NCBI GenBank assembly: GCA_964036195.1
Contig: OZ038451.1
Location: 7,382,529-7,446,528, forward strand
DNA length: 64,000 nt
Direction: 5' to 3'
Origin: Sphaerolaimus hirsutus
Lineage: Eukaryota > Nematoda > Chromadorea > Monhysterida > Sphaerolaimidae
Shown here: one piece after another, positions 1 through 64,000 of the stretch
How the letters are laid out: each line of letters starts with the position of its first letter
Numbering within the stretch: the first letter of the stretch is position 1
The notes under the pieces: model-generated
Told to the model about the DNA's origin: nothing
The model's database searches: none
The model's input: only the letters and a program-made list of their open reading frames with translations
Position numbers and translations under genes: made by a program

Positions 1-387
1 TACGTCGTGAAATTGATTACATCAAACTGGACATAGGTACAGCGTTGAAATTTCAGAATTTGATAGTTCTAGTAATTGTGTGTAATGTCCTAAAAAAAAT
101 TACGAAAATAATTATTATTTAATAAGTTATTAATTTTACGTCAAAATTTACACATTCTACGTCAACATTTCACGTCAAACATTTTACGTCACCAAAACAT
201 TTTGACGTTAAATTAATAACTACTAAAATAATGATTATTTGATAAACTTTTTTTGGGACATTACACACAATTACTAGAACTATCTAATTCTGAAATTTCA
301 ACGCTGTACCTATGTCCAGTTTGATGTAATCAATTTCACGACGTAATCATTTCACGTCAAACGCCGCTGAGCTGTAATTCCGGCTTA
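1..387. mobile_element. Foldback MITE with AAGCCGG-type ends, cut by the window start
   Basis: The stretch is a near-perfect palindrome. The segment running from GTCGTGAAATTGATTACATC at the left is repeated in reverse complement at about 320-350, with the centre near 175-200. It ends GAGCTGTAATTCCGGCTTA. A complete second copy lies at 22809-23240 and related larger elements at 19813-20581 and 41751-44245. No protein is encoded. This is a non-autonomous DNA transposon whose left end falls outside the window. Confidence 0.8.
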
Positions 388-1193
388 AGAGAACTGTAGC
401 CATTTTGCCGGAAACGGGTAAAAATTCAGGAATTGTGCCTGAAATGAACAGAATTTGCAGAAATTTTGTCTGAAATAGAAAAAATGTGTAGAAATTTTGC
501 TGGAGACAGCAAAAATTTAGATAATTGTAAAACCAGCATGCAGTTTTATCAGTTTACCTGTATCAGAAAATATAAATTTGAGCTGGGAAATAGCAGAAAA
601 ACAGAAAATTGAGCCAGAAAATGGAAAAAAGGTGGGAAATAAAATTGAGCCGGAAATTGAAAAAAAGCAAAAAAAAATTGAGCTGGTAAAATGGAAAAAT
701 AATTTAACAAACAGGAATATTGAAACTAGAAGAACTTTGCCTGCAGTAAATAAAACGGAAAATGGAAAGTTGATGGTTTTTTGATAGTTAGACGGTTTTC
801 TGGACGTGGAACTGAATGTGATAATATTAGGTATATCTACTGAATGGAAAACTGTACAAGGAAGAAAAATTAGCAGGCCTACATGTGAAACTTTCTGGTT
901 GCAATTTTTCATACAAAAATACACCCCCAGCCCCACGCCACTGCAAATTTTAGTTAAGATAGTAACCACACACTGTCCCCACATTTTCAGAACAAACCAT
1001 TTACTTCCACCCCAATAAATGATAGTGTTTTCAGTTGAAATGATACATATTGAAAACATTAAATTTTGGTCAATATCATTTAACTGATTAATTTTAGGCT
1101 CCCTGATGAGAGCTGAGTGCAATGGTCGGTTGCTATGCCAGTCCAAATGGAGTTTAATGTATAGTTTATGCCTGCCTGGTGGTCTGTTGCAAT
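388..1193. other. Intergenic purine-rich repeat remnants
   Basis: No gene is recognisable. About 420-780 carries degenerate repeats such as AAAATTGAGCCGGAAA, the reverse-complement style of the pyrimidine-rich interior of the element at 1194-1707, so this is probably an older inverted copy of the same family. The rest (about 790-1193) shows nothing I can assign. Confidence 0.5.
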
Positions 1194-1707
1194 TAGGGTG
1201 TCAACTTTCCGTTTTCCGTTTTCCGTTTCCGCGTTCCGCAGGCATATTTTTTCCATTTCCATTTCCGTTTTCCGGCTGCTAAATTTTTTTTCCATTTCGT
1301 TTTTCTGGCTCATTTTCCGTTTTCTGGCTAAATTTTCAGTTTTTCCGCTTTTTTTCCATTTTCCGGTTCAATTGTCTGTTTTTCCAACTTTTTCACTTTC
1401 CAGCTCAATTTTTTGTTTTCTGTTTCAGCCAAACTGGTAAACATGCATGCAGGCTCTCACTTATGTGAATTTTTCCCATTTTTAGCAAAATTTCTGCAAA
1501 TTTTTTTATTTCTGGATAAATTTCTGCAATTTTTTTCCATTTCCAGCAAAATTTCAGCAAATTTTTTCCGTTTCCAGCAGATATTAGGCAAATTTTTCTG
1601 TTTCCGTTTCCCGGCCTTTCATTTTTCTGTTTTCCGTTTTCCGGCAAGTGCAAATTTTTTCCGTTTCCATTTCCGTTTTCCGCCAAAAAGTTTTTGTTGG
1701 CACCCTA
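1194..1707. mobile_element. hAT-like MITE, pyrimidine-rich interior, 8-bp TSD GTTGCAAT
   Basis: The element starts TAGGGTGTCAACTTTCCG and ends GTTGGCACCCTA, so its ends are inverted repeats. It is flanked by an exact 8-bp duplication, GTTGCAAT, at 1186-1193 and 1708-1715. The interior is reiterated TTTTCCGTTT and TTTCAGCAAATTTTT. It has no coding capacity. Eight-bp duplications are typical of hAT transposons. A related right end (GTTGACACCCTAG) occurs at about 15120-15131. Confidence 0.85.
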
Positions 1708-1715
1708 GTTGCAAT

Positions 1716-3596
1716 TGGACATAGTTGTTCAATTTAATTACCTCTACTAACAAAGTATATATATTTATACTCGAGGAGATGCAGAGAAAAAAAGTGTTGG
1801 TACCCTCCCAAATAATACCTAGATACTCTACTAAATACTTATATTTTTTATAACATTAAAGTCATAATCCATAGTGTTTTCAGTGTGCACTGAGCAAAGA
1901 GCATAAATAAAAACATGTGTGTAAATGAATAAGTGTGAAAATGTATGAAATGAAATTTCATAAATGGGCAAAGAAATAAAGTAAGAGAAATTTGTGCAAT
2001 TTGTGAACGTTAAAACTTAGTTTAGTTTTAGTTAGTCTCAGCACTGAGACAGTAAGTAATGTAAACTTAACATATCTTTGTTTACAAATAGGTACTCTCA
2101 TAAAAGTTCTGTACTTTTCACAACTTTGCTATTATACACTCATATGCCTGGTTTTGAAATGAAACACAGTTTTGTTAGACTTCGATCTGAACCTTGCGGA
2201 AAAAGTTTATTGTGAAAATGTCATGTGATGAGAAAATATACAACAAACTATTACCAATAATACTGCAACACAGTATTAAAAAAAACTTATAGTGACATAG
2301 GTCTAGTGATAAAATTTCTCTACAACATTCACTGTAAATTGACAATGTATGGAATTGGCTGTTCACAACAAATCCTAAATATGGTGAAAATATTACCATT
2401 TTATTTTGTGGCAGTCATTGGCAGCAGGCAACCATCATTGGTCCACCACGCCTCCCCTCAAGGTGTGCCATTTGGTGAAGGTTTCGATTTTTTTGGACTC
2501 AACTACTTTTAGAAGTAGATGCCTCAATTGTATACACACCACCATATTGTTAGTTGGCCATGCGAAGGAAATGTTTCTCGGTGGTAAAGAAGGGTAATAA
2601 AAAGTGTGTGAAATTGCAGAAATACTTTCAATAAACTGGTGAAAAATATAAATGAGAAAATCACTTAATCGTATTTTACAAATCCCACGTGCAAGCTGTT
2701 AGGCTTTCATCTTGTGTGAGGGTGCCCCCAAGTATTTACTATATATACCCTAGGGGGCACCTCCCTCAGGCCACCTATGGTGCAGGAAAAAAAATTTCAC
2801 ATTTTTTTCTGGAAAATATAAATGAGAATTCCATACAAATTTTTGTTCCCGATGAAATTAAATTTTCAATAATTTTTTTTCTGGACATTTGAGACCAAAA
2901 AGTTTTTTTCACATTGGTAGATTCAAAGTATGTACAAATTTTTTACCCCCTCAGAGTCCCCAGAACCCCCACACAATAATGGCGTTGTTGATCAAACTGA
3001 AACATTTTTTTTGAGAAAAACATAGGTTTTAGAAAGTGCACAATCCACTATCCCAAGCTATTCATGGAGCGCATGGGGGCCAGAATTGGCTTGTTCAGTG
3101 TCAGGGGCAACATATGGCTGCTCCTGGGCCCATTTTTGCACTCAAATATTTTTTATAGCAAATGATAAAAATGGCCCTGTGTAAAGAGGGACCTTGCGTG
3201 ACAGCGTGTCCGACGCCTGCAATGTCACAGCACAAATACCAAAATAATTGTGCCCATTCAATGTGGGCACTAATTATCTGTAAAAAATCTTTTGGGGCCA
3301 ATGGGCAATGTGCTATGTATCTAGTTTTAATGGGCCAGACAAAAAACTATGTCATGTCCAGAAAGTTGAAAATCATGGTTTTTCAATTACAATCACAATT
3401 TGGATTAGAACAAAGAATCAATCAGTATGATTCAGTTAATACAACTGATATTCATTAAATGGTAAATTCATTACATACATGCTGAAATATGATGTTTTCC
3501 CAACATTGACATCATTTTTTGGGGGTACCACGTGTCTTTTCCAGCACTATTTTTGGTACCACTTCAATCGTTACTCTCAAGTCTCAACACACACAG
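1716..3596. other. Unassigned stretch upstream of the lectin-domain exons
   Basis: AT-rich sequence with no convincing exon, RNA or transposon terminus. A phrase AAAATATAAATGAGAA occurs twice (about 2640 and 2815). The signal-peptide exon of the downstream gene, if it lies in this window, was not identified here. Confidence 0.4.
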
Positions 3597-3826
3597 AATT
3601 TGTAAAAGAAAGTTTTGGTGAAAATTGCACCAAAATAGCATCTGATCCACTGGTGGCTGAATCTGTTCTAATAGACCAACAATGTTACTTCAGCACAAAC
3701 AATACATATCTCAATTGGACACAGTCATGGGATGAGTGCCAGAATATTTGGCCTGGTGCCAAATTGGCCTGGTTTCACAAACCATTTGAAACAAAAGTTG
3801 AGAGCCTGAAAATAGCTGGATTCAGT
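3597..3826 (+). CDS. CTLD/PAN gene, exon 1 seen: first half of C-type lectin-like domain 1
   Basis: The exon reads from a CACACACAG acceptor to an AGT|GTGAGC donor, entering in phase 1 and leaving in phase 0. It translates to about 76 residues containing ENCTKIASDP, DQQCYFSTNN, NWTQSWDECQNIWPGAKLAW and KVESLKIAGFS. The pattern (two cysteines, then a W..A/S..C..G..LA block) is the N-terminal half of a C-type lectin-like domain, a fold that binds sugars or proteins outside the cell. There are Asn-X-Ser/Thr sites (NCT, NNT, NWT), as expected for a secreted or surface protein. Exon 2 follows in matching phase. The exon or exons carrying the start codon and signal peptide were not found. The family call is from motif spacing only. 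Confidence 0.65.
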
Positions 3827-4137
3827 GTGAGCTCTTATTTATCTACTTAGACCCATCTGTGACAAATAGGGTGTCACAGCAACTTTCATTTATCTATGCA
3901 ATTACTTAGTTCATAAATGTGTTTGTGTTGTGCCTTTTAATACTTGTGACTTATCTTATTAATAATCAATAAATCAATCAATCTTGTTGATCTCTAGGAT
4001 ATATACTAGACTATACTTTTTCTACTGAGAATATTTTGTCCCGACTGGGACTTGTACACAACATTGTAGGTAAAAAAGTATGTCTATGTCTTTTCAGTTT
4101 ATTGGTGAAATGAGATAAATATTAAACATTGCTGCAG

Positions 4138-4219
4138 GATGCATATCGGATTGCATGGGTACAACCTCAGGATGCAGAGGCCTATTTTGTTTATGAGAAA
4201 GATGCCCCACTGCCAAATC
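4138..4219 (+). CDS. CTLD/PAN gene, exon 2: continuation of C-type lectin-like domain 1
   Basis: A good acceptor (TTGCTGCAG) opens a phase-0 exon reading DAYRIAWVQPQDAEAYFVYE then KDAPLPN. This fits the part of a CTLD that runs through the long loop to the (E/Q)P(N/D) ligand-binding region. Here the tripeptide position reads L-P-N rather than a canonical EPN or QPD. Ending at 4219 (before GTTTGT) leaves phase 1, which matches the next exon. An alternative donor (TAT|GTACAT) would extend it to 4245 and add a cysteine but breaks the phase match. The usual C-terminal CTLD strand with its last cysteines is not obvious, so domain 1 may be incomplete or an exon may be missed. Confidence 0.5.
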
Positions 4220-4639
4220 GTTTGTGTTTACACATTTACACATATGTACATGGGAAAAATTATATGAAGTATTCTATGTTTTTTGTTTAATTTAAAAGAA
4301 TTGTCATGCAGAGGAATTGGAACCCCCCATACCACTGGCTGACCTTTGCCAAACTTCACTAACAGGGAATTATGCAAAGTACTGAGTGTGTTTCAAAATT
4401 AGTAAGACAAAAACAATGTTTAAATTTTGGAACTTTTAATGATTTTAATGATTTTCATTTTCACAAAGATCATTTGGAATATTTAAGAAAAATTTTTTAT
4501 GTCATGTTTTTCTCATGTTTCTCAGCAAATCATAGATGGTGATTCACAATAATTAAGTGTTAATTAATTCATTTACAGTTATTACACTTCACTAGTGATT
4601 TACCACCTATGATTCTATTAGTTTACTTAAATAGCCCCA

Positions 4640-4800
4640 CTAACGATGGCAACAAAAGATTCAAAAATTCTAAAAGTATTTTTTCAGAATTTTCAAATTT
4701 TTATTTCACCTCTGGAAAAAACACTTAAAAATCGAAAAAGAATTGAAAATTCAAAAATTCGAAAAATACTTTTCAAATTTTTCATGAAATTCCACACCAC
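4640..4800. mobile_element. Relic of AACGATGGCAAA-type hAT element
   Basis: ACTAACGATGGCAA at 4641-4654 is the terminal motif of the family seen complete at 42668-43515. It is followed by the typical interior of alternating TTCAAAAATTC and GAAAAATAC. The other end was not found, so this is a truncated copy inside the exon 2-exon 3 intron. Confidence 0.5.
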
Positions 4801-4892
4801 AATGCACATTCTTAAGCTCAATGTGCGAAATCAATCGACAAGTGATATCTGGAAAAACGTAATGTAAAGAAAAAAAGCAAAAAAAAAACATT

Positions 4893-5097
4893 GAGCAGAA
4901 CACTGGAGCCTTTTGACCTATGCAGGTAGTGGTTATGTTCATCATTTGAACATAACTCCCATTTTAAGACATAAGTACCATCATTTGGACACTTTCCGGA
5001 AAAATACGATGACAACATTGTTTTTTCATTCCCTAGAACGAGTGTGAACATAACCACTACCTACCTGCATAGGTCAAAAGGCTCCAGTATTCTGCTC
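4893..5097. mobile_element. Hairpin MITE, TIR GAGCAGAACACTGGAGCC
   Basis: Long terminal inverted repeats of about 50 bp: GAGCAGAACACTGGAGCC... at the left is mirrored by GGCTCCAGTATTCTGCTC at the right, with TGCAGGTAGTGGTTATGTTC also mirrored. CATT flanks both sides, a possible 4-bp target duplication. Non-coding. Confidence 0.75.
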
Positions 5098-5384
5098 CAT
5101 TGAAATGGCACTGGCGATGGACCTGAACACAGTTCTGTCTGGAATTGTGTTAGGTAATAAGCAGATATTGACGCAGCGCACACTAGTTGACTGTTGAAAA
5201 AAACTAACAATTTAGTAAAAACATTTATCACCTTCTGAGTACTTCTGAGTTTACTGGAACTGAGGTTGTCAACTACAGTTGATGGATATTTTAGATAACA
5301 CATTCCTGTAAACTCAGAGTGCCCAGCAGCTGATATGATTTTATTAAATTGTTATTTTACTGGTCATAAATTCTAAAATGTGTA

Positions 5385-5827
5385 TACCGTATTACCTCGA
5401 AATACCCCCAGGGGGTTTATTATTTCGCCAGCAAAATTTGAGGGGGGGATAATTCGAGGGGGGGGTTATTCGAGGGGGGGGGTCTATTATTTCGCCAGAA
5501 ATTTTCGGAAATTCCCCATACGCAGACGTAGAAAATCGAACAATTACGTAGATGTATATGTGTTTATAGGCATATATAATTGTATATACACATAAACCCT
5601 TACCTAACGTCACTTAGCCATCACTTTTAATGTGTGTTCTGCATTGTACAGATCACAAACTACGGTATTTGTCATGTACGTTCTCTTTACACTCACTTTT
5701 AGGGGGGGTTTTTTCGAGGGGGGGGGGTTTATTATTTCCTCAGCCGAATTTTAGGGGGGGGGGGGGTTTCGAGGGGGGGGGGGGTGTTAATTCAAGGGGG
5801 GGGGGGATAATTTGAGGTAATACGGTA
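5385..5827. mobile_element. G-tract element, TACCGTAT...ATACGGTA ends
   Basis: Begins TACCGTATTACCTCGAAATA and ends TTTGAGGTAATACGGTA, giving terminal inverted repeats. The interior has CCCCCAGGGGG, then TTTATTATTTCGCCAG, then runs of 7-12 G alternating with TTCGAG. This is the commonest family in the window. Similar copies start at 9741, 16651, 16841, 19621, 23962, 25411 and 44533. No coding capacity is seen. Confidence 0.85.
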
Positions 5828-6342
5828 CATCATTTGTAGAGTATGTCACTAAATTTTGAAATGTTCATTGTCCTTGTGTTTCCTTGTGTTGTATAAATTG
5901 AATTGAGTTGAATTGAGAAGAAAATTGGCAAAAGCGAACTGAAATGGCAAGTAAATTGGCAAAAGCGACGTAAAAATTAAAAAAATATTATTGAAAAAAA
6001 AGGCTAATGCATTGAGGGTGGTCTTGACACAGTGGAGGTGTGTGGAACAACATTGGTTGGATATTACGGACCAACAGGGTTCAAACAAGACCATGGTGCC
6101 AGTACTCGGTTCGGCAAATCCCAGTCCCAGTCCTGACATTGAAAACTTTCTGGTCCTGGTCTGGGTCCTCCAGGTCCAAAAAACTGGTCCCAGTTGAACC
6201 CTAATGTCAACTAGTGTGTGTGGGCCCAATACAACCCATAAATATACCCTGAATGGATGATGTGAATAAAGCTGAAAGCACTTAGGTAAATAAACTGTAA
6301 AGGTGAAATCTGGAGTGATTAAACATAAGTGAATCCATCCAG

Positions 6343-6486
6343 CGCATTTGCACATGCTTTACAAAAACCTCATGTTCATCTCACACATTTTGGAACACAC
6401 CCGGTTTATTTCTGGCTCATGTTACATTTTATGGGATGGGGGAACCTCCACATCTGGATTCTTCAAAGCGGCTGACCAGTGCAAAG
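6343..6486 (+). CDS. CTLD/PAN gene, exon 3: start of C-type lectin-like domain 2
   Basis: The exon enters in phase 1 after ATCCAG and leaves in phase 1 at AAAG|GTGGGT. The key stretch reads RFISGSCYILWDGGTSTSGF, FKAADQCK. This is the standard opening of a CTLD: a cysteine-aromatic pair (CY), a short strand, then the F..A...C of the first helix. The first base of the next exon completes a glycine, giving C-K-G-H-V. The N-terminal 20 residues look like a linker from domain 1. The acceptor is only moderate, so the left boundary is the weakest part. Confidence 0.55.
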
Positions 6487-6539
6487 GTGGGTACTTTCTG
6501 CGCAATGGTAAAACAATCAAAGTTAATGATTGGTAGGGT

Positions 6540-6830
6540 TGGGAACCCAACCTGACACAAACCAAACCTGATACCTGCACAGTTTTTGGAATCGAAACCC
6601 AATACCCAAACCGAACTCTACAGCCCAAACCCGAGCGTGATATCCAACCTTAATAGTCAGACCCGCACTCAATACCTGAGAATACCCAAACAAAATTTTC
6701 CCACAGTTCAATCTTTCAAGCGGTTCAGAATTTCAGCAGTTCAGTTCAAAGTTCAGAACCCCAAGAAAAAATTTGACATTTATCAGTGCCTCAGCAACCA
6801 TGGCATGATGATATGCCCCATCTAGGGTTG
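6540..6830. repeat. Degenerate repeat in intron, CCCAACCxGA/ATACCC phrases
   Basis: Loose reiteration of phrases such as GAACCCAACC, CAAACCTGATACC and AATACCCAAACC. The same phrases recur at about 9520-9690. This looks like old repeat sequence and is not coding. Confidence 0.35.
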
Positions 6831-7442
6831 GCCGATGTTTTTTTAAACATTTTTTTATATAAAAACATGACGTTTGAAATGTGTTTTTTTTAAACATCGG
6901 CAGAAATTTTGTGTACTAAGCACTAGGTATTTTGCAAAATTTTTGCGCGCAAGCGCGCAATTTCACACACAAATTGACATTTGTGGTTGTTTTAATTGGT
7001 TTTGTGGCATTTTTAGTATCAAAGATTCCATTTCTATGTGCTACCATGGGTTTATAAGCCGTCATATGTCGCTGTAGTATATAATATTGAGGTAATGTGC
7101 TTCCATGTACCCTCACAGTGTGTAAATTCACACCCAAAGTAACAACCTCCTTTTATAACCTTATTTGATCACTATTCCACTATACCAAACTTCACTTGAA
7201 GTCACGAACGTTAGACTATAAGGCGATATACAAACATGTAGACAACAAATGGATATTTTTGACACAAATCACCACTTATAATGCTATCCCATGGCTCCAC
7301 AGTCATTATATGGTCAGATAAAACATCACAGAGTATTGCCACTGTCTGATATACATATATATTGACACAAGGTCATATCTGGGAGCTTTTAAAAAAACAA
7401 CATTTTTTTTTGTAAAAAAACATCGAGTGAAAAAAAACCCTA
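6823..7442. mobile_element. hAT-like element TAGGGTTGG...ACCCTA, TSD GCCCCATC/GCCCCAAC
   Basis: TAGGGTTGGCC at the left and AAACCCTA at the right, flanked by GCCCCATC (6815-6822) and GCCCCAAC (7443-7450), 7 of 8 identical. The interior shares GCACTAGGTATTTTGC and GCGCGCAAGCGCGCAATTTC with the element at 15381-16082. No transposase frame, so non-autonomous. Confidence 0.7.
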
Positions 7443-7517
7443 GCCCCAACAGGTGCAGGCCATCACCCACTCACCAAAATAACAGAATGATTAAGCTCAA
7501 TTTGCTGGGGCATAAAT

Positions 7518-8509
7518 TAGGGATGGATAAAAAGCGCTTTTTTTAACGGCCCCGCTTTTTTTAAAAAAAGCGCTCTTTTTAACAAAATGCGCTTTTTTCG
7601 CTCTTTTTAAACAAGACAAGACAAGACATTTACTAGAAAGCTCCCAAATATGGTTCTGAGTCAATATATAGTGGTATATCATACATGTGGCAGTATTTGC
7701 GATGATATATAGCCATGGAATGGTTGTGGAGCCATGGGATAGCATTATAAGTGTGGTTTTATGCAAAAAAAAATTTTTTATGTTGACTCGTTATGTAAAT
7801 TGCTATTTGTCAAATGGTCGTGGGTTCAAGTGAAGTTAGGCATGAAATAGTGCTTAAAAAATGTTGTAAGAGAAAGCTAATACATTGAGACTGATGTTTC
7901 CCACTGTAGAAATACCATATATCCTTGAATAAGACCCCCTTGAATAATACCCCCCCTTGAATAACACCCCCCTGTTGGGTAGGTGAGGAAAAAATAACGC
8001 CCCCCCCTTGAATAACTCCCCCCTCTTAAATACATCCCCCCTCTGGGTAAAACGACAATGTGTATTTCAATGATTCAGACGCCAATGAACACGAATTTTA
8101 GGATGGATACTTTGTTTTTGTTCTTGTTGAACTGGTCATTTTCTGCATTAGATGTGTTGACGGAATGCATACAAACAATGAATAAAGTGAAAGTTTTCCT
8201 GGAAGTTCTGAGGAAAAAATTACCCACCCCCCCTTGAAAAGTACCCCCCCCCCCCTTGAAAAGTACCCCCCCCCCCCCTTGAATAACTCCCCCCCCCCAA
8301 AACCTCTGACGAAATAATAACGCCCCTGGGGTCTTATTCAAGGATATACAGTATGTGCGAGCACATTGGCTGGATATTATATACTACACTAACATATCGT
8401 GGCTTATTATTATATGATAACATGCAGGAATAGAAGCAATGAAATAAAAAATACACAAAAACCAATGAAAACAACCACCAGTGGTAAAAAAAAGTGCTGG
8501 CCATCCCTA
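7518..8509. mobile_element. hAT-like element TAGGGATGG...CCATCCCTA, near-exact 8-bp TSD
   Basis: Inverted ends TAGGGATGG / CCATCCCTA are flanked by GCATAAAT (7510-7517) and GCATCAAT (8510-8517). Part of the interior (about 7640-7760) is the reverse complement of sequence in the 6823-7442 element. A second transposon (7913-8353) is nested inside. Confidence 0.75.
7913..8353. mobile_element. C-tract element, TACCATATATCCTTGAATAA type, nested
   Basis: Starts TACCATATATCCTTGAATAA and ends TTCAAGGATATACAGTA. The interior has GACCCCC / GGGGTC next to the ends, C-runs separated by TTGAATAA, and GACGAAATAATAACGCCCC. It is a sister family of the TACCGTATTACCTCGAAATA elements with a different subterminal phrase. 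A fuller copy is at 47639-48127 and a degenerate one at about 22130-22512. Confidence 0.75.
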
Positions 8510-8669
8510 GCATCAATTACCTCAACTGGAAATGACTACTAAAAAGCATTGAAACATACTTCAGGTTCTATTTAAGGTGTATTATATTTATACACCTTGT
8601 GATAGATACACTACATCATGTGTATTTTTGTTATTCAATCCAATACCAGATGATTTCATTACTTGATAC

Positions 8670-9504
8670 CAGAGTTGGAAAAACGTTTTTACGTTTACCC
8701 GAAATACCCGGTTATTCGGGTATTTATACTTATGTTTATGTTTACGTTTTCCAAAAATACCATTATGTTTTGTTACGTTTTCCTGGCACAATTACCCGGG
8801 TACCAGAGAAAACGTAAAAATCCAGCTACAGAAAACAACGTGTCTATGAAATGTGCTCTATTACCGCAGTCACATATTGATTTTGTGCAAATAGTTACAC
8901 CAGTGGATGCAAATAATGCCAATTATGTTGTGTAATTGTCTTTTTGACAGTGAAAATATTGTAAATAGATGTAATAAATCAATTTTAAATGTAATCAATG
9001 TGTCAATTTTGGAATATTAACAGTGTCTAGGAATGTGTTACCTATAAATACAGGCAGAAAAGTGGAATGTGTGTTTGTGTTGTGGATAATACAATCATTC
9101 ACTGTTTTGTTTTAATAATATCCTGCTGAAGTTTTGAAGTAATGTAATTGTAAAGTGAAGCGTGCTAATCCATGCATTTGCTAAACTGTGAAGCCATCAG
9201 CACCAACATTCATAAACAAATAGACAAACATTTAAATAAGATTTTTTTTTGCTACGAAATGTAAGTGAGAAATGTGGATGGAAATTATGTATACAGTGTT
9301 GAAAATGTCACAACAATGGTCTTCGACAACAACAACAGAAGCTCTGCTCATATGGGGCACTCCTTGAAAGTTTTACGTTTACGTTTTTTTTTACGTATTC
9401 CTTGGTATTTTAAAAATACCTTACATTTTAGTATTTATACTTAAGATCTGGAATATGTATTTACGTTTACGCTTTCCAAAAATACCAGTATTTGAACAAC
9501 TCTG
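8670..9504. mobile_element. hAT-like element CAGAGTTGG...CAACTCTG, exact TSD CTTGATAC
   Basis: CAGAGTTGGAAAAACG at the left, TTTGAACAACTCTG at the right, and an exact 8-bp duplication CTTGATAC at 8662-8669 and 9505-9512. Subterminal sequence is rich in ACGTTTACGTTT and AAAATACC, the hallmark of a family repeated at 13466-14503, 20624-21235, 27566-28215 and 28561-29100. CAGAG ends and 8-bp duplications are typical of hAT elements. No transposase. Confidence 0.85.
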
Positions 9505-9740
9505 CTTGATACTTGTCTGACTGACAGACCTGATACTGACAATTCTATTACCCAATACCCACCATTTGGACCTGAAAGCCCTACCCGATACCCAACCTCA
9601 ATACGCAAACCAGAACCTGATACATGCAAAAATATTTGAGACCGATGGCTAATACCCAACCCGAACGTTTTTCGATCCGATACCCTAAAATTTTTAAAAT
9701 CCCAACCCCAAATTGGTTAAAAAATGATGGACCAGATGCT

Positions 9741-10422
9741 TACCGTATTACCTCGAATTATCCCCCCCTTGAATTACCCCCCCCCCCCCCTCGAAATACC
9801 CCCCTCAATTTCGGCTGAGGAAATAATAAACCCCCCCTCGAAATACCCCCCCCCCCCTTAAATCGAGTGTGAAGAGAACGTACATGACAAATACCGCAGT
9901 TTGTGATCTGTCGAAGTCAGAACACACGTTAAGACTGATGATTGAGTGATGTTAGGGAAGGGTTTATGTGTATATACAGTTATATATGCCTAAAAACTCA
10001 TATATACTCCGGTTACTTTACACCCTGCACGCGTGGTTCCCGCTGGAAGTGTGCCAACGATGGTTAACCCATCCGAGTTTCATAAAAAGATGACAAAATT
10101 GATTGTTGTTATAACGTTATTCATTAACACATTCACATCGATGAATTTTTTTCATATTTTTACGGAAATCGCATGATTTAATAATCATTGGCACGCTTCC
10201 AACACGAGACATAAATCAGTGCGAGGGCAGAGTATCACGTACGCCGAGTATACGTCTATGTAAACGCTTGATTTTTCTACGTCTGAGTATGCGGAATTTC
10301 TGAAAATTTCTGGCGAAAAAATAGACCCCCCCTCGAATAACCCCCCCCCCTCGAATTATCCCCCCTCAAATTTTGCAGGCGAAATAATAAACCCCCTGGG
10401 GGTATTTCGAGGTAATACGGTA
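9741..10422. mobile_element. G/C-tract element interrupted by a TATACTCC element
   Basis: TACCGTATTACCTCGAATTA at 9741 pairs with CGAGGTAATACGGTA ending at 10422. The CCCCCTGGGGGTATTTCG phrase lies next to the right end. A 250-bp element of another family (10003-10252) is inserted in the middle. Confidence 0.8.
10003..10252 (+). mobile_element. 250-bp TATACTCC...GAGTATA element
   Basis: Starts TATACTCCGGTTACTTTACA and ends TACGCCGAGTATA, with short inverted ends and TA at both borders. Marker phrases are GCACGCGTGGTTCCCGCTGG and AACACGAGACATAAATCAGT. Other copies are at 16141-16390 (reverse), 38973-39221 and 50612-52174 (interrupted). Copies are closely similar, implying a fairly young family. 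Confidence 0.85.
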
Positions 10423-10570
10423 TATTATACATCTCACCATTTTGAGTTTGAGCTTTTTGAGTGATATTTGATTTTTATGGGATCGATAATCGCAAAAATA
10501 AATATTTTTCACAAAAAATTAACAACTTTTCATTCTTGTACACTTTGCACATGTAAACTCACTTCTACAG

Positions 10571-10692
10571 GCCACGTACCAGGATACATTGGCCATCTGG
10601 CCTGGCCAGTTTCTGAATGGCTAGCCAAAAAAGTGGTCGATGAATTGACTGGTAATAACCCCACTGAAATATATCTTTTTGGTGCCATTGCT
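10571..10692 (+). CDS. CTLD/PAN gene, exon 4: middle of C-type lectin-like domain 2
   Basis: Acceptor TTCTACAG, entering in phase 1. It reads (G)HVPGYIGHLAWPVSEWLAKK, VVDELTGNNPTEIYLFGAIA. The G..HLA.P.SEW...V segment is the second helix region of a CTLD, and IYLFGA corresponds to the conserved W-I/L-G strand. I chose the GTTAGT donor at 10693 (phase 0) because it keeps this strand and fits exon 5. An earlier GTAATA donor at 10652 would give a phase clash. Confidence 0.6.
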
Positions 10693-11364
10693 GTTAGTTT
10701 TGTTGTTTTTCATGTTTGATTGCCATTTGCATCATCAGCGGCGCAAGGTCCAAATTTTTGCTTGTGACATTCACATTGGCCAAAATTTGACACTTGACAC
10801 TTTTTTGGCTCTCTGTCTGTAAACTTGTAAAATATAGCTGAAAATAAGTATACAACCATGTGTATATCCCAAAATAGCGATTTTGGGGTGAGAATTGACA
10901 AAATGGAACAAGAATTAACAATTTTGAGTGAAGATTTTGGAAAAATGCTCAAAATTTTGCCCTGCTTGTGAATGACACATTGTAATATCAAAATTTCTGC
11001 TTGTGACAACCGAAATCGCGCTTGTGACATTCACAAGCGCCCAAGCATTTACACGCCGCCTGTGATTTGCATTTGCAACATGACCTATTTTCATGTTTAA
11101 TAAAAAAAGTTAGGTTTACTAATTCAGTAAACTGTATGTACCCAAATAAAGTCCCAGGGAGTTTCATTGCCTGAATTTGTTTGCCGGGGGAAATTTTTAG
11201 ACTTTCCCACTACCCAGGTATTTTGGCTTGCAAAGCGTAATAAAAAATAAGTGTACCTATCTTGTAACAGCATAATTGTAAGTGTAAGGATAAATAGCCA
11301 AATACCCGCATATTTTGGGTAAGCGTAAGTAAATACGCTTTCGCAACTGTGCTGCTTACCACAG
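10693..11364. other. Intron between exons 4 and 5 with a MITE half next to the acceptor
   Basis: About 10740-11060 carries a repeated phrase TGCTTGTGACATTCAC or close variants (about 10758, 10998, 11020). About 11205-11349 resembles one end of the CAGAGTTG family (AAATACCCGCATATTTTGGG, then CGCAACTGTG) and stops about 15 bases before the acceptor CTTACCACAG. Confidence 0.45.
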
Positions 11365-11591
11365 AGGAAGTACAGGGCCGATGAATCTTCTGGCTGGCAC
11401 CTCATTCTGGATAGCACAAATGATGAGCAGACAAATGGAGAGCTTCATTCAGATTTCATACCATTTTACTCCGGCCAACCAGATGACCCACTGACTGAGG
11501 ACGTTGCAACTTTTGTAGCAAAATTTGAACGTTGGGGCTATGGTATCTTCGACATGATGGTTTACAAGAACATATACGATCGGAAGTTCGT
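11365..11591 (+). CDS. CTLD/PAN gene, exon 5: ligand loop of C-type lectin-like domain 2
   Basis: Acceptor CTTACCACAG (phase 0), donor TTCGT|GTAATT (phase 2). Reads RKYRADESSGWHLILDSTND, then SDFIPFYSGQPDDPLTEDVA, then GIFDMMVYKNIYDRKF. The FYSGQPDDP segment matches the long-loop region of CTLDs, where Gln-Pro-Asp marks galactose-type calcium-dependent binding in characterised family members. Whether this domain binds sugar is inference. Exon 6 supplies the closing G-I-C-E-Y-R strand. Confidence 0.75.
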
Positions 11592-11785
11592 GTAATTCTG
11601 ACTCTGGTTTTCAGTGTGACTCTCGTACTAACGATGGCAAACAGTCAAAAAAAAATATTTAAATTTTTAAGTGTTTTTTCTGAAATGAATTTTTGCATTG
11701 TTCTCCAAAATAATTTCCAAATTTCGAATTTAATTTTTGAATTTTTGAATTTTCGAATATTTCTGACAATTTTCTGACAAAAATT

Positions 11786-12103
11786 TTGGCGCTGGCGCTA
11801 TTGGCGCTTGGCGCCATTACCCTCTGGCGCCATTGGCGCTTGGCGCTGAGGTTCAAAAAAGCGCTATGGCGCTTTTGGAGCTTGGCGCTATTTTGCTCTG
11901 GCGCCATTGGCGCTTGGCTCTGGGGTAGTGATGTAAAAGCGCCATGGCGCTGGCGCCTGGCGCTAGCGCGAAAGCAAAAAGCGCCATGGCGCTTTTGGCG
12001 CTTGGCGCTAAAATGCTCTGGCGCCATTGGTGCTTTTGGCGCTTGGCGCTATTTTCCGGTGGCGCCATTGGCGCTTGGCGCTAGCATTTTAAAAAGCGCC
12101 AAA
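11786..12103. repeat. GGCGCTTGGCGC array
   Basis: Dense reiteration of GGCGCTTGGCGCTA, CTGGCGCCATTGGCGC and AAGCGCCATGGCGCTTTT, with units of about 16-20 bp that are largely self-complementary. Part of the TAGTGATG-ended element family (compare 20102-20378). The open frames through it on both strands (Ala/Trp/Arg- or Leu-rich) are by-products of the repeat. Confidence 0.85.
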
Positions 12104-12239
12104 AAAGCACCAGAGAATGAAAAATTTACGCTGCGATAACTGAATGCGAATTGCGTAAGCTCGATGGCCAATTCATTTTATGGCTATTTTTATTCTTATG
12201 AATGAAGTGTGCATCATACTACCTGTCGTAAAAGTCTTA

Positions 12240-12435
12240 ACAGTCATGTAAAATGCCCTGTAAAATGTGAAACATATTGAAATTTGACATTCTACGGGGT
12301 CTTTCAAATGACATTTTACAGAATATTTTACATGACATTTGGCATTTTACAGGGGTTTTTTTACAAAACTTTTGACATTTTACTGGTAATTTGACACTTA
12401 ACAGAGTTTTACAAGGTCTGGGAGTGTCCCCACCC
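12240..12435. mobile_element. Relative of the TGTAAAATG-ended MITE that splits the UNC-93-like exon
   Basis: Left part GTCATGTAAAATGCCCTGTA, right part with TTTGACATTTTACTGG and then GGTCTGGGAGTGTCCCC. These are the same terminal words as the MITE at 54281/63740. A degenerate relative is at about 26390-26500. Confidence 0.5.
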
Positions 12436-12576
12436 AGGTAGAATTTCTACCTTTAGTGTTAAGTAAGAAAGCTTTTTGGCTTTCATTTGGCTATTATTAC
12501 TTTCTGGGAGACGATGGAAGTGATAAGGTGATGAAACCGATAGGTGAACTGTGCCTGCGTCATAAAAGGAAAATAT

Positions 12577-12853
12577 TTTGGCGCTGGCGCCATTGGCGCT
12601 TGGCGCCATAGCCTCCTGGCGCCATTGGCGCTTGGCGCCATGGTCTGGAAAAGCGCCATGGCGCTTTTGGCGCTTGGCGCTATTTTGTTGTGGCGCCATT
12701 GGCGCTTGGCGCTGGACTATGAAAAGCGCCATGGCGCTTTTGGCGCTTGGCGCTAAAATCCTGGCGCTTTTTACATCACTACTCTGGGGGTCAGAAAAGC
12801 GCCGTGGCGCTTTTGGCGCTTGGTGCTTAAAGTCTGGCGCTTTTTCCATCACG
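12577..12853. repeat. Second GGCGC array
   Basis: Same unit as 11786-12103, ending GGCGCTTTTTCCATCAC, the typical terminus of the TAGTGATG family. CTTTTTACATCACTAC at about 12765-12780 suggests that one complete right end is embedded in it. Confidence 0.8.
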
Positions 12854-13465
12854 AAACACAGCCATTGTTTTTAATGTGTATTCTGCGTTTACCGGATAAC
12901 AAACCGCATTACGTTCTCTATACACCAAATTTGGGGGGGGGGTGGGGTATTTCAAGGCAATATTTATAAATTCATAGTGGCAATATTGAGGGGGTATTTT
13001 GAGGGGGGAGGATATTTCAAGGAAATACGGTATAAAAACAGATGTCAAAGTCCGCCTCTTCCGCCGCGGATGACATTTCAATGTTTTTTTGTTATTATAC
13101 ATTTCGTTTTTCATACGCGCCGCATTTCAATTGTTGATTTATTTAGCATTTTGAACTTAAGAGTGCGTTTTGTTGCCTTGAATTCCCTGAAAAATTCGAA
13201 AACTATTTTTGAATTTTCGAATTTTTTGAACAATAAATCTAGGTATTTTTAAGTGTTCTTTCTAGGGGTGAAATAAAAATTCGATAATCCCGAAAAAACT
13301 TGAAGATTCGAAAATGTTCGAATCTTTGTTGGCCATCGTTAGTCACTACTCGGGTGTCAAAAGAAATTTTTGCATTTGCTGGAAAGTGGAAACAGAAAGG
13401 AAGGAAATTTTTAAATTAAGGAAAAATAAAATGCCGGCAAACGGAGGCAAAATTTGCATGGAAAC

Positions 13466-14503
13466 CAGAGTTGTACAAATACTGGTATTTTTGGAAAACG
13501 TAAACGTAAACGTAAATACCTTTTCCAAATCTAAAGTATAAATACTAAAACGTAAGGTATTTTTAAAATACCGAGGAATACGTAAAAAAAACGTAAACGT
13601 AAAAATTTTATACGCGTAGTATTTGCCATTTTGCTTTGGAAAATACCATTATTTTCACCTTTATATGGGTCAATCACTGATTTCCATACAATATCTTTAT
13701 GTTTTAGCACTACATGCTCACCATAATGAACAACATCGAGTCAGACAACTATAACAAATGATAATCTAATTTAACACAATGATGATATCGACATCAAAAT
13801 TGAGCAAAAATTACATATTTTTGTAAATCAGTCTGATAAATAATTTGCTCAAATGTTTCCACATCCCAAATGGATACTTTTACCAAATTTCAAAAGCCCA
13901 GCATGGCTAAATGGACACTTTACAGCCACTGTTTCAGTGCATTGCAACTTTTAAAACTGTTTGTTTAGCCTAGCCTATTTTGGAAAAATGTCTCATCAAA
14001 TATACTGTGACATTTGTCATACCTATCTGAAGACAGAACCTAAAATTGTGTTGAATTTTTATCATAAATATACACTTTCTTTCATTATTTTGTTCATAAT
14101 TTATTGTCAGTTTATGACAAAATACAGTTGCATTTTTATGTACAGCATTTACTCCGCTCAGTGGACAATAGTGGCTATGTATTGGAGTGTATTAAATATT
14201 TGAGGTGTTGTTTGTACTCATTCTAATCGCGGGACTAAAGTGATCGCCACGTCATTCTGACCATTTTAAGTGGTCAACCATCAAAATCGGTAGAGAATTC
14301 ATAGCAATATGCAGTTTCTTCTGAGGGCGCAGCCACTAAAAACACCTAAATATCAGAATTTTTACGTTTTCCGAAGTACCCGGGTATTTCGGTCAGGAAA
14401 ACGTAACAAAACGTAATGGTATTTTTGGAAAACGTAAACGTAAATATAAATACCCGAATAACCGGGTATTTCGGGTAAACGTAAATACGTTTTTCCAACT
14501 CTG
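13466..14503. mobile_element. hAT-like element CAGAGTTGT...CCAACTCTG, TSD ATGGAAAC/ATGGAAGC
   Basis: Left end CAGAGTTGTACAAATACTGG, right end TTTTTCCAACTCTG. Flanks ATGGAAAC (13458-13465) and ATGGAAGC (14504-14511) differ at one base. Both subterminal regions are ACGTAAACGTAAA-rich. The central 600 bp is AT-rich and without a gene. Confidence 0.8.
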
Positions 14504-14504
14504 A

Positions 14505-15131
14505 TGGAAGCATGCAGAAAATTACAAAAATTTCTTTGGAAAAGGTAAAAATCTGCAGAAACTTTGCTAGAAATAGAAACAATTGCAGAAATTTTGCTGG
14601 AAAATGAAAACAATTGCACAATTGAAAAACGGCAAATAACAGGGGCCAGTTCCGCAAATTGAAAAGTGAGAAGTGAAATGGCTAATGCGAAGTGAAATGA
14701 GAAGTGAAACGGCAAGTGAATTGGCAAAAGCGAAGTAATAAAATCAAAATAAAAAGTAAATTTAGGTTTCGCCATTTCACTTGCCAATTCACTTGCCATT
14801 TCACTTCTCGATTGCGCTTTGACCTCGCCTTTGCCATTTCACTTCTCACTTCTCATTTTGCGGAACTGGCACCAGGTTTACCAGTTTGGCTGAAACAGAA
14901 AACATAAAGTTGAGCTGGAAAATTAAAAATGAGGCTGAAAAAAAATTTTAGCTGGAAAATGGAGAGGAGGCTGAAAAACAGAAAAATTGCTGGAAAACTG
15001 AAAATCAGCTGGAAATATGGAATCTTTACGAAAGATTTAGCAACCAGAAATTGGAAACGAGAAAAAAATTGTGTTTGGAAAATGGAAACGAAAAAATGCA
15101 AAATGGAAAATGCAAAAGTTGACACCCTAGT
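14505..15131. mobile_element. Purine-rich MITE (TAGGGTGTCAAC family) split by a hairpin MITE
   Basis: Reiterated GAAATTTTGCTGGAAAAT and GGAAAATGGAAACGAAAA sequence ends at GTTGACACCCTAG, the reverse complement of the terminus at 1194. A hairpin element (14642-14871) is inserted in it. Confidence 0.55.
14642..14871. mobile_element. Hairpin MITE, GGCCAGTTCCGCAAATTG ends
   Basis: GGGGCCAGTTCCGCAAATTG at the left is mirrored by TTTTGCGGAACTGGCACC at the right. Both arms are built of AAGTGAAATGGCAAGTGAA-type phrases. A related, more diverged fragment lies at about 5890-5970. Confidence 0.7.
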
Positions 15132-15169
15132 CACAATGAAATTGAAGCTTTAAAAACGACATTGCACAG

Positions 15170-15358
15170 GCACCAGGGCATTTGCGAGTATAGGGACGCG
15201 ATCTATCCACGGAATTTAACAAGTGCCAATGCTAAGCTGAGTAAAAGTGGAGTCAAGATACGGCAGAAATACACGTTTACACCACGAAATACTGGAGATC
15301 TGAAGACTGAGAGTGTAGATGATTGTGCACAGCGCTGCTTGGATTATGGACGAGACAG
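15170..15358 (+). CDS. CTLD/PAN gene, exon 6: end of CTLD 2 and start of PAN/apple domain
   Basis: Acceptor ATTGCACAG, entering and leaving in phase 2. Reads HQGICEYRDAIYPRNL at the start: G-I-C-E-Y-R is the usual last strand and last cysteine of a CTLD. After about 30 linker residues, TESVDDCAQRCLDYGRDR opens a PAN/apple module (C...C pair in a helix). PAN domains mediate protein or carbohydrate contacts in extracellular proteins. The junction with exon 7 rebuilds R-C-R-C-F-S-W, as expected for PAN. Strong phase and motif agreement make this one of the best-supported exons. Confidence 0.8.
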
Positions 15359-15380
15359 GTTATTACCGTATCACCTCGGA

Positions 15381-16082
15381 TTAGGGTTGGCACTTGATTT
15401 TTTTAACTGATTTGTTTTTAAATCTGATTTTTTTTTAATCAAAGGGTGGAAACTGATTTTAATTTAAAAAATCAAAAAGCAAAATTTCTGGTAGACTTGC
15501 ACTAGGTATTTTGCAATTTTTTGCGTGCAAGCGCGCAATTTCTCATACACATTACCATTTGTGGTGTTTTCGTGGGTGTTGGGGCATTTTTAGTATAAAA
15601 GCTTCCATTTATTCATGTTACCGAGTAATAATAAACTATGCTAGTGTAGTATATAATATGCAGCCAATGTGCTCCCACATACTTCTACAGTGTGTAACAT
15701 CACTGTCAATGTATTAGCGTTCTCTTACAACCTTATTTAAGCACTATTGCATGCTGAACTTAACTTGAAGTCACAAACATTCGACAAAAAGCGATATATG
15801 TAATAAGTCGACATAAAAATAGATATTTTTGGAAGAAATCACTGCTTATAATGCTATCCCATGACTCCACAGTCATAATATGATCACAATAGATAACAAT
15901 ACATTGTCTGACACTTAACATACACATATTTTTTCTCTATACCCCCATTTTGGACAATTGAAAAGAACTGATTTTAATTTTTATTTTTTTTAATTTTTTT
16001 TTTAAATCAATTTTTTTTTCAAAAATTGATTTTTTTTATCAAAAATCAAGGCGTTTAAAAAATTGATTTTTTTTCCAACACT
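15381..16082. mobile_element. hAT-like element, exact TSD ACCTCGGA, inside a C-tract element
   Basis: Left TTAGGGTTGGCAC, right TTTTTTTTCCAACACT, with an exact duplication ACCTCGGA at 15373-15380 and 16083-16090. It interrupts a TACCGTATCACCTCGGATAG element end that begins at 15364. The interior is related to 6823-7442, and the ends are extremely T/A-rich with TTTAAATCAATTTTT repeats. Confidence 0.85.
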
Positions 16083-16140
16083 ACCTCGGATAGTATCAAA
16101 AACAATTCCCCAGGGGGACCATTCTAGCAAAAACGGTTAT

Positions 16141-16390
16141 TATACTCGGCGTACGTGATACTCTGCCCTCGCACTGATTTATGCCTCGTGTTGGAAGCGT
16201 GCCAATGATTTTTAAATAATGCGATTTCCGTAAAAATATGAAAAAAATTCATCGATGTGAATATGTTTATGAATAACATTATAACAACAATCAATTTTTT
16301 CATCTTTTTATGAAACTCGGACGTGTTAACCATCGTTGGCACACTTCCAGCGGGAACCACGCGTGCAGGGTGTAAAGTAACCGGACTATA
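16141..16390 (-). mobile_element. 250-bp TATACTCC...GAGTATA element, reverse copy
   Basis: Reverse-complement copy of 10003-10252, starting TATACTCGGCGTACGTGATA and ending GTAACCGGACTATA. It sits in the remains of the C-tract element that begins at 15364. Confidence 0.85.
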
Positions 16391-16650
16391 ACATTTACTC
16401 AAAGATACACGCTTGAATGATACCCCTGCCCCCGGGGCATTATTGTTTTGTTTGACTTTTTTAAAGAGGGAGGATGCGAGAGGGTTAATTATTCAAGTGT
16501 CAGTATTATTATGTCGTTAGAATTTTCAAGCAGGTTTCTATCAACTCCTTTAATGAAACGTTCACGTTTGTTGAAATTGGGCATGACAAGTTGAGACAGT
16601 ATTACAGCTCAAGCCTATTCCATAAAATTGTCATATATAAAACGTAAAAT

Positions 16651-17544
16651 TACCGTATTACCTCGAAATACCCCCAGGGGGGTGATTGTTTCATAGTGGT
16701 CCCGAGAGGGGGGGGGGTTAAACGAGGGGGGGTATTTCGAGGGGGGGGGTATTATTTCGCAGAAATTTTTTGAAATCCTAGTACAAAATCGTTGTTTGTG
16801 ATGTGCGCTGGGGTAGAAAAATGCATCAATAACTGACATGTACCGTATTACCTCGAAATACCCCCATGGGGGTTTATTATTTCGCCAGCAAAATTTGAGC
16901 GGGGGTTAATTCGAGGGGGGGGTTTATTCGAGGGGGGGTCTTATTATTTCGTCAGAAATTTTCGTAAGGATCGTAGTAAATAGTAGGCATTTGCATGCCC
17001 AAAACAGGTGATAAATGTGTCCAAACAATATATATTTGGACATAAAAACGTAGATTAGCTTCACAAACATGTCCATGTGTAGCTGCAATAGAAATAAACA
17101 GTAAAATACATCATGTACATTGCGTACATGACGTATTTATTATGTACATGACGTACATCATTCCGAAGGGGGGGGTATTTCGAGGGGGGGGGGTTTATTA
17201 TTTCCCCAGCCCATTTTGAGGGGGGGTTAATTCGAGGGGGGCGGGGGTTAATTCAAGGGGGGGGGATAATTCGAGGTAATACGGTATTTATAGACTCCTG
17301 TAGACTAATATCAGTACGTAGATGCTATAAACACTGTTCTAACCTGATTCCGACATTGTTTTAACGTGTGTTCTGCACTTCGCAGAACACAAACTGCAGT
17401 ATTTGTCATGTACGTTCTCTTTACACTCAATCTGGGGGGGTATTTCGAGGGGGGGGGTGATTGTTTCATAGTGGTCTCGAAAGGGGGGGGGTCAAACGAG
17501 GGGGGGTATTTCGAGGGGGGGGGGTATTTCGAGGAAATACGGTA
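16651..17544. mobile_element. G-tract element containing a second, nested G-tract element
   Basis: Outer ends TACCGTATTACCTCGAAATA (16651) and TCGAGGAAATACGGTA (to 17544). The outer copy has the GATTGTTTCATAGTGGTC sub-type, shared with 44533-44982. The nested copy is listed separately. Confidence 0.8.
16841..17286. mobile_element. Nested G-tract element
   Basis: TACCGTATTACCTCGAAATA at 16841 to GAGGTAATACGGTA ending 17286. The interior phrases GTAGTAAATAGTAGGCATTT and ACATTGCGTACATGACGTAT are shared with copies at 25411-25845 and 41144. Confidence 0.85.
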
Positions 17545-17733
17545 TATTAAATAATCAATAAAGTTATGATACATAATGTAAAATTATATGATGTAAATAT
17601 CATATGATGTCAAATGAGTTACATAAAATAGTTCATGTAAAATCAAAAGTGATTACCAGAGAATAATTAACTGATTAACTAAGAGATATTTACTGAAGTG
17701 ACATTTGGACACAATAAAGATTATTGATAGCAC

Positions 17734-18149
17734 TACCGTATTTCTCCGTGTAAACCGCCCGGGCGTTATACAAAACCAAGGCACTTTTCAGCAACCTTTT
17801 TTTTAAACTTGTATAACGCCCGGGCGTAAAATTATTGGGGAGGGGGGCGTTATACACGGAAAACATTTTGCTTACATATCTGCATAAATATTTTTTGTTC
17901 CCAGCGTGCAGCGAATTCAATGAAAAACGTGCATACGCTGAATAACAATGCATGCCGAAAAGTCACAGCATTCAAAAATACAAACGACGTGAACTCTTCA
18001 TTACTGTGCAGCTCGATTTGACATAAAAATATTTCAACTTGGCTTAAGTTTTTGAAACCAAGTATAGCGCCCCGGGGGCGCTATAAAGCTGTATAACGCC
18101 CCGGGTGTTGTGCACGGGGGGGGGGCGGTTTACACGGAGAAATACGGTA
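17734..18149. mobile_element. TACCGTATTTCTCCGTGTAA element
   Basis: Ends TACCGTATTTCTCCGTGTAA and TTACACGGAGAAATACGGTA are perfect inverted repeats. Next to them are ACCGCCCGGGCGTTATAC and its counterpart. It shares the outer TACCGTAT octamer with the G-tract elements but has a different interior, so it is a separate family. Confidence 0.85.
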
Positions 18150-18172
18150 CCTTACTGTAAAGTTGTAGCACT

Positions 18173-19137
18173 GGACCATGTTTCATTGACATCTAAACCC
18201 ATCCCACATCTAGACTGACCACACATATAATTCTACCCATCAGACATCTAGGCCCATAGCACATCTAAACCCCCCATAGATGTTGGATGGGCTTAGATGT
18301 GTGATGGGGTAAGATGTGTGATGGGCTGGGTATTAGCGACATGTCAAGTAAAGTGATTTGCGCGTTATTTCACATGCCTTTGTGTTTGCAGCCCACCCAA
18401 TGAAGGAATGGGCATGTACACCAATATCTGTGTCTTGTACTCTTGATTTTACAATATGTAAGCATATCCAGATATGAAATTGGAATTTTGTTAACTTCAC
18501 ATAATGACTGTTAACTTCCCAGCCAGCCACCGACACCCACACTCATGTGAAATTCTGTAAATAGGTTTGTAATTATCATTGATTTAGCTGGCAATGGAAT
18601 ATTTATGATTAAAACTGGGAAAAACGTGGGGGACAAGTAGTTTCAGGGAAATGTTTTCAGGGGATGTAACTTTTTCAGGGAATGAATGGAATTTTTTTTT
18701 ATTTTTTATTTTTTATTTAACACACATACCGCGGTTGGCTCTACAAGTCAAGGGCATAAAATACAAAAAGATAGAAAAAGAAAAGAAATATAGAACTGAA
18801 GTCTAGTCGGACAAGAAATGTTTCAAGGGAGCAGCGAAACAAATAATGTATGGGAGAAAAGCACAGAAAAACATTCTAATCAATGTGATAAAATGTCATT
18901 TACAACATTTTCTTAATACTATACTGGTGATATTTGCTGCTCCACGCAAAGTCCCGCGGAGCACTTCGCGGGGGGAAGTACTTTGTGTTTGCTGACACGC
19001 ACCCATCACACATCTAAGCCCATCCCACATCTATGAGTGGTTTAGATGTGTGATGGGCCTAGATGTGCGATGGGTAGAATTAGATGTGTGGTAGGTCTAG
19101 ATGTAGGATGGGTTTAGATGTCGGATGACACGGGCTC
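18173..19137. mobile_element. Inverted-repeat element with ACATCTAAGCCCATC minisatellite arms, TSD GTAGCACT
   Basis: Exact 8-bp duplication GTAGCACT at 18165-18172 and 19138-19145. Each arm of about 130-160 bp is a short tandem array of CACATCTAAGCCCATC-like units (18190-18330), inverted at 19005-19125. The centre is AT-rich and contains no gene. Confidence 0.85.
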
Positions 19138-19397
19138 GTAGCACTGTATCACTATTCCTTATTTAGTAATGAATATTACGCTATGTAAAAAAAATTTTGT
19201 TAAATTTTTCATCAAGCTGTAATACCGGCTTTATGGGGATATATATTCCATTATCCATGAAAAAGCACAGTTTGCATAACAGTTTGCATTTGATGATACC
19301 GAGCTCGGAATAATTTGCTCGAGCCGGGCTCCCGTCGTAAATTCAGTCATTCTGAATTTTGAAATTTTGCATTATTAACATCATCTTCCAATTACAG

Positions 19398-19534
19398 GTG
19401 CCGCTGTTTTAGCTGGAGGAGCACCGATGGAGATTGTCGCCTAACAACTGCGCCATGTTATAGGGGCGAAATTGAGAACGTAGAATCAACTGCTTCCACG
19501 TACAATATGGCTGTTCAATATGTTGATCTCAGAG
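19398..19534 (+). CDS. CTLD/PAN gene, exon 7: second half of the PAN/apple domain
   Basis: Acceptor CAATTACAG, strong donor AGAG|GTAAGA. Enters in phase 2 (completing Arg from exon 6) and leaves in phase 1. Reads CRCFSWRSTDGDCRLTTAPC then YRGEIENVESTASTYNMAVQ. C-x-C-F-S-W followed by D-G-D-C-R-L is the classic core of a PAN/apple domain. The protein must continue beyond this exon, but the following exons were not clearly found. Confidence 0.8.
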
Positions 19535-19812
19535 GTAAGAATGGATAAGTCACTGAAATGGCATTTTGTCATGTTTTGAGACTCTTTAGTTTGCACGCCT
19601 TTTACATTAAATTTGTCAAATACCGTATTACCTCGAAATACCCCCAGGGGGTTTATCATTTCGCCAGCAAATTTTCAGGGGGGGGGGGTAATTCGAGGGG
19701 GGTCTATTATTTCGCCAGAAATTTTGTGAAATTCCACATACTCTGACGTAGAAAAAGCATGACACGTGACATAGCTGTATATGTGTTTATAGATGAAATA
19801 TTCGCATTACCT

Positions 19813-20581
19813 AAGCCGGAGTTACAGCATAACGATAAATATAAGGTGATATATCAAACGTCACCGATAAATCCATTATTTTCATGTTTTGAAGTTTTTT
19901 AGTGAAAATAAATGTTCAATACTTGAATTAGAATGAAAAAATTTTCATATGGGAGATGTTAAATTCGAATTTGAATGAAAAACGTTCGATGAAAAATGGT
20001 CCGCCGACAAATCAATTTCACGGTGATGTCCTAAAATCAATTTGTCGGCGGTCATTGCATGAAATGCCCACCGACAAATTGATTTTTTGATTTGTTGGCG
20101 GTAGTGATGTAAAAGCGCCATGGCGCTGGCGCCTGGCGCTAGCGCCAAAGCAAAAAGCGTCATGGCGCTTTTGGCGCTTGGGGCTAATTTCCTGTGGCGC
20201 CATTGGCGCTTGGCGCCATGCCCATGAAAAGCGCCATGGCGCTTTTGTTGCTTGGCGCTATTTTTGACCAGCGCCAGGAACAAAATGCCTGGCGCTGGCG
20301 CTTGGCGCTAAGGGTCGGAAAAGCGCCATGGCTCTTTTGGCGCTTGGCGCCAAAGTTCTGGCGCTTTTCACATCACTAGTCGGCGGACCATTTTTTATCG
20401 GACGTTTTTCATTCAAATTCGAATTTAACATCTCGCATATGAAAAACTTTTCATTCTAATTTGAGTATTGAACATTTATTTTCTCTAAAAAACTTGAAAA
20501 CATGAAAATAATGGATTTATCGGTGACGTTTTATTTGTTGTATTACCTTCTATTTATCGTTATGCTGTAAATCCGGCTTAA
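19813..20581. mobile_element. AAGCCGG foldback element with nested GGCGC element
   Basis: AAGCCGGAGTTACAGC at the left and GCTGTAAATCCGGCTT at the right. Long arms are mirrored (TTCATGTTTTGAAGTTTTTT and its complement, ATTCGAATTTAACATCTC and so on). The arms also contain GGTCCGCCGACAAATC. A GGCGC element is inserted off-centre at 20102-20378. Confidence 0.8.
20102..20378. mobile_element. Complete GGCGC-array hAT-like element, TSD GTTGGCGG/GTCGGCGG
   Basis: Inverted ends TAGTGATGTAAAAGCGCC and TGGCGCTTTTCACATCACTA. Flanking 8-mers GTTGGCGG (20094-20101) and GTCGGCGG (20379-20386) differ at one base. The interior is an array of GGCGCTTGGCGC and GCGCCATGGCGC units. This is the best-delimited copy of the family. 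Confidence 0.85.
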
Positions 20582-20623
20582 ACCCTGTCCTTACGTCACT
20601 CAGTCATTGGTGTTGGTTTCAAC

Positions 20624-21235
20624 CAGAGTTGTTAGAATTACTGAACTTTTTTAAAAGTATATGTAAACGTAAAGTATTTTTTTTTACTCACCACAAAGTA
20701 TAGAAAACGTAAAATACTTTTTTTTTACTTGTACGTACGCGTAAATGTGGGTACTTTTTTGTGAGTGTAGAAACGACTACTTTTCCTCATAGAATGTGTA
20801 AAAGTGTGCACTTTTTTATACGTGTACAGCACAACGTATGTTTTTCTATAAGCAAATGACAGATTACCTATATAGTTTTCAAGGTCCCTTTTTTCTGGGA
20901 GATAAAAATCATCGTTCTCCCGACTTGTTTACCACATCCATTGTCTCCACAACCATTTCAATTTGGTTGCGAATTTTGAAATTTTTAAAGGCACTACCCC
21001 CGCATATCTAAAATATTCAATGGAACCACTTCTGTAAATATATAGCAGTGTAGTTACTTTTTAAATATGTCCCACATTGTATTTTTATAAATACATTTTC
21101 CGTACGCGTACGCTTTGAAAGTGTACGCGTACAAGTGCGTATGGTATTTTTTTGAAAAGTATATGTAAATGTATTTACCGCGTACTCGCGTACGCGTATT
21201 TTTCGAGTAAACGTACATACCTTTTAACAACCCTG
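20624..21235. mobile_element. hAT-like element, exact TSD GTTTCAAC
   Basis: Left CAGAGTTGTTAGAATTACTG, right CCTTTTAACAACCCTG, exact duplication GTTTCAAC at 20616-20623 and 21236-21243. The interior carries many ACGCGTACGCGTA and AGTATATGTAAACGTAAA phrases. Confidence 0.85.
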
Positions 21236-21442
21236 GTTTCAACGTGTGTTGGTTTCAACGTGTGTTGGTTTCAACGTGTGTTGGTTTCAACTGTGTTGGT
21301 TTCAACGTGTGGTATTGGTTTCAACGTGTGGTATTGGTTTCAACGTGTGGTATTGGTTTCAACGTGTGGTATTGGTTTCAACGTGTGGTATTGGTTTCAA
21401 CGTGTGTTGGTTTCAACGTGTGGTATCGGTTTCAACGTGTGT
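21236..21442. repeat. Minisatellite GGTTTCAACGTGTG(GTA)TT
   Basis: About twelve units of two lengths: 16 bp (GGTTTCAACGTGTGTT) and 19 bp (GGTTTCAACGTGTGGTATT). The first unit overlaps the target duplication of the hAT-like element immediately to the left. The unit resembles the unexpanded GTTTTAACGTGTGTTCTGC phrase of other G-tract elements (for example 24200), so the array grew from element sequence. Confidence 0.9.
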
Positions 21443-21800
21443 CTGCATAACACAGATCACAAACTGCGGTATTTGTCATTTACATTCTCTTTACACTCAA
21501 TTTGTGTGGGGTATATTTCAAGGGGGGTTGATTATTTCCTATGAACATTTTAGGGGGGTATTTCGAGGGTGATTCAAGGTGGGTTACTTCGAGGTACTAC
21601 GGTTGTTCAATTTGTTCCAACGCAAATAAAGTTGATCAAATTCACACATTATAATACACAAATTAAAAAAATCACCCCCCCCCACCATCAGAGGTGACAA
21701 GTCTCCTGATTGCATCAACTGGGGAAACTCAAAGGCTGGGCCCCACTGCTGAACGCCGGGCACTCTGCGTCAAAGGTATAGGTATTTACATTGCCAAGGG

Positions 21801-22109
21801 CAGGGTTGGCAACATCTCTGAAAAAAGTAAAAATAAAATGGAAAATTGAAGAATAAAATAAAAATAAATGGGATATTGAAGAATAAAATATAAATAAAAT
21901 ACATTTTTTATACAATTTTACAACAATCTTGGTAAAAAAATTTTTACAAAAACAAATTCTGGTCACGATCTAAAAAAGAATAAAATAGAAAATTGAAGTA
22001 TAACAAAAAAATAAAATGGAAAATTGAAGAACAAAATATAAAAAAATACATATTTCATACAATTTTACTACAATTTTAATAAAAAATAATTTTACTAAAA
22101 CCAACCCTG
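21801..22109. mobile_element. hAT-like MITE CAGGGTTGG...CCAACCCTG, exact TSD GCCAAGGG
   Basis: Ends CAGGGTTGG and CCAACCCTG are perfect inverted repeats, flanked by exact GCCAAGGG at 21793-21800 and 22110-22117. The interior is AATAAAATAAAAATAAAATG-like with internal duplication. Non-coding, 309 bp. Confidence 0.9.
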
Positions 22110-22129
22110 GCCAAGGGTAATAATTTATG

Positions 22130-22512
22130 TAAGGTATATGCTCAAATAAGTCCTTCCCCTTGAATACCCCCACACGTTAACAGGGTGAGGAAAAAATACA
22201 TCCCCCTCTGTGATGGGTGGGAAAGATACCTATAACATGTAAAAAAACGTTTTATGTATGTGACCTTTCCAACTGACATTAACTAGCATGGATTTCAGAG
22301 CCTGAATTTTATTTGATTTCATTCCAACTTACAGGTTTATCGAACTAATGTCGATTGAAACAATACATTTAAACAATTGATCACGAATTTTGTTATAAAT
22401 AATCAGTCGAAACAATAACCCACCCCTCAAATGCCCTCCCCCAGAATAACTCCTCCCTAAAAACTTCTGATGCAAATATAACTACCTTGTGGTCTTATTA
22501 GAGGATATACAA
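22130..22512. mobile_element. Degenerate copy of the CCTTGAATAA C-tract family
   Basis: TAAGTCCTTCCCCTTGAATA near the left and GGTCTTATTAGAGGATATAC near the right mirror the termini of 7913-8353, with many substitutions. An older copy. Confidence 0.55.
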
Positions 22513-22808
22513 TGTCGAGTTGATGTTTCTACTTTCCTAGAAGCAAATTTTTTCTCCAAAATTCTGACAGTTGAAAATTTAACCAAGATTTCTCACTTTG
22601 CACTGTCATGTTTTTGCATCTACATTTTATACTGAATTTTTGTTGTCTACCAAAAAAAGGTTGAGAGCCAACAAAATTCTATCATTGATCCTTATATTTA
22701 TAAATAACTTTGCTGCACAGATGCGCCAGCAATGGCTACCTATGTACAGGGTGGCCCGGAAATTGGGGGTAGAATGGAATGAAATAACTGATTTATCTGC
22801 TGATTATC

Positions 22809-23240
22809 AAGCCGGAATTACAGCTCAGCAGTGTTTGACGTGAAATGATGACGTCGTAAAATTGATTACATCAAAAAAATAGACATACCTAGGTACAGCG
22901 TTGAAATTTCAGAATTTGAAAGTTCTAGTAATTGTGTGTAATGTCCTAAAAAAATTAAGAAAATAATTATTATTTAATGAGTTATTAATTTTACGTCAAA
23001 ATTTACACATTTAACGTCAACATTTCACGTCAAACATTTTACGTCACCAAACAATTTTGACGTTAAATAAATAACTACTTAAATAATGATTATTTGGTAA
23101 TTTTTTTTGGGACATTACACACAATTACTAGAACCATCTAATTCTGAAATTTCAATGCTGTACCTTTGTCTATTTTGATGTAATCAATTTTACGACGTCA
23201 TCATTTCACGTCAAATGCCGCTGAGCTGTAATTCCGGCTT
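22809..23240. mobile_element. Complete AAGCCGG foldback MITE
   Basis: AAGCCGGAATTACAGCTCAG at the left and CTGAGCTGTAATTCCGGCTT at the right. The whole 432 bp folds as one imperfect hairpin, with phrases TTTGACGTGAAATGATGACG and CATCATTTCACGTCAAA mirrored. Same family as 1-387. Confidence 0.85.
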
Positions 23241-23961
23241 AAATATCACTTTTTGTGTTTAAATGACTATACACTAGGTCCAAACTGGTCAATGTTCAAT
23301 TTTTCACAGTGTATTGCATGATCAATAGTTTCAAATATATGGTCATTTGAACGTGAAGTGTCATATGCAATGTCAAGTGACATATGCTAGCTTTAAATTC
23401 CCTGGAAACTGCAATCTGTAGTATCACCGCAGGCATGTTGCACAATTAGTTTGTAAGCAACAAAAACTAGACAACTTTCCTAATTAGTACCCTAAAAATG
23501 GGCTCAGTATTAAAAAAACTGCCACTTCATTTACAAAAATGTGACTGGAAATTTCCTGGTCCACCCTGTAAAACAATCAACTGGGTCTGATGGCATGGCT
23601 GCCACTGGAATGGCCAGGGGCACACTGCTGGGAACACTGGCTGGACCAGAGTTTGCACATGGCACTAGTGGTGGAAAACAATGTGCTTTCAAGTGTTTGA
23701 AGTGAGTTGAGAAGGGTGAGAAATTGATCTTATTGCAAACTTTCTAATCACTTATTTCAGCTTTATATGGTTGTTGCATATTATTATTTACTCAGAGGGA
23801 ACCAGTACCACAGTAAGACTGTACATACAAAGCATCAAAATCTCATACCTCATTTTTACCTCATACCTCAAAAATGTCAATTCAGCACATCATATACGTA
23901 TACACAGCATCATTGACACCCAAATGCACAAGAATGTCTACCTACAGATGCAAAATTAATA
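23241..23961. other. Unassigned stretch with a possible PAN-start exon
   Basis: About 23590-23701 contains a frame reading GTLLGTLAGPEFAHGTSGGK then QCAFKCLK, ending at a good donor (GAA|GTGAGT). Q-C-A-F-K-C-L-K resembles the opening helix of a PAN/apple domain, so it could be a further exon of the lectin/PAN gene. The only visible acceptor (GGCCAG) gives phase 2, while exon 7 ends in phase 1, so an exon is missing or the call is wrong. The rest of the stretch is featureless. Confidence 0.3.
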
Positions 23962-24379
23962 TACCGTATTACCTCGAAATACCCCCAGGGGGTTTATTAT
24001 TTCGCCAGCAAAATTTGAGGGGGGATAATTCGAGGGGGGGTGTATTCGAGGGGGGGGGTCTATTATTTCGCCAGAAATTTTTCGGAAATTCCCCATACGC
24101 AAACGTAGAAAAATCGAACAATTACATAGATGTATATGTGTTTATAGGCATATATAACTGTATATACACATATACCCTTCACTAATGTCACTTAATCATC
24201 AGTTTTAACGTGTGTTCTGCATTGTACAGATCACAAACTGCGATATTAGTCATGCACGTTCTCTTTAAACTCAATTGTAGGGGGGGGGGGGTATTTCGAG
24301 GGGGGGTTTATTATTTCCTCAGCCGAATTTTAGGGGGGGGGGGTATTTCGAGGGGGGGTTAATTCGAGGTAATACGGTA
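23962..24379. mobile_element. G-tract element
   Basis: TACCGTATTACCTCGAAATA to CGAGGTAATACGGTA. Very similar throughout to 5385-5827 (ATAGATGTATATGTGTTTAT, ACGTTCTCTTTA), including the spacing of the G-runs. Confidence 0.85.
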
Positions 24380-24608
24380 GGTAGGTAACTACCATTTACA
24401 TCTACTTTACGCAGAAAAACCGACTGTGCATTGTTTGAACACGATGCAGTAAATTCTGTGTGCAATTTGTATACAAAGGATGGGCAGCACGCAAACACAG
24501 GGCTGCACCTGCACACTTATGAAAAAAAGCAACATGATGATCTGTGATAGGTTCTCGTCAATCATCAAATTAGGTATAACCTCCAAATGACTCTGTCTGT
24601 AGCGCAAT

Positions 24609-24900
24609 AAGCATTGAAAAAATCATCAATTTTTAGAAAATATAATTAAATATAATCTCAGAAAATCTCTCAAGAAAAAAACATAATTAAATCACACTCA
24701 AAATATCTGAAAAAATATAAATAAATATAAATATCAGAATTTGAGAGATTTTCTGATATTTTTAAAAATCTCAGAAAATCTCTCAAAAAGAAAATATAAT
24801 TAAATCTCTCTGGAAAATTGTGGAAAAAATACAAATCTCAGAAAATCTTTTATTTTCTGTAATTTTTTAATATAAATCTCCCAGAGATTTTTCAATGCTA
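24609..24900. mobile_element. AT-rich MITE, exact TSD AGCGCAAT
   Basis: Ends AAGCATTGAAAAA and TTTTTCAATGCTA are flanked by exact AGCGCAAT at 24601-24608 and 24901-24908. The interior is ATCTCAGAAAATCTCTCAAG repeats in both orientations. Non-coding, 292 bp. Confidence 0.8.
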
Positions 24901-24949
24901 AGCGCAATAGCCAACAGTTAGATATATAAAATATAATTCTCATGAGGTG

Positions 24950-25350
24950 ATTCATTATTTTCATTTTTTAAAGATTCTTTAATTAAAAATTCATGTTTAA
25001 TAATCGTTTTTCTTTGCAAAAATTTATTATGTGCGAGGTGTGAAATCCGAATTTGAATGAAAAACGTTGGATGAAAATCGGTTTTAGGGCCTCACAGTGA
25101 TCATGAAGTTGATTTGGCGGACCATTTTTCGGATTTTTCTATTTATCGTTGTGCTGTAACTCCACCTGATTGAGCAACACATGTTATAGTAGACATCAGA
25201 GTTGGTCAAAGTAATGAACTTTTACACATTAATACTTTACAAATTACTTATTGAAGTAAACATAAACGTAAAGTATTTTATTTTTACTCAACCCTGAGTA
25301 CAGAAAACGTAAAGTATTTTTTAAATACTTTTACGCTGCGTATAACGTGA
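24950..25350. repeat. Fragments of AAGCCGG-type and ACGTAAA-type elements
   Basis: About 25035-25175 resembles an arm of the 19813-20581 element (TTGAATGAAAAACGTTGG, CGTTGTGCTGTAACTCC). About 25197-25343 opens with CAGAGTTGGTCAAAGTAATG and carries AACGTAAAGTATTTT, one half of an ACGTAAA-type element. Its other half resumes after the next insertion at 26750-26890. Confidence 0.5.
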
Positions 25351-25410
25351 GCAGGGTTGGTTTTATAAAAATCATTTGTATACAAATTGTATAAAAATTG
25401 TATAAAAATG

Positions 25411-25845
25411 TACCGTATTACCTCGAAATACCCCCATGGGGGTTTATTATTTCGCCAGCAAAATTTGAGGGGGGGTTAATTCGAGGGGGGGGGGGGTTTA
25501 TTATTTCGTCAGAAATTTTCGTAAGGATCGTAGTGAATAGTAGGCATTTGCGTACCCAAAATCGGTAATAAATGTGTCCAAACAGGATATATTTGGACAT
25601 AAAAACGTAGATACCTACACAAACTACTCTTTGTGTAGCTGCAATGCAAATTAACAGTAATATACATAATGTACATTGCGTACATAACGTATTTATTATG
25701 TACATGACGTACATCATTCCGAAGGGGGGGGTATTTTGAGGGGGGGTTTATTATTTCCCCAGCCCATTTTGAGGGGGGGGGGGGGGTTAATTCGAGGGGG
25801 GGGGTTAATTCAAGGGGGGGGGGGATAATTCGAGGTAATACGGTA
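25411..25845. mobile_element. G-tract element nested in the hAT-like element
   Basis: TACCGTATTACCTCGAAATA to TTCGAGGTAATACGGTA. The closest relative in the window is the nested copy at 16841-17286 (CGTAAGGATCGTAGT, TGTACATTGCGTACAT). Confidence 0.85.
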
Positions 25846-26234
25846 TTTTATTTTTATTTTATTCTTGTTTCATTTTATTTTATTTTATTCCAAAATAATA
25901 ATAAAATAATAAAATGGACCATTTTACAAAATTTTACAAAAATTTTACAGAAATTTTACAAAAAATCTGAATCTTGCATGCAAGGTCAGAAAAATGTGAT
26001 AATTAGACCTAAACATGAAAAACGTGTGACAATTTTTTCCATTACTTTGCAAAAGTTGCATGCAGTAGGTATTGTTAGCTGGTGCAAGTGTTAAGTTACA
26101 ATTATCGATAAGAATGGTTTGCATTATCAGTAGAAGGATTACTGGAGTGTGCTGGGCGCATTTGTAAAACATTATGCAAAGTGTCAATTGTCATGACAAA
26201 TGTTGTGCAGAGTGTAAATTGTGTAACTGAATCT

Positions 26235-26362
26235 TATGTTTGGGTATCCAAACCTTATATTTTGGTATCCAAATCTCATGTTTTTGTATCCAAATGTTCA
26301 CATAAGATTTGGTTACAAAAACAACAAGATTTGGATACAAAAGATAAGATTTGGATACAATT
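26235..26362. repeat. Mirror-image array of TTTGGTATCCAAATCTTATG units
   Basis: Three units of TTTTGGTATCCAAATCTCATG type (21-22 bp) are followed by three units of the reverse complement (AAGATTTGGATACAAAAG), so the block folds back on itself. Confidence 0.65.
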
Positions 26363-26900
26363 TGCTTTACAGTTTCCACTTAAATTTATATTTGTCATGG
26401 CAATTGACACTTTACTTAACATTTTCATGAAAATTGACACTTTCCACTCCATTTCATATGACATTTTGACACTTTACATGGCTTGGGACTGCCCCAGCTC
26501 CACGAATGAACAGGTTGAACTATAAACAACAAAAAAATTTTTTACAAAAAATATGAATTTTTATACAATTTTTACAAAAATATGAATTTGTATACAATTT
26601 TACAAAAATTTTACAAAAATTCAAATTTTTATACAATTTTTATTTTTATTTTGAAATTTTCCATTTTATTTTATTTTATTTTATTCTTCAATTTTCCATT
26701 TTATTTTATTTTTATTCTTTTCTGAAGTTTTGCCAACTCTGAACGTGAGTAAAATACTTTTTTTCAGAGAAAACGTAAAACTGAGTATTTTTCTCACATA
26801 AAACGTAGAATGAGTATTTGTCTCATATAAAATGTTAAAGTGAGTATTTTTCTCACAGAAAACGTAAAAATCAGAAAGTTTGTCAATTTTTACTCTAGAA

Positions 26901-27457
26901 TAAACTCGGCGGACTTTTTGGAAGTCATTGTTCTACGGGATTTTTGTACGAGTGTGACTAATTAAACTTGGCATATGTCCAAGTTTTCGCGTTTCATGCA
27001 AACAAGTTTAAAGATGCACGATTTTTGTTCACATCGCCAATAATGGCCGCGGAATGCAATTAAGCAATTGACCGCAAATGGCGACAAACGTACAGGTTGA
27101 AACTTGTGTTTACTTAATCACATTCCGCGGCCACTATCGTGACACGAACAGAAATCGGGTGTCTTTAATCTTTTTGGTATGAAACGTAAGGAATTTGGAC
27201 GTGTGCCAAATTTCATACGTACTTTTTCGGAGGAATCTATCTGGGCCGCGATGATAAGATCGGGCCTAATGCCTTACAATCCGACTTTCTGTAACGATAT
27301 GTCTATCAAATTCATATCGTTCTCTTAGAAAAGGTCGGATTGAATAAAATGTATCGTGAACCGAATGGAATCCGTCCATTCAAGTTCGAATTAAAAAAGA
27401 TACGTCATTGGGAACCAAGGGCCGAATACCTGATTCGTTTCATGTCCGCCGAGTTTA
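26901..27457. mobile_element. Foldback element TAAACTCGGCGGAC...GTCCGCCGAGTTTA
   Basis: Inverted ends TAAACTCGGCGGAC (26901) and GTCCGCCGAGTTTA (to 27457). The interior is an imperfect hairpin, with TGGCCGCGGAATGCAATTAA near 27043 mirrored by CACATTCCGCGGCCAC near 27120. The CTCGGCGGAC terminus is shared with the elements at 37115 and 53013. Confidence 0.75.
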
Positions 27458-27565
27458 CATCAAATGTGTTTTTTCTCCCGTTAACTATTTCATAGGAGAA
27501 TGTCCTACTTTTGCCACGCTCTGTCTGTCAAAATGTCGCTTTCTAGGTATGTCCCGCTTAAATAC

Positions 27566-28215
27566 CAAAGTTGTTAAAAGGTACATACGTTTACTCGAAA
27601 AATACGCGTACGCGTGTAAGCGGTAAATACATTTACATATACTTTCTAAAAAAAATACCGTACGCCCACGTACGCGTACATTTTCAAAGCATACGCGTAC
27701 GAAAAATGTATTTCAGAATTCTAGTGATTTTGTTGCCGCTATTGGCCCTGCACACGCAGTTGACACCGACACCAAATGTCAACTGGTGCCAATCCCGATT
27801 CAAAGCTTGCTGACGAGCCGACGAACGACCTTCAAACGGGAACGAAACCAGTTGACATTTGGTGTCGATGTCAACTAGCGTGTGTAGAGCCAATCTTGCT
27901 ATTTTTATCTCCTAGAATAAAGAGACCCTGAAAACTATGTTATCTATCATTTTCTTAAACAAAAACATACGTTGTGTTGTACACGTATGAAAACTTCACA
28001 CCCACTTGAAAAAAGTATTGATGCCTCACAAAAGGTGTAGCGTCAGGAATGACGAAAAGTAGTCGTTTCTACACTCGCAAGAAAAGTACCCAAATTTACG
28101 CGTACGTACGAGTAAAAAGAAAGTATTTCACGTTTTTGATAATTTGTGGTGAGTAAAAAAAATACGTTACATTTACATATACTTTAAAAAAAGTTCAGTA
28201 ATTCTAACAACTCTG
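27566..28215. mobile_element. hAT-like element, exact TSD TTAAATAC
   Basis: Left CAAAGTTGTTAAAAGG, right TTCTAACAACTCTG, exact duplication TTAAATAC at 27558-27565 and 28216-28223. Same family as 20624-21235. A hairpin MITE with TTGGCCCTGCACACGCAG ends is nested at about 27742-27894. Confidence 0.85.
27742..27894. mobile_element. Nested hairpin MITE (CACACxCTAGT family)
   Basis: TTGGCCCTGCACACGCAGTT at the left and CTAGCGTGTGTAGAGCCAA at the right, with TTGACACCGACACCAAATGT mirrored. Related by its ends to 48794-49037 and 50920-51117. Confidence 0.7.
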
Positions 28216-28560
28216 TTAAATACGTTTTTGGTACTCGCGAACTTTCACAAAGTACGCGGGTAAGTGCGTACCGGTATTGTTTTCAGGAGGAAACGTAAAC
28301 GTATTTACGCAGTACTCGAGTATCCGTATTTATCGAGTAAACGTAAATACGTTTTAACAACTATGGTACTTATGTACCTTCAAGTAGAGGTTATGTTTGC
28401 ATATGCGTGTGCGAAAAACATGCTGCAGGGATAAAAATCTGTGCCCCTCGATCATATGGCACCGTCGGTTTGAGTTTATGAAACATCAAAAATGCCAAAA
28501 AAAATGTATACTGTTTTATCAGAGTAAAACCGACAGTATTTCTTGCGAGCTAGTCTGCCG

Positions 28561-29100
28561 CAGAGTTGTTAAAATACCGGTATTTCTAGAAAGCATAAGC
28601 GTAAATACACTTTCCAAATTGAGAGTTGGATACTAACGCGAAAGGTATTTTTAAAATACCTAGGGAAGCATAAAAAAGCGTAAGCATAAAAATTTTCACC
28701 TTACTGCTGTTGACGGCGACAACATCGTCCTCGGAATATTATCACCCCAATATTCATCTTTAGCCACAATTTTGCTAACACAATTTTCATTAGACGTTCA
28801 TATTTCAACACAATTTGTACATGTGCCGCTACTTTCTGTACGTTACTGCACACACCCAGTCGTTTTTGTACGCATTCTCATCCGTTTCGTTTTTGTAGTT
28901 TTACGCTTTTTCAAAAGCATCAAACTGGACCATGTGTAAAGTTTTTTTATACGGTTTAAGTATCCGGGTAATTCGACCGGGAAAACGCAATAAAGTGTAC
29001 AGCTATTTTACGAAAGCGTAAGCATAAACGGAAGTATTAATACCCATTTACCCAGTTATTTCAGGTATGCAAAAATTGAAAATACGCTTTTGCAACTCTG
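28561..29100. mobile_element. hAT-like element, TSD GTCTGCCG/GTCTGCAG
   Basis: CAGAGTTGTTAAAATACC at the left and CGCTTTTGCAACTCTG at the right. Flanking 8-mers GTCTGCCG (28553-28560) and GTCTGCAG (29101-29108) differ at one base. A partial relative lies between the two elements at 28224-28370. Confidence 0.8.
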
Positions 29101-29831
29101 GTCTGCAGGCCCACTCTTGAGCTTTGCCACCTCCGGGAGCATGCCGCATTCACTAGGGACTGATGTGAAACTGATATACTGTATTTCCTCGAAATACCCC
29201 CAGGGGCCAGATTTAATTCTCCCTACAGATTTGTAGGGTAGGGCGTACGCCCGATAGATTTTTTAAAGTTCAGCCGCATCGACGCACATGCACTGAGAGC
29301 AAGGCGGTTTGTAAAATACTAGCAGGATTCTCTCCGACCTTCGGTCGGGTTTTGTGGTTCTCTACAATTAATACCATTGGAGAAAATATGATACTTTAGT
29401 TAAGTTTGCCCACATGCTAGGCATGTGTTTTGAAATGCAGTATGTAATGTACCAACAATAACAAGACCAATACCAAAGATGCAATGTTTTGGAATGGATT
29501 TTTGTAAACTTGGTTGGTAAAATGTAAAACTGTTAACTGTAAAATGGTTGGGCATGAAACTCGGTAGTAAAATGTGGACAGTTTGCGATTTGGTATGATG
29601 GTGTGCAGTGTGCATTCTGTGTGGTATAGGTTTTGTGATATGATAGTGTGGTTTTTGCAAGGTGTCAAACTTTGTTGTAATCTTCAATTGGTTACATTTG
29701 TGCTTTGCTGTTCTTTTTGTGTTTGTAAATCCTTGTGGTATTAATTGTAGAGAACCACAAAACCCAACTGAAGGTTGGAGAGAATCCTGCTATAGGTACC
29801 CACTACTCAGAGGCTTGCAAAAACTGACACC

Positions 29832-30348
29832 CCAATGGGGACCCCCCTCCAAATGGCACCCCCCGGGGAACCCCCCAAAAGTGGCACCCCCTGGGAACCG
29901 CCCAAAAATGAGACCCCCTAGGGCCCCACAAATATGGCACCCCCTGAGGACCACCGAAAAATGGCACCCCTTAGGGACCCCCCAAAAATGGCACCCCCTT
30001 GGGACCCCCCAAAATAGCACCCCCTGGGGACCCCCCAAACATGGCACCCCCTAGGAACCCCCACAAAAATGGCACCCCCTGGGGACCCACCCAAAGTTGG
30101 CTCCCCCTGGGGACTCTCCAAAAATGGCACCCCCTGGGGACCACCCCAAAATGGCACCCCCTTAGGACCCCCCTGCAAAAAAAAATATAGCACCCCCCTG
30201 AGGACCACCAAAAAATGGCACCCCTGGGGACCACCCAAAAAATGGCACCCTATGTGGACCCCCTTGAAATGGCACCCCCATATGTACCTCCAGAAAATGG
30301 CACCCCCTGGAGACCCCCCAAAAATGGCACCCCATGGGGACCCCCTCT
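29832..30348. repeat. Minisatellite GGCACCCCCTGGGGACCCCC
   Basis: About eighteen units of 28-31 bp with consensus AAAAATGGCACCCCCTGGGG plus ACCCCCC. Units differ by a few bases. Frames on both strands stay open because the unit often has a length divisible by three, but there is no sign of selection for protein. Confidence 0.9.
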
Positions 30349-30354
30349 AAATCC

Positions 30355-30755
30355 TGTAAACACAGCCCCTAGTTTGGAAACTCCTGTAAACTCAGCCCCT
30401 AATTTGGAAACTCCTATAAACTCAGCCCCTAACTTGCAAACTCTTGTAAACTCAGCCCCTAACTTGCAAACTCCCATAAACTCAGCCACTTATTTGTAAG
30501 CTCCCATAAACTCAGCCTCTAATTTGAAAACTCCCATAAACTCAGCCCCCAATTTTGGAAACTCCTGTAAACTCAACCCATAATTTGGAAACTGCTGTAA
30601 ACTCAGCCCTAATTTGGATACTCCAATAAACTCAGCCCCTAATTTAGAAACTCCCATAAACTCAGCCCCTTATTTGGAAACTCCCTTAAAATCAGCCCCT
30701 AATTTGGAAACTCCCATAAACTCAGCCCCTAATTTGGAAACTCCCGTAAACTCAT
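30355..30755. repeat. Minisatellite AAACTCAGCCCCTAATTTGG
   Basis: About thirteen units of 30 bp (TGTAAACTCAGCCCCTAATT then TGGAAACTCC). A shorter, more degraded stretch of the same unit returns at about 36278-36470, after the long satellite. Confidence 0.9.
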
Positions 30756-30769
30756 TTTCAGGTTTATGG

Positions 30770-33700
30770 TAATGTAGTGTGAAAATGGTATGAATATTTC
30801 AAAAAATCACTATCATCAATCCACAAATGCATCAATTCACAATTTTCAATTTTTTAGCCCCAAGGGTTAGACTTAAAAGGTTATGGTAATGTACAGTAGA
30901 AATGGAGTGCACATCTCAAATCACTGCAATAAAAAACCCACAAACACATCATTTCACAAATTGAAAGTTTTTGTGCCCAGGGGTTCATTATCAGGGTTTT
31001 AGTAATGTGGTGTCAAAATGGAGTGCATATTTGAAATCGCTACAATCAGAAACCCACAAACACATCATTTTATGATTTGAAAATTGTTGGCCCTGGGGGT
31101 TCATTTTCAGGGTTATGGTAATGTAGTGTCAAAATGAAGTGCATATTTCAAATCAAGGCAATCAAAAAGCCACAAATGCATCATTTCACAATTTCTAATT
31201 TATTAGCCCCATGGGTTCAATTTCAGGCTTACAGTAATGTAGAGTTGAAATTGAGTCATTTCAAATCAGTGCAATAAGAAACCTGCAAAATGCATCATTT
31301 TACAAATAGAAATTTTTGGGTCTAGGGGTTCAATTTTAGAGTTTTAGTAATGCAGTGTCAAAATGGAGTGCATATTTGAAATCGCTACAATCAGAAACGC
31401 ACAAATGCATCATTTTATGATTTGAAAGTTTTTGGCTTAGGGGGTTCATTTTTATGGTTATGGTAATGTAGTGTCAAAATGAAGTGCATATTTCAAATGA
31501 GTGCAATCAGAAACCTGAAAATGAATGATTTCACAAATTGAAAGTTTTTGGCTCCAGAGGTTCATTTTCAGGGTTATGGTTATGTAGTTTTCAGGGTTAT
31601 GTAGTGTCAAAATGGATTGCATATTTCAAATCAGTGCAATTAGAAACCCACATCGAATCATTTCACAATTTCTAATTTTTTAAGCCCTGGGCATATTTGA
31701 AATAGCTACACTCTGAAACCCACAAATCCATCATTTTATGGTTTGAAAGTTTTTGGCCCAGGGGGTTCATTTTTAGGGTTATGGTAATGTAGTGTCAAAA
31801 TGAAGTGCATATTTCAAATGAGTGCTATCAGAAACCCGAAAATGCATCATTTCTCAAATTGAAAGTATTTGGCCCCATGGGTTCATTTTTAGGGTTATGG
31901 TAATGTAGTGTCAAAATGGAGTGCATATATCAAATTGGTGCAATCATAGACCCAAATTTGAAATCAGTGCAATCAGAAACCCAAAAATGAATGATTTCAC
32001 AAATTGAAAGTTTTTGGCTCCAGAGGTTCATTTTCAGGGTTATGGTTATGTAGTTTTCAGGGTTATGTAGTGTCAAAACGGAGTGCATATTTCAAATCAG
32101 TGCAATTAGAAACCCACATTGAATCATTTCACAATTTCTTATTTTTTAAGCCCTGGGCATATTTGAAATCACTACACTCAGAAACTCACAAATCCATCAT
32201 TTTATGATTTGAAAGTTTTTGGCCCAGGGGGTTCATTTTAGGGTTATGGTAATGTAGTGTCAAAATGAAGTGCATATTTCAGATGAGTGCAATCAGAAAC
32301 CCGAAAATGCATCATTTCTCAAATTGAAAGTATTTAACCCCATGGGTCCATTTTGAGGGTTATGGTAATGTAGTGTCAAAATGGAGTGCATATATCAAAT
32401 CAGTGCAATCAGAAACCCAAATTTGAAATCAGTGCAATCAGAAACCCAAAAATGCATCATTTCACAAATTGAAATTTTTTGGCCCCAGTGGTTCATTTTC
32501 AGGGTTATGGTAATGTAGTGTCAAAATGAAGTGCATATTTCAAATGAGTGCAATCAGAAACCTGAAAATGCATCATTTCTCAAATTGAAAGTATTTGGCC
32601 CCATGGGTTCATTTTTCGGGTTATGGTAATGTAGTGTCAATGGAGTGCATATATCAAATCATTTGGATAATGGATTGCATATTTCAAATCAGTGCAATTA
32701 GAAACCCACATCGAATCATTTCACAATTTCTAATTTTTTAAGCCCTGGGCATATTTGAAATAGCTACACTCTGAAACCCACAAATCCATCATTTTATGGT
32801 TTGAAAGTTTTTGGCCCAGGGGGTTCATTTTTAGGGTTATGGTAATGTAGTGTCAATGGAGTGCATATATCAAATCAGTGCAATCATAGACCCAAATTTG
32901 AAATCAGTGCAATCAGAAACCCAAAAATGAATGATTTCACAAATTGAAAGTTTTTGGCTCCAGAGGTTCATTTTCAGGGTTATGGTTATGTAGTTTTCAG
33001 GGTTATGTAGTGTCATAATGGATTGCATATTTCAAATCAGTGCAATTAGAAACCCACATCGAATCATTTCACAATTTCTAATTATTTAAGCCCTGGGCAT
33101 ATTTGAAATAGCTACACTCTGAAACCCACAAATCCATCATTTTATGGTTTGAAAGTTTTTGGCCCAGGGGGTTCATTTTTAGGGTTATGGTAATGTAGTG
33201 TCAAAATGAAGTGCATATTTCAAATGAGTGCTATCAGAAACCCGAAAATGCATCATTTCTCAAATTGAAAGTATTTGGCCCCATGGGTTCATTTTTAGGG
33301 TTATGGTAATGTAGTGTCAAAATAGAGTGCATATATCAAATTGGTGCAATCATAGACCCAAATTTGAAATCAGTGCAATCAGAAACCCAAAAATGAATGA
33401 TTTCACAAATTGAAAGTTTTTGGCTCCAGAGGTTCATTTTCAGGGTTATGGTTATGTAGTTTTCAGGGTTATGTAGTGTCAAAACGGAGTGCATATTTCA
33501 AATCAGTGCAATTAGAAACCCACATTGAATCATTTCACAATTTCTAATTTTTTAAGCCCTGGGCATATTTGAAATCACTACACTCAGAAACTCACAAATC
33601 CATCATTTTATGATTTGAAAGTTTTTGGCCCAGGGGGTTCATTTTAGGGTTATGGTAATGTAGTGTCAAAATGAAGTGCATATTTCAGATGAGTGCAATC

Positions 33701-36260
33701 AGAAACCCGAAAATGCATCATTTCTCAAATTGAAAGTATTTAACCCCATGGGTCCATTTTGAGGGTTATGGTAATGTAGTGTCAAAATGGAGTGCATATA
33801 TCAAATCAGTGCAATCAGAAACCCAAATTTGAAATCAGTGCAATCAGAAACCCAAAAATGCATCATTTCACAAATTGAAATTTTTTGGCCCCAGTGGTTC
33901 ATTTTCAGGGTTATGGTAATGTAGTGTCAATGGAGTGCATATATCAAATCAGTGCAATCAGAAACCTAAATTTGAAATCAGTGCTACCAGAAACCCAAAA
34001 ATGCATCATTTCACAAATTGAAAGTTTTTGGCCCCAGTGGTTCATTTTCAGGGTTATGGTAATGTAGTGTCAAAATGGAGTGCATTATATATCAAATCAG
34101 TGCAATTAGAAACCCAAAAATGCATCATTTCACAAATTGAAAGTTTTTGGCCCCAGTGGTTCATTTTTCGGGTTATGGTAATGTAGTGTCAATGGAGTGC
34201 ATATATCAAATCAGTGCAATCATAGACCCAAATTTGAAATCAGTGCAATCAGAAACCCAAAAATGAATGATTTCACAAATTGAAAGTTTTTGGCTCCAGA
34301 GGTTCATTTTCAGGGTTATGGTTATGTAGTGTCAAAATGAAGTGCATATTTCAAATGAGTGCAATCAGAAACCTGAAAATGCATCATTTCTCAAATTGAA
34401 AGTATTTGGCCCCATGGGTTCATTTTTCGGGTTATGGTAATGTAGTGTCAATGGAGTGCATATATCAAATCAGTGCAATCAGAAACCTAAATTTGAAATC
34501 AGTGCTACCAGAAACCCAAAAATGCATCATTTCACAAATTGAAAGTTTTTGGCCCCAGTGGTTCATTTTCAGGGTTATGGTAATGTAGTGTCAAAATGGA
34601 GTGCATTATATATCAAATCAGTGCAATTAGAAACCCAAAAATGCATCATTTCACAAATTGAAAGTTTTTGGCCCCAGTGGTTCATTTTTCAGGTTATGGT
34701 AATGTAGTGTCAATGGAGTGCATATATCAAATCAGTGCAATCATAGACCCAAATTTGAAATCAGTGCAATCAGAAACCCAAAAATGAATGATTTCACAAA
34801 TTGAAAGTTTTTGGCTCCAGAGGTTCATTTTCAGGGTTATGGTTATGTAGTTTTCAGGGTTATGTAGTGTCATAATGGATTGCATATTTCAAATCAGTGC
34901 AATTAGAAACCCACATCGAATCATTTCACAATTTCTAATTTTTTAAGCCCTGGGCATATTTGAAATCACTACACTCAGAAACTCACAAATCCATCATTTT
35001 ATGATTTGAAAGTTTTTGGCCCAGGGGGTTCATTTTTAGGGTTATGGTAATGTAGTGTCAAAATGAAGTGCATATTTCAAATGAGTGCTATCAGAAACCC
35101 GAAAATGCATCATTTCTCAAATTGAAAGTATTTGGCCCCATGGGTTCATTTTTAGGGTTATGGTAATGTAGTGTCAAAATAGAGTGCATATATCAAATTG
35201 GTGCAATCATAGACCCAAATTTGAAATCAGTGCAATCAGAAACCCAAAAATGAATGATTTCACAAATTGAAAGTTTTTGGCTCCAGAGGTTCATTTTCAG
35301 GGTTATGGTTATGTAGTTTTCAGGGTTATGTAGTGTCAAAACGGAGTGCATATTTCAAATCAGTGCAATTAGAAACCCACATTGAATCATTTCACAATTT
35401 CTAATTTTTTAAGCCCTGGGCATATTTGAAATCACTACACTCAGAAACTCACAAATCCATCATTTTATGATTTGAAAGTTTTTGGCCCAGGGGGTTCATT
35501 TTAGGGTTATGGTAATGTAGTGTCAAAATGAAGTGCATATTTCAGATGAGTGCAATCAGAAACCCGAAAATGCATCATTTCTCAAATTGAAAGTATTTAA
35601 CCCCATGGGTCCATTTTGAGGGTTATGGTAATGTAGTGTCAAAATGGAGTGCATATATCAAATCAGTGCAATCAGAAACCCAAATTTGAAATCAGTGCAA
35701 TCAGAAACCCAAAAATGCATCATTTCACAAATTGAAATTTTTTGGCCCCAGTGGTTCATTTTCAGGGTTATGGTAATGTAGTGTCAAAATGAAGTGCATA
35801 TTTCAAATGAGTGCAATCAGAAACCTGAAAATGCATCATTTCTCAAATTGAAAGTATTTGGCCCCATGGGTTCATTTTTCGGGTTATGGTAATGTAGTGT
35901 CAATGGAGTGCATATATCAAATCAGTGCAATCAGAAACGTAAATTTGAAATCAGTGCAACCAGAAACCCAAAAATGCATCATTTCACAAATTGAAAGTTT
36001 TTGGCCCCAGTGGTTCATTTTCAGGGTTATGGTAATGTAGTGTCAAAATGGAGTGCATTATATATCAAATCAGTGCAATTAGAAACCCACAATGCATCAT
36101 TTCACAATTTGAAAATTTTGGCCCCATTTTGGGTTCAATTTCAGGGTTATCGTAATGTACTGTCAGAATGGAGTGCATATTTCAAATCATTGTAATCAGT
36201 AACCCACAAATGCATTATATCACAATTTATATTTTTTAGCCCCGGGGGCCTCACTTAAGG
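30770..36260. repeat. Approximately 115-bp satellite with higher-order repeats
   Basis: The basic unit of 110-118 bp contains GGGTTATGGTAATGTAGTGT, GAGTGCATATTTCAAATCAG, TGCAATCAGAAACCC and ATGCATCATTTCACAAATTG. From about 31570 to 36000 large blocks repeat nearly exactly. The phrase TTTTTAGGGTTATGGTAATG with identical downstream context recurs at about 31768, 33172 and 35031 (spacings about 1404 and 1859 bp), and a variant unit with GGTTATGGTTATGTAGTTTT recurs at six places. Small frames of 60-65 codons in it are repeats of the unit. Confidence 0.9.
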
Positions 36261-37114
36261 ATTATGGTAATGTTATTGTTAACTCCCATAAACTCAGCCC
36301 CTAATTTGGCAAACACCCATCAACTCAACTCCCATAAACTCAGCCTCTAATTTTTAAACTTGTGTCAACAGCCCCTTATCTTTAAACTTCTGTCAACTCA
36401 ACCCTAATTTATCAACACCCATCAACTCAACCCTGAATTGTAAACTCAGCCCCTAAAAACTCAAGTCAACCCCCTATACATGTGAAATTGCATTCTTGGG
36501 AAGCAACTTTGCCATCTACTAACCCTGTTTGTCAAGATTGTGGATCGTGTTTGTAAAGGGCATTTGTACTAATAAATAGTGACTGCATTGTGTGCAAAAA
36601 CACACACGAATCGGGCACAATGAGGCCTGTGATTGTGCCTCCTATCTTTTGCATTGAAGCATCCTTAGCGTGCAGTTCTCTCGAAATTGTATAGGTGGAG
36701 ATACGAAACCATCCCTTAAGGTCGCCAATATTGCAATATGACGTATATCGCTTCGATTTTGGCACGGAAATCATGATTTCGTCATTTCTTGGCCGTCGGC
36801 CAATTCGTTTTTATGTTTTATTTTGTCGGGCGGGTTACTCGCATAAGTCGCGCTTTTGTGTCCAGAATTAAATCTGGCCCCAGGGGTTTATTTTTTCAGA
36901 GTGGGAATTTTGAGAGAAAAATGTGAAAAATGCAACAATAACCAGGATTTATAAGTTTTTACAGCCTTATATAAGGATGTAGATGGTATAAACGATGTTC
37001 TTACGTAACACAGTAAGTGTTTTGAACGTCTGTTATGCATTTCCCGAACCACAAATACATAATGCCCATTTTGAGGGGCGGTATTTCGAGGGGGGGTATT
37101 TCGAGGAAATACGG

Positions 37115-37308
37115 TACTCGGCGGACATCACACTTAGTATGGAAACCTACCATAACCCATCTGAATATTGAACCAAATTTTTTTTACAGTTTTCTCATCA
37201 TAGTATCTCGTTTTTACTATGGAATAATTAATTACGAAGTTGATCACAAAATTTTATTCATTAAATTATGGTAGGTTTTCAAACTAGGTGTGCTGTCCGC
37301 CGGGTATA
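37115..37308. mobile_element. Foldback element TACTCGGCGGAC...GTCCGCCGGGTATA
   Basis: TACTCGGCGGACATCACACT at the left and GTGTGCTGTCCGCCGGGTAT at the right. GGAAACCTACCATAACC is mirrored by GGTAGGTTTTC. It begins exactly where the G-tract element ends (shared TA). Flanking TA supports a TA target. Confidence 0.75.
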
Positions 37309-37539
37309 CCCATATCAACCCATCCTAGCATGTCACATGACGTGATATAATAAGTCTGAAAAAAAATTGGGGTGGATGAACGAAAAACGCTGCAAAAAAA
37401 AACAAAAAAAAAACGGTGTCCGCGGTTTATAGACGGTTTATAGACGTGTATGTTTGCAGACGCTTATAATTACATCTCGATTTTTATTGAATTATGCTAC
37501 CTCTGATTGTGTGGAATTTAAAAAAATTCCTAACGAAAT

Positions 37540-37640
37540 AATAGCCCCCTCGAATAAGCCACCTTCCTCGAATTAACCCCCCTCTAAATTTGCTGGCAAA
37601 AAATAACCCCCCCCCCCGAGGGTATTTCGAGAAAATATGG
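37540..37640. mobile_element. Degenerate C-tract element fragment
   Basis: CCTAACGAAATAATAGCCCC, TCGAATTAACCCCCCTC and ACCCCCCCCCCCGAGGGTAT are interior and right-end phrases of the G/C-tract family, with a decayed terminus (CGAGAAAATATGGTA). Confidence 0.5.
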
Positions 37641-38972
37641 TAATTTATTACAGAACCTTTATTCAGGGCAGCAATATTTGTAATTTTCAGATGGACATTA
37701 GAGATGTTACATCAAGCCAAGCATAATGAATCTGTTTTGAATTGTCCAAGCTATAATAGTTACTGACAGCACTCCACTTGTACTTGTGCATGGCTGCATT
37801 ATTCAGGTGCGTTCTGAAAAAATTCTAATAAAAAAATGGAAACAGAGAAGCCCAGGTTGGGTATGAATGTACACTCGATGCTCGACTAATGATGGCAAAC
37901 CGTCATGAAAAAAGTATTAAAAATTTTGAGTGTTTTTTCCAAAACGACTTTTTGAATTTCGAATTTTTTCCAAAAATAGATTTCGAATTTAGTTTCCAAA
38001 TTTTCGAACACTTTTCAAATCTTTTTTGTGACTTTTCGAATTTTTTCATCAAATTATTGCATTTTCTAGTATTTTTATTGTGTTTTTAGTCTGAATTATT
38101 GTGAGCAAAAGTGGGTGTCCAAAAAACTGTAAAATTCCAAAAATTTTAAACGTAAATGTATATACCGATCACCTAATGAATTTATGTAGATGGTTGTTTA
38201 CACTTCCGAGCTTACAGTAATTAAAACATTTCAGTTCTACTTCGACGTTGGGTTTGGGCAATTCGGTGGGCGAACGTGGCGTTGACGTTTTCGGCGACAT
38301 TGCTGCGCTACGTTGGCAACGTGCCTTTCCGTTTTTCCGGTGCCCCATTGTGTTATGTATGTCCTTTTGGCCAAGGATTGGATTGGAGGTATTGAGGATC
38401 TGACACAAAGTTGACGCTGTGATGTAAATAGTTGTTTTTTTTATGTTTGGAATTTTTTATTTTATTAGGTAGTTTTTTTTAGAGTGAGACAAGTGAGGTG
38501 GCAACAATTTTAATTGTGACAGATTGATTAAAAAGTAATTTTCTAATTTTATTGGCAGTTTAGATTGCATAATAAAGTTTTCGTTTATTTTTCTCTAAGT
38601 AAAAAAAGTGACGCTGCGGTTACATGTCGTAGTGCGTGGATGGTCAATGATGGCTGAGGACGCATAGGTTGATATTTGACTAACTTTCGCTGCATTTTTG
38701 AAAGTGAGGGCCGTGGCTATTGGTCTAGTATGTACTGTGCATTTCTGCATTTCCGATTGAGAGACAAAAGTTAATTTACAAGCGATTTTACAAAAGTACA
38801 CTGATTATAGCGGTGCGGTGATGATTGGTGTTGAAAATGAGAGGTAATTAAAAGAATCGAGTCTAACTCAACAGACATGATTTCATGTTTAAATGCCTAC
38901 TCCCTTGGCTTGTTGTGAGAACAGCCCAGTCCGCCGATCTCATCGAAACAAGCACCCATACAGTGACAAGTG
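37641..38972. other. Mostly unassigned sequence with an AACGATGG relic
   Basis: About 37885-38060 is a decayed end of the AACGATGGC family (AATGATGGCAAACCGTC, then TTTCGAATTTTTTCC). About 38170-38410 is less AT-rich and open on the minus strand for 79 codons, and 38595-38801 for 68 codons. Neither shows recognisable motifs or flanking exons, so I do not call genes. Confidence 0.4.
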
Positions 38973-39221
38973 TATACTCCGGTTACTTTACACCTTGCAC
39001 GCGTGGTTCCCGCTGGAAATGTGCCAACGATGGTTAACGCGTGCGAGTTTCATAAAAACATGACAAAGTTGATTGTTGTAATAATGTTTTTCATAACCAT
39101 ATTCACATCGATAAATTTTTTCATCTTTTTATGGAAATCGCATGATTTAACAATCATTGGCACGCTTCCAACACGAGACATAAATCAGTGCGAGGGCAGA
39201 GTATCATGTACGCCGAGTATA
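38973..39221 (+). mobile_element. 250-bp TATACTCC...GAGTATA element
   Basis: Forward copy of 10003-10252, starting TATACTCCGGTTACTTTACA and ending TACGCCGAGTATA. The interior GCACGCGTGGTTCCCGCTGG and AACACGAGACATAAATCAGT are intact. Confidence 0.85.
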
Positions 39222-40955
39222 CTTATTTTTGAGTGGATTGAGCAGTTCGGTATTTTCGGGGTGTGGTTTTTGCACAGTGCGTATGGGATCAAGAGCATGG
39301 TTAACTAATTAACATTCTGGTAGCAGAATGAGTGGTGTAGCAGCGAGAGTGGTCATTTTCTAAAGATAAGTGTCTTCGGTGGTTAGTGGCTGTTGCGTTT
39401 CGGCATGTGGCGGTGGATTCACTTAGATTTTGTTCGGTTCCGAACTTCTAAAAAGTCATGCAATCTAAACATGCATTTGAGCTAAAAAGATTGAAGTTAT
39501 CAATTTTCCAGTTGCCAATCATTTGCGTTCGTATTTTGCGTCATACCGATTTCACATTCATTTTAACTTTAGGTTTGGTAGGGAATAGGTAAAACTCGAG
39601 TATGTTAATTTTTGTCTGATTTCTACTTTTGCAACTTCGCTATTTTTTATCTACCTAATCCTAGATTGTTTTTTGAGTATTTCCTTTTCCCCTAAAAACT
39701 GATAACTTGACATTCGGATATTTAGGAATTTATGCAAATTTCATGATTGATCTTTATTATACAAAGAGATGAAATAATAAGCCGCTTGTTTTTCCTGTTT
39801 TTCCCCGAATATTTTGATAAGTGTAAAGGTGATCTGATTTGAGTGCGTATTTTATCACTCTGGTGGAATTTCCGTTTAGCGTCTTTAAAACGGTACCGTA
39901 ATTTCATTTTTTCCTTGACAGTCAGTGTGAAAGTTAATTCCATTCGCCTTACCGGTATCCTAATCTCATCATGGATTATCCCTCTTACGACATTTTTTCA
40001 TTGTGCATTAATAATACGTGTGCGTCTTACGCTTTGGATATCAACGTTATCTTCGTTTACTATACGCTCTTTTTGCTGATGGGATTATTGTTTGCATGCC
40101 TATTTGTGTCGCTGTGTGTTTCCCCGTTCGTGGAGGTGGTTTTGGATTTTTGGTAGAATTTGCTGAGTAATTTTTGAATCGCCCGCCATTTTTTCGCGCT
40201 AAAACAAGTTTTTACAGTATCTCTTGTGTTTTCCCTGTTCTTTTTATTCTTCTCGCATTCGTTCATTTTCTATTTTCGTACTCGTTCCCATTCTCATCCA
40301 TTTTTGCGCGTGAATTCTTTGTGTTTTTGTGTACTTTGATCGACATATCCTGTAAACTGACGCCGTGAATAATTTTGGGTATGCCCATTTTCAAATTCCG
40401 CGTGTCCGTCAAATCGGCTGTAAGCATGCTTCTCGTGGTATGTGGAAGTGTTGTCTGGACTTGGCTTATGTTGTTGCGTATAAAAGCGTACCGTAATTTA
40501 GAGTAAGGGTCGATTCAGTCGAAATTGCTTCGGTTTTTATTTCTTGGAGTGTTTTCGAAGGTTTTGTGCCAATTTGGTTAGAAACTCGCTCTCAGTGTGT
40601 TCCCTGTGTTCTATCTGAATGTGTGAATTCTGAGTCTAAAATCGCCTAAAATAAAAACTCTTCTAAAAAACTTCGGACCCCTTGGTGTAAATTAGACATT
40701 CAATTAATTACTAGCGCGTTGATAAAAACGCCATTCGCTAAAAAGCTAACTTAATTGACGTAGCGTACACCTGTGATATTCACTTCGGTGGATTCACCAT
40801 TGTGCGTTGCAAATTCAATCGGTAGTCGCTTTTCCGTTGCCTTACTTTGTCGCTCATCCAACGAGTAGGTGTGAGATCGGTAAAACTTGGCAGTTTGCCA
40901 TAGTGGAATTTGGTTGAGTAAAAAGCAGCCGGTGAAAATTCATGACATTATCAAT
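39222..40955. other. Low-repeat stretch with a possible promoter and a 61-codon membrane-peptide frame
   Basis: This 1.7 kb lacks the transposon families seen elsewhere. A frame at 39971-40156 (+) starts at an ATG and reads MDYPSYDIFSLC..., with one hydrophobic segment of about 25 residues (FVYYTLFLLMGLLFACLF). A TATA-like GCGTATAAAAGCG lies at about 40477-40489 and AAAATAAAAACTC at about 40647. The last two could be parts of an old LTR or a promoter. Without a partner repeat or downstream exons I cannot decide. Confidence 0.25.
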
Positions 40956-41390
40956 ACCGTATTTCCTCGAAATACCCCCCTCGAAACCCCCCCCCCCTCG
41001 AAATACCCCTCCCCCCTCGAAATACCCCCCTCATAATGGACATTATGAGTTTATAACCGAGTAGTATTTTATAATGGAGTAGGAAGCGACGAAAGTATGA
41101 TGAACCTGCTGTCCCCCATTTCTCTATGGTGAAAAGTCACAACTACCGTATTACCTCGAAATACCCCCATGGGGGTTTATTATTTCGCCAGCAAAATTTG
41201 AGGGGGGGTTTATTCGAGGGTTTTTTTATTATTTCGTCAGAAAGGATCGTAGTAAATAGTAGGCATTTGTGTACCCAAAATAGGTAATAAATGTGTCCAA
41301 ACAGGATATATTTGGACATAAAAGCGTAGATAGCTACACAAACTACTCTATGTGTAGCTGCAATGCAAATTAAATGTTTTACAGCCTTCT
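40956..41390. mobile_element. Two partial G/C-tract elements
   Basis: TACCGTATTTCCTCGAAATA at 40956 followed by C-runs, without a clear right end. TACCGTATTACCTCGAAATA at 41144 followed by AGGATCGTAGTAAATAGTAG, matching the left two-thirds of 25411-25845 and then truncated. Confidence 0.65.
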
Positions 41391-41469
41391 GTGCTGGTAC
41401 CGCGGATGTAAATATTTGCACATTAAAGTTCTACGGCTACAAAACAATCCATGCAAACTTGATGTTTTG

Positions 41470-41690
41470 ATTTGATTTATTTTTTTTACATTTTTACCCA
41501 TTTTTCACCAAAAATAGGCAAAAAGATTCAAAAATCCAAAAACCTTTTTGAATTTTCGAATTTTTTGAAAATAAAATCGATTTTTATGCATGTTTTACCG
41601 CGTGCTCAAAAAATTGAAAAGTCCAAAAAATTCGAAAATTTGAAAACGTTTTCGAATTTTCGAATTTTTTTGCCATCGTTACGCTCGACG
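41470..41690. mobile_element. AACGATGGC-type element, right half
   Basis: GAATTTTCGAATTTTTTTGC ending in CCATCGTTA at about 41680, preceded by AAAATTCGAAAATTTGAAAA. One terminus only. Confidence 0.55.
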
Positions 41691-41881
41691 GACATATCGC
41701 TAGACAGTGAATGAAACCATATTTAGGTTAATAAGGTAATGTTATCAATAAAGCCGGAATTAGAGCTCAGCGTCGATTCAACGTGAAATGACGACGTAAA
41801 ATGACGTCGTAATATTAATTACACGAGTGTGGATCATGCTACGGGTCTACAATTTTCTAAGGATAAAATATGAATCAATAC

Positions 41882-43859
41882 TAGTGATGGAATGGCGCCA
41901 TGGCGCTGGCGCCATTCGATGGCGCCAAAGGGCGCCAGCGCCATGGCGCCATTGGCGCCTGGCGCCATTTTATCTGGCGCCCTCTTGGCGCTGGCGCCAT
42001 CATTCCGAATAACGCCATGGCGCCCTTGGCGCCATTTTTGCTGGCGCCAATTTGGCGCCCGGCGCCATTGTTTTTCATGGCGCCAGAAATGGCGCCAAAA
42101 TGCCCGCGATGAGTGCTGACATTATTCCATATACAAGTACCTTATCTGCTGAGTGACATCATTTTATTATTTAGCATATTGAACCATGTCATTTTTTTGC
42201 TAGAATTTCAAGTTTGGCTTGCTGTTCATTGTTTTTATTCCTTATAACCAGCAACACTATGCCCCCACGCTGAGATTAGCACCAGAATGTTTTCATTTGG
42301 CATGGCAAAAAATGACACTAGTGCATTTACACAAGTTTTGTTACACTCTAGTGTGATAACTTCCATCTATGCTTGCTAGCATGTAATAATCTGTGGTAAT
42401 GGTAGTAGCAGATAAAACAACTAGTCAATTGCCTTCTATACAAAATACAAAACATGAAACATCATTCTCAATCCATTCTTATTGTCTTCTGTCCTATTCT
42501 AAACACTACCCTATCTAATTTCATTTTTATTTACATGTCACAAAATTTTCATTTGAAGGTGGTGTAAATATGTGGCTACTCAACATAAAATAGATTTTCT
42601 GTACATATCACCAATTCAATGCTGTCTCATGTCACTTTGAGGTCAATTGTAAATTGTTTTTAACCACTAACGATGGCAAACCTCCCAGAAAAAAGTATTT
42701 AAATTTTTAAGTGTTTTTTCTAAAATGAATTTTCGAATTTTCGAATTTTTTCCCAAATTAATTTTCGAATTTCGAATTTAATTTTCGAATTTTTTTTGGC
42801 AATTTTCGAATTTTTTTAGAAAAGTATTGAATTTGAAGCTTAAAACACAGTATTTGGACTGTTTTCATGTTTGGAGCCCCTTTTAACCTTAATTTCACTG
42901 TAAATGAAGCATGACATGACAGTTTCACTTCACTTTAACATGACAAATGGTAGAAACAATTACCGTATTTCCACGAATTACCCCCGGGGAGTATATTTTT
43001 CAGAGTGGAAATTTTGAGGGGGTTAAACGAGGGGGGGGCACCATTTGGGGCTGAATGCCTTCCAAAAACGTTTGTGTGAAAGCCCCTCGGAAGACCCGCG
43101 AGCAATTTTTTGGATGAACCGGCATTTGTATACGCGGAAGTAGAGCGCCGCGGGTCTTTGTTCGGGTGGCTCCGTGCACTCCTAAACGGTACTGATGGCG
43201 TCCACGCTGCGCCATCGACGCCATTTCAATGTTTTTCTAATGTTATTTTTTTCATTACATGAAACTTTTTCAGACCCACCGCAGACCCACCGCATATCAA
43301 TTGTCGCTTTATTCAGCACGCTGAACTTAAGACTGCGTTTTGTAGCCTTGAATTACCTGAAAAATTCGAAAACTATTTTCGAATTTTCGAATTTTTTTAA
43401 AAATAAATCGATTTTTAAGTGTTTTTTAGGGGTGAAATAAAAATTCTAAAATTATGAAAAAATTCGAAAATTCAAAAATATTTTTGAATTTTCGAATCTT
43501 TTTTTGCCATCGTTATTAACCACTAATGACATTTGACTTGATGAATGTATTATATCCTTGATTATGATGTTGTTGTGTTTTTATTCATCAGGTAACTGTT
43601 ATAACATATTGCCCTTAACAAATAAATGCTTCTGTTAGAATATACATGCCAAAAAGGTGACTTTTATCGTTGGCGCCATTTTGGCGCCCGGCGCCATTGT
43701 TTCTGGCGCCCTTTGGCGCCTGGCGCCATTTTTTCAGATAGCGCCGTGGCGCCATTTTCTCTGGCGCCATCTTGGCGCTGGCGCCATTATTTTGAATGGC
43801 GCCATGGCGCCATTGGCGCCTGGCGCCAATTTTCCTGGCGCTTTTCCATCACTGATCAT
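41882..43859. mobile_element. GGCGC-array hAT-like element, split by a further insertion
   Basis: TAGTGATGGAATGGCGCC at 41882 and TGGCGCTTTTCCATCACT at about 43857 are the inverted ends. GGCGCC arrays occupy 41893-42110 and 43673-43845. Flanks ATCAATAC / ATCATAAC are similar, consistent with a decayed 8-bp duplication. The 1.5 kb between the arrays contains a second complete element (42668-43515). Confidence 0.65.
42668..43515. mobile_element. Complete AACGATGGC hAT-like element, exact TSD TTAACCAC
   Basis: Inverted ends TAACGATGGCAAA and TTTGCCATCGTTA, exact 8-bp duplication TTAACCAC at 42660-42667 and 43516-43523. The interior has GAATTTTCGAATTTTT blocks at both sides, and TACCGTATTTCCACGAATTA of a G-tract fragment at 42961. 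This defines the boundaries of the family. Confidence 0.85.
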
Positions 43860-44299
43860 AACCTTAATCGTGTCCAATACTGAGTGTTATCAGCCACAAC
43901 TAGAGCGAATTGAAAAATTCAATTTTTATCATTTCACGTCATCATTACGTCAGGGAACAAATTTGACATTTCACGTCAACGATTGCAAGCAACCGTTGAC
44001 GTGAAATGTAAAGTTAGTTCCCTGACGTAAAATGATGACGTGAAATGATAAAAATTGAATTTTTCAATTCGCTCTAGTTGTGGCTGATAACACTCAGTAT
44101 TGGACACGATTTAGGTATTGATTCATATATTATCCTTAGAAAATTGTAGACCCGTAGAATGATCCACACTCGTGTAATTAATTTTACGACGTCATTTTAC
44201 GTCGTCATTTCACGTCGAATCGACGCTGAGCTCTAATTCCGGCTTAATACAGCAAAACAGTGATAAAAATAACTTACTGACCTATGTCTTGCGTGTGAC

Positions 44300-44525
44300 C
44301 AGGGTTGGTTTTAGTAAAATTCTTTTTACTAAAATTGTGTTTTATTTGTATTAAAAAATTTTTTTTTCACGTTTCATTTTATTTTATTCCGAAATGTCAT
44401 AAGTAAAGTAAAATTTTACAAAAGTTTTACAAAAAAATTTACAATAATTTTACAATAATTTCACAAAACTTTTACAAAAAATCAGAATCTTACATGCAAG
44501 GACAATGTGCAGGCTAGAAGCATGC
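44300..44525. repeat. CAGGGTTGG element end
   Basis: CCAGGGTTGGTTTTAGTAAA then TTTTACAAAAGTTTTAC repeats, as at the left end of 25352-26741. The opposite end is not visible before the gap. Confidence 0.5.
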
Positions 44526-44532
44526 AGATGAA

Positions 44533-44982
44533 TACCGTATTTCCTCGAAATACCCCCCGGGGGGTGATTGTTTCATAGTGGTCCCGAGAGGGGGGGGGTC
44601 AAACGAGGGGGGGGGTATTTCGAGGGGGGGGTCATTATTTCACAAGAAAATTTTGAAAACCAAGTACGAAATTGTCGTCTGAAACGTACGCAGACGTCGA
44701 AAAATGCAACAAAAACCGCCATTTATCAGGTTCTGTAGACTACTATTAGTATGTAGATGGTATGTACGCTGTTCTAACGTGATTCCGACATTGTTTTAAC
44801 GTGTGTTCTGCACTACGCAGAACACAAACTGCCATATTTGTGATGTACGTTCTCTTTACACTCAATTTGGGGGGGGGTATTTCGAGGGGGGTGATTGTTT
44901 CATAGTGGTCTCGAGAGGGGGGGGGGGGTCAAACGAGGGGGGGGGGTATTTCGAGGGGGGGGTATTTCGAGGAAATACGGTA
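44533..44982. mobile_element. G-tract element, GATTGTTTCATAGTGGTC sub-type
   Basis: TACCGTATTTCCTCGAAATA to TTTCGAGGAAATACGGTA. Two internal copies of GATTGTTTCATAGTGGTC followed by CGAGAGGGGGG, matching the outer element at 16651-17544. Confidence 0.85.
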
Positions 44983-45283
44983 CAAAAATTGAGTACCTAT
45001 TTGTATCTGCGACATGGGTCACGACATGGATATCTTGAATTTTGACCCTCTGGGGGTTTGGATAGATAACAAATCGCTCTTCCAGAAAATAGGTGAAAAG
45101 GTGAAAATATAAAAAAGGTGTGAAAATTTGCAATTATTAGCTAATATTTTTAGCAAAATGTTTCTCAGTCACAACAATGAAAGCAACAAGCTGGCATCAG
45201 TTCTGCAAATTGAAAGGTAGAAGCATAAGCAACAGGATATAATTTTTCAAATTAGGTAATGTGATTCATATTTTTATTCACAA

Positions 45284-45483
45284 NNNNNNNNNNNNNNNNN
45301 NNNNNNNNNNNNNNNNNNNNNNNNNNNNNNNNNNNNNNNNNNNNNNNNNNNNNNNNNNNNNNNNNNNNNNNNNNNNNNNNNNNNNNNNNNNNNNNNNNNN
45401 NNNNNNNNNNNNNNNNNNNNNNNNNNNNNNNNNNNNNNNNNNNNNNNNNNNNNNNNNNNNNNNNNNNNNNNNNNNNNNNNNNN
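45284..45483. other. Assembly gap, 200 N
   Basis: Exactly 200 N. The sequence to the right (TGAAACAATAACACCCCCCC...) is the interior of a C-tract element, so the gap probably lies in homopolymer-rich repeat and its true size is unknown. Confidence 0.95.
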
Positions 45484-45743
45484 TGAAACAATAACACCCC
45501 CCCTCGAAATACCCCCCCTCGTTTAACCCCCCCCCCCCCCCCCTCTCGGGAGCACTATGAAACAATCACCCCCCGGGAAGTATTTCGAGGAAATACGGTA
45601 TGCAAGTGTTTGATTTTTTTACGTCTGAGTATGGGGCATTTCCAAAAATTTCTGGCGAAAACATAGACTCCCCTCGAAATACCCCCCTAAAATTTTGCTG
45701 GCGAAAAAATAAACCCCCTGGGGGTATTTCGAGGTAATACGCT
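45484..45743. mobile_element. Two partial G/C-tract elements after the gap
   Basis: 45484-45600 ends GTATTTCGAGGAAATACGGT A. 45601-45743 follows directly with GGCGAAAACATAGACTCC and ends GGTATTTCGAGGTAATACG. Each preserves one end only. Confidence 0.7.
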
Positions 45744-46469
45744 ATGTGAAGTGTAGTGAACTTTCATGATAATTACTTGCCTCTTTGTTGTCTATGAAAT
45801 TCATAGGGAATTGTTCCTCAGTATTGGCCATTGAGAGCATGAAACTGCAAAATATGACAGCCAGAGCAAACGTAAACGGTTGCATTTTCGATAGCTTCAG
45901 TGGAGTGAATTTCAGACTTTAACTTTGTGTGTTTGTTTTGGTTTTCAAAAATAGATTGGTATGATCCAGTTCCAGTGTTACTCTTATACTCTTCGATGGA
46001 ATACAACCAGCTGTTATTCAAATTATAAAACAGATAATGGTTGTAAATTCTTTGTCACACTTATGTCTGCTATTTTTCGAAAGAAACAGCCGTGAAAGCA
46101 TTTACTTGTCTGCACTGTTAAGTTGGAACCTTGATAATTGATTGATTAATTGAACACATTGATAATTGCCTTAGATAAGATTTTGAATAATACTCAATCA
46201 TAAATCAGAAAATTCAACCATTAAAATTGACAAAATGTGGAATTAATGTAGGTAAATTCAATATATATCCAGTCATCTGTTCTGACAGTGGCTAAGCCAT
46301 AATGATTGGTTGGACCTTTCAAAAAAATCTATTGATTATAGTTGTTCAAAAAATTTGCGCTTCATGTCATCTGAAGTGAAATCTCACTCAAATGGGGACC
46401 TCCTTTTTACACACGCTCGACGAATAATCTTCAGCTGCGATATCTATTTAAGGCTGATGTATCCAAAGA
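45744..46469. other. Unassigned stretch with a weak terminal-exon candidate
   Basis: A frame on + at 45807-45922 reads GNCSSVLAIESMKLQNMTAR then ANVNGCIFDSFSGVNFRL and a stop, behind a possible acceptor TTCATAG. On the minus strand 45818-46021 is also open (67 codons). Neither shows a known motif. The rest is AT-rich without features. Confidence 0.2.
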
Positions 46470-46778
46470 TACCGTATTTGCTTGAATAGTTCCCCCTTGA
46501 ATAATTCCCCTTCGAATAATCCCCCCCCCCTGTAAGACGAGTGAGGAAATAATAATTCCCCCTCGAATAATCCCCCCTTAATGATATTTCATTAAAAATG
46601 GCACGTTTTTGTGTTAAAAATGCACATTTCGTGAAATGACTTGATAGAAACATACTCGAACATTTTGACGAAATGATAATTCCCTCCCTCGAATAATTCC
46701 CCCCTCAAATAGTTCCCCCCTCAAAAATGTCAGGCGAAATAATAATCCCCCAGGCGGATTATTCAAGCAAATACGGTA
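46470..46778. mobile_element. TACCGTATTTGCTTGAATAG element
   Basis: TACCGTATTTGCTTGAATAG at the left and TTATTCAAGCAAATACGGTA at the right are perfect inverted repeats, with CCCC-runs separated by TCGAATAATTCCCC inside. A third sub-family with the TACCGTAT terminus. Confidence 0.85.
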
Positions 46779-46871
46779 TTTCCAAAGTCTAAATAGTTTA
46801 AATCCATTGTTAAACTTGACACATAACGATGGCGAACCCAGTCGAAAAAAGTATTATCTGTGCAAACACAG

Positions 46872-47021
46872 GATGATGCACGAACCGAAGTGGTGCCACC
46901 GGGTGAGCACACGGTGCCGCATTCGGACGACACGAACATGCTGGGCATGCCGCTGCAGTCGACCGCCGCCCTGTACGACCTCGATCACGAACAACAGTCG
47001 TCCCTTGATCAGCCAAATCCA
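46872..47021 (+). CDS. Candidate upstream exon of the UNC-93-like gene (cytosolic region)
   Basis: Acceptor AAACACAG, donor CCA|GTGCGT, exactly 50 codons in phase 0. It reads DDARTEVVPPGEHTVPHSDD, TNMLGMPLQSTAALYDLDHE, QQSSLDQPNP. It is GC-rich with C/G-ending codons like the UNC-93-like exons and unlike the surrounding repeats. It is hydrophilic and acidic with no domain I recognise. I assign it to the UNC-93-like gene because of strand, position and base composition, so that link is inference. It could also be the end of a different gene. Confidence 0.55.
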
Positions 47022-47157
47022 GTGCGTTTGTAACTTTGTATATCCAGCCGGGTACCCTCCCGGGTATACAGGCTCCGCTGGCAACGTGCCAAGTATATTT
47101 ATCTCGCACAGTAAAATGGGAACTGTGCGCGCACGGTAGTCATTAGCCACCCCAGCA

Positions 47158-47401
47158 TAGTGATGTAAAATGCGAAGGCACTTTGGCGCCAAGCGCCACA
47201 AAACCCTTTTTCTAACCCTCAGCGCCAAGCACCACAAAATCCTACCCTCAGCGCCAAGCGCCACAAAATCCTTTTTCTAACCCTCAGCCTCAGCGCCAAG
47301 CGCCGACGGAGCCAGGTGCTTTTATGTTTCCAGTGCCTCCGAAACCTGGCGTAAGATGCCAAATGCGCCATGGCGCTTTTCTTGGCTCTTTTGCATCACT
47401 A
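47158..47401. mobile_element. GGCGC hAT-like element, decayed copy
   Basis: TAGTGATGTAAAATGCG to GGCTCTTTTGCATCACTA. Internal units AGCGCCAAGCGCCACAAAAT. Flanks CCCCAGCA and CCTTAGTA differ only by C/T changes, consistent with an old 8-bp duplication. Confidence 0.7.
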
Positions 47402-47638
47402 CCTTAGTACAAAATATTAACAACGAAATACGCACTCTCCCACCCCATAAAAAATACCCAGCCGTCTAGCTGTCGGCAAAGAAAAAGTCGCCAGCGTTTT
47501 TACATATTGGAAGTGAACGCCGACTGCCCCCTTCACGGTTTGCTCGCTTCCGACGCGCCGTCGCGTAAAATAGCCTCCGCTGTGGAACAAGTGGACTTTT
47601 TACAGGGTTCGTGGATTTTTTAAACCATTTTTAAAGCT
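47402..47638. other. Short stretch without recognised features
   Basis: Moderately GC-rich (AACGCCGACTGCCCCC, CGACGCGCCGTCGCG). No exon with good splice sites was found. Confidence 0.4.
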
Positions 47639-48127
47639 TACCGTATATCCTTGAATAAGACCCCAGGGGCGTTATTATTTCGTCAGAGGTTTTTTTTTTT
47701 TTTTGGGGGGGGGGGAGTTTTTCAAGGGGGGGGAGTTATTTTTTCCTCAGAACTTCCAGGAAAACTTTCACTTTATTCATTGTTTGTATGCATTCCGTCA
47801 ACACATCTAATGCAGAAAATGACCAGTTCAACAAGAACAAAAACAACGTATGCCGGCCGTAGGCTAACATTCTTTTGTATTTTTCGTTTTACACACCAAA
47901 CCCCATTGGCATTCGATGAATCAGCCCAGACATAGCTTTTTTTCTGTTTGTTTCGTTTTCATTGTCGTGTGTTGTATACCGATCGTTTCACCCAGAGGGG
48001 GGACTTATTCAAGAGGGGGGAGTTATTCAAGGGGGGCGTTATTTTTTCCTCACCTGGCCGACAGGGGGGTGTTATTCAAGGGGGGGTATTATTCAAGGGG
48101 GGGGGTCTTATTCAAGGATATACGGTA
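47639..48127. mobile_element. TACCGTATATCCTTGAATAA G-tract element
   Basis: TACCGTATATCCTTGAATAA to TTATTCAAGGATATACGGTA, perfect inverted ends. The interior GGGGCGTTATTATTTCGTCA and ATGCATTCCGTCAACACATC are shared with 7913-8353. Confidence 0.85.
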
Positions 48128-48293
48128 TGTTGTGTCTATACACACTACAGTTGACTGGGAAATTTCCAAAACTGATAAATCTGTTTTGAACACATTTGAG
48201 TTCACCGTATTGAATAATTACTGATTTCTGTCAACATTAAAATCGGCCACCGTGGTGGAAGTTACTTATTTATGTTGTTAATTATTCTCAGAG

Positions 48294-48380
48294 CAAAGCT
48301 ACGCCGCGAAGGAGGCTCGCAAACGGCACAGGCGTAGAATCATGCACAACGCTGGTCGCGAGGAAGTTGGTTTGGGGCAG
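48294..48380 (+). CDS. Candidate basic exon of the UNC-93-like gene
   Basis: After ATTATTCTCAGAG the phase-0 frame reads QSYAAKEARKRHRRRIMHNA, GREEVGLGQ, a very basic stretch as expected for a cytosolic segment before a first membrane helix. The frame fits between the exons at 46872-47021 and 49183-49398. The 3' border is unusual: a foldback MITE begins immediately after GGGGCAGG, and the only phase-0 donor is a GC (CAG|GCCTGA). Confidence is therefore limited. Confidence 0.4.
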
Positions 48381-48382
48381 GC

Positions 48383-48753
48383 CTGATACGCACACGTGCC
48401 CGATACGCACATATGCCAGTTTTTTTCACTTGACACTTTTTCAAGTGATTTTCAGATATGAGTAAAGTGAAAAAAAGTTGCGCAATGACATTAGTGAACT
48501 TTTTTCACTTCACTCATATCTGAAAATCACTTGAAAATGTGTCAAGTGAAAAAAAAACAGTGAAAAATAGCCATTTTTCACTGTTTTTCATTTGACACAT
48601 TTTCAAGTGATTTTCAGATATGAGTGAAGTGAAAAAAGTTCACTAATGTCATTGCGCTACTTTTTTCACTTTACTCATATCTGAAAATCACTTGAAAAAG
48701 TGTCAAGTGAAAAAAACGGGCATATGTGCGTATTGGGCACGTGTGCGTATCAG
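48383..48753. mobile_element. Perfect-hairpin MITE CTGATACGCACACGTGCCC
   Basis: CTGATACGCACACGTGCCCG at the left and GGGCACGTGTGCGTATCAG at the right. The whole 371 bp is one hairpin. Within it TTCAAGTGATTTTCAGATAT and its complement occur four times, so each arm is itself nearly palindromic. No coding capacity. Confidence 0.9.
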
Positions 48754-48793
48754 TGCACGCCCGTTGGTTTCCCTGGACAATAATTGCAATAAT

Positions 48794-49037
48794 GGCCCTA
48801 CACACACTAGTTTTCACCGTGACTGATGTGAAAACTGAAATGGCCACATGGCGACATCCAGCCTACTCTTTTTGTATGCTATATATGCTTTAGTTTTCAA
48901 ATTTTCAATTTTTAACTTTCAATAGTTTAAATTACAATTTAAATAAAATCAAATCATTCAACCGTGTTCATTAATTTGAATTTGCAAAAATTTCATTTTT
49001 CAGACTAAGTCACGGTGAAAACTAGTGTGTGTAGGGG
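48794..49037. mobile_element. Hairpin MITE GGCCCTACACACACTAG
   Basis: GGCCCTACACACACTAGTTT then TCACCGTGAC at the left. CACGGTGAAAACTAGTGTGT then GTAGGGGG at the right. The centre is AATTTTCAATTTTTAAC-rich. Confidence 0.8.
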
Positions 49038-49182
49038 GTAGGCACAATAAGGGTTTGAAATCATTCACATTTTGTCAACCGCTAGGCGACGAAAGGCGCC
49101 TGGATAAAATATCGCTTTTATTTACATTTAAATTTTTATGTGCGCGCTGCCAAATATTTATGAACCCCCCCCCCCTACACAG

Positions 49183-49398
49183 ATCTGGCTAGCCAAGAAG
49201 TCCCTGTGCACACGTCTGTGCCTCCTGCTGGCGGCGTGGGTGCTCATGAGCTCTGGGTTCTACGCGACGCAGAGCCTGCACAGCGCCGTCAACGGACCGC
49301 TGGGCTTGGCCGCGCTCGCCGTGCTGCACTTGAGCGCCGCCGCCGCCCTGTGCTTCCTGCCCCAGTACGTCCAGGCGAGGCTTACGTGGGCGCAGCAG
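49183..49398 (+). CDS. UNC-93-like gene: exon with transmembrane helices 1-2
   Basis: Acceptor CCTACACAG, donor CAGCAG|GTGGGT, 72 codons, phase 0 to 0. Reads IWLAKKSLCTRLCLLLAAWV, LMSSGFYATQSLHSAVNGPL, GLAALAVLHLSAAAALCFLP, QYVQARLTWAQQ. A basic start, a hydrophobic helix, the A-T-Q-S-L-(H)-S-A-V-N loop and a second helix match the N-terminal part of the UNC-93 branch of the major facilitator superfamily (compare the Q-S-S-L-N pattern in that family). UNC-93 proteins are multi-pass membrane proteins: the founding member regulates a potassium channel and UNC93B chaperones Toll-like receptors. The role of this copy is unknown. Confidence 0.8.
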
Positions 49399-49700
49399 GT
49401 GGGTGGGCGGTTGAGAGCCCTGGTGTTTTGGTTCTTATAGTAGACGGGCATCGATTTGTATACTAAAGGAGAGCAGCTCCAATAGAACGGCAGGTAGAAA
49501 TTACGTTGGAAGAGTGCCAAGCCAAAAAAATGGAGAGCGAGAATTTTGAAAGCATTCAAGACACGAGTTGGTACGACACCTCCAATAGAACGGCAGGTAA
49601 AAAGTTGTTGGAAAAAATACGACAGGCCTGTTCTACAGAAAAAATACGGCGGTACATAATCCGCAACAAAAAAAATCTACCCTATGAACACATTCCCCAG
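49399..49700. other. Intron with an in-frame extension of the next exon and a duplicated segment
   Basis: From 49506 to 49700 a + strand frame (MEECQAKKMESENFESIQ...GKKLLEKIRQACSTEKIRRY...) runs without a stop directly into the exon at 49701. The phrase CTCCAATAGAACGGCAGGTA occurs twice (about 49477 and 49581), each time offering a CAG|GTA donor. It could be an alternative first exon or an older exon duplication. Otherwise it is intron. Confidence 0.35.
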
Positions 49701-49791
49701 TTACTGTTCGCGCTGGTCGGCTACGCGGCCTACATGACTTGCAACGTGCTGCGGCAGCCCTACTCCCTGCTTCCAGCCGCAGCACTCTTTG
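49701..49791 (+). CDS. UNC-93-like gene: exon with transmembrane helix 3
   Basis: Acceptor ACATTCCCCAG (phase 0), donor TTTG|GTTTGT (phase 1). Reads LLFALVGYAAYMTCNVLRQP, YSLLPAAALFG. Hydrophobic helix with P-Y-S-L-L-P-A-A-A-L-F-G matching the helix 3-4 hinge (Y/W...P...L.G.A) of UNC-93 proteins. The next exon continues the glycine codon. Confidence 0.8.
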
Positions 49792-50175
49792 GTTTGTTTT
49801 AACCCGGAACATGATAGGCGGGTTATTGTTGGATGTGCGGCGGGATGGAATGTGTATTTGTCGAACCTAAGGAACCTTAGAGAACGTTTCAGACTGTAGA
49901 AAAGTTGGTGATACCCGCCTGTTAATGGTGCTTTTTCAGCGTTTTTGTTTTGCTGATACTCAGCTGTTTACATGCAGCAAAAGTCAAACCAAGCTTTTGC
50001 ATCCGACCAGTGCATTTCCATTGTTTTTGTCCTTTTTACTTAAGTGTAGGTGAAGGTGAAAATACCTCTAAAAGCACGACCGAAGGCCTTAGTCTACCCT
50101 GCTAGTCGATAAAAGTCTCACACCATCATCTCACCCAAACATAGAAATTGCTTATTCAATCAATCATCAATTAAG

Positions 50176-50321
50176 GCGTGGCCCAGTGCATCGCGTGGAC
50201 CACCCTGTGCGACATAATCGTCGCCCACGGCAGGCACTTCGCGCTGCTCAACACTGAGAGCTCTAGAATTGTGATTGTGCGGCTCTTTGGGCTGTTTTTC
50301 ACGTGCATTCATATTAGCCAG
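50176..50321 (+). CDS. UNC-93-like gene: exon with transmembrane helices 4-5
   Basis: The acceptor in TCAATTAAG gives phase 1, completing G-V-A-Q-C-I-A-W-T-T. Then LCDIIVAHGRHFALLNTESS and RIVIVRLFGLFFTCIHISQ, donor CAG|GTGTGA (phase 0). The acceptor lacks a long pyrimidine tract, but the frame and the helix-loop-helix pattern fit the family, including the F-G-L-F-F-T helix that precedes I-G-N in the next exon. Confidence 0.75.
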
Positions 50322-50391
50322 GTGTGAAAATTTGGGCCCATGGGTTTTATTTGATGGTTTTTATGGTGGGTTATGGTAGTTGTGATTTCAG

Positions 50392-50490
50392 GTGATTGGT
50401 AACGTCGTTCCGTCGCTAATTTTTCATCAGCCGGATCTATCGAAGGGAGAGAAAAACGAGGTCTGTCACAGGCTGATATTTCCCGTCGTT
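50392..50490 (+). CDS. UNC-93-like gene: exon with I-G-N-V-V-P-S-L-I-F motif
   Basis: Acceptor TGTGATTTCAG, phase 0. Reads VIGNVVPSLIFHQPDLSKGE, KNEVCHRLIFPVV. I/W-G-N-x-x-x-S-L-x-F is a hallmark of UNC-93 proteins. The frame ends at GTCGTT|GTACCG, where the GT belongs to the end of a C-tract transposon (TACCGTATTACCTC) that starts one base later. The normal donor therefore seems to have been replaced by transposon sequence, or the exon is truncated. Phase 0 matches the next exon. Confidence 0.75.
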
Positions 50491-50605
50491 GTACCGTATT
50501 ACCTCAAAATACACCCCTCGAAAGGTCACCCTCAAAATGGCCACAATGAATAAATAACCCCCCCCCCCCGCCTTCCTTCGAAATACTTCCGCCTGGAATC
50601 ATGTA
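50491..50605. mobile_element. C-tract element fragment abutting the exon
   Basis: TACCGTATTACCTCAAAATA followed by CACCCCTCGAAAGG and runs of C. The right end is decayed (CGAAATACTTCC). Confidence 0.65.
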
Positions 50606-50633
50606 TTTAAATATACTCCGCTTACTTTACACC

Positions 50634-51939
50634 CAGGCTGTCCGCGCCGGAAACGCGCAGGGTTTCCTGCGCGTTTATTCTTAAAGCGACTGCCAAATTG
50701 CAATCGCTTTAAGCATGTGCCACTAACGTGTTTGCGGGGGGGAAACACTTTAAGACGCGCGGTTCCCGCCGCTGCGGTCGCGCAGCGCATGTGCCACTGC
50801 GCGCTTGCCGGGGGGAGACGCTTTAAGAGCACGCGTAGACGGGCATTAGAATCGCGCTGTCAAAAAACGACTGCGCGCTTGCACCCCCGGAAACCCTTTA
50901 ACAATGTTGTGATAATTTCGGTGCACACACTAGTTTACTAACAGAAGTAAACTCAAATTGGGTGCTCTTTTTATCACCTTTGAATGTATTTGGGTTTACC
51001 ACAATGAGTTATTCATTCAACTCATAACACTTCATTCTAGTAAACTGAAGTGCATTCAAAGCCAATCTATGAGTTTACAAAATCTGAGTTTACTGGAAGT
51101 AAACTAGTGCACGTGAAAAGCGTTGTTAGAGTCTGGCTATGTGATAAATCAATACCTCAATCAGTCAAATGAGAATTGGGCCTAGCCAGCAGTGCGGCCA
51201 CGCGGCAGCAACTTTGTATTTATTTGCCACCGCGGCATATCAAAGCATTCATAACTGCACCATTGTGAAATGAAATGATTTTGTTGTATATTTTACATGC
51301 GTGAACTGTACCCATGTAAATGAGGAACATAATCTGTCAATAACTATGTTGCGCCTGCAAAAATTTTATTTCTATCGTTGGTGGAAAATTTGCATTTATG
51401 TACTGGGAGTATAGGTAAGTTCCTATAAGACTTTTCTGATCTTCACATCACCCTTTGTATATTCCTATTTCAATTTATTTTTCTGGCTAATATCAGTATT
51501 TTTATAAATTGACATGTTTACATTTATCTGTGTCAATTAGTTTTGAGATTGCGCAACCACATTTTGAGATTTGCACACACGAATGTATTATTCACCTCCC
51601 CGCCTCTGCAATTTCCACATTTACCAATTCCCCATATGACTTTAACTGGAGTTTTATGGGTGTGAATCGGGAGTACAGGGTGGCTCAACAAGACTCGGAT
51701 TATATTTTCTTAAAGCGCTTGCGCTCATGGAAACTCTTTAACAGAGGGTTTCCAGAGTGCAAACACTTTAGCGTGTGCGCGCCTGCGCGTCGATAATTTG
51801 GGAGTCGCTTTAGCGACGTGTTTATGCGCGCTTGCACCAATGCGCATGCATGAGCCCAGCGCGCTTGCGTGTTGGGAAACTCTTTAAGGCTACGCGTAAC
51901 GCGTTTATGCCTTAAAGGGTTTCCGCCGCGGCCAGCCTG
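50634..51939. mobile_element. CpG-rich hAT-like element, exact TSD TTTACACC
   Basis: Ends CAGGCTGTCCGCGCCGGAAA and TTTCCGCCGCGGCCAGCCTG are inverted with two mismatches, flanked by exact TTTACACC at 50626-50633 and 51940-51947. About 270 bp at each end is extremely CpG-rich and repeats GGAAACxCTTTAA with CGCGCTTGC. The centre is AT-rich and holds a hairpin MITE. No transposase frame. Confidence 0.85.
50920..51117. mobile_element. Hairpin MITE GTGCACACACTAGTTTACT
   Basis: GTGCACACACTAGTTTACTA then ACAGAAGTAAACTCAAA at the left. CTGAGTTTACTGGAAGTAAA then CTAGTGCACG at the right. The interior is also mirrored around about 51020 (AACTCATAACACTTC). Confidence 0.8.
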
Positions 51940-52174
51940 TTTACACCTTGCACGCGTGGTCCCAGCTGGAAGTGTGCCAACGATGGTTAACGCGTGCGAG
52001 TTGCATAATAAGATGCAAAATTGATTGTTGGTATAGTGTTATTCATTAACACATACACATCGATGGATTTTTTTCATCTTTTTACGGAAATCGCATGATT
52101 TATTGATCATTGGCACGCTTCCAACACGAGACATAAATCAGTGCAAGGGCAGAGTATCATGTACGCCGAGTATA

Positions 52175-52767
52175 CATCATGTGAATATGCACTGTACATG
52201 ATTTAATTATAGCTGCCAGTTTGCACAATGACGAAATAATACCCCACTCGAAATACCACGTTTAACCCCCCCCCCCTCAAAATATGCACAATAAAAAGAT
52301 AAACCCCGGGGTGCATTTCGATGTAATGGGTATCCTATTTCATTTTTTAAATAAAAAATGAATCAACATTAATTAGAAAATATAAGCACAGGATGCTGAT
52401 ATTTTGGACAAAGTGTACCAAGGCTGTGGCAAATATTTCCATCCCATGGCTACGTTGCAGGGTGCAGAAGCGACCAATTTGCAGGTGTTTTTCACGTATT
52501 TGTGGCTCTACACACTTGTTTTTGGCTGAAAATTGTGAAATTGATGAATTTGCTTGAAACTCATTTGAGTTTACCTGAATGAACCATTTTTGATCTCTGT
52601 CAACAGTAGTTGACGTACTCCTTATTTCTGTAAACTCAAATGTGCTCAAAGTTATGGTTTATCAGTTTCGACAATTTCGGTCATATACTAAATAGTGGGT
52701 TGTACTTGGGTTCATAAGATATCTTGCGGTTTGAATGTCGCTTAACAAATGAATATTTTTCGTGCAG
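52175..52767. other. Intron with a C-tract fragment
   Basis: About 52220-52335 has C-tract phrases (ACGAAATAATACCCCACTCG, then CCCCGGGGTGCATTTCGATG). About 52505-52640 resembles part of a CACACxCTTGT hairpin family. No exon. Confidence 0.45.
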
Positions 52768-52906
52768 TCGTCCAGCGCAAGCGAATGGACCTGGATGTGC
52801 GGCATTTTTTTCATCTGCTGCTTATTTTCAGCGCTGATAATTTGCCTCGGCTATTCGAAGAAACACGATTCTATGGCGGCCCAGTTTGTCTCATTTTATT
52901 GTTATC
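52768..52906 (+). CDS. UNC-93-like gene: exon with a mid-protein transmembrane helix
   Basis: Acceptor TTTTTCGTGCAG, phase 0. Reads SSSASEWTWMCGIFFICCLF, SALIICLGYSKKHDSMAAQF, VSFYCY. An extracellular-type stretch is followed by a helix and a charged tail, as at the middle of the family's 12-helix plan. The frame runs into a stop two codons later, so splicing is needed. Donors at GTTAGC (52907) or GTTATC (52901) both leave phase 1, which fits an acceptor at 53721. Confidence 0.7.
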
Positions 52907-52927
52907 GTTAGCGTAAAACATTGGTCT

Positions 52928-53490
52928 ACCGTATTTCCTCGAGATAGCCCCAGGGGATTTATTATTCTACCCGGATTTTCATGACAGTCATCATCAGCTT
53001 GTTGCATTTTATTATACTCGGCGGACCGCAAGCGCAAAGTGTGCGATCAAATTTACTCAAATATGTCTTAGTCGATAACGCGCGAGTGGGACACTTATGC
53101 AGGCTTTTGCACGAAAAATACCGTATTTCGTCGAAATAACCCCCGGGGGTTTATTTTTTCACAGTGCAAGTTTTGAGGAGGGTTAATATGACGTGTGGTC
53201 CGCGGAGTATACCGCATTTCCTCTAAATACGCCCACCTCAAATTGAGTGTAAAGAGAACGTACATGACAAAACTGCGGTTTGTGATCCGGGCAATGCAGA
53301 AAACACGTTTAAACCAATGTTTGTGTTACGTTAGCACAGGGTTTGTACTAAATATCTACATACATTATATACTTCTATAGACTCGTATACATGGTGCTTA
53401 TTGTCACATTTTTCGACGTCTGGGTACGTTACAAGCATTGAATTAGCACTGGGAGTTCAAAAAATTTACAAAAAAAAAATCCGAGGAAAT
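52928..53490. mobile_element. C-tract fragments around a TATACTCGGCGGACC element
   Basis: TACCGTATTTCCTCGAGATA at about 52928, a partial TACCGTATTTCGTCGAAATA at about 53119, and CTCTAAATACGCCCACCTCA further on. Embedded at 53013-53211 is TATACTCGGCGGACCGCA to TGTGGTCCGCGGAGTATA, a short foldback element related to 37115-37308. Confidence 0.6.
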
Positions 53491-53721
53491 ACGGTGCATA
53501 GGTACCTATTCTACATTAACCTTCATTGAAGTGCTCAGTACAACGGGATGATTTAATGGGGAGAAGTTCAATCAAATCACAATCAGGAGAAGCGCAATCA
53601 AATCTGTGCATATTTCTAGGATCAAGGGTCAAATCAGGGAGTGGTTGGAAGAAATACGATATACTACCATGAAATCTTATCGATTTACCTAGTTACTGCA
53701 GCTTCCGACGACGACCGCCAG

Positions 53722-53855
53722 CTCAATATGACGTTTGGGCGGTGGTGAAAATGACTGGCGCGAAGGGCGATTTCGTGAAATGGTGCTCGCTCCTGGTGCC
53801 GCTCACGTTGTACCACGGCATGCAGCAAGCGTTTTTGTTTGGATTTTTCGATAAG
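53722..53855 (+). CDS. UNC-93-like gene: exon with L-V-P-L-T-L-Y-H-G-M-Q-Q-A-F motif
   Basis: Reads AQYDVWAVVKMTGAKGDFVK, WCSLLVPLTLYHGMQQAFLF, GFFDK, donor GATAAG|GTGTGT (phase 0). P-L-T-x-Y-x-G-x-x-Q-x-F-x-x-G is one of the most conserved UNC-93 motifs, at the start of the second helix bundle. Phase favours the acceptor CCGCCAG at 53721. The stronger-looking CTACTGCAG-like site at 53701 would need phase 2 and add six residues (FRRRPP). Confidence 0.85.
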
Positions 53856-53867
53856 GTGTGTGGGTTT

Positions 53868-54056
53868 CAAATACTGTATTTCGTCGAAATACCCCCGAAA
53901 TACCCACGCCGCCACATGAACTCACGCCCCCCCCCCTCCTGAGAATACCCCAGGTGTGAACGACTTATTTCTGGCAAAAAATTATACCCCCTCGAATTAA
54001 CCCCCCCCCCCTCAAAATTTGCTGGCGAAATTGGGCTATTTCGAGGAAATACGGCA
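53868..54056. mobile_element. Partial C-tract element in intron
   Basis: TACTGTATTTCGTCGAAATA to TATTTCGAGGAAATACGGCA, with ACCCCCTCGAATTAACCCCC between. Short relative of the common family. Confidence 0.65.
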
Positions 54057-54137
54057 ATCATAGTCCCTATAAAATGACGCTGTTCAATACGTTGTGTTTC
54101 CATTTGCAAAAAAAGTAATTTTTGACAATCCGCTCAG

Positions 54138-54280
54138 GCGTTCGTCGGCTGTTGTCTAGGTATAAAGCAAATCGGCATCGTAGTGTGCGCATTCGCGCTC
54201 GCCGACTCTGTGTGCTCTCTATTCTTTGGTCCCATCATCAAAATGTTCGGCCGGATGCCCCTGTTCACTTTCGGCCTGGT
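54138..54280 (+). CDS. UNC-93-like gene: left part of a coding exon split by transposons
   Basis: Acceptor AATCCGCTCAG, phase 0. Reads AFVGCCLGIKQIGIVVCAFA, LADSVCSLFFGPIIKMFGRM, PLFTFGLV. It matches the UNC-93 segment I-G...F-G...S-x-C-S-L-x-F-G-x-x-x-K-x-x-G-R. The exon stops being family-like at 54280, after CCTGGT, where MITE sequence begins. The missing remainder resumes at 63747. With the insertion in place the frame reads about 12 foreign codons and then stops inside the MITE. Confidence 0.85.
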
Positions 54281-54354
54281 GCCGCTCCCAGAGCCTGTAA
54301 AATGTCCTGTAAAATGTAAAATGTCATGTAAATGGTGAAAAGTCTTGGCAAGTG

Positions 54355-54359
54355 CACTG
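54355..54359. repeat. Target-site duplication CACTG (left)
   Basis: CACTG immediately before the 5' LTR is repeated at 63520-63524 immediately after the 3' LTR. BEL/Pao insertions typically duplicate 4-5 bp. Confidence 0.9.
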
Positions 54360-54520
54360 TGTTGCCATCTTGGCAAGAAAAGTGATAAATATACTTTAGG
54401 ATAGCAGAGTAAAAAATACTACTGTTTACACAAGTAGAGTAAGAATTACTACAGTTTGTATAAGTACCATGCATGGTCTATTTACATAAGAAAGTTTTAT
54501 TTACATAAGAAGGGTCCGCC

Positions 54521-54590
54521 GACTTGTCGCTGAGCTATGTTTGCATTTTATAGATCAAACATCTGACTTGTCGCTGAGCAGTGTTTGCAT
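54521..54590 (+). promoter_or_regulatory. Duplicated CpG motif in the LTR upstream of the TATA box
   Basis: GACTTGTCGCTGAGC followed by TATGTTTGCAT at 54521 and by AGTGTTTGCAT at 54565, preceded by GGTCCGCC. All four CpGs that I see in the LTR lie here (54516-54577). The position about 45-120 bp upstream of TATAAAA suggests an enhancer or silencer-binding site. Its function is inference. Confidence 0.5.
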
Positions 54591-54633
54591 GTTTTTAGAT
54601 GTTTGGCAAACAGTTTTTGTGCTAACTGAGGAG

Positions 54634-54640
54634 TATAAAA
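54634..54640 (+). promoter_or_regulatory. TATA box of the LTR promoter
   Basis: TATAAAA within GGAGTATAAAAGCAAG. Its copy in the 3' LTR is at 63273-63279. The transcript start, and so the U3/R border, would lie about 30 bp downstream. Confidence 0.75.
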
Positions 54641-54754
54641 GCAAGCCTCATGTTTAGTAAGATTCATATTTATAGTCAAAAATACATTCAACAGCATTGC
54701 ATAGCATTATTGCATCTTCAAACCTTCCCTTCCATTACTGTTGGACAAAGCAAA

Positions 54755-54760
54755 AATAAA
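54755..54760 (+). terminator. Poly(A) signal AATAAA in the LTR
   Basis: AATAAA in GCAAAAATAAAGTACCC, 115 bp downstream of the TATA box. The functional copy for 3' end formation would be the one at 63394-63399 in the 3' LTR. Confidence 0.65.
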
Positions 54761-54879
54761 GTACCCAAACCAAACCACTGGACTTCCTGAACTAAAAGCC
54801 AACACAACAACCATCAAGCCAACCTGACAAGCCACAACACAGGGGAGAAAACACCCACCACTGACCACAACCTCACAAC

Positions 54880-57800
54880 ATGGCGCAGCTTGCAACTGGA
54901 GACAGGGCACAGTCAGCATATGGCAATGCAGTTCCACAGCTTGTGGGATCAGGCACAATCAGAAAGGTCCTGGGACAGAACAGGAAACAAGCAAAGACTC
55001 TGTTGGCAGAGGAAGCACCAGTTTTCACACATGTCAAAGAGAGTGCTACTCATGAGAATGTCTCAAAGGCTAAACAAGTCAGAGTGGTTATGGCAAACCT
55101 GAGAGACAAATGTGAAGCATGCAAACAGAAATTGACAGAGAGGGACACAGAGTGGAGGAATGTTCTGGCAAATTTAGAGGCCCTTTCAAATCAAGGTCTG
55201 AAAGAATCCCAAGTACTTCAGAGTGAAGAAGAGCAGAAGTATGCAGAGCACTTGGAGAGCCCAGAAGGACATCTGAATCTGATTCAACAGCTTGAGGATA
55301 AAGCAATCAGTTTGAGGATTGGCATTCAGTCACTGGAGGAATACCTACAGAAAATCACTGGAACAGGGACAACATCACTGGCACAACAACAGAACTCAAA
55401 CTCAGCAACAACAACAGCTGGACAAGGCCAGTCAAATACAACTCAGAGGACTACATTAAGGTTGATGGAAGCCAAGTTGCCAAAGTTGGAGTTGAGGGAC
55501 TTCAATGGTGACATCATCCAGTGGGATGCTTGGTGGCAGTCATATGAGCAAGTCATACACAAAAGGACAGATATGGCCATCATCACCAAGTTCCAGTATC
55601 TGCTGAAATATGTGACTGGGGAGGCATTTGATGCCATCAAAGGAATCAGGGTGGTTGAGCAAAATTATGAATTGGCCATTGAAATTCTGCAAAAGCAATA
55701 TGGCAAGACAAGAGACATCAAAAGAAGACTGTATGCAAAGCTCCAGCAAGTCCCAGAGCCAAAAGGGCACTACAAGAGCTTGCAGAGTTTTCACAGAGAG
55801 GTGCAATCACTGGTGTATCAACTCAGATCTCAGAATGAAGATATGAACAATTATGCAACAGTTGAGATGATCAGATCCAAAATCCCAAGTAACATCAGAC
55901 TTGAAATTGTCAAAATAAAAGGAGAAGATCAAGAATGGTCAGTTGCAAACATTCTTAGCAGTTTGGAGAAGATCATTGAACAGAGGAAAGAGGCTGATAC
56001 AGACACACCAGACAAACAAGAATCCAACTTCAGCAAGAATTTACATCAGAAAAGAGATCAGAAACCAATAACAACCACCAGTGCATTCTCAGCTTCAGCA
56101 ACCAACAACAACCCATATTGCATCTTTTGTGAAGGGAGTCACTTCAGTTCAGAGTGCAGAAAATATGCAACAACTCAAAACAGAATGCAGAAATTGATGC
56201 AATCAAAAGACAGATGTACCAAGTGCACCAGAAAGGGACATTTCAAAAGAGACTGCAGGACCAACCTCAGATGCTTCTATTGCAAGGTAAAAAACCAACA
56301 TGCTTCAGCACTTTGTCCAGAAACATTCAGTAATGGAGTAAAAGAACTTAACAAGAGCAGTGGTGGGCACAAATCCACCAACCAAGGCACCAAGCCACAG
56401 ACAATGACTGCCGTAGCAATGGCAGGCAAACCAAGTTCAATAACAGAATTGAACAGATCAAATGCAGTAAACAGGCTACAGCAATCAACAGAACAGACAA
56501 TAAAGTCAACAGTTGATGTAGATGTCACAAATGCAACAGTGAACAAAATGGAAACAGAAACAGGTACATTTCAGTACAGGCCAGTCAGAATGCAAACTGC
56601 CAAAGCAATGGCATATAACCCAGAGGATCAGTCAGTACCTTGGCAATGTGCCAAGATTTTCTTGGATTCAGGGGCACAGAGGACATTTGTGTCAAAGGAG
56701 TTCATGAAGAAGTTAAAGCTCCAACCCAAAATTGCAGTAACTATTGGGCTGGGCACCTTTGGGACCAAAAAGAAAATGGATGTCAATGCTGAGATTGTGG
56801 AGCTGGACTTGCAATTGAAGGATGGCTCCAGGCAGACAATCACAGCAAATGCAATAGAAACACTGGCCACAATTCAACCCCACCAGGACTTGTCACAAGA
56901 TGATTGGGAATTCATCCATCAGAAGTGGGGCCAACAGGCAGACAAGTTGTTTGCAGAACCAATCAACTCCAATGGAGAACAGAGTGTCCCTGACATAGTC
57001 CTTGGTTTGGATGTGTATTGGGACTTCCTGACCAAACAGGGCACAATCAAATTGCCATCTGGAATGCATGTGGTCAAAAGCAAATTTGGGCTGATGATCA
57101 ATGGCCAGGATGGTACATCAAACAAAGAAGCTCAGAACAGTGGTGTCTTTACAGTCAGCCAGGTAACTGAGCAGAATTATGAACTGGCTATCAGCAATGG
57201 ACATTATAGCAGTTCCACTCAAATTTCAAACCCAAGAGTTGAAGAATTCTGGGAATTAGAGACAATTGGAATTAAAGATTGTCCAGTCATCAATGATGAT
57301 GAAAAGGCAACACAGCAATTTCATGCAACAACTGAATACAAAGACCTCAGATACCATGTGAAATGGCCATACATGGACTGTATAGAGAAATTGCAAAACA
57401 ACAAAGCAATGTCATTACAAAGGCACAGAGCACTGACAAACAGATTTTCCAGAGATGAAAAGGGGATGGATTTGCTCCAAAGATACAATCAGGTGATTGA
57501 GGATCAGCTCAAGAAAGGCATCATAGAAAAGGTGTTTGGTGAGCCAACAGATGGCAGAAAGATCCATTACCTGGCACACCAACCAGTAGAAACACCAGGC
57601 AAAACAACAACAAAGCTAAGAATTGTATATGATGCATCAGCTAGCATAAAAAATCACCTCAGTCTGAATGACTGCTTGCATAGAGGGCCAGTGATTTTGC
57701 CAGAGCTTGCTGGGCTTTTGCTGAGATTCAGAGCTGGTAGCATTGGCATCATTGCAGACATTGAAAAGGCATTCTTGCAAGTGGTGTTACAAGAGCCAGA

Positions 57801-60800
57801 CAGAGATTTGACCAGATGGTGGTGGTACAAAGACCCAACAAAACCAGTAATGGAGCAGAATCTTCAATTGTACAGATTTGTCAGGATGCCATTTGGTGTG
57901 ATTTCAAGCCCATGGTTGCTGGGTGCTGTCATCACACACCACCTACAAGTCCTTGTAGAGGATAGCAGTTTGCCAAAAGCACAATTGCTGGAGGGAATCA
58001 GTGATGGGATTTATGTAGACAATTTGATCTTCAGTGTGGATTCAGTGGATCTGGCCAAACAGAAATATGATGTCATCAAAGCAGCATTCAATTTGGCATC
58101 AATGAATATGAGGGATTGGACCACAAATAGTACAGAATTGAGAAAGTGCTTCAATGTAGATGACAAGAGTGAAACAAAAGAAGTCACTGTACTTGGAATG
58201 CATTGGAACACAGAAACAGACACACTCAATATCAGCAAACCAAAAGGGGCAGACAATCCACTTCCACAGAAGTTGACAAAAAGAGTTCTGGTTCAGTTGA
58301 TTTCAGCCATCTTTGACCCATTGGGCATGCTGTGCCCAGTGACAGTTACTCTGAAAGCCCTAATGCAGCAAATTTGGGCAGAAATCAAGTCAAAAGGTCA
58401 ATTAGAATGGGAAACAGAAGTACCAGACCAATACAATGAAAAGTTTTCAGAAATCAAAGAGTTACAGAAACAAGTCAATCAGATCAAATGGTCAAGGACA
58501 TTGGAACCCATCAAGCCCTCAGAAATGATGGAATTGCATGTGTTTACAGATGCATCAAAACAGGCATATGCAGCATCAGCATACCTCAGACAAGAATTAG
58601 AGAATGGTAAATTTGCAATGAAATTGATTTTTGCAAAGTCCAGAGTGGCACCCAAGCAGCAGAAAGGGAGGCCAATCACAATTCCAAGGCTGGAGTTATT
58701 GGGCTTAACAATTGGAGCCAGAATGGTCAAATTCCTACTGAAACAACTGAAAGGGTGGAAAATAGCCAAAAGTTTCTTGTGGACAGACAGTATTTGCTGT
58801 TTGTGGTGGCTACACTCCAACAAAACAATGGCATGTTTTGTCAAAAACAGGATTTTGGAAATTCAGACCATTCAAACTGAAACAAGTGTGCAGGTCAACA
58901 AAATTGACACAGCTGACAACCCAGCTGACATTGCATCCAGAGGATGTGACCTGCAAGAACTTCAGCAAAAGGATATTTGGTGGACAGGACCAATGGGTTT
59001 TCAAACAGAGTTGCCACCAAATTTTCAACCAGACAATGAGTCAATGCCACCAGATTTGAAGCCAGAAATTGAACAAGAGTTCATTATGCCAAAATCTTCA
59101 ATCTGGGTTGGGTTGACTACACAAGAGGAGCCAGAAACAAAGGATTTCCTGGCAGAAACGGAAAACAGTTATCAGATTGACCCAAAAAGGTTCTCAAAAT
59201 GGGACAAGTTACTCAGGGTAACAATCAGAGTGATGAGATTTGTGGCATATTTGAAAAGCAAGCACCAGAAGAAATCAGCTTGTCAACAAATCACTTTGAA
59301 CACAAAGGAGACACCATTCATGAAAGATGAATTGCAAGCAGCCACTGAGTACTGGGTCAAAGTAACACAACAAATTCAATTATCAGATCAAATAAAGCTC
59401 ATCAAGGAGGCACAGAAACAGAATGTGCCATTCCAGAAACACTTTGGCATCACTGCCAAGGAGCTGAAATTTGACAGTGTCAAAAATATTGTCAAAGTGA
59501 TGACCAGAATTCCTGACATAGATTGCAACCAGGAACTGTATCTTTTGCCACAGAAAGGATGCATCACCAGGTTGATCACTGAACATTACCACAGGAAGGT
59601 AATGCATGCTGGTGTAGCACAGACATTGGCAGAGCTCAGGGATAAATTTTGGATCCACAGGGGTAGAATCATGATACACAATATCATCAAACATTGTGTG
59701 GTGTGCAGAAAGGTCACAGGAAGGCCATACAAACAACCTGTGTTTGGAACACTGCCAAAAGAAAGGGTGGAGTTGCACAGGCCATTTCACCATGTGGGCA
59801 TGGATTACTTTGGCCCATTGTGGTATCAAGTGGCAGATGAGTTGGGACAGAAGGCACACAAGAAAGCATATGTCCTTCTGATCACTTGCTTCAGTACAAG
59901 AGCTGCACACTTAGAGCTTGTACCAAATATGACAGCAGCAGAGACACAAATGGCATTCACCAGATTTGAGAGCAGGAGGAATACACCACATAAAGTTTGG
60001 TTGGATAATGCACCACAATTCAAACAATTGGCCAGGAATCTACCAAATATACAGTGGAATTTTATCACTCCATTTGCACCATGGCAAGGTGGAGTATATG
60101 AGAGAATTGTGGGCATCATCAAACAACTCATGAAGAAAGCCCAGGCAGCAAATTACAACCCATTGTTGAACTGGATGGAACTCAGCACAATGGTTTTAGA
60201 AGTGGAAAAGATGTCAAACAGCAGACCACTGACATATGTGGGTGACACAATTGACACACTCCAAGTCCTGAGGCCAATGGATTTTCTGCTGGGGGACCAC
60301 ACAGGATCAGATCCTGTGGAAAAATTAATGTCAGATGATAAAAGCCATCAAAGTATGGATGCTGATCCAGAATATACACCAGCCAGAAATGAAAAACGGA
60401 AAATGAAAGAAGTATGGGATGCAATTCAACAGAAAAAGGAGAAATTATGGCATTTATGGCAGAAGCTGTATCTGGATATGCTCAGACAGAGATACAACTT
60501 TGGGAAACAAAGTAATAGAGATGTAATCACAGAACCCAAAGTTGGTGCAGTGGTACTGATCAAAGAACAGAATTTACCAAGAGGTGCATGGAAGCTTGGA
60601 AAAATTCAGAAGTTGAACAGAAGCAAAGATGGATGGATCAGAAGTGCAGAAGTACAATTAAAAAGTGGAAAACACATTGATAGACCAATTGTACATCTGT
60701 GTCCATTAGAAGTTCAAGACTATAATGGACAAGGACAAGAAAAGGATGACAAAGACAATCCAATGGACAAGAATCCACCAGACCAGCCATCACAAGCACC

Positions 60801-62937
60801 AGAAGCCAGAAAGAATCCATACAGAACAGCCAGAAGACAGCAAACATATGCAGATTTCTTCATGGTGGGATTGCAGGTTTTGACTATCATATCAATTGTC
60901 ATGTCTGGTACAAATGGAACAGGCAATTGGCAGCAACAATATAACAAACAGTTCAACTTGTGCACAAAGGCCAAAAATGGGCATGCCATTGCAATACCAG
61001 ACAAGATATATTGCAAATTTCCTATCACAGACAAAGTTAGGAAACAGGAAGTCAATTTGTGGGCACAAAGGTTGGAGCCACAAAAAGCAGTAGCATACAG
61101 ATGCTACATTGACCATCACATCATCACAACCAATATGGGATTTTTTGGCAGCAAGGGCATAATTGGAGACATTCATAAATTTGAAAGAGTGGATACCAAT
61201 GAATGCTGGAATGCAGTCAAAAAACAAAAATGGAAAAGGCAACAAATATTACAACTCAATGATGACTTATGGTCAACCAATCAGACACTTCATGTGGAAT
61301 ACAAGTGGTGCTGCATTGACAAAAAGAATGAAGCAATTAATTTTGTCATTGAAAAGGGACAAGTGGCATCACTGGATGGGCATAGATTGGTGTCAGACTT
61401 ACAAGACCTGTCAGCATGCTCTCCACTGGCTGGATATTGTCATGATGTCATGCATGCTGTGACAGTCTGGAATGGAACAAAGTTCAAGCATCAATGTGCC
61501 TATGAATTCCAAGGAAGATATGTTGGTAGCATCAGCAGACAGAGTGTTATCATAGAAGAGATTCAGAGTGCATATTCAGTGACACACAAAAATAAATGGC
61601 CAGCAGACACAGAATGTGTGCCACAGGATGCATTTTATGTTGATCAGGGTGCAGTGTTTCTGCAATTTACAACAGAGCAGACAGAGTTCACTGTATTCAA
61701 ACCAGAAACAGACAACAATACAATCAGCCAGATTTTTGAGGCACCAATTGAGGCTGTAGAGTTGGGGAAAATTCAATATGCAGCTCAAAAGATTCTTGAA
61801 ATGGAAAAAAGAGAATTTGGATTGGTGTGGCAACAAATGTGCACAATGAAACAGAGTCAACTGGATATGATCAGACAATTCTTCAGGCTGAATCCAACAA
61901 TGGGCATCAGAGCATTGATGGGCAGAGAAGATGTTCATGCAGAATGGGCAGGAGAAGCTGTGATATTTTGGGAATGCAAGAAAGTAAAACCAAAAATAGT
62001 GCACTTTGCTGGAGAATATGAAGGGACTTGTTACAAATACACCCCAGTGCAAATTGAGCAAGGGGGACAGTTGTACTTCATTAGTCCAGGCAGCTCAGAT
62101 CTTCTGCAGCATTCACCAACAGAGGATTGCAGACATGCCACACCCCATTATTTCCAACTGAACAATGGTGAATGGACAACAGCAAATGGACCAGGACATG
62201 TCCATGTATCAACTTTGCCAATTGAATTGACATGGAAAGGCAAATGGACAGCCTTCACACTGAATGCATCAAGCATCTTCCACATCAGCTTGGCCAACAT
62301 CAACTTCAATTTATGGGAAGCAAACTACCACTTTCAAAAGCTTCAGCAGCTGGAGCAGATGACAAGGAAACTGACAGACTACACAGCCAGCTGGGCACTG
62401 GATCCAGCTGTCATCAAGAATTCTATAGCTGGAGTTGGCACAGGCATTGGAGGATTTTATGAAGGTATTGGCAAAGAAATTGGTCATATTGTCAAAGGGA
62501 CATTGAGTGGGAGTACTTCAATGTGCAATGGAATCCTGAAAGGACCAGTGCAGTTCATCCTGAACTTGCTACTCATTGGAGGGGCAATATTTCTCATTGG
62601 ATATGGACTGTACATGTATGGGACATACAGAGCGAGCAAGGGACTTCCACTGCTTCCAGTCAGAGCATTGGGAACATGTTTCAGAGCAGTCATCAACATG
62701 TTTGGAACTTGTTTCACACTGACAACCAATTTGGCAAAGGCAAAACCAAAGCAGGAGCAACCCAAGAAGGCAATTAACCATGACTCCAAGAAGGAACTCA
62801 AGACACTGGGACAAACTATACAATACAATGTTGGTAAAGGTGAAGTTACACTGGCTCAGGATGGTCACAATGAACTTGGGCAACCATTGGTGAAATATCA
62901 GCAACACTGTGTGATCCAAGGGGAAGACATTCTGTGA
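54880..62937 (+). CDS. BEL/Pao retrotransposon Gag-Pol-envelope-like polyprotein, one intact frame
   Basis: 2685 codons without a stop. Domains in order (residues): coiled-coil-rich Gag N-terminus (about 60-150); DUF1759-like Gag core (about 195-340, FNGDIIQWDAWW at 208); three zinc knuckles at C414-C417-H421-C426, C446-C449-H454-C459 and C465-C468-H474-C479; aspartic protease with LDSGA (D596); reverse transcriptase with D960 in ADIEKAF and YVDN at 1045-1048; RNase H (D1224, E1272, D1303); integrase zinc site (H1571/H1576, C1606, C1609) and catalytic D1642, D1709, E1741; DUF5641-like tail (about 1885-1945). After residue 1990 comes an envelope-like part: a hydrophobic segment (1993-2009), a cysteine-rich ectodomain with N-x-S/T sites, a glycine-rich stretch (2517-2543) and a membrane anchor (2559-2583). 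The order protease-RT-RNase H-integrase and DUF1759/DUF5641 define BEL/Pao. All enzyme domains look complete. Start chosen at 54880 because it opens the frame at the LTR border. Confidence 0.95.
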   Translation: MAQLATGDRAQSAYGNAVPQLVGSGTIRKVLGQNRKQAKTLLAEEAPVFTHVKESATHENVSKAKQVRVVMANLRDKCEACKQKLTERDTEWRNVLANLEALSNQGLKESQVLQSEEEQKYAEHLESPEGHLNLIQQLEDKAISLRIGIQSLEEYLQKITGTGTTSLAQQQNSNSATTTAGQGQSNTTQRTTLRLMEAKLPKLELRDFNGDIIQWDAWWQSYEQVIHKRTDMAIITKFQYLLKYVTGEAFDAIKGIRVVEQNYELAIEILQKQYGKTRDIKRRLYAKLQQVPEPKGHYKSLQSFHREVQSLVYQLRSQNEDMNNYATVEMIRSKIPSNIRLEIVKIKGEDQEWSVANILSSLEKIIEQRKEADTDTPDKQESNFSKNLHQKRDQKPITTTSAFSASATNNNPYCIFCEGSHFSSECRKYATTQNRMQKLMQSKDRCTKCTRKGHFKRDCRTNLRCFYCKVKNQHASALCPETFSNGVKELNKSSGGHKSTNQGTKPQTMTAVAMAGKPSSITELNRSNAVNRLQQSTEQTIKSTVDVDVTNATVNKMETETGTFQYRPVRMQTAKAMAYNPEDQSVPWQCAKIFLDSGAQRTFVSKEFMKKLKLQPKIAVTIGLGTFGTKKKMDVNAEIVELDLQLKDGSRQTITANAIETLATIQPHQDLSQDDWEFIHQKWGQQADKLFAEPINSNGEQSVPDIVLGLDVYWDFLTKQGTIKLPSGMHVVKSKFGLMINGQDGTSNKEAQNSGVFTVSQVTEQNYELAISNGHYSSSTQISNPRVEEFWELETIGIKDCPVINDDEKATQQFHATTEYKDLRYHVKWPYMDCIEKLQNNKAMSLQRHRALTNRFSRDEKGMDLLQRYNQVIEDQLKKGIIEKVFGEPTDGRKIHYLAHQPVETPGKTTTKLRIVYDASASIKNHLSLNDCLHRGPVILPELAGLLLRFRAGSIGIIADIEKAFLQVVLQEPDRDLTRWWWYKDPTKPVMEQNLQLYRFVRMPFGVISSPWLLGAVITHHLQVLVEDSSLPKAQLLEGISDGIYVDNLIFSVDSVDLAKQKYDVIKAAFNLASMNMRDWTTNSTELRKCFNVDDKSETKEVTVLGMHWNTETDTLNISKPKGADNPLPQKLTKRVLVQLISAIFDPLGMLCPVTVTLKALMQQIWAEIKSKGQLEWETEVPDQYNEKFSEIKELQKQVNQIKWSRTLEPIKPSEMMELHVFTDASKQAYAASAYLRQELENGKFAMKLIFAKSRVAPKQQKGRPITIPRLELLGLTIGARMVKFLLKQLKGWKIAKSFLWTDSICCLWWLHSNKTMACFVKNRILEIQTIQTETSVQVNKIDTADNPADIASRGCDLQELQQKDIWWTGPMGFQTELPPNFQPDNESMPPDLKPEIEQEFIMPKSSIWVGLTTQEEPETKDFLAETENSYQIDPKRFSKWDKLLRVTIRVMRFVAYLKSKHQKKSACQQITLNTKETPFMKDELQAATEYWVKVTQQIQLSDQIKLIKEAQKQNVPFQKHFGITAKELKFDSVKNIVKVMTRIPDIDCNQELYLLPQKGCITRLITEHYHRKVMHAGVAQTLAELRDKFWIHRGRIMIHNIIKHCVVCRKVTGRPYKQPVFGTLPKERVELHRPFHHVGMDYFGPLWYQVADELGQKAHKKAYVLLITCFSTRAAHLELVPNMTAAETQMAFTRFESRRNTPHKVWLDNAPQFKQLARNLPNIQWNFITPFAPWQGGVYERIVGIIKQLMKKAQAANYNPLLNWMELSTMVLEVEKMSNSRPLTYVGDTIDTLQVLRPMDFLLGDHTGSDPVEKLMSDDKSHQSMDADPEYTPARNEKRKMKEVWDAIQQKKEKLWHLWQKLYLDMLRQRYNFGKQSNRDVITEPKVGAVVLIKEQNLPRGAWKLGKIQKLNRSKDGWIRSAEVQLKSGKHIDRPIVHLCPLEVQDYNGQGQEKDDKDNPMDKNPPDQPSQAPEARKNPYRTARRQQTYADFFMVGLQVLTIISIVMSGTNGTGNWQQQYNKQFNLCTKAKNGHAIAIPDKIYCKFPITDKVRKQEVNLWAQRLEPQKAVAYRCYIDHHIITTNMGFFGSKGIIGDIHKFERVDTNECWNAVKKQKWKRQQILQLNDDLWSTNQTLHVEYKWCCIDKKNEAINFVIEKGQVASLDGHRLVSDLQDLSACSPLAGYCHDVMHAVTVWNGTKFKHQCAYEFQGRYVGSISRQSVIIEEIQSAYSVTHKNKWPADTECVPQDAFYVDQGAVFLQFTTEQTEFTVFKPETDNNTISQIFEAPIEAVELGKIQYAAQKILEMEKREFGLVWQQMCTMKQSQLDMIRQFFRLNPTMGIRALMGREDVHAEWAGEAVIFWECKKVKPKIVHFAGEYEGTCYKYTPVQIEQGGQLYFISPGSSDLLQHSPTEDCRHATPHYFQLNNGEWTTANGPGHVHVSTLPIELTWKGKWTAFTLNASSIFHISLANINFNLWEANYHFQKLQQLEQMTRKLTDYTASWALDPAVIKNSIAGVGTGIGGFYEGIGKEIGHIVKGTLSGSTSMCNGILKGPVQFILNLLLIGGAIFLIGYGLYMYGTYRASKGLPLLPVRALGTCFRAVINMFGTCFTLTTNLAKAKPKQEQPKKAINHDSKKELKTLGQTIQYNVGKGEVTLAQDGHNELGQPLVKYQQHCVIQGEDIL
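54881..54898 (+). promoter_or_regulatory. Primer-binding site overlapping the start of the reading frame
   Basis: TGGCGCAGCTTGCAACTG directly follows the LTR. TGG pairs with a tRNA 3' CCA. TGGCGCAG would pair with a tRNA ending CTGCGCCA, as in serine tRNAs whose acceptor stem begins GCAG. The tRNA identity is inference. The site lies inside codons 1-7 of the polyprotein. Confidence 0.6.
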
Positions 62938-62992
62938 TCAATGGGCAGTCAAGCATTGGGTGAATTACTGGTGGCTTCACACATTGTCCTCT

Positions 62993-62998
62993 GGGGAG
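62993..62998 (+). promoter_or_regulatory. Polypurine tract
   Basis: GGGGAG immediately before the 3' LTR, 55 bp after the polyprotein stop. Short for a polypurine tract but in the exact position needed for plus-strand priming. Confidence 0.65.
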
Positions 62999-63519
62999 TG
63001 TTGCCATCTTGGCAAGAAAAGTGATAAATATACTTTAGGATAGCAGAGTAAAAAATACTACTGTTTACACAAGTAGAGTAAGAATTACTACAGTTTGTAT
63101 AAGTACCATGCATGGTCTATTTACATAAGAAAGTTTTATTTACATAAGAAGGGTCCGCCGACTTGTCGCTGAGCTATGTTTGCATTTTATAGATCAAACA
63201 TCTGACTTGTCGCTGAGCAGTGTTTGCATGTTTTTAGATGTTTGGCAAACAGTTTTTGTGCTAACTGAGGAGTATAAAAGCAAGCCTCATGTTTAGTAAG
63301 ATTCATATTTATAGTCAAAAATACATTCAACAGCATTGCATAGCATTATTGCATCTTCAAACCTTCCCTTCCATTACTGTTGGACAAAGCAAAAATAAAG
63401 TACCCAAACCAAACCACTGGACTTCCTGAACTAAAAGCCAACACAACAACCATCAAGCCAACCTGACAAGCCACAACACAGGGGAGAAAACACCCACCAC
63501 TGACCACAACCTCACAACA
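62999..63519 (+). repeat. 3' LTR of the BEL/Pao element
   Basis: 521 bp from TGTTGCCATC to CACAACA, apparently identical to 54360-54880. Followed by the duplicated CACTG at 63520-63524. Confidence 0.95.
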
Positions 63520-63746
63520 CACTGTAAATGTCTAATGAAATGCAAATTTCCCTGTAAATTTCAAATCCCATGAAATGTGTCATAAGTTATGTAAAATGCC
63601 CTGGAAAATGGCAAACCTTCTTTGGCCGTTTTACACTAGGTATATTTTACATGACTTTTGACACTTTGCATGACATTTGACACTTTACAGGGCATTTTAC
63701 AGGGCATTTTACATGACATTTTACAGGCTCTGTGAGTGCCCCTGGT

Positions 63747-63871
63747 TGTGAACATGCTCATGGTGGTCACGCTCATGTGCTGGCCGCCCGTAGGACAGGA
63801 TGCGGCTATTTTGTACGCGGTCGCCATTAGTTGGGGCATGGCAGATGCTGCGTGGAGCACGCAAATTGCCG
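63747..63871 (+). CDS. UNC-93-like gene: right part of the split exon
   Basis: Continues from 54280 once the insertion and one CCTGGT copy are left out, giving V-V-N-M-L-M-V-V-T-L-M across the junction. Then CWPPVGQDAAILYAVAISWG, MADAAWSTQIA, donor GCCG|GTTTGT (phase 1). G-M-A-D-A-A-W-S-T-Q-I matches the family's G-L-x-D-A-V-W-Q-T-Q signature in the second half of the protein. Directly upstream there is a stop codon in this frame (in the MITE) and no acceptor, so it cannot be a free-standing exon without new splice sites. Confidence 0.85.
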
Positions 63872-63933
63872 GTTTGTTTTTTGGTGATTTTTTTGTGTTT
63901 TTGATTGTCCTTCATTTTTGCTTCTGTTTTCAG

Positions 63934-64000
63934 ATTTCTGGGTCGTTTGCAGTCGGTACCAGTATAGGGAAGCGTTCACGGTGTTCTGCTTTTGGCAGTG
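63934..64000 (+). CDS. UNC-93-like gene: next exon, cut by the window end
   Basis: Acceptor CTGTTTTCAG. Entering in phase 1 it reads (D)FWVVCSRYQYREAFTVFCFW, Q. It corresponds to the region after the D-A-x-W-x-T-Q motif, where family members have a helix, a short charged loop with E-A-(A)-F and the following helix (W/F-x-x-W). It continues beyond 64000. Confidence 0.75.
   Translation, partial: MSGSFAVGTSIGKRSRCSAFGS

Follow-up and report, generated by a model that had tools for sequence, protein, structure and literature searches.

The window analyzed here, i.e., 64,000 nt of Sphaerolaimus hirsutus contig OZ038451.1, contains a coding exon that starts at 54138, reads ..GRMPLFTFGL, and then enters a foldback element; its frame picks up again at 63747. 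Is this gene copy broken, or is the intervening DNA removed from the RNA? Among the three readings offered in an earlier note on this DNA (a disrupted allele, a pseudogene, or unusual splicing), the disrupted allele was the best supported, given that the exons are otherwise open and that no pair of splice sites restores the native protein.

An UNC-93-like gene with a split exon

Exons were chosen by their open frames and GT-AG splice dinucleotides, with three borders set by eye, and joined into a model spanning 49183-64000 and encoding 375 residues (Table 1). The joined model matched the Pfam UNC-93 profile (PF05978; E value, 6.8e-12; score, 45.7 bits; cut-off, 22.9), placing the predicted protein in the UNC-93 family, and it also matched UNC93B1 chains in the PDB (best E value, 7.1e-8). 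Two UNC-93 proteins from the database (P0001 and P0002; one is a Toxocara canis UNC93-like protein) were 36 and 38% identical to the model. In the protein search with the 375-residue model, the 7,994 candidates sharing most words were scored; a search with a 162-residue part of the model found no UNC-93 relative among 15 candidates, and neither set of scored candidates included a close, possibly same-species protein. Taken alone, neither half of the divided exon reached a Pfam cut-off: the left half had subthreshold matches to Sugar_tr (E value, 0.0036) and MFS_1 (0.0088), and the right half had none in the Pfam scan. Because the gene continues past the window at its 3' end, the model covers only the part inside.

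Table 1. Positions of the gene, MITE, and BEL/Pao features in the window
Feature	Positions	Strand	Basis or remark
UNC-93-like exon	49183..49398	+	Open; AG before, GT after; within model matching PF05978
UNC-93-like exon	49701..49791	+	Open frame, GT-AG borders
UNC-93-like exon	50176..50321	+	Open frame, GT-AG borders
UNC-93-like exon	50392..50460	+	3' end by eye; aligned with relatives
UNC-93-like exon	52768..52883	+	3' end by eye; aligned with relatives
UNC-93-like exon	53702..53855	+	5' end by eye; aligned with relatives
UNC-93-like split exon, left part, ending in first CCTGGT	54138..54280	+	Joined frame; alignment
Left copy of 6-nt direct repeat CCTGGT	54275..54280	+	Target duplication of ambiguous length (2-6 nt)
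Foldback MITE, left part, including CACTG 54355-54359	54281..54359	+	Inverted repeat with right part
TGA ending read-through translation	54336..54338	+	19 codons past CTG 54276-54278
5' LTR of BEL/Pao element (TGTTGCC..CACAACA)	54360..54880	+	Identical to 3' LTR over 521 nt
Long open frame of BEL/Pao element, from first ATG	54880..62937	+	Pfam matches of pieces
3' LTR of BEL/Pao element	62999..63519	+	521/521 identical to 5' LTR
BEL target duplication CACTG, right copy	63520..63524	+	Left copy 54355-54359
Foldback MITE, right part	63525..63740	+	Inverted repeat with left part
Right copy of CCTGGT	63741..63746	+	Sequence
UNC-93-like split exon, right part	63747..63871	+	Joined frame; alignment
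UNC-93-like next exon, cut by window end	63934..64000	+	Alignment

Omitting 9,466 nt yields an in-frame MPLFTFGLVVNMLMVV across the joined flanks, which aligns without gaps to MPLFVFGAVINMLMIM in both relatives. The joined frame and this alignment bear out the earlier proposals that the frame breaks at the first CCTGGT and resumes after the second, and that leaving out the insert plus one CCTGGT makes it continuous. Read through, the exon reaches a TGA after 19 sense codons and not, as first estimated, about 12 codons into the MITE. The CCTGGT repeat by itself is only modest evidence of how the insert arose. Bridging repeats of at least 6 nt occurred at 548 of 200,000 random junctions drawn in the window (a slight underestimate, with skipped draws kept in the denominator), and one of the gene's ordinary introns (50322-50391) likewise shows a 6-nt bridging repeat.

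The surroundings are rich in dispersed repeats, many in inverted orientation, with 71 to 96% identity among the 60 pairs listed (e.g., 10003-10252, 16141-16390, 38973-39221, and 51940-52174); such repeats also occur in introns of the UNC-93-like gene (53220-53433 and 53967-54054). The window further includes an assembly gap of 200 N (45284-45483), and no tRNA gene was found in it.

A BEL/Pao element nested in a foldback MITE

Without the BEL element, the MITE measures 295 nt. Its terminal inverted repeats (54285-54316 and 63705-63736) had been described as 26-bp inverted ends; the repeats are real, but the arms are longer (32 nt) and imperfect (94% complementary). Their local inverted-repeat score was 87; in 1,000 shuffles, such scores averaged 26.6 and peaked at 49. 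Between each arm and CCTGGT lie 4 nt in which pairing is incomplete. With DNA parameters, the MITE folds into a single long, nearly full-length hairpin (-74.7 kcal/mol). Two diverged relatives were detected in the window, near 12230-12432 and 26140-26495, in a comparison that used a MITE sequence lacking its final base, the G of CACTG that had been counted with the LTR. The MITE thus has both the terminal inverted repeats and the other copies expected of a foldback MITE. The ends of the relatives point to a family terminus near GGGGCACTCCC, and CCTGGT may therefore be partly terminal repeat and partly target duplication (2 to 6 nt). The relative at 26140-26495 contains a palindrome of approximately 310 nt.

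The MITE together with the 6-nt repeat comprises 301 nt, which is not a multiple of three; thus, even without the BEL element, the MITE would disturb the reading frame in addition to introducing stops. On this length we rejected the idea of an in-frame MITE.

The edges of the MITE also bear on whether the transposons entered an intron that already existed at this site, which we consider scarcely credible. A donor-like GT (54279-54280, in CTG/GTGCCG) does score -0.7, a value comparable to those of other donors in the gene. With just 4 nt between each 32-nt arm and its CCTGGT, however, no ancestral intron sequence remains and an older intron would have no space, and the resuming GTT GTG AAC has no AG before it. 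We rejected a pre-existing intron on these arm positions and on the missing AG in register.

The BEL/Pao element (54360-63519; 9,160 nt) lies in the same orientation as the gene. CACTG on both sides and the identical LTRs confirmed the earlier claim that it is situated inside the MITE with its own target duplication. The zero differences between the LTRs, counted over 522 columns (one flanking base too many), set a 95% upper bound of approximately 0.6% on their divergence. The 5' LTR carries TATAAA at 54634 and AATAAA at 54755. Between the LTRs, a frame of 2,690 codons from stop to stop combines gag-pol-type domains with a fusion-glycoprotein-like region. This frame was scanned against Pfam as nine separate pieces cut at arbitrary borders. 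DUF1759, Peptidase_A17, Integrase_H2C2, DUF5641, and, near the end of the frame, Monjiviricetes_fusion (E value, 7.9e-15) scored above the cut-off; gag-asp_proteas, zf-CCHC, DUF1758, RVT_1, and Glycoprotein_B scored below it, and RNase H and integrase-core families were absent from the matches of the nine arbitrarily bordered pieces. Peptidase_A17 is the Pao retrotransposon peptidase, and DUF1759 and DUF5641 are typical of BEL/Pao polyproteins. The LTRs, the short target duplication, and these polyprotein families together support assignment of the predicted element to BEL/Pao.

Two relatives of the glycoprotein-like piece (44 and 47% identity) were present among 2,048 candidates. Against solved structures, this piece had no convincing match: the best row was a nanobody (E value, 0.00074), which we took as a chance match, and herpesvirus glycoprotein B chains matched only at E values of 0.16 and above.

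BEL/Pao elements (Belpaoviridae) are described as infecting metazoans, as having LTRs of 0.2 to 1.2 kb, and in some cases as carrying an env-like gene (PMC8742986). A chuvirus-derived glycoprotein is reported for mosquito BEL/Pao elements of the Anakin type (PMC7642597); in a follow-up survey, that group found no such capture in other insect species, except for one unclassified complete element from Bemisia tabaci (PMC10084718). A BEL/Pao element with a fusion-glycoprotein-like region is therefore a combination already known from mosquitoes. In content, the present element resembles the Anakin-type elements (PMC7642597), with two LTRs, BEL/Pao-type domains, and a glycoprotein-like region matching Monjiviricetes_fusion. 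The matched domains of the present element share one open frame.

The two nested target duplications, the terminal inverted repeats, the identical LTRs, and the homology across the join support the reading that the MITE lies in the exon and the BEL element in the MITE. We regard the presence of two insertions, one nested in the other, in this coding exon as confirmed. The MITE halves pair with each other and the CACTG duplication falls inside the MITE, and the MITE was thus inserted first and the BEL element second.

Can the insert be spliced out?

If the MITE acted as an introner, it would be removed from the RNA either through conventional GT-AG sites within its terminal parts or by an unconventional mechanism using its hairpin and direct repeat, and the BEL element would then be intronic. 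Several features of the locus are of the right kind: the MITE combines a nearly full-length hairpin and terminal repeats with a direct repeat, and its exact removal restores the frame. Precedents have been described among introners: noncanonical ones with direct repeats of 3 to 5 nt and inverted repeats in Amoebophrya (PMC7789003), and ones that add codons in Aureococcus (PMC9860276).

We enumerated all combinations of 16 GT (donors, 54200-54358) with 11 AG (acceptors, 63525-63859). Of the 176 pairs, 18 left an open frame; 15 of these lost native residues, and none restored the native protein. The earlier statement that no acceptor AG gives the right frame thus fails with respect to open frames and holds with respect to the native protein. 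Three pairs kept the frame and every native residue while adding 11, 15, or 19 residues. Sites were scored with general consensus frequencies, not with a trained model. The best of the three pairs (-4.6) scored higher than the gene's own intron at 49792-50175 (-9.4 under the same scheme; individual sites, -3.3 and -6.1), and low splice scores thus do not disprove splicing; the own-site scores in this comparison leave out donor 50464 and acceptor 53701, whose positions had been misplaced.

Shuffling nevertheless argued against a splicing function. The best frame-keeping pair was equalled or beaten in 332 of 1,000 shuffled MITEs, three or more pairs arose in 360, and at least one pair keeping frame and residues arose in 641. 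All three pairs share a single acceptor, AG 63735-63736 (-5.2), which lies just downstream of a better CAG (acceptor 63727; 2.4). Of the seven registers that would restore the exon exactly, none has GT-AG borders, and GT..TG comes closest. Five other introns of the gene, all GT-AG, lack end inverted repeats (scores of 6 to 18, against 71), and transcription would have to pass through the BEL LTR and its AATAAA.

Introner elements (PMC9860276 and PMC7789003) likewise lie in coding sequence and have the hairpin structure of a DNA transposon together with direct repeats. In contrast to those elements, the MITE offers no GT-AG pair that restores the protein, its splice potential is at the level of shuffled sequence, and one exonic copy was seen (PMC9860276 and PMC7789003). 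We rejected a conventional introner on the enumeration, in which the GT-AG potential was no better than chance, and we regard removal of the MITE from the RNA by either route as quite unlikely. It is very improbable that the MITE family represents unconventional introns, excised from the RNA by means of the hairpin and flanking direct repeat. If this were true, a coding exon would have tolerated first a MITE and later a retroelement of 9 kb that includes a glycoprotein-like region, and the protein would have been kept. The candidate splice outcome would be a junction of ..GGCCTGGT to TGTGAAC.., or one using AG 63735-63736.

A probably disrupted allele

The gene is otherwise in good order. Its eight modelled exons within the window are open apart from the insertion, its introns are GT-AG (five tabulated and two read by eye), and many residues of the eight exons are common to both UNC-93 relatives. 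The open exons and GT-AG introns argue against an old pseudogene. An assembly chimera would find some encouragement in the dispersed repeats and in the one run of N, which is distant from the site, but two nested duplications are not expected of a misjoin. Overall, an old pseudogene or a chimera is a quite unlikely account of the locus. Since the gene is otherwise open where visible, the event was probably recent, and the insertion may be heterozygous or polymorphic.

We conclude that the locus is, with high probability, a recently disrupted allele produced by two successive insertions. As the sequence shows, a nonautonomous foldback MITE of 295 nt first entered a protein-coding exon of the UNC-93-family gene, duplicating up to six target bases. 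The 9,160-nt BEL/Pao element followed, landing within the MITE in the same direction as the gene and duplicating CACTG. Transcripts would read 19 foreign codons followed by a stop, or, given the AATAAA in the 5' LTR, may end at that poly(A) signal. The resulting protein would be cut in the C-terminal half of the transporter. Several points count against this reading: the open remainder of the gene is equally expected if the insert is spliced out, weak splice scores do not exclude splicing, the gene extends past the window at its 3' end, and the scored candidates included no close, possibly same-species protein.

Insertion of a MITE into a coding exon, followed by nesting of an LTR element within it, is an event of a known kind. 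A literature search for transposon insertions in unc-93 yielded a single paper, which was judged from its entry not to be relevant. The locus shares with an ordinary transposon-induced null allele the terminal inverted repeats, a target duplication (2 to 6 nt), the nesting, and an in-frame stop soon after the junction; only the size and apparent youth of the second insertion are unusual by comparison. As read, this copy of the gene has most likely been broken by an ordinary kind of mutation. The main use of this result is for annotators, who might otherwise split the UNC-93-like gene in two. As a disrupted allele, the locus would clearly illustrate how nested transposons, probably of recent arrival, damaged a conserved gene for a membrane protein.
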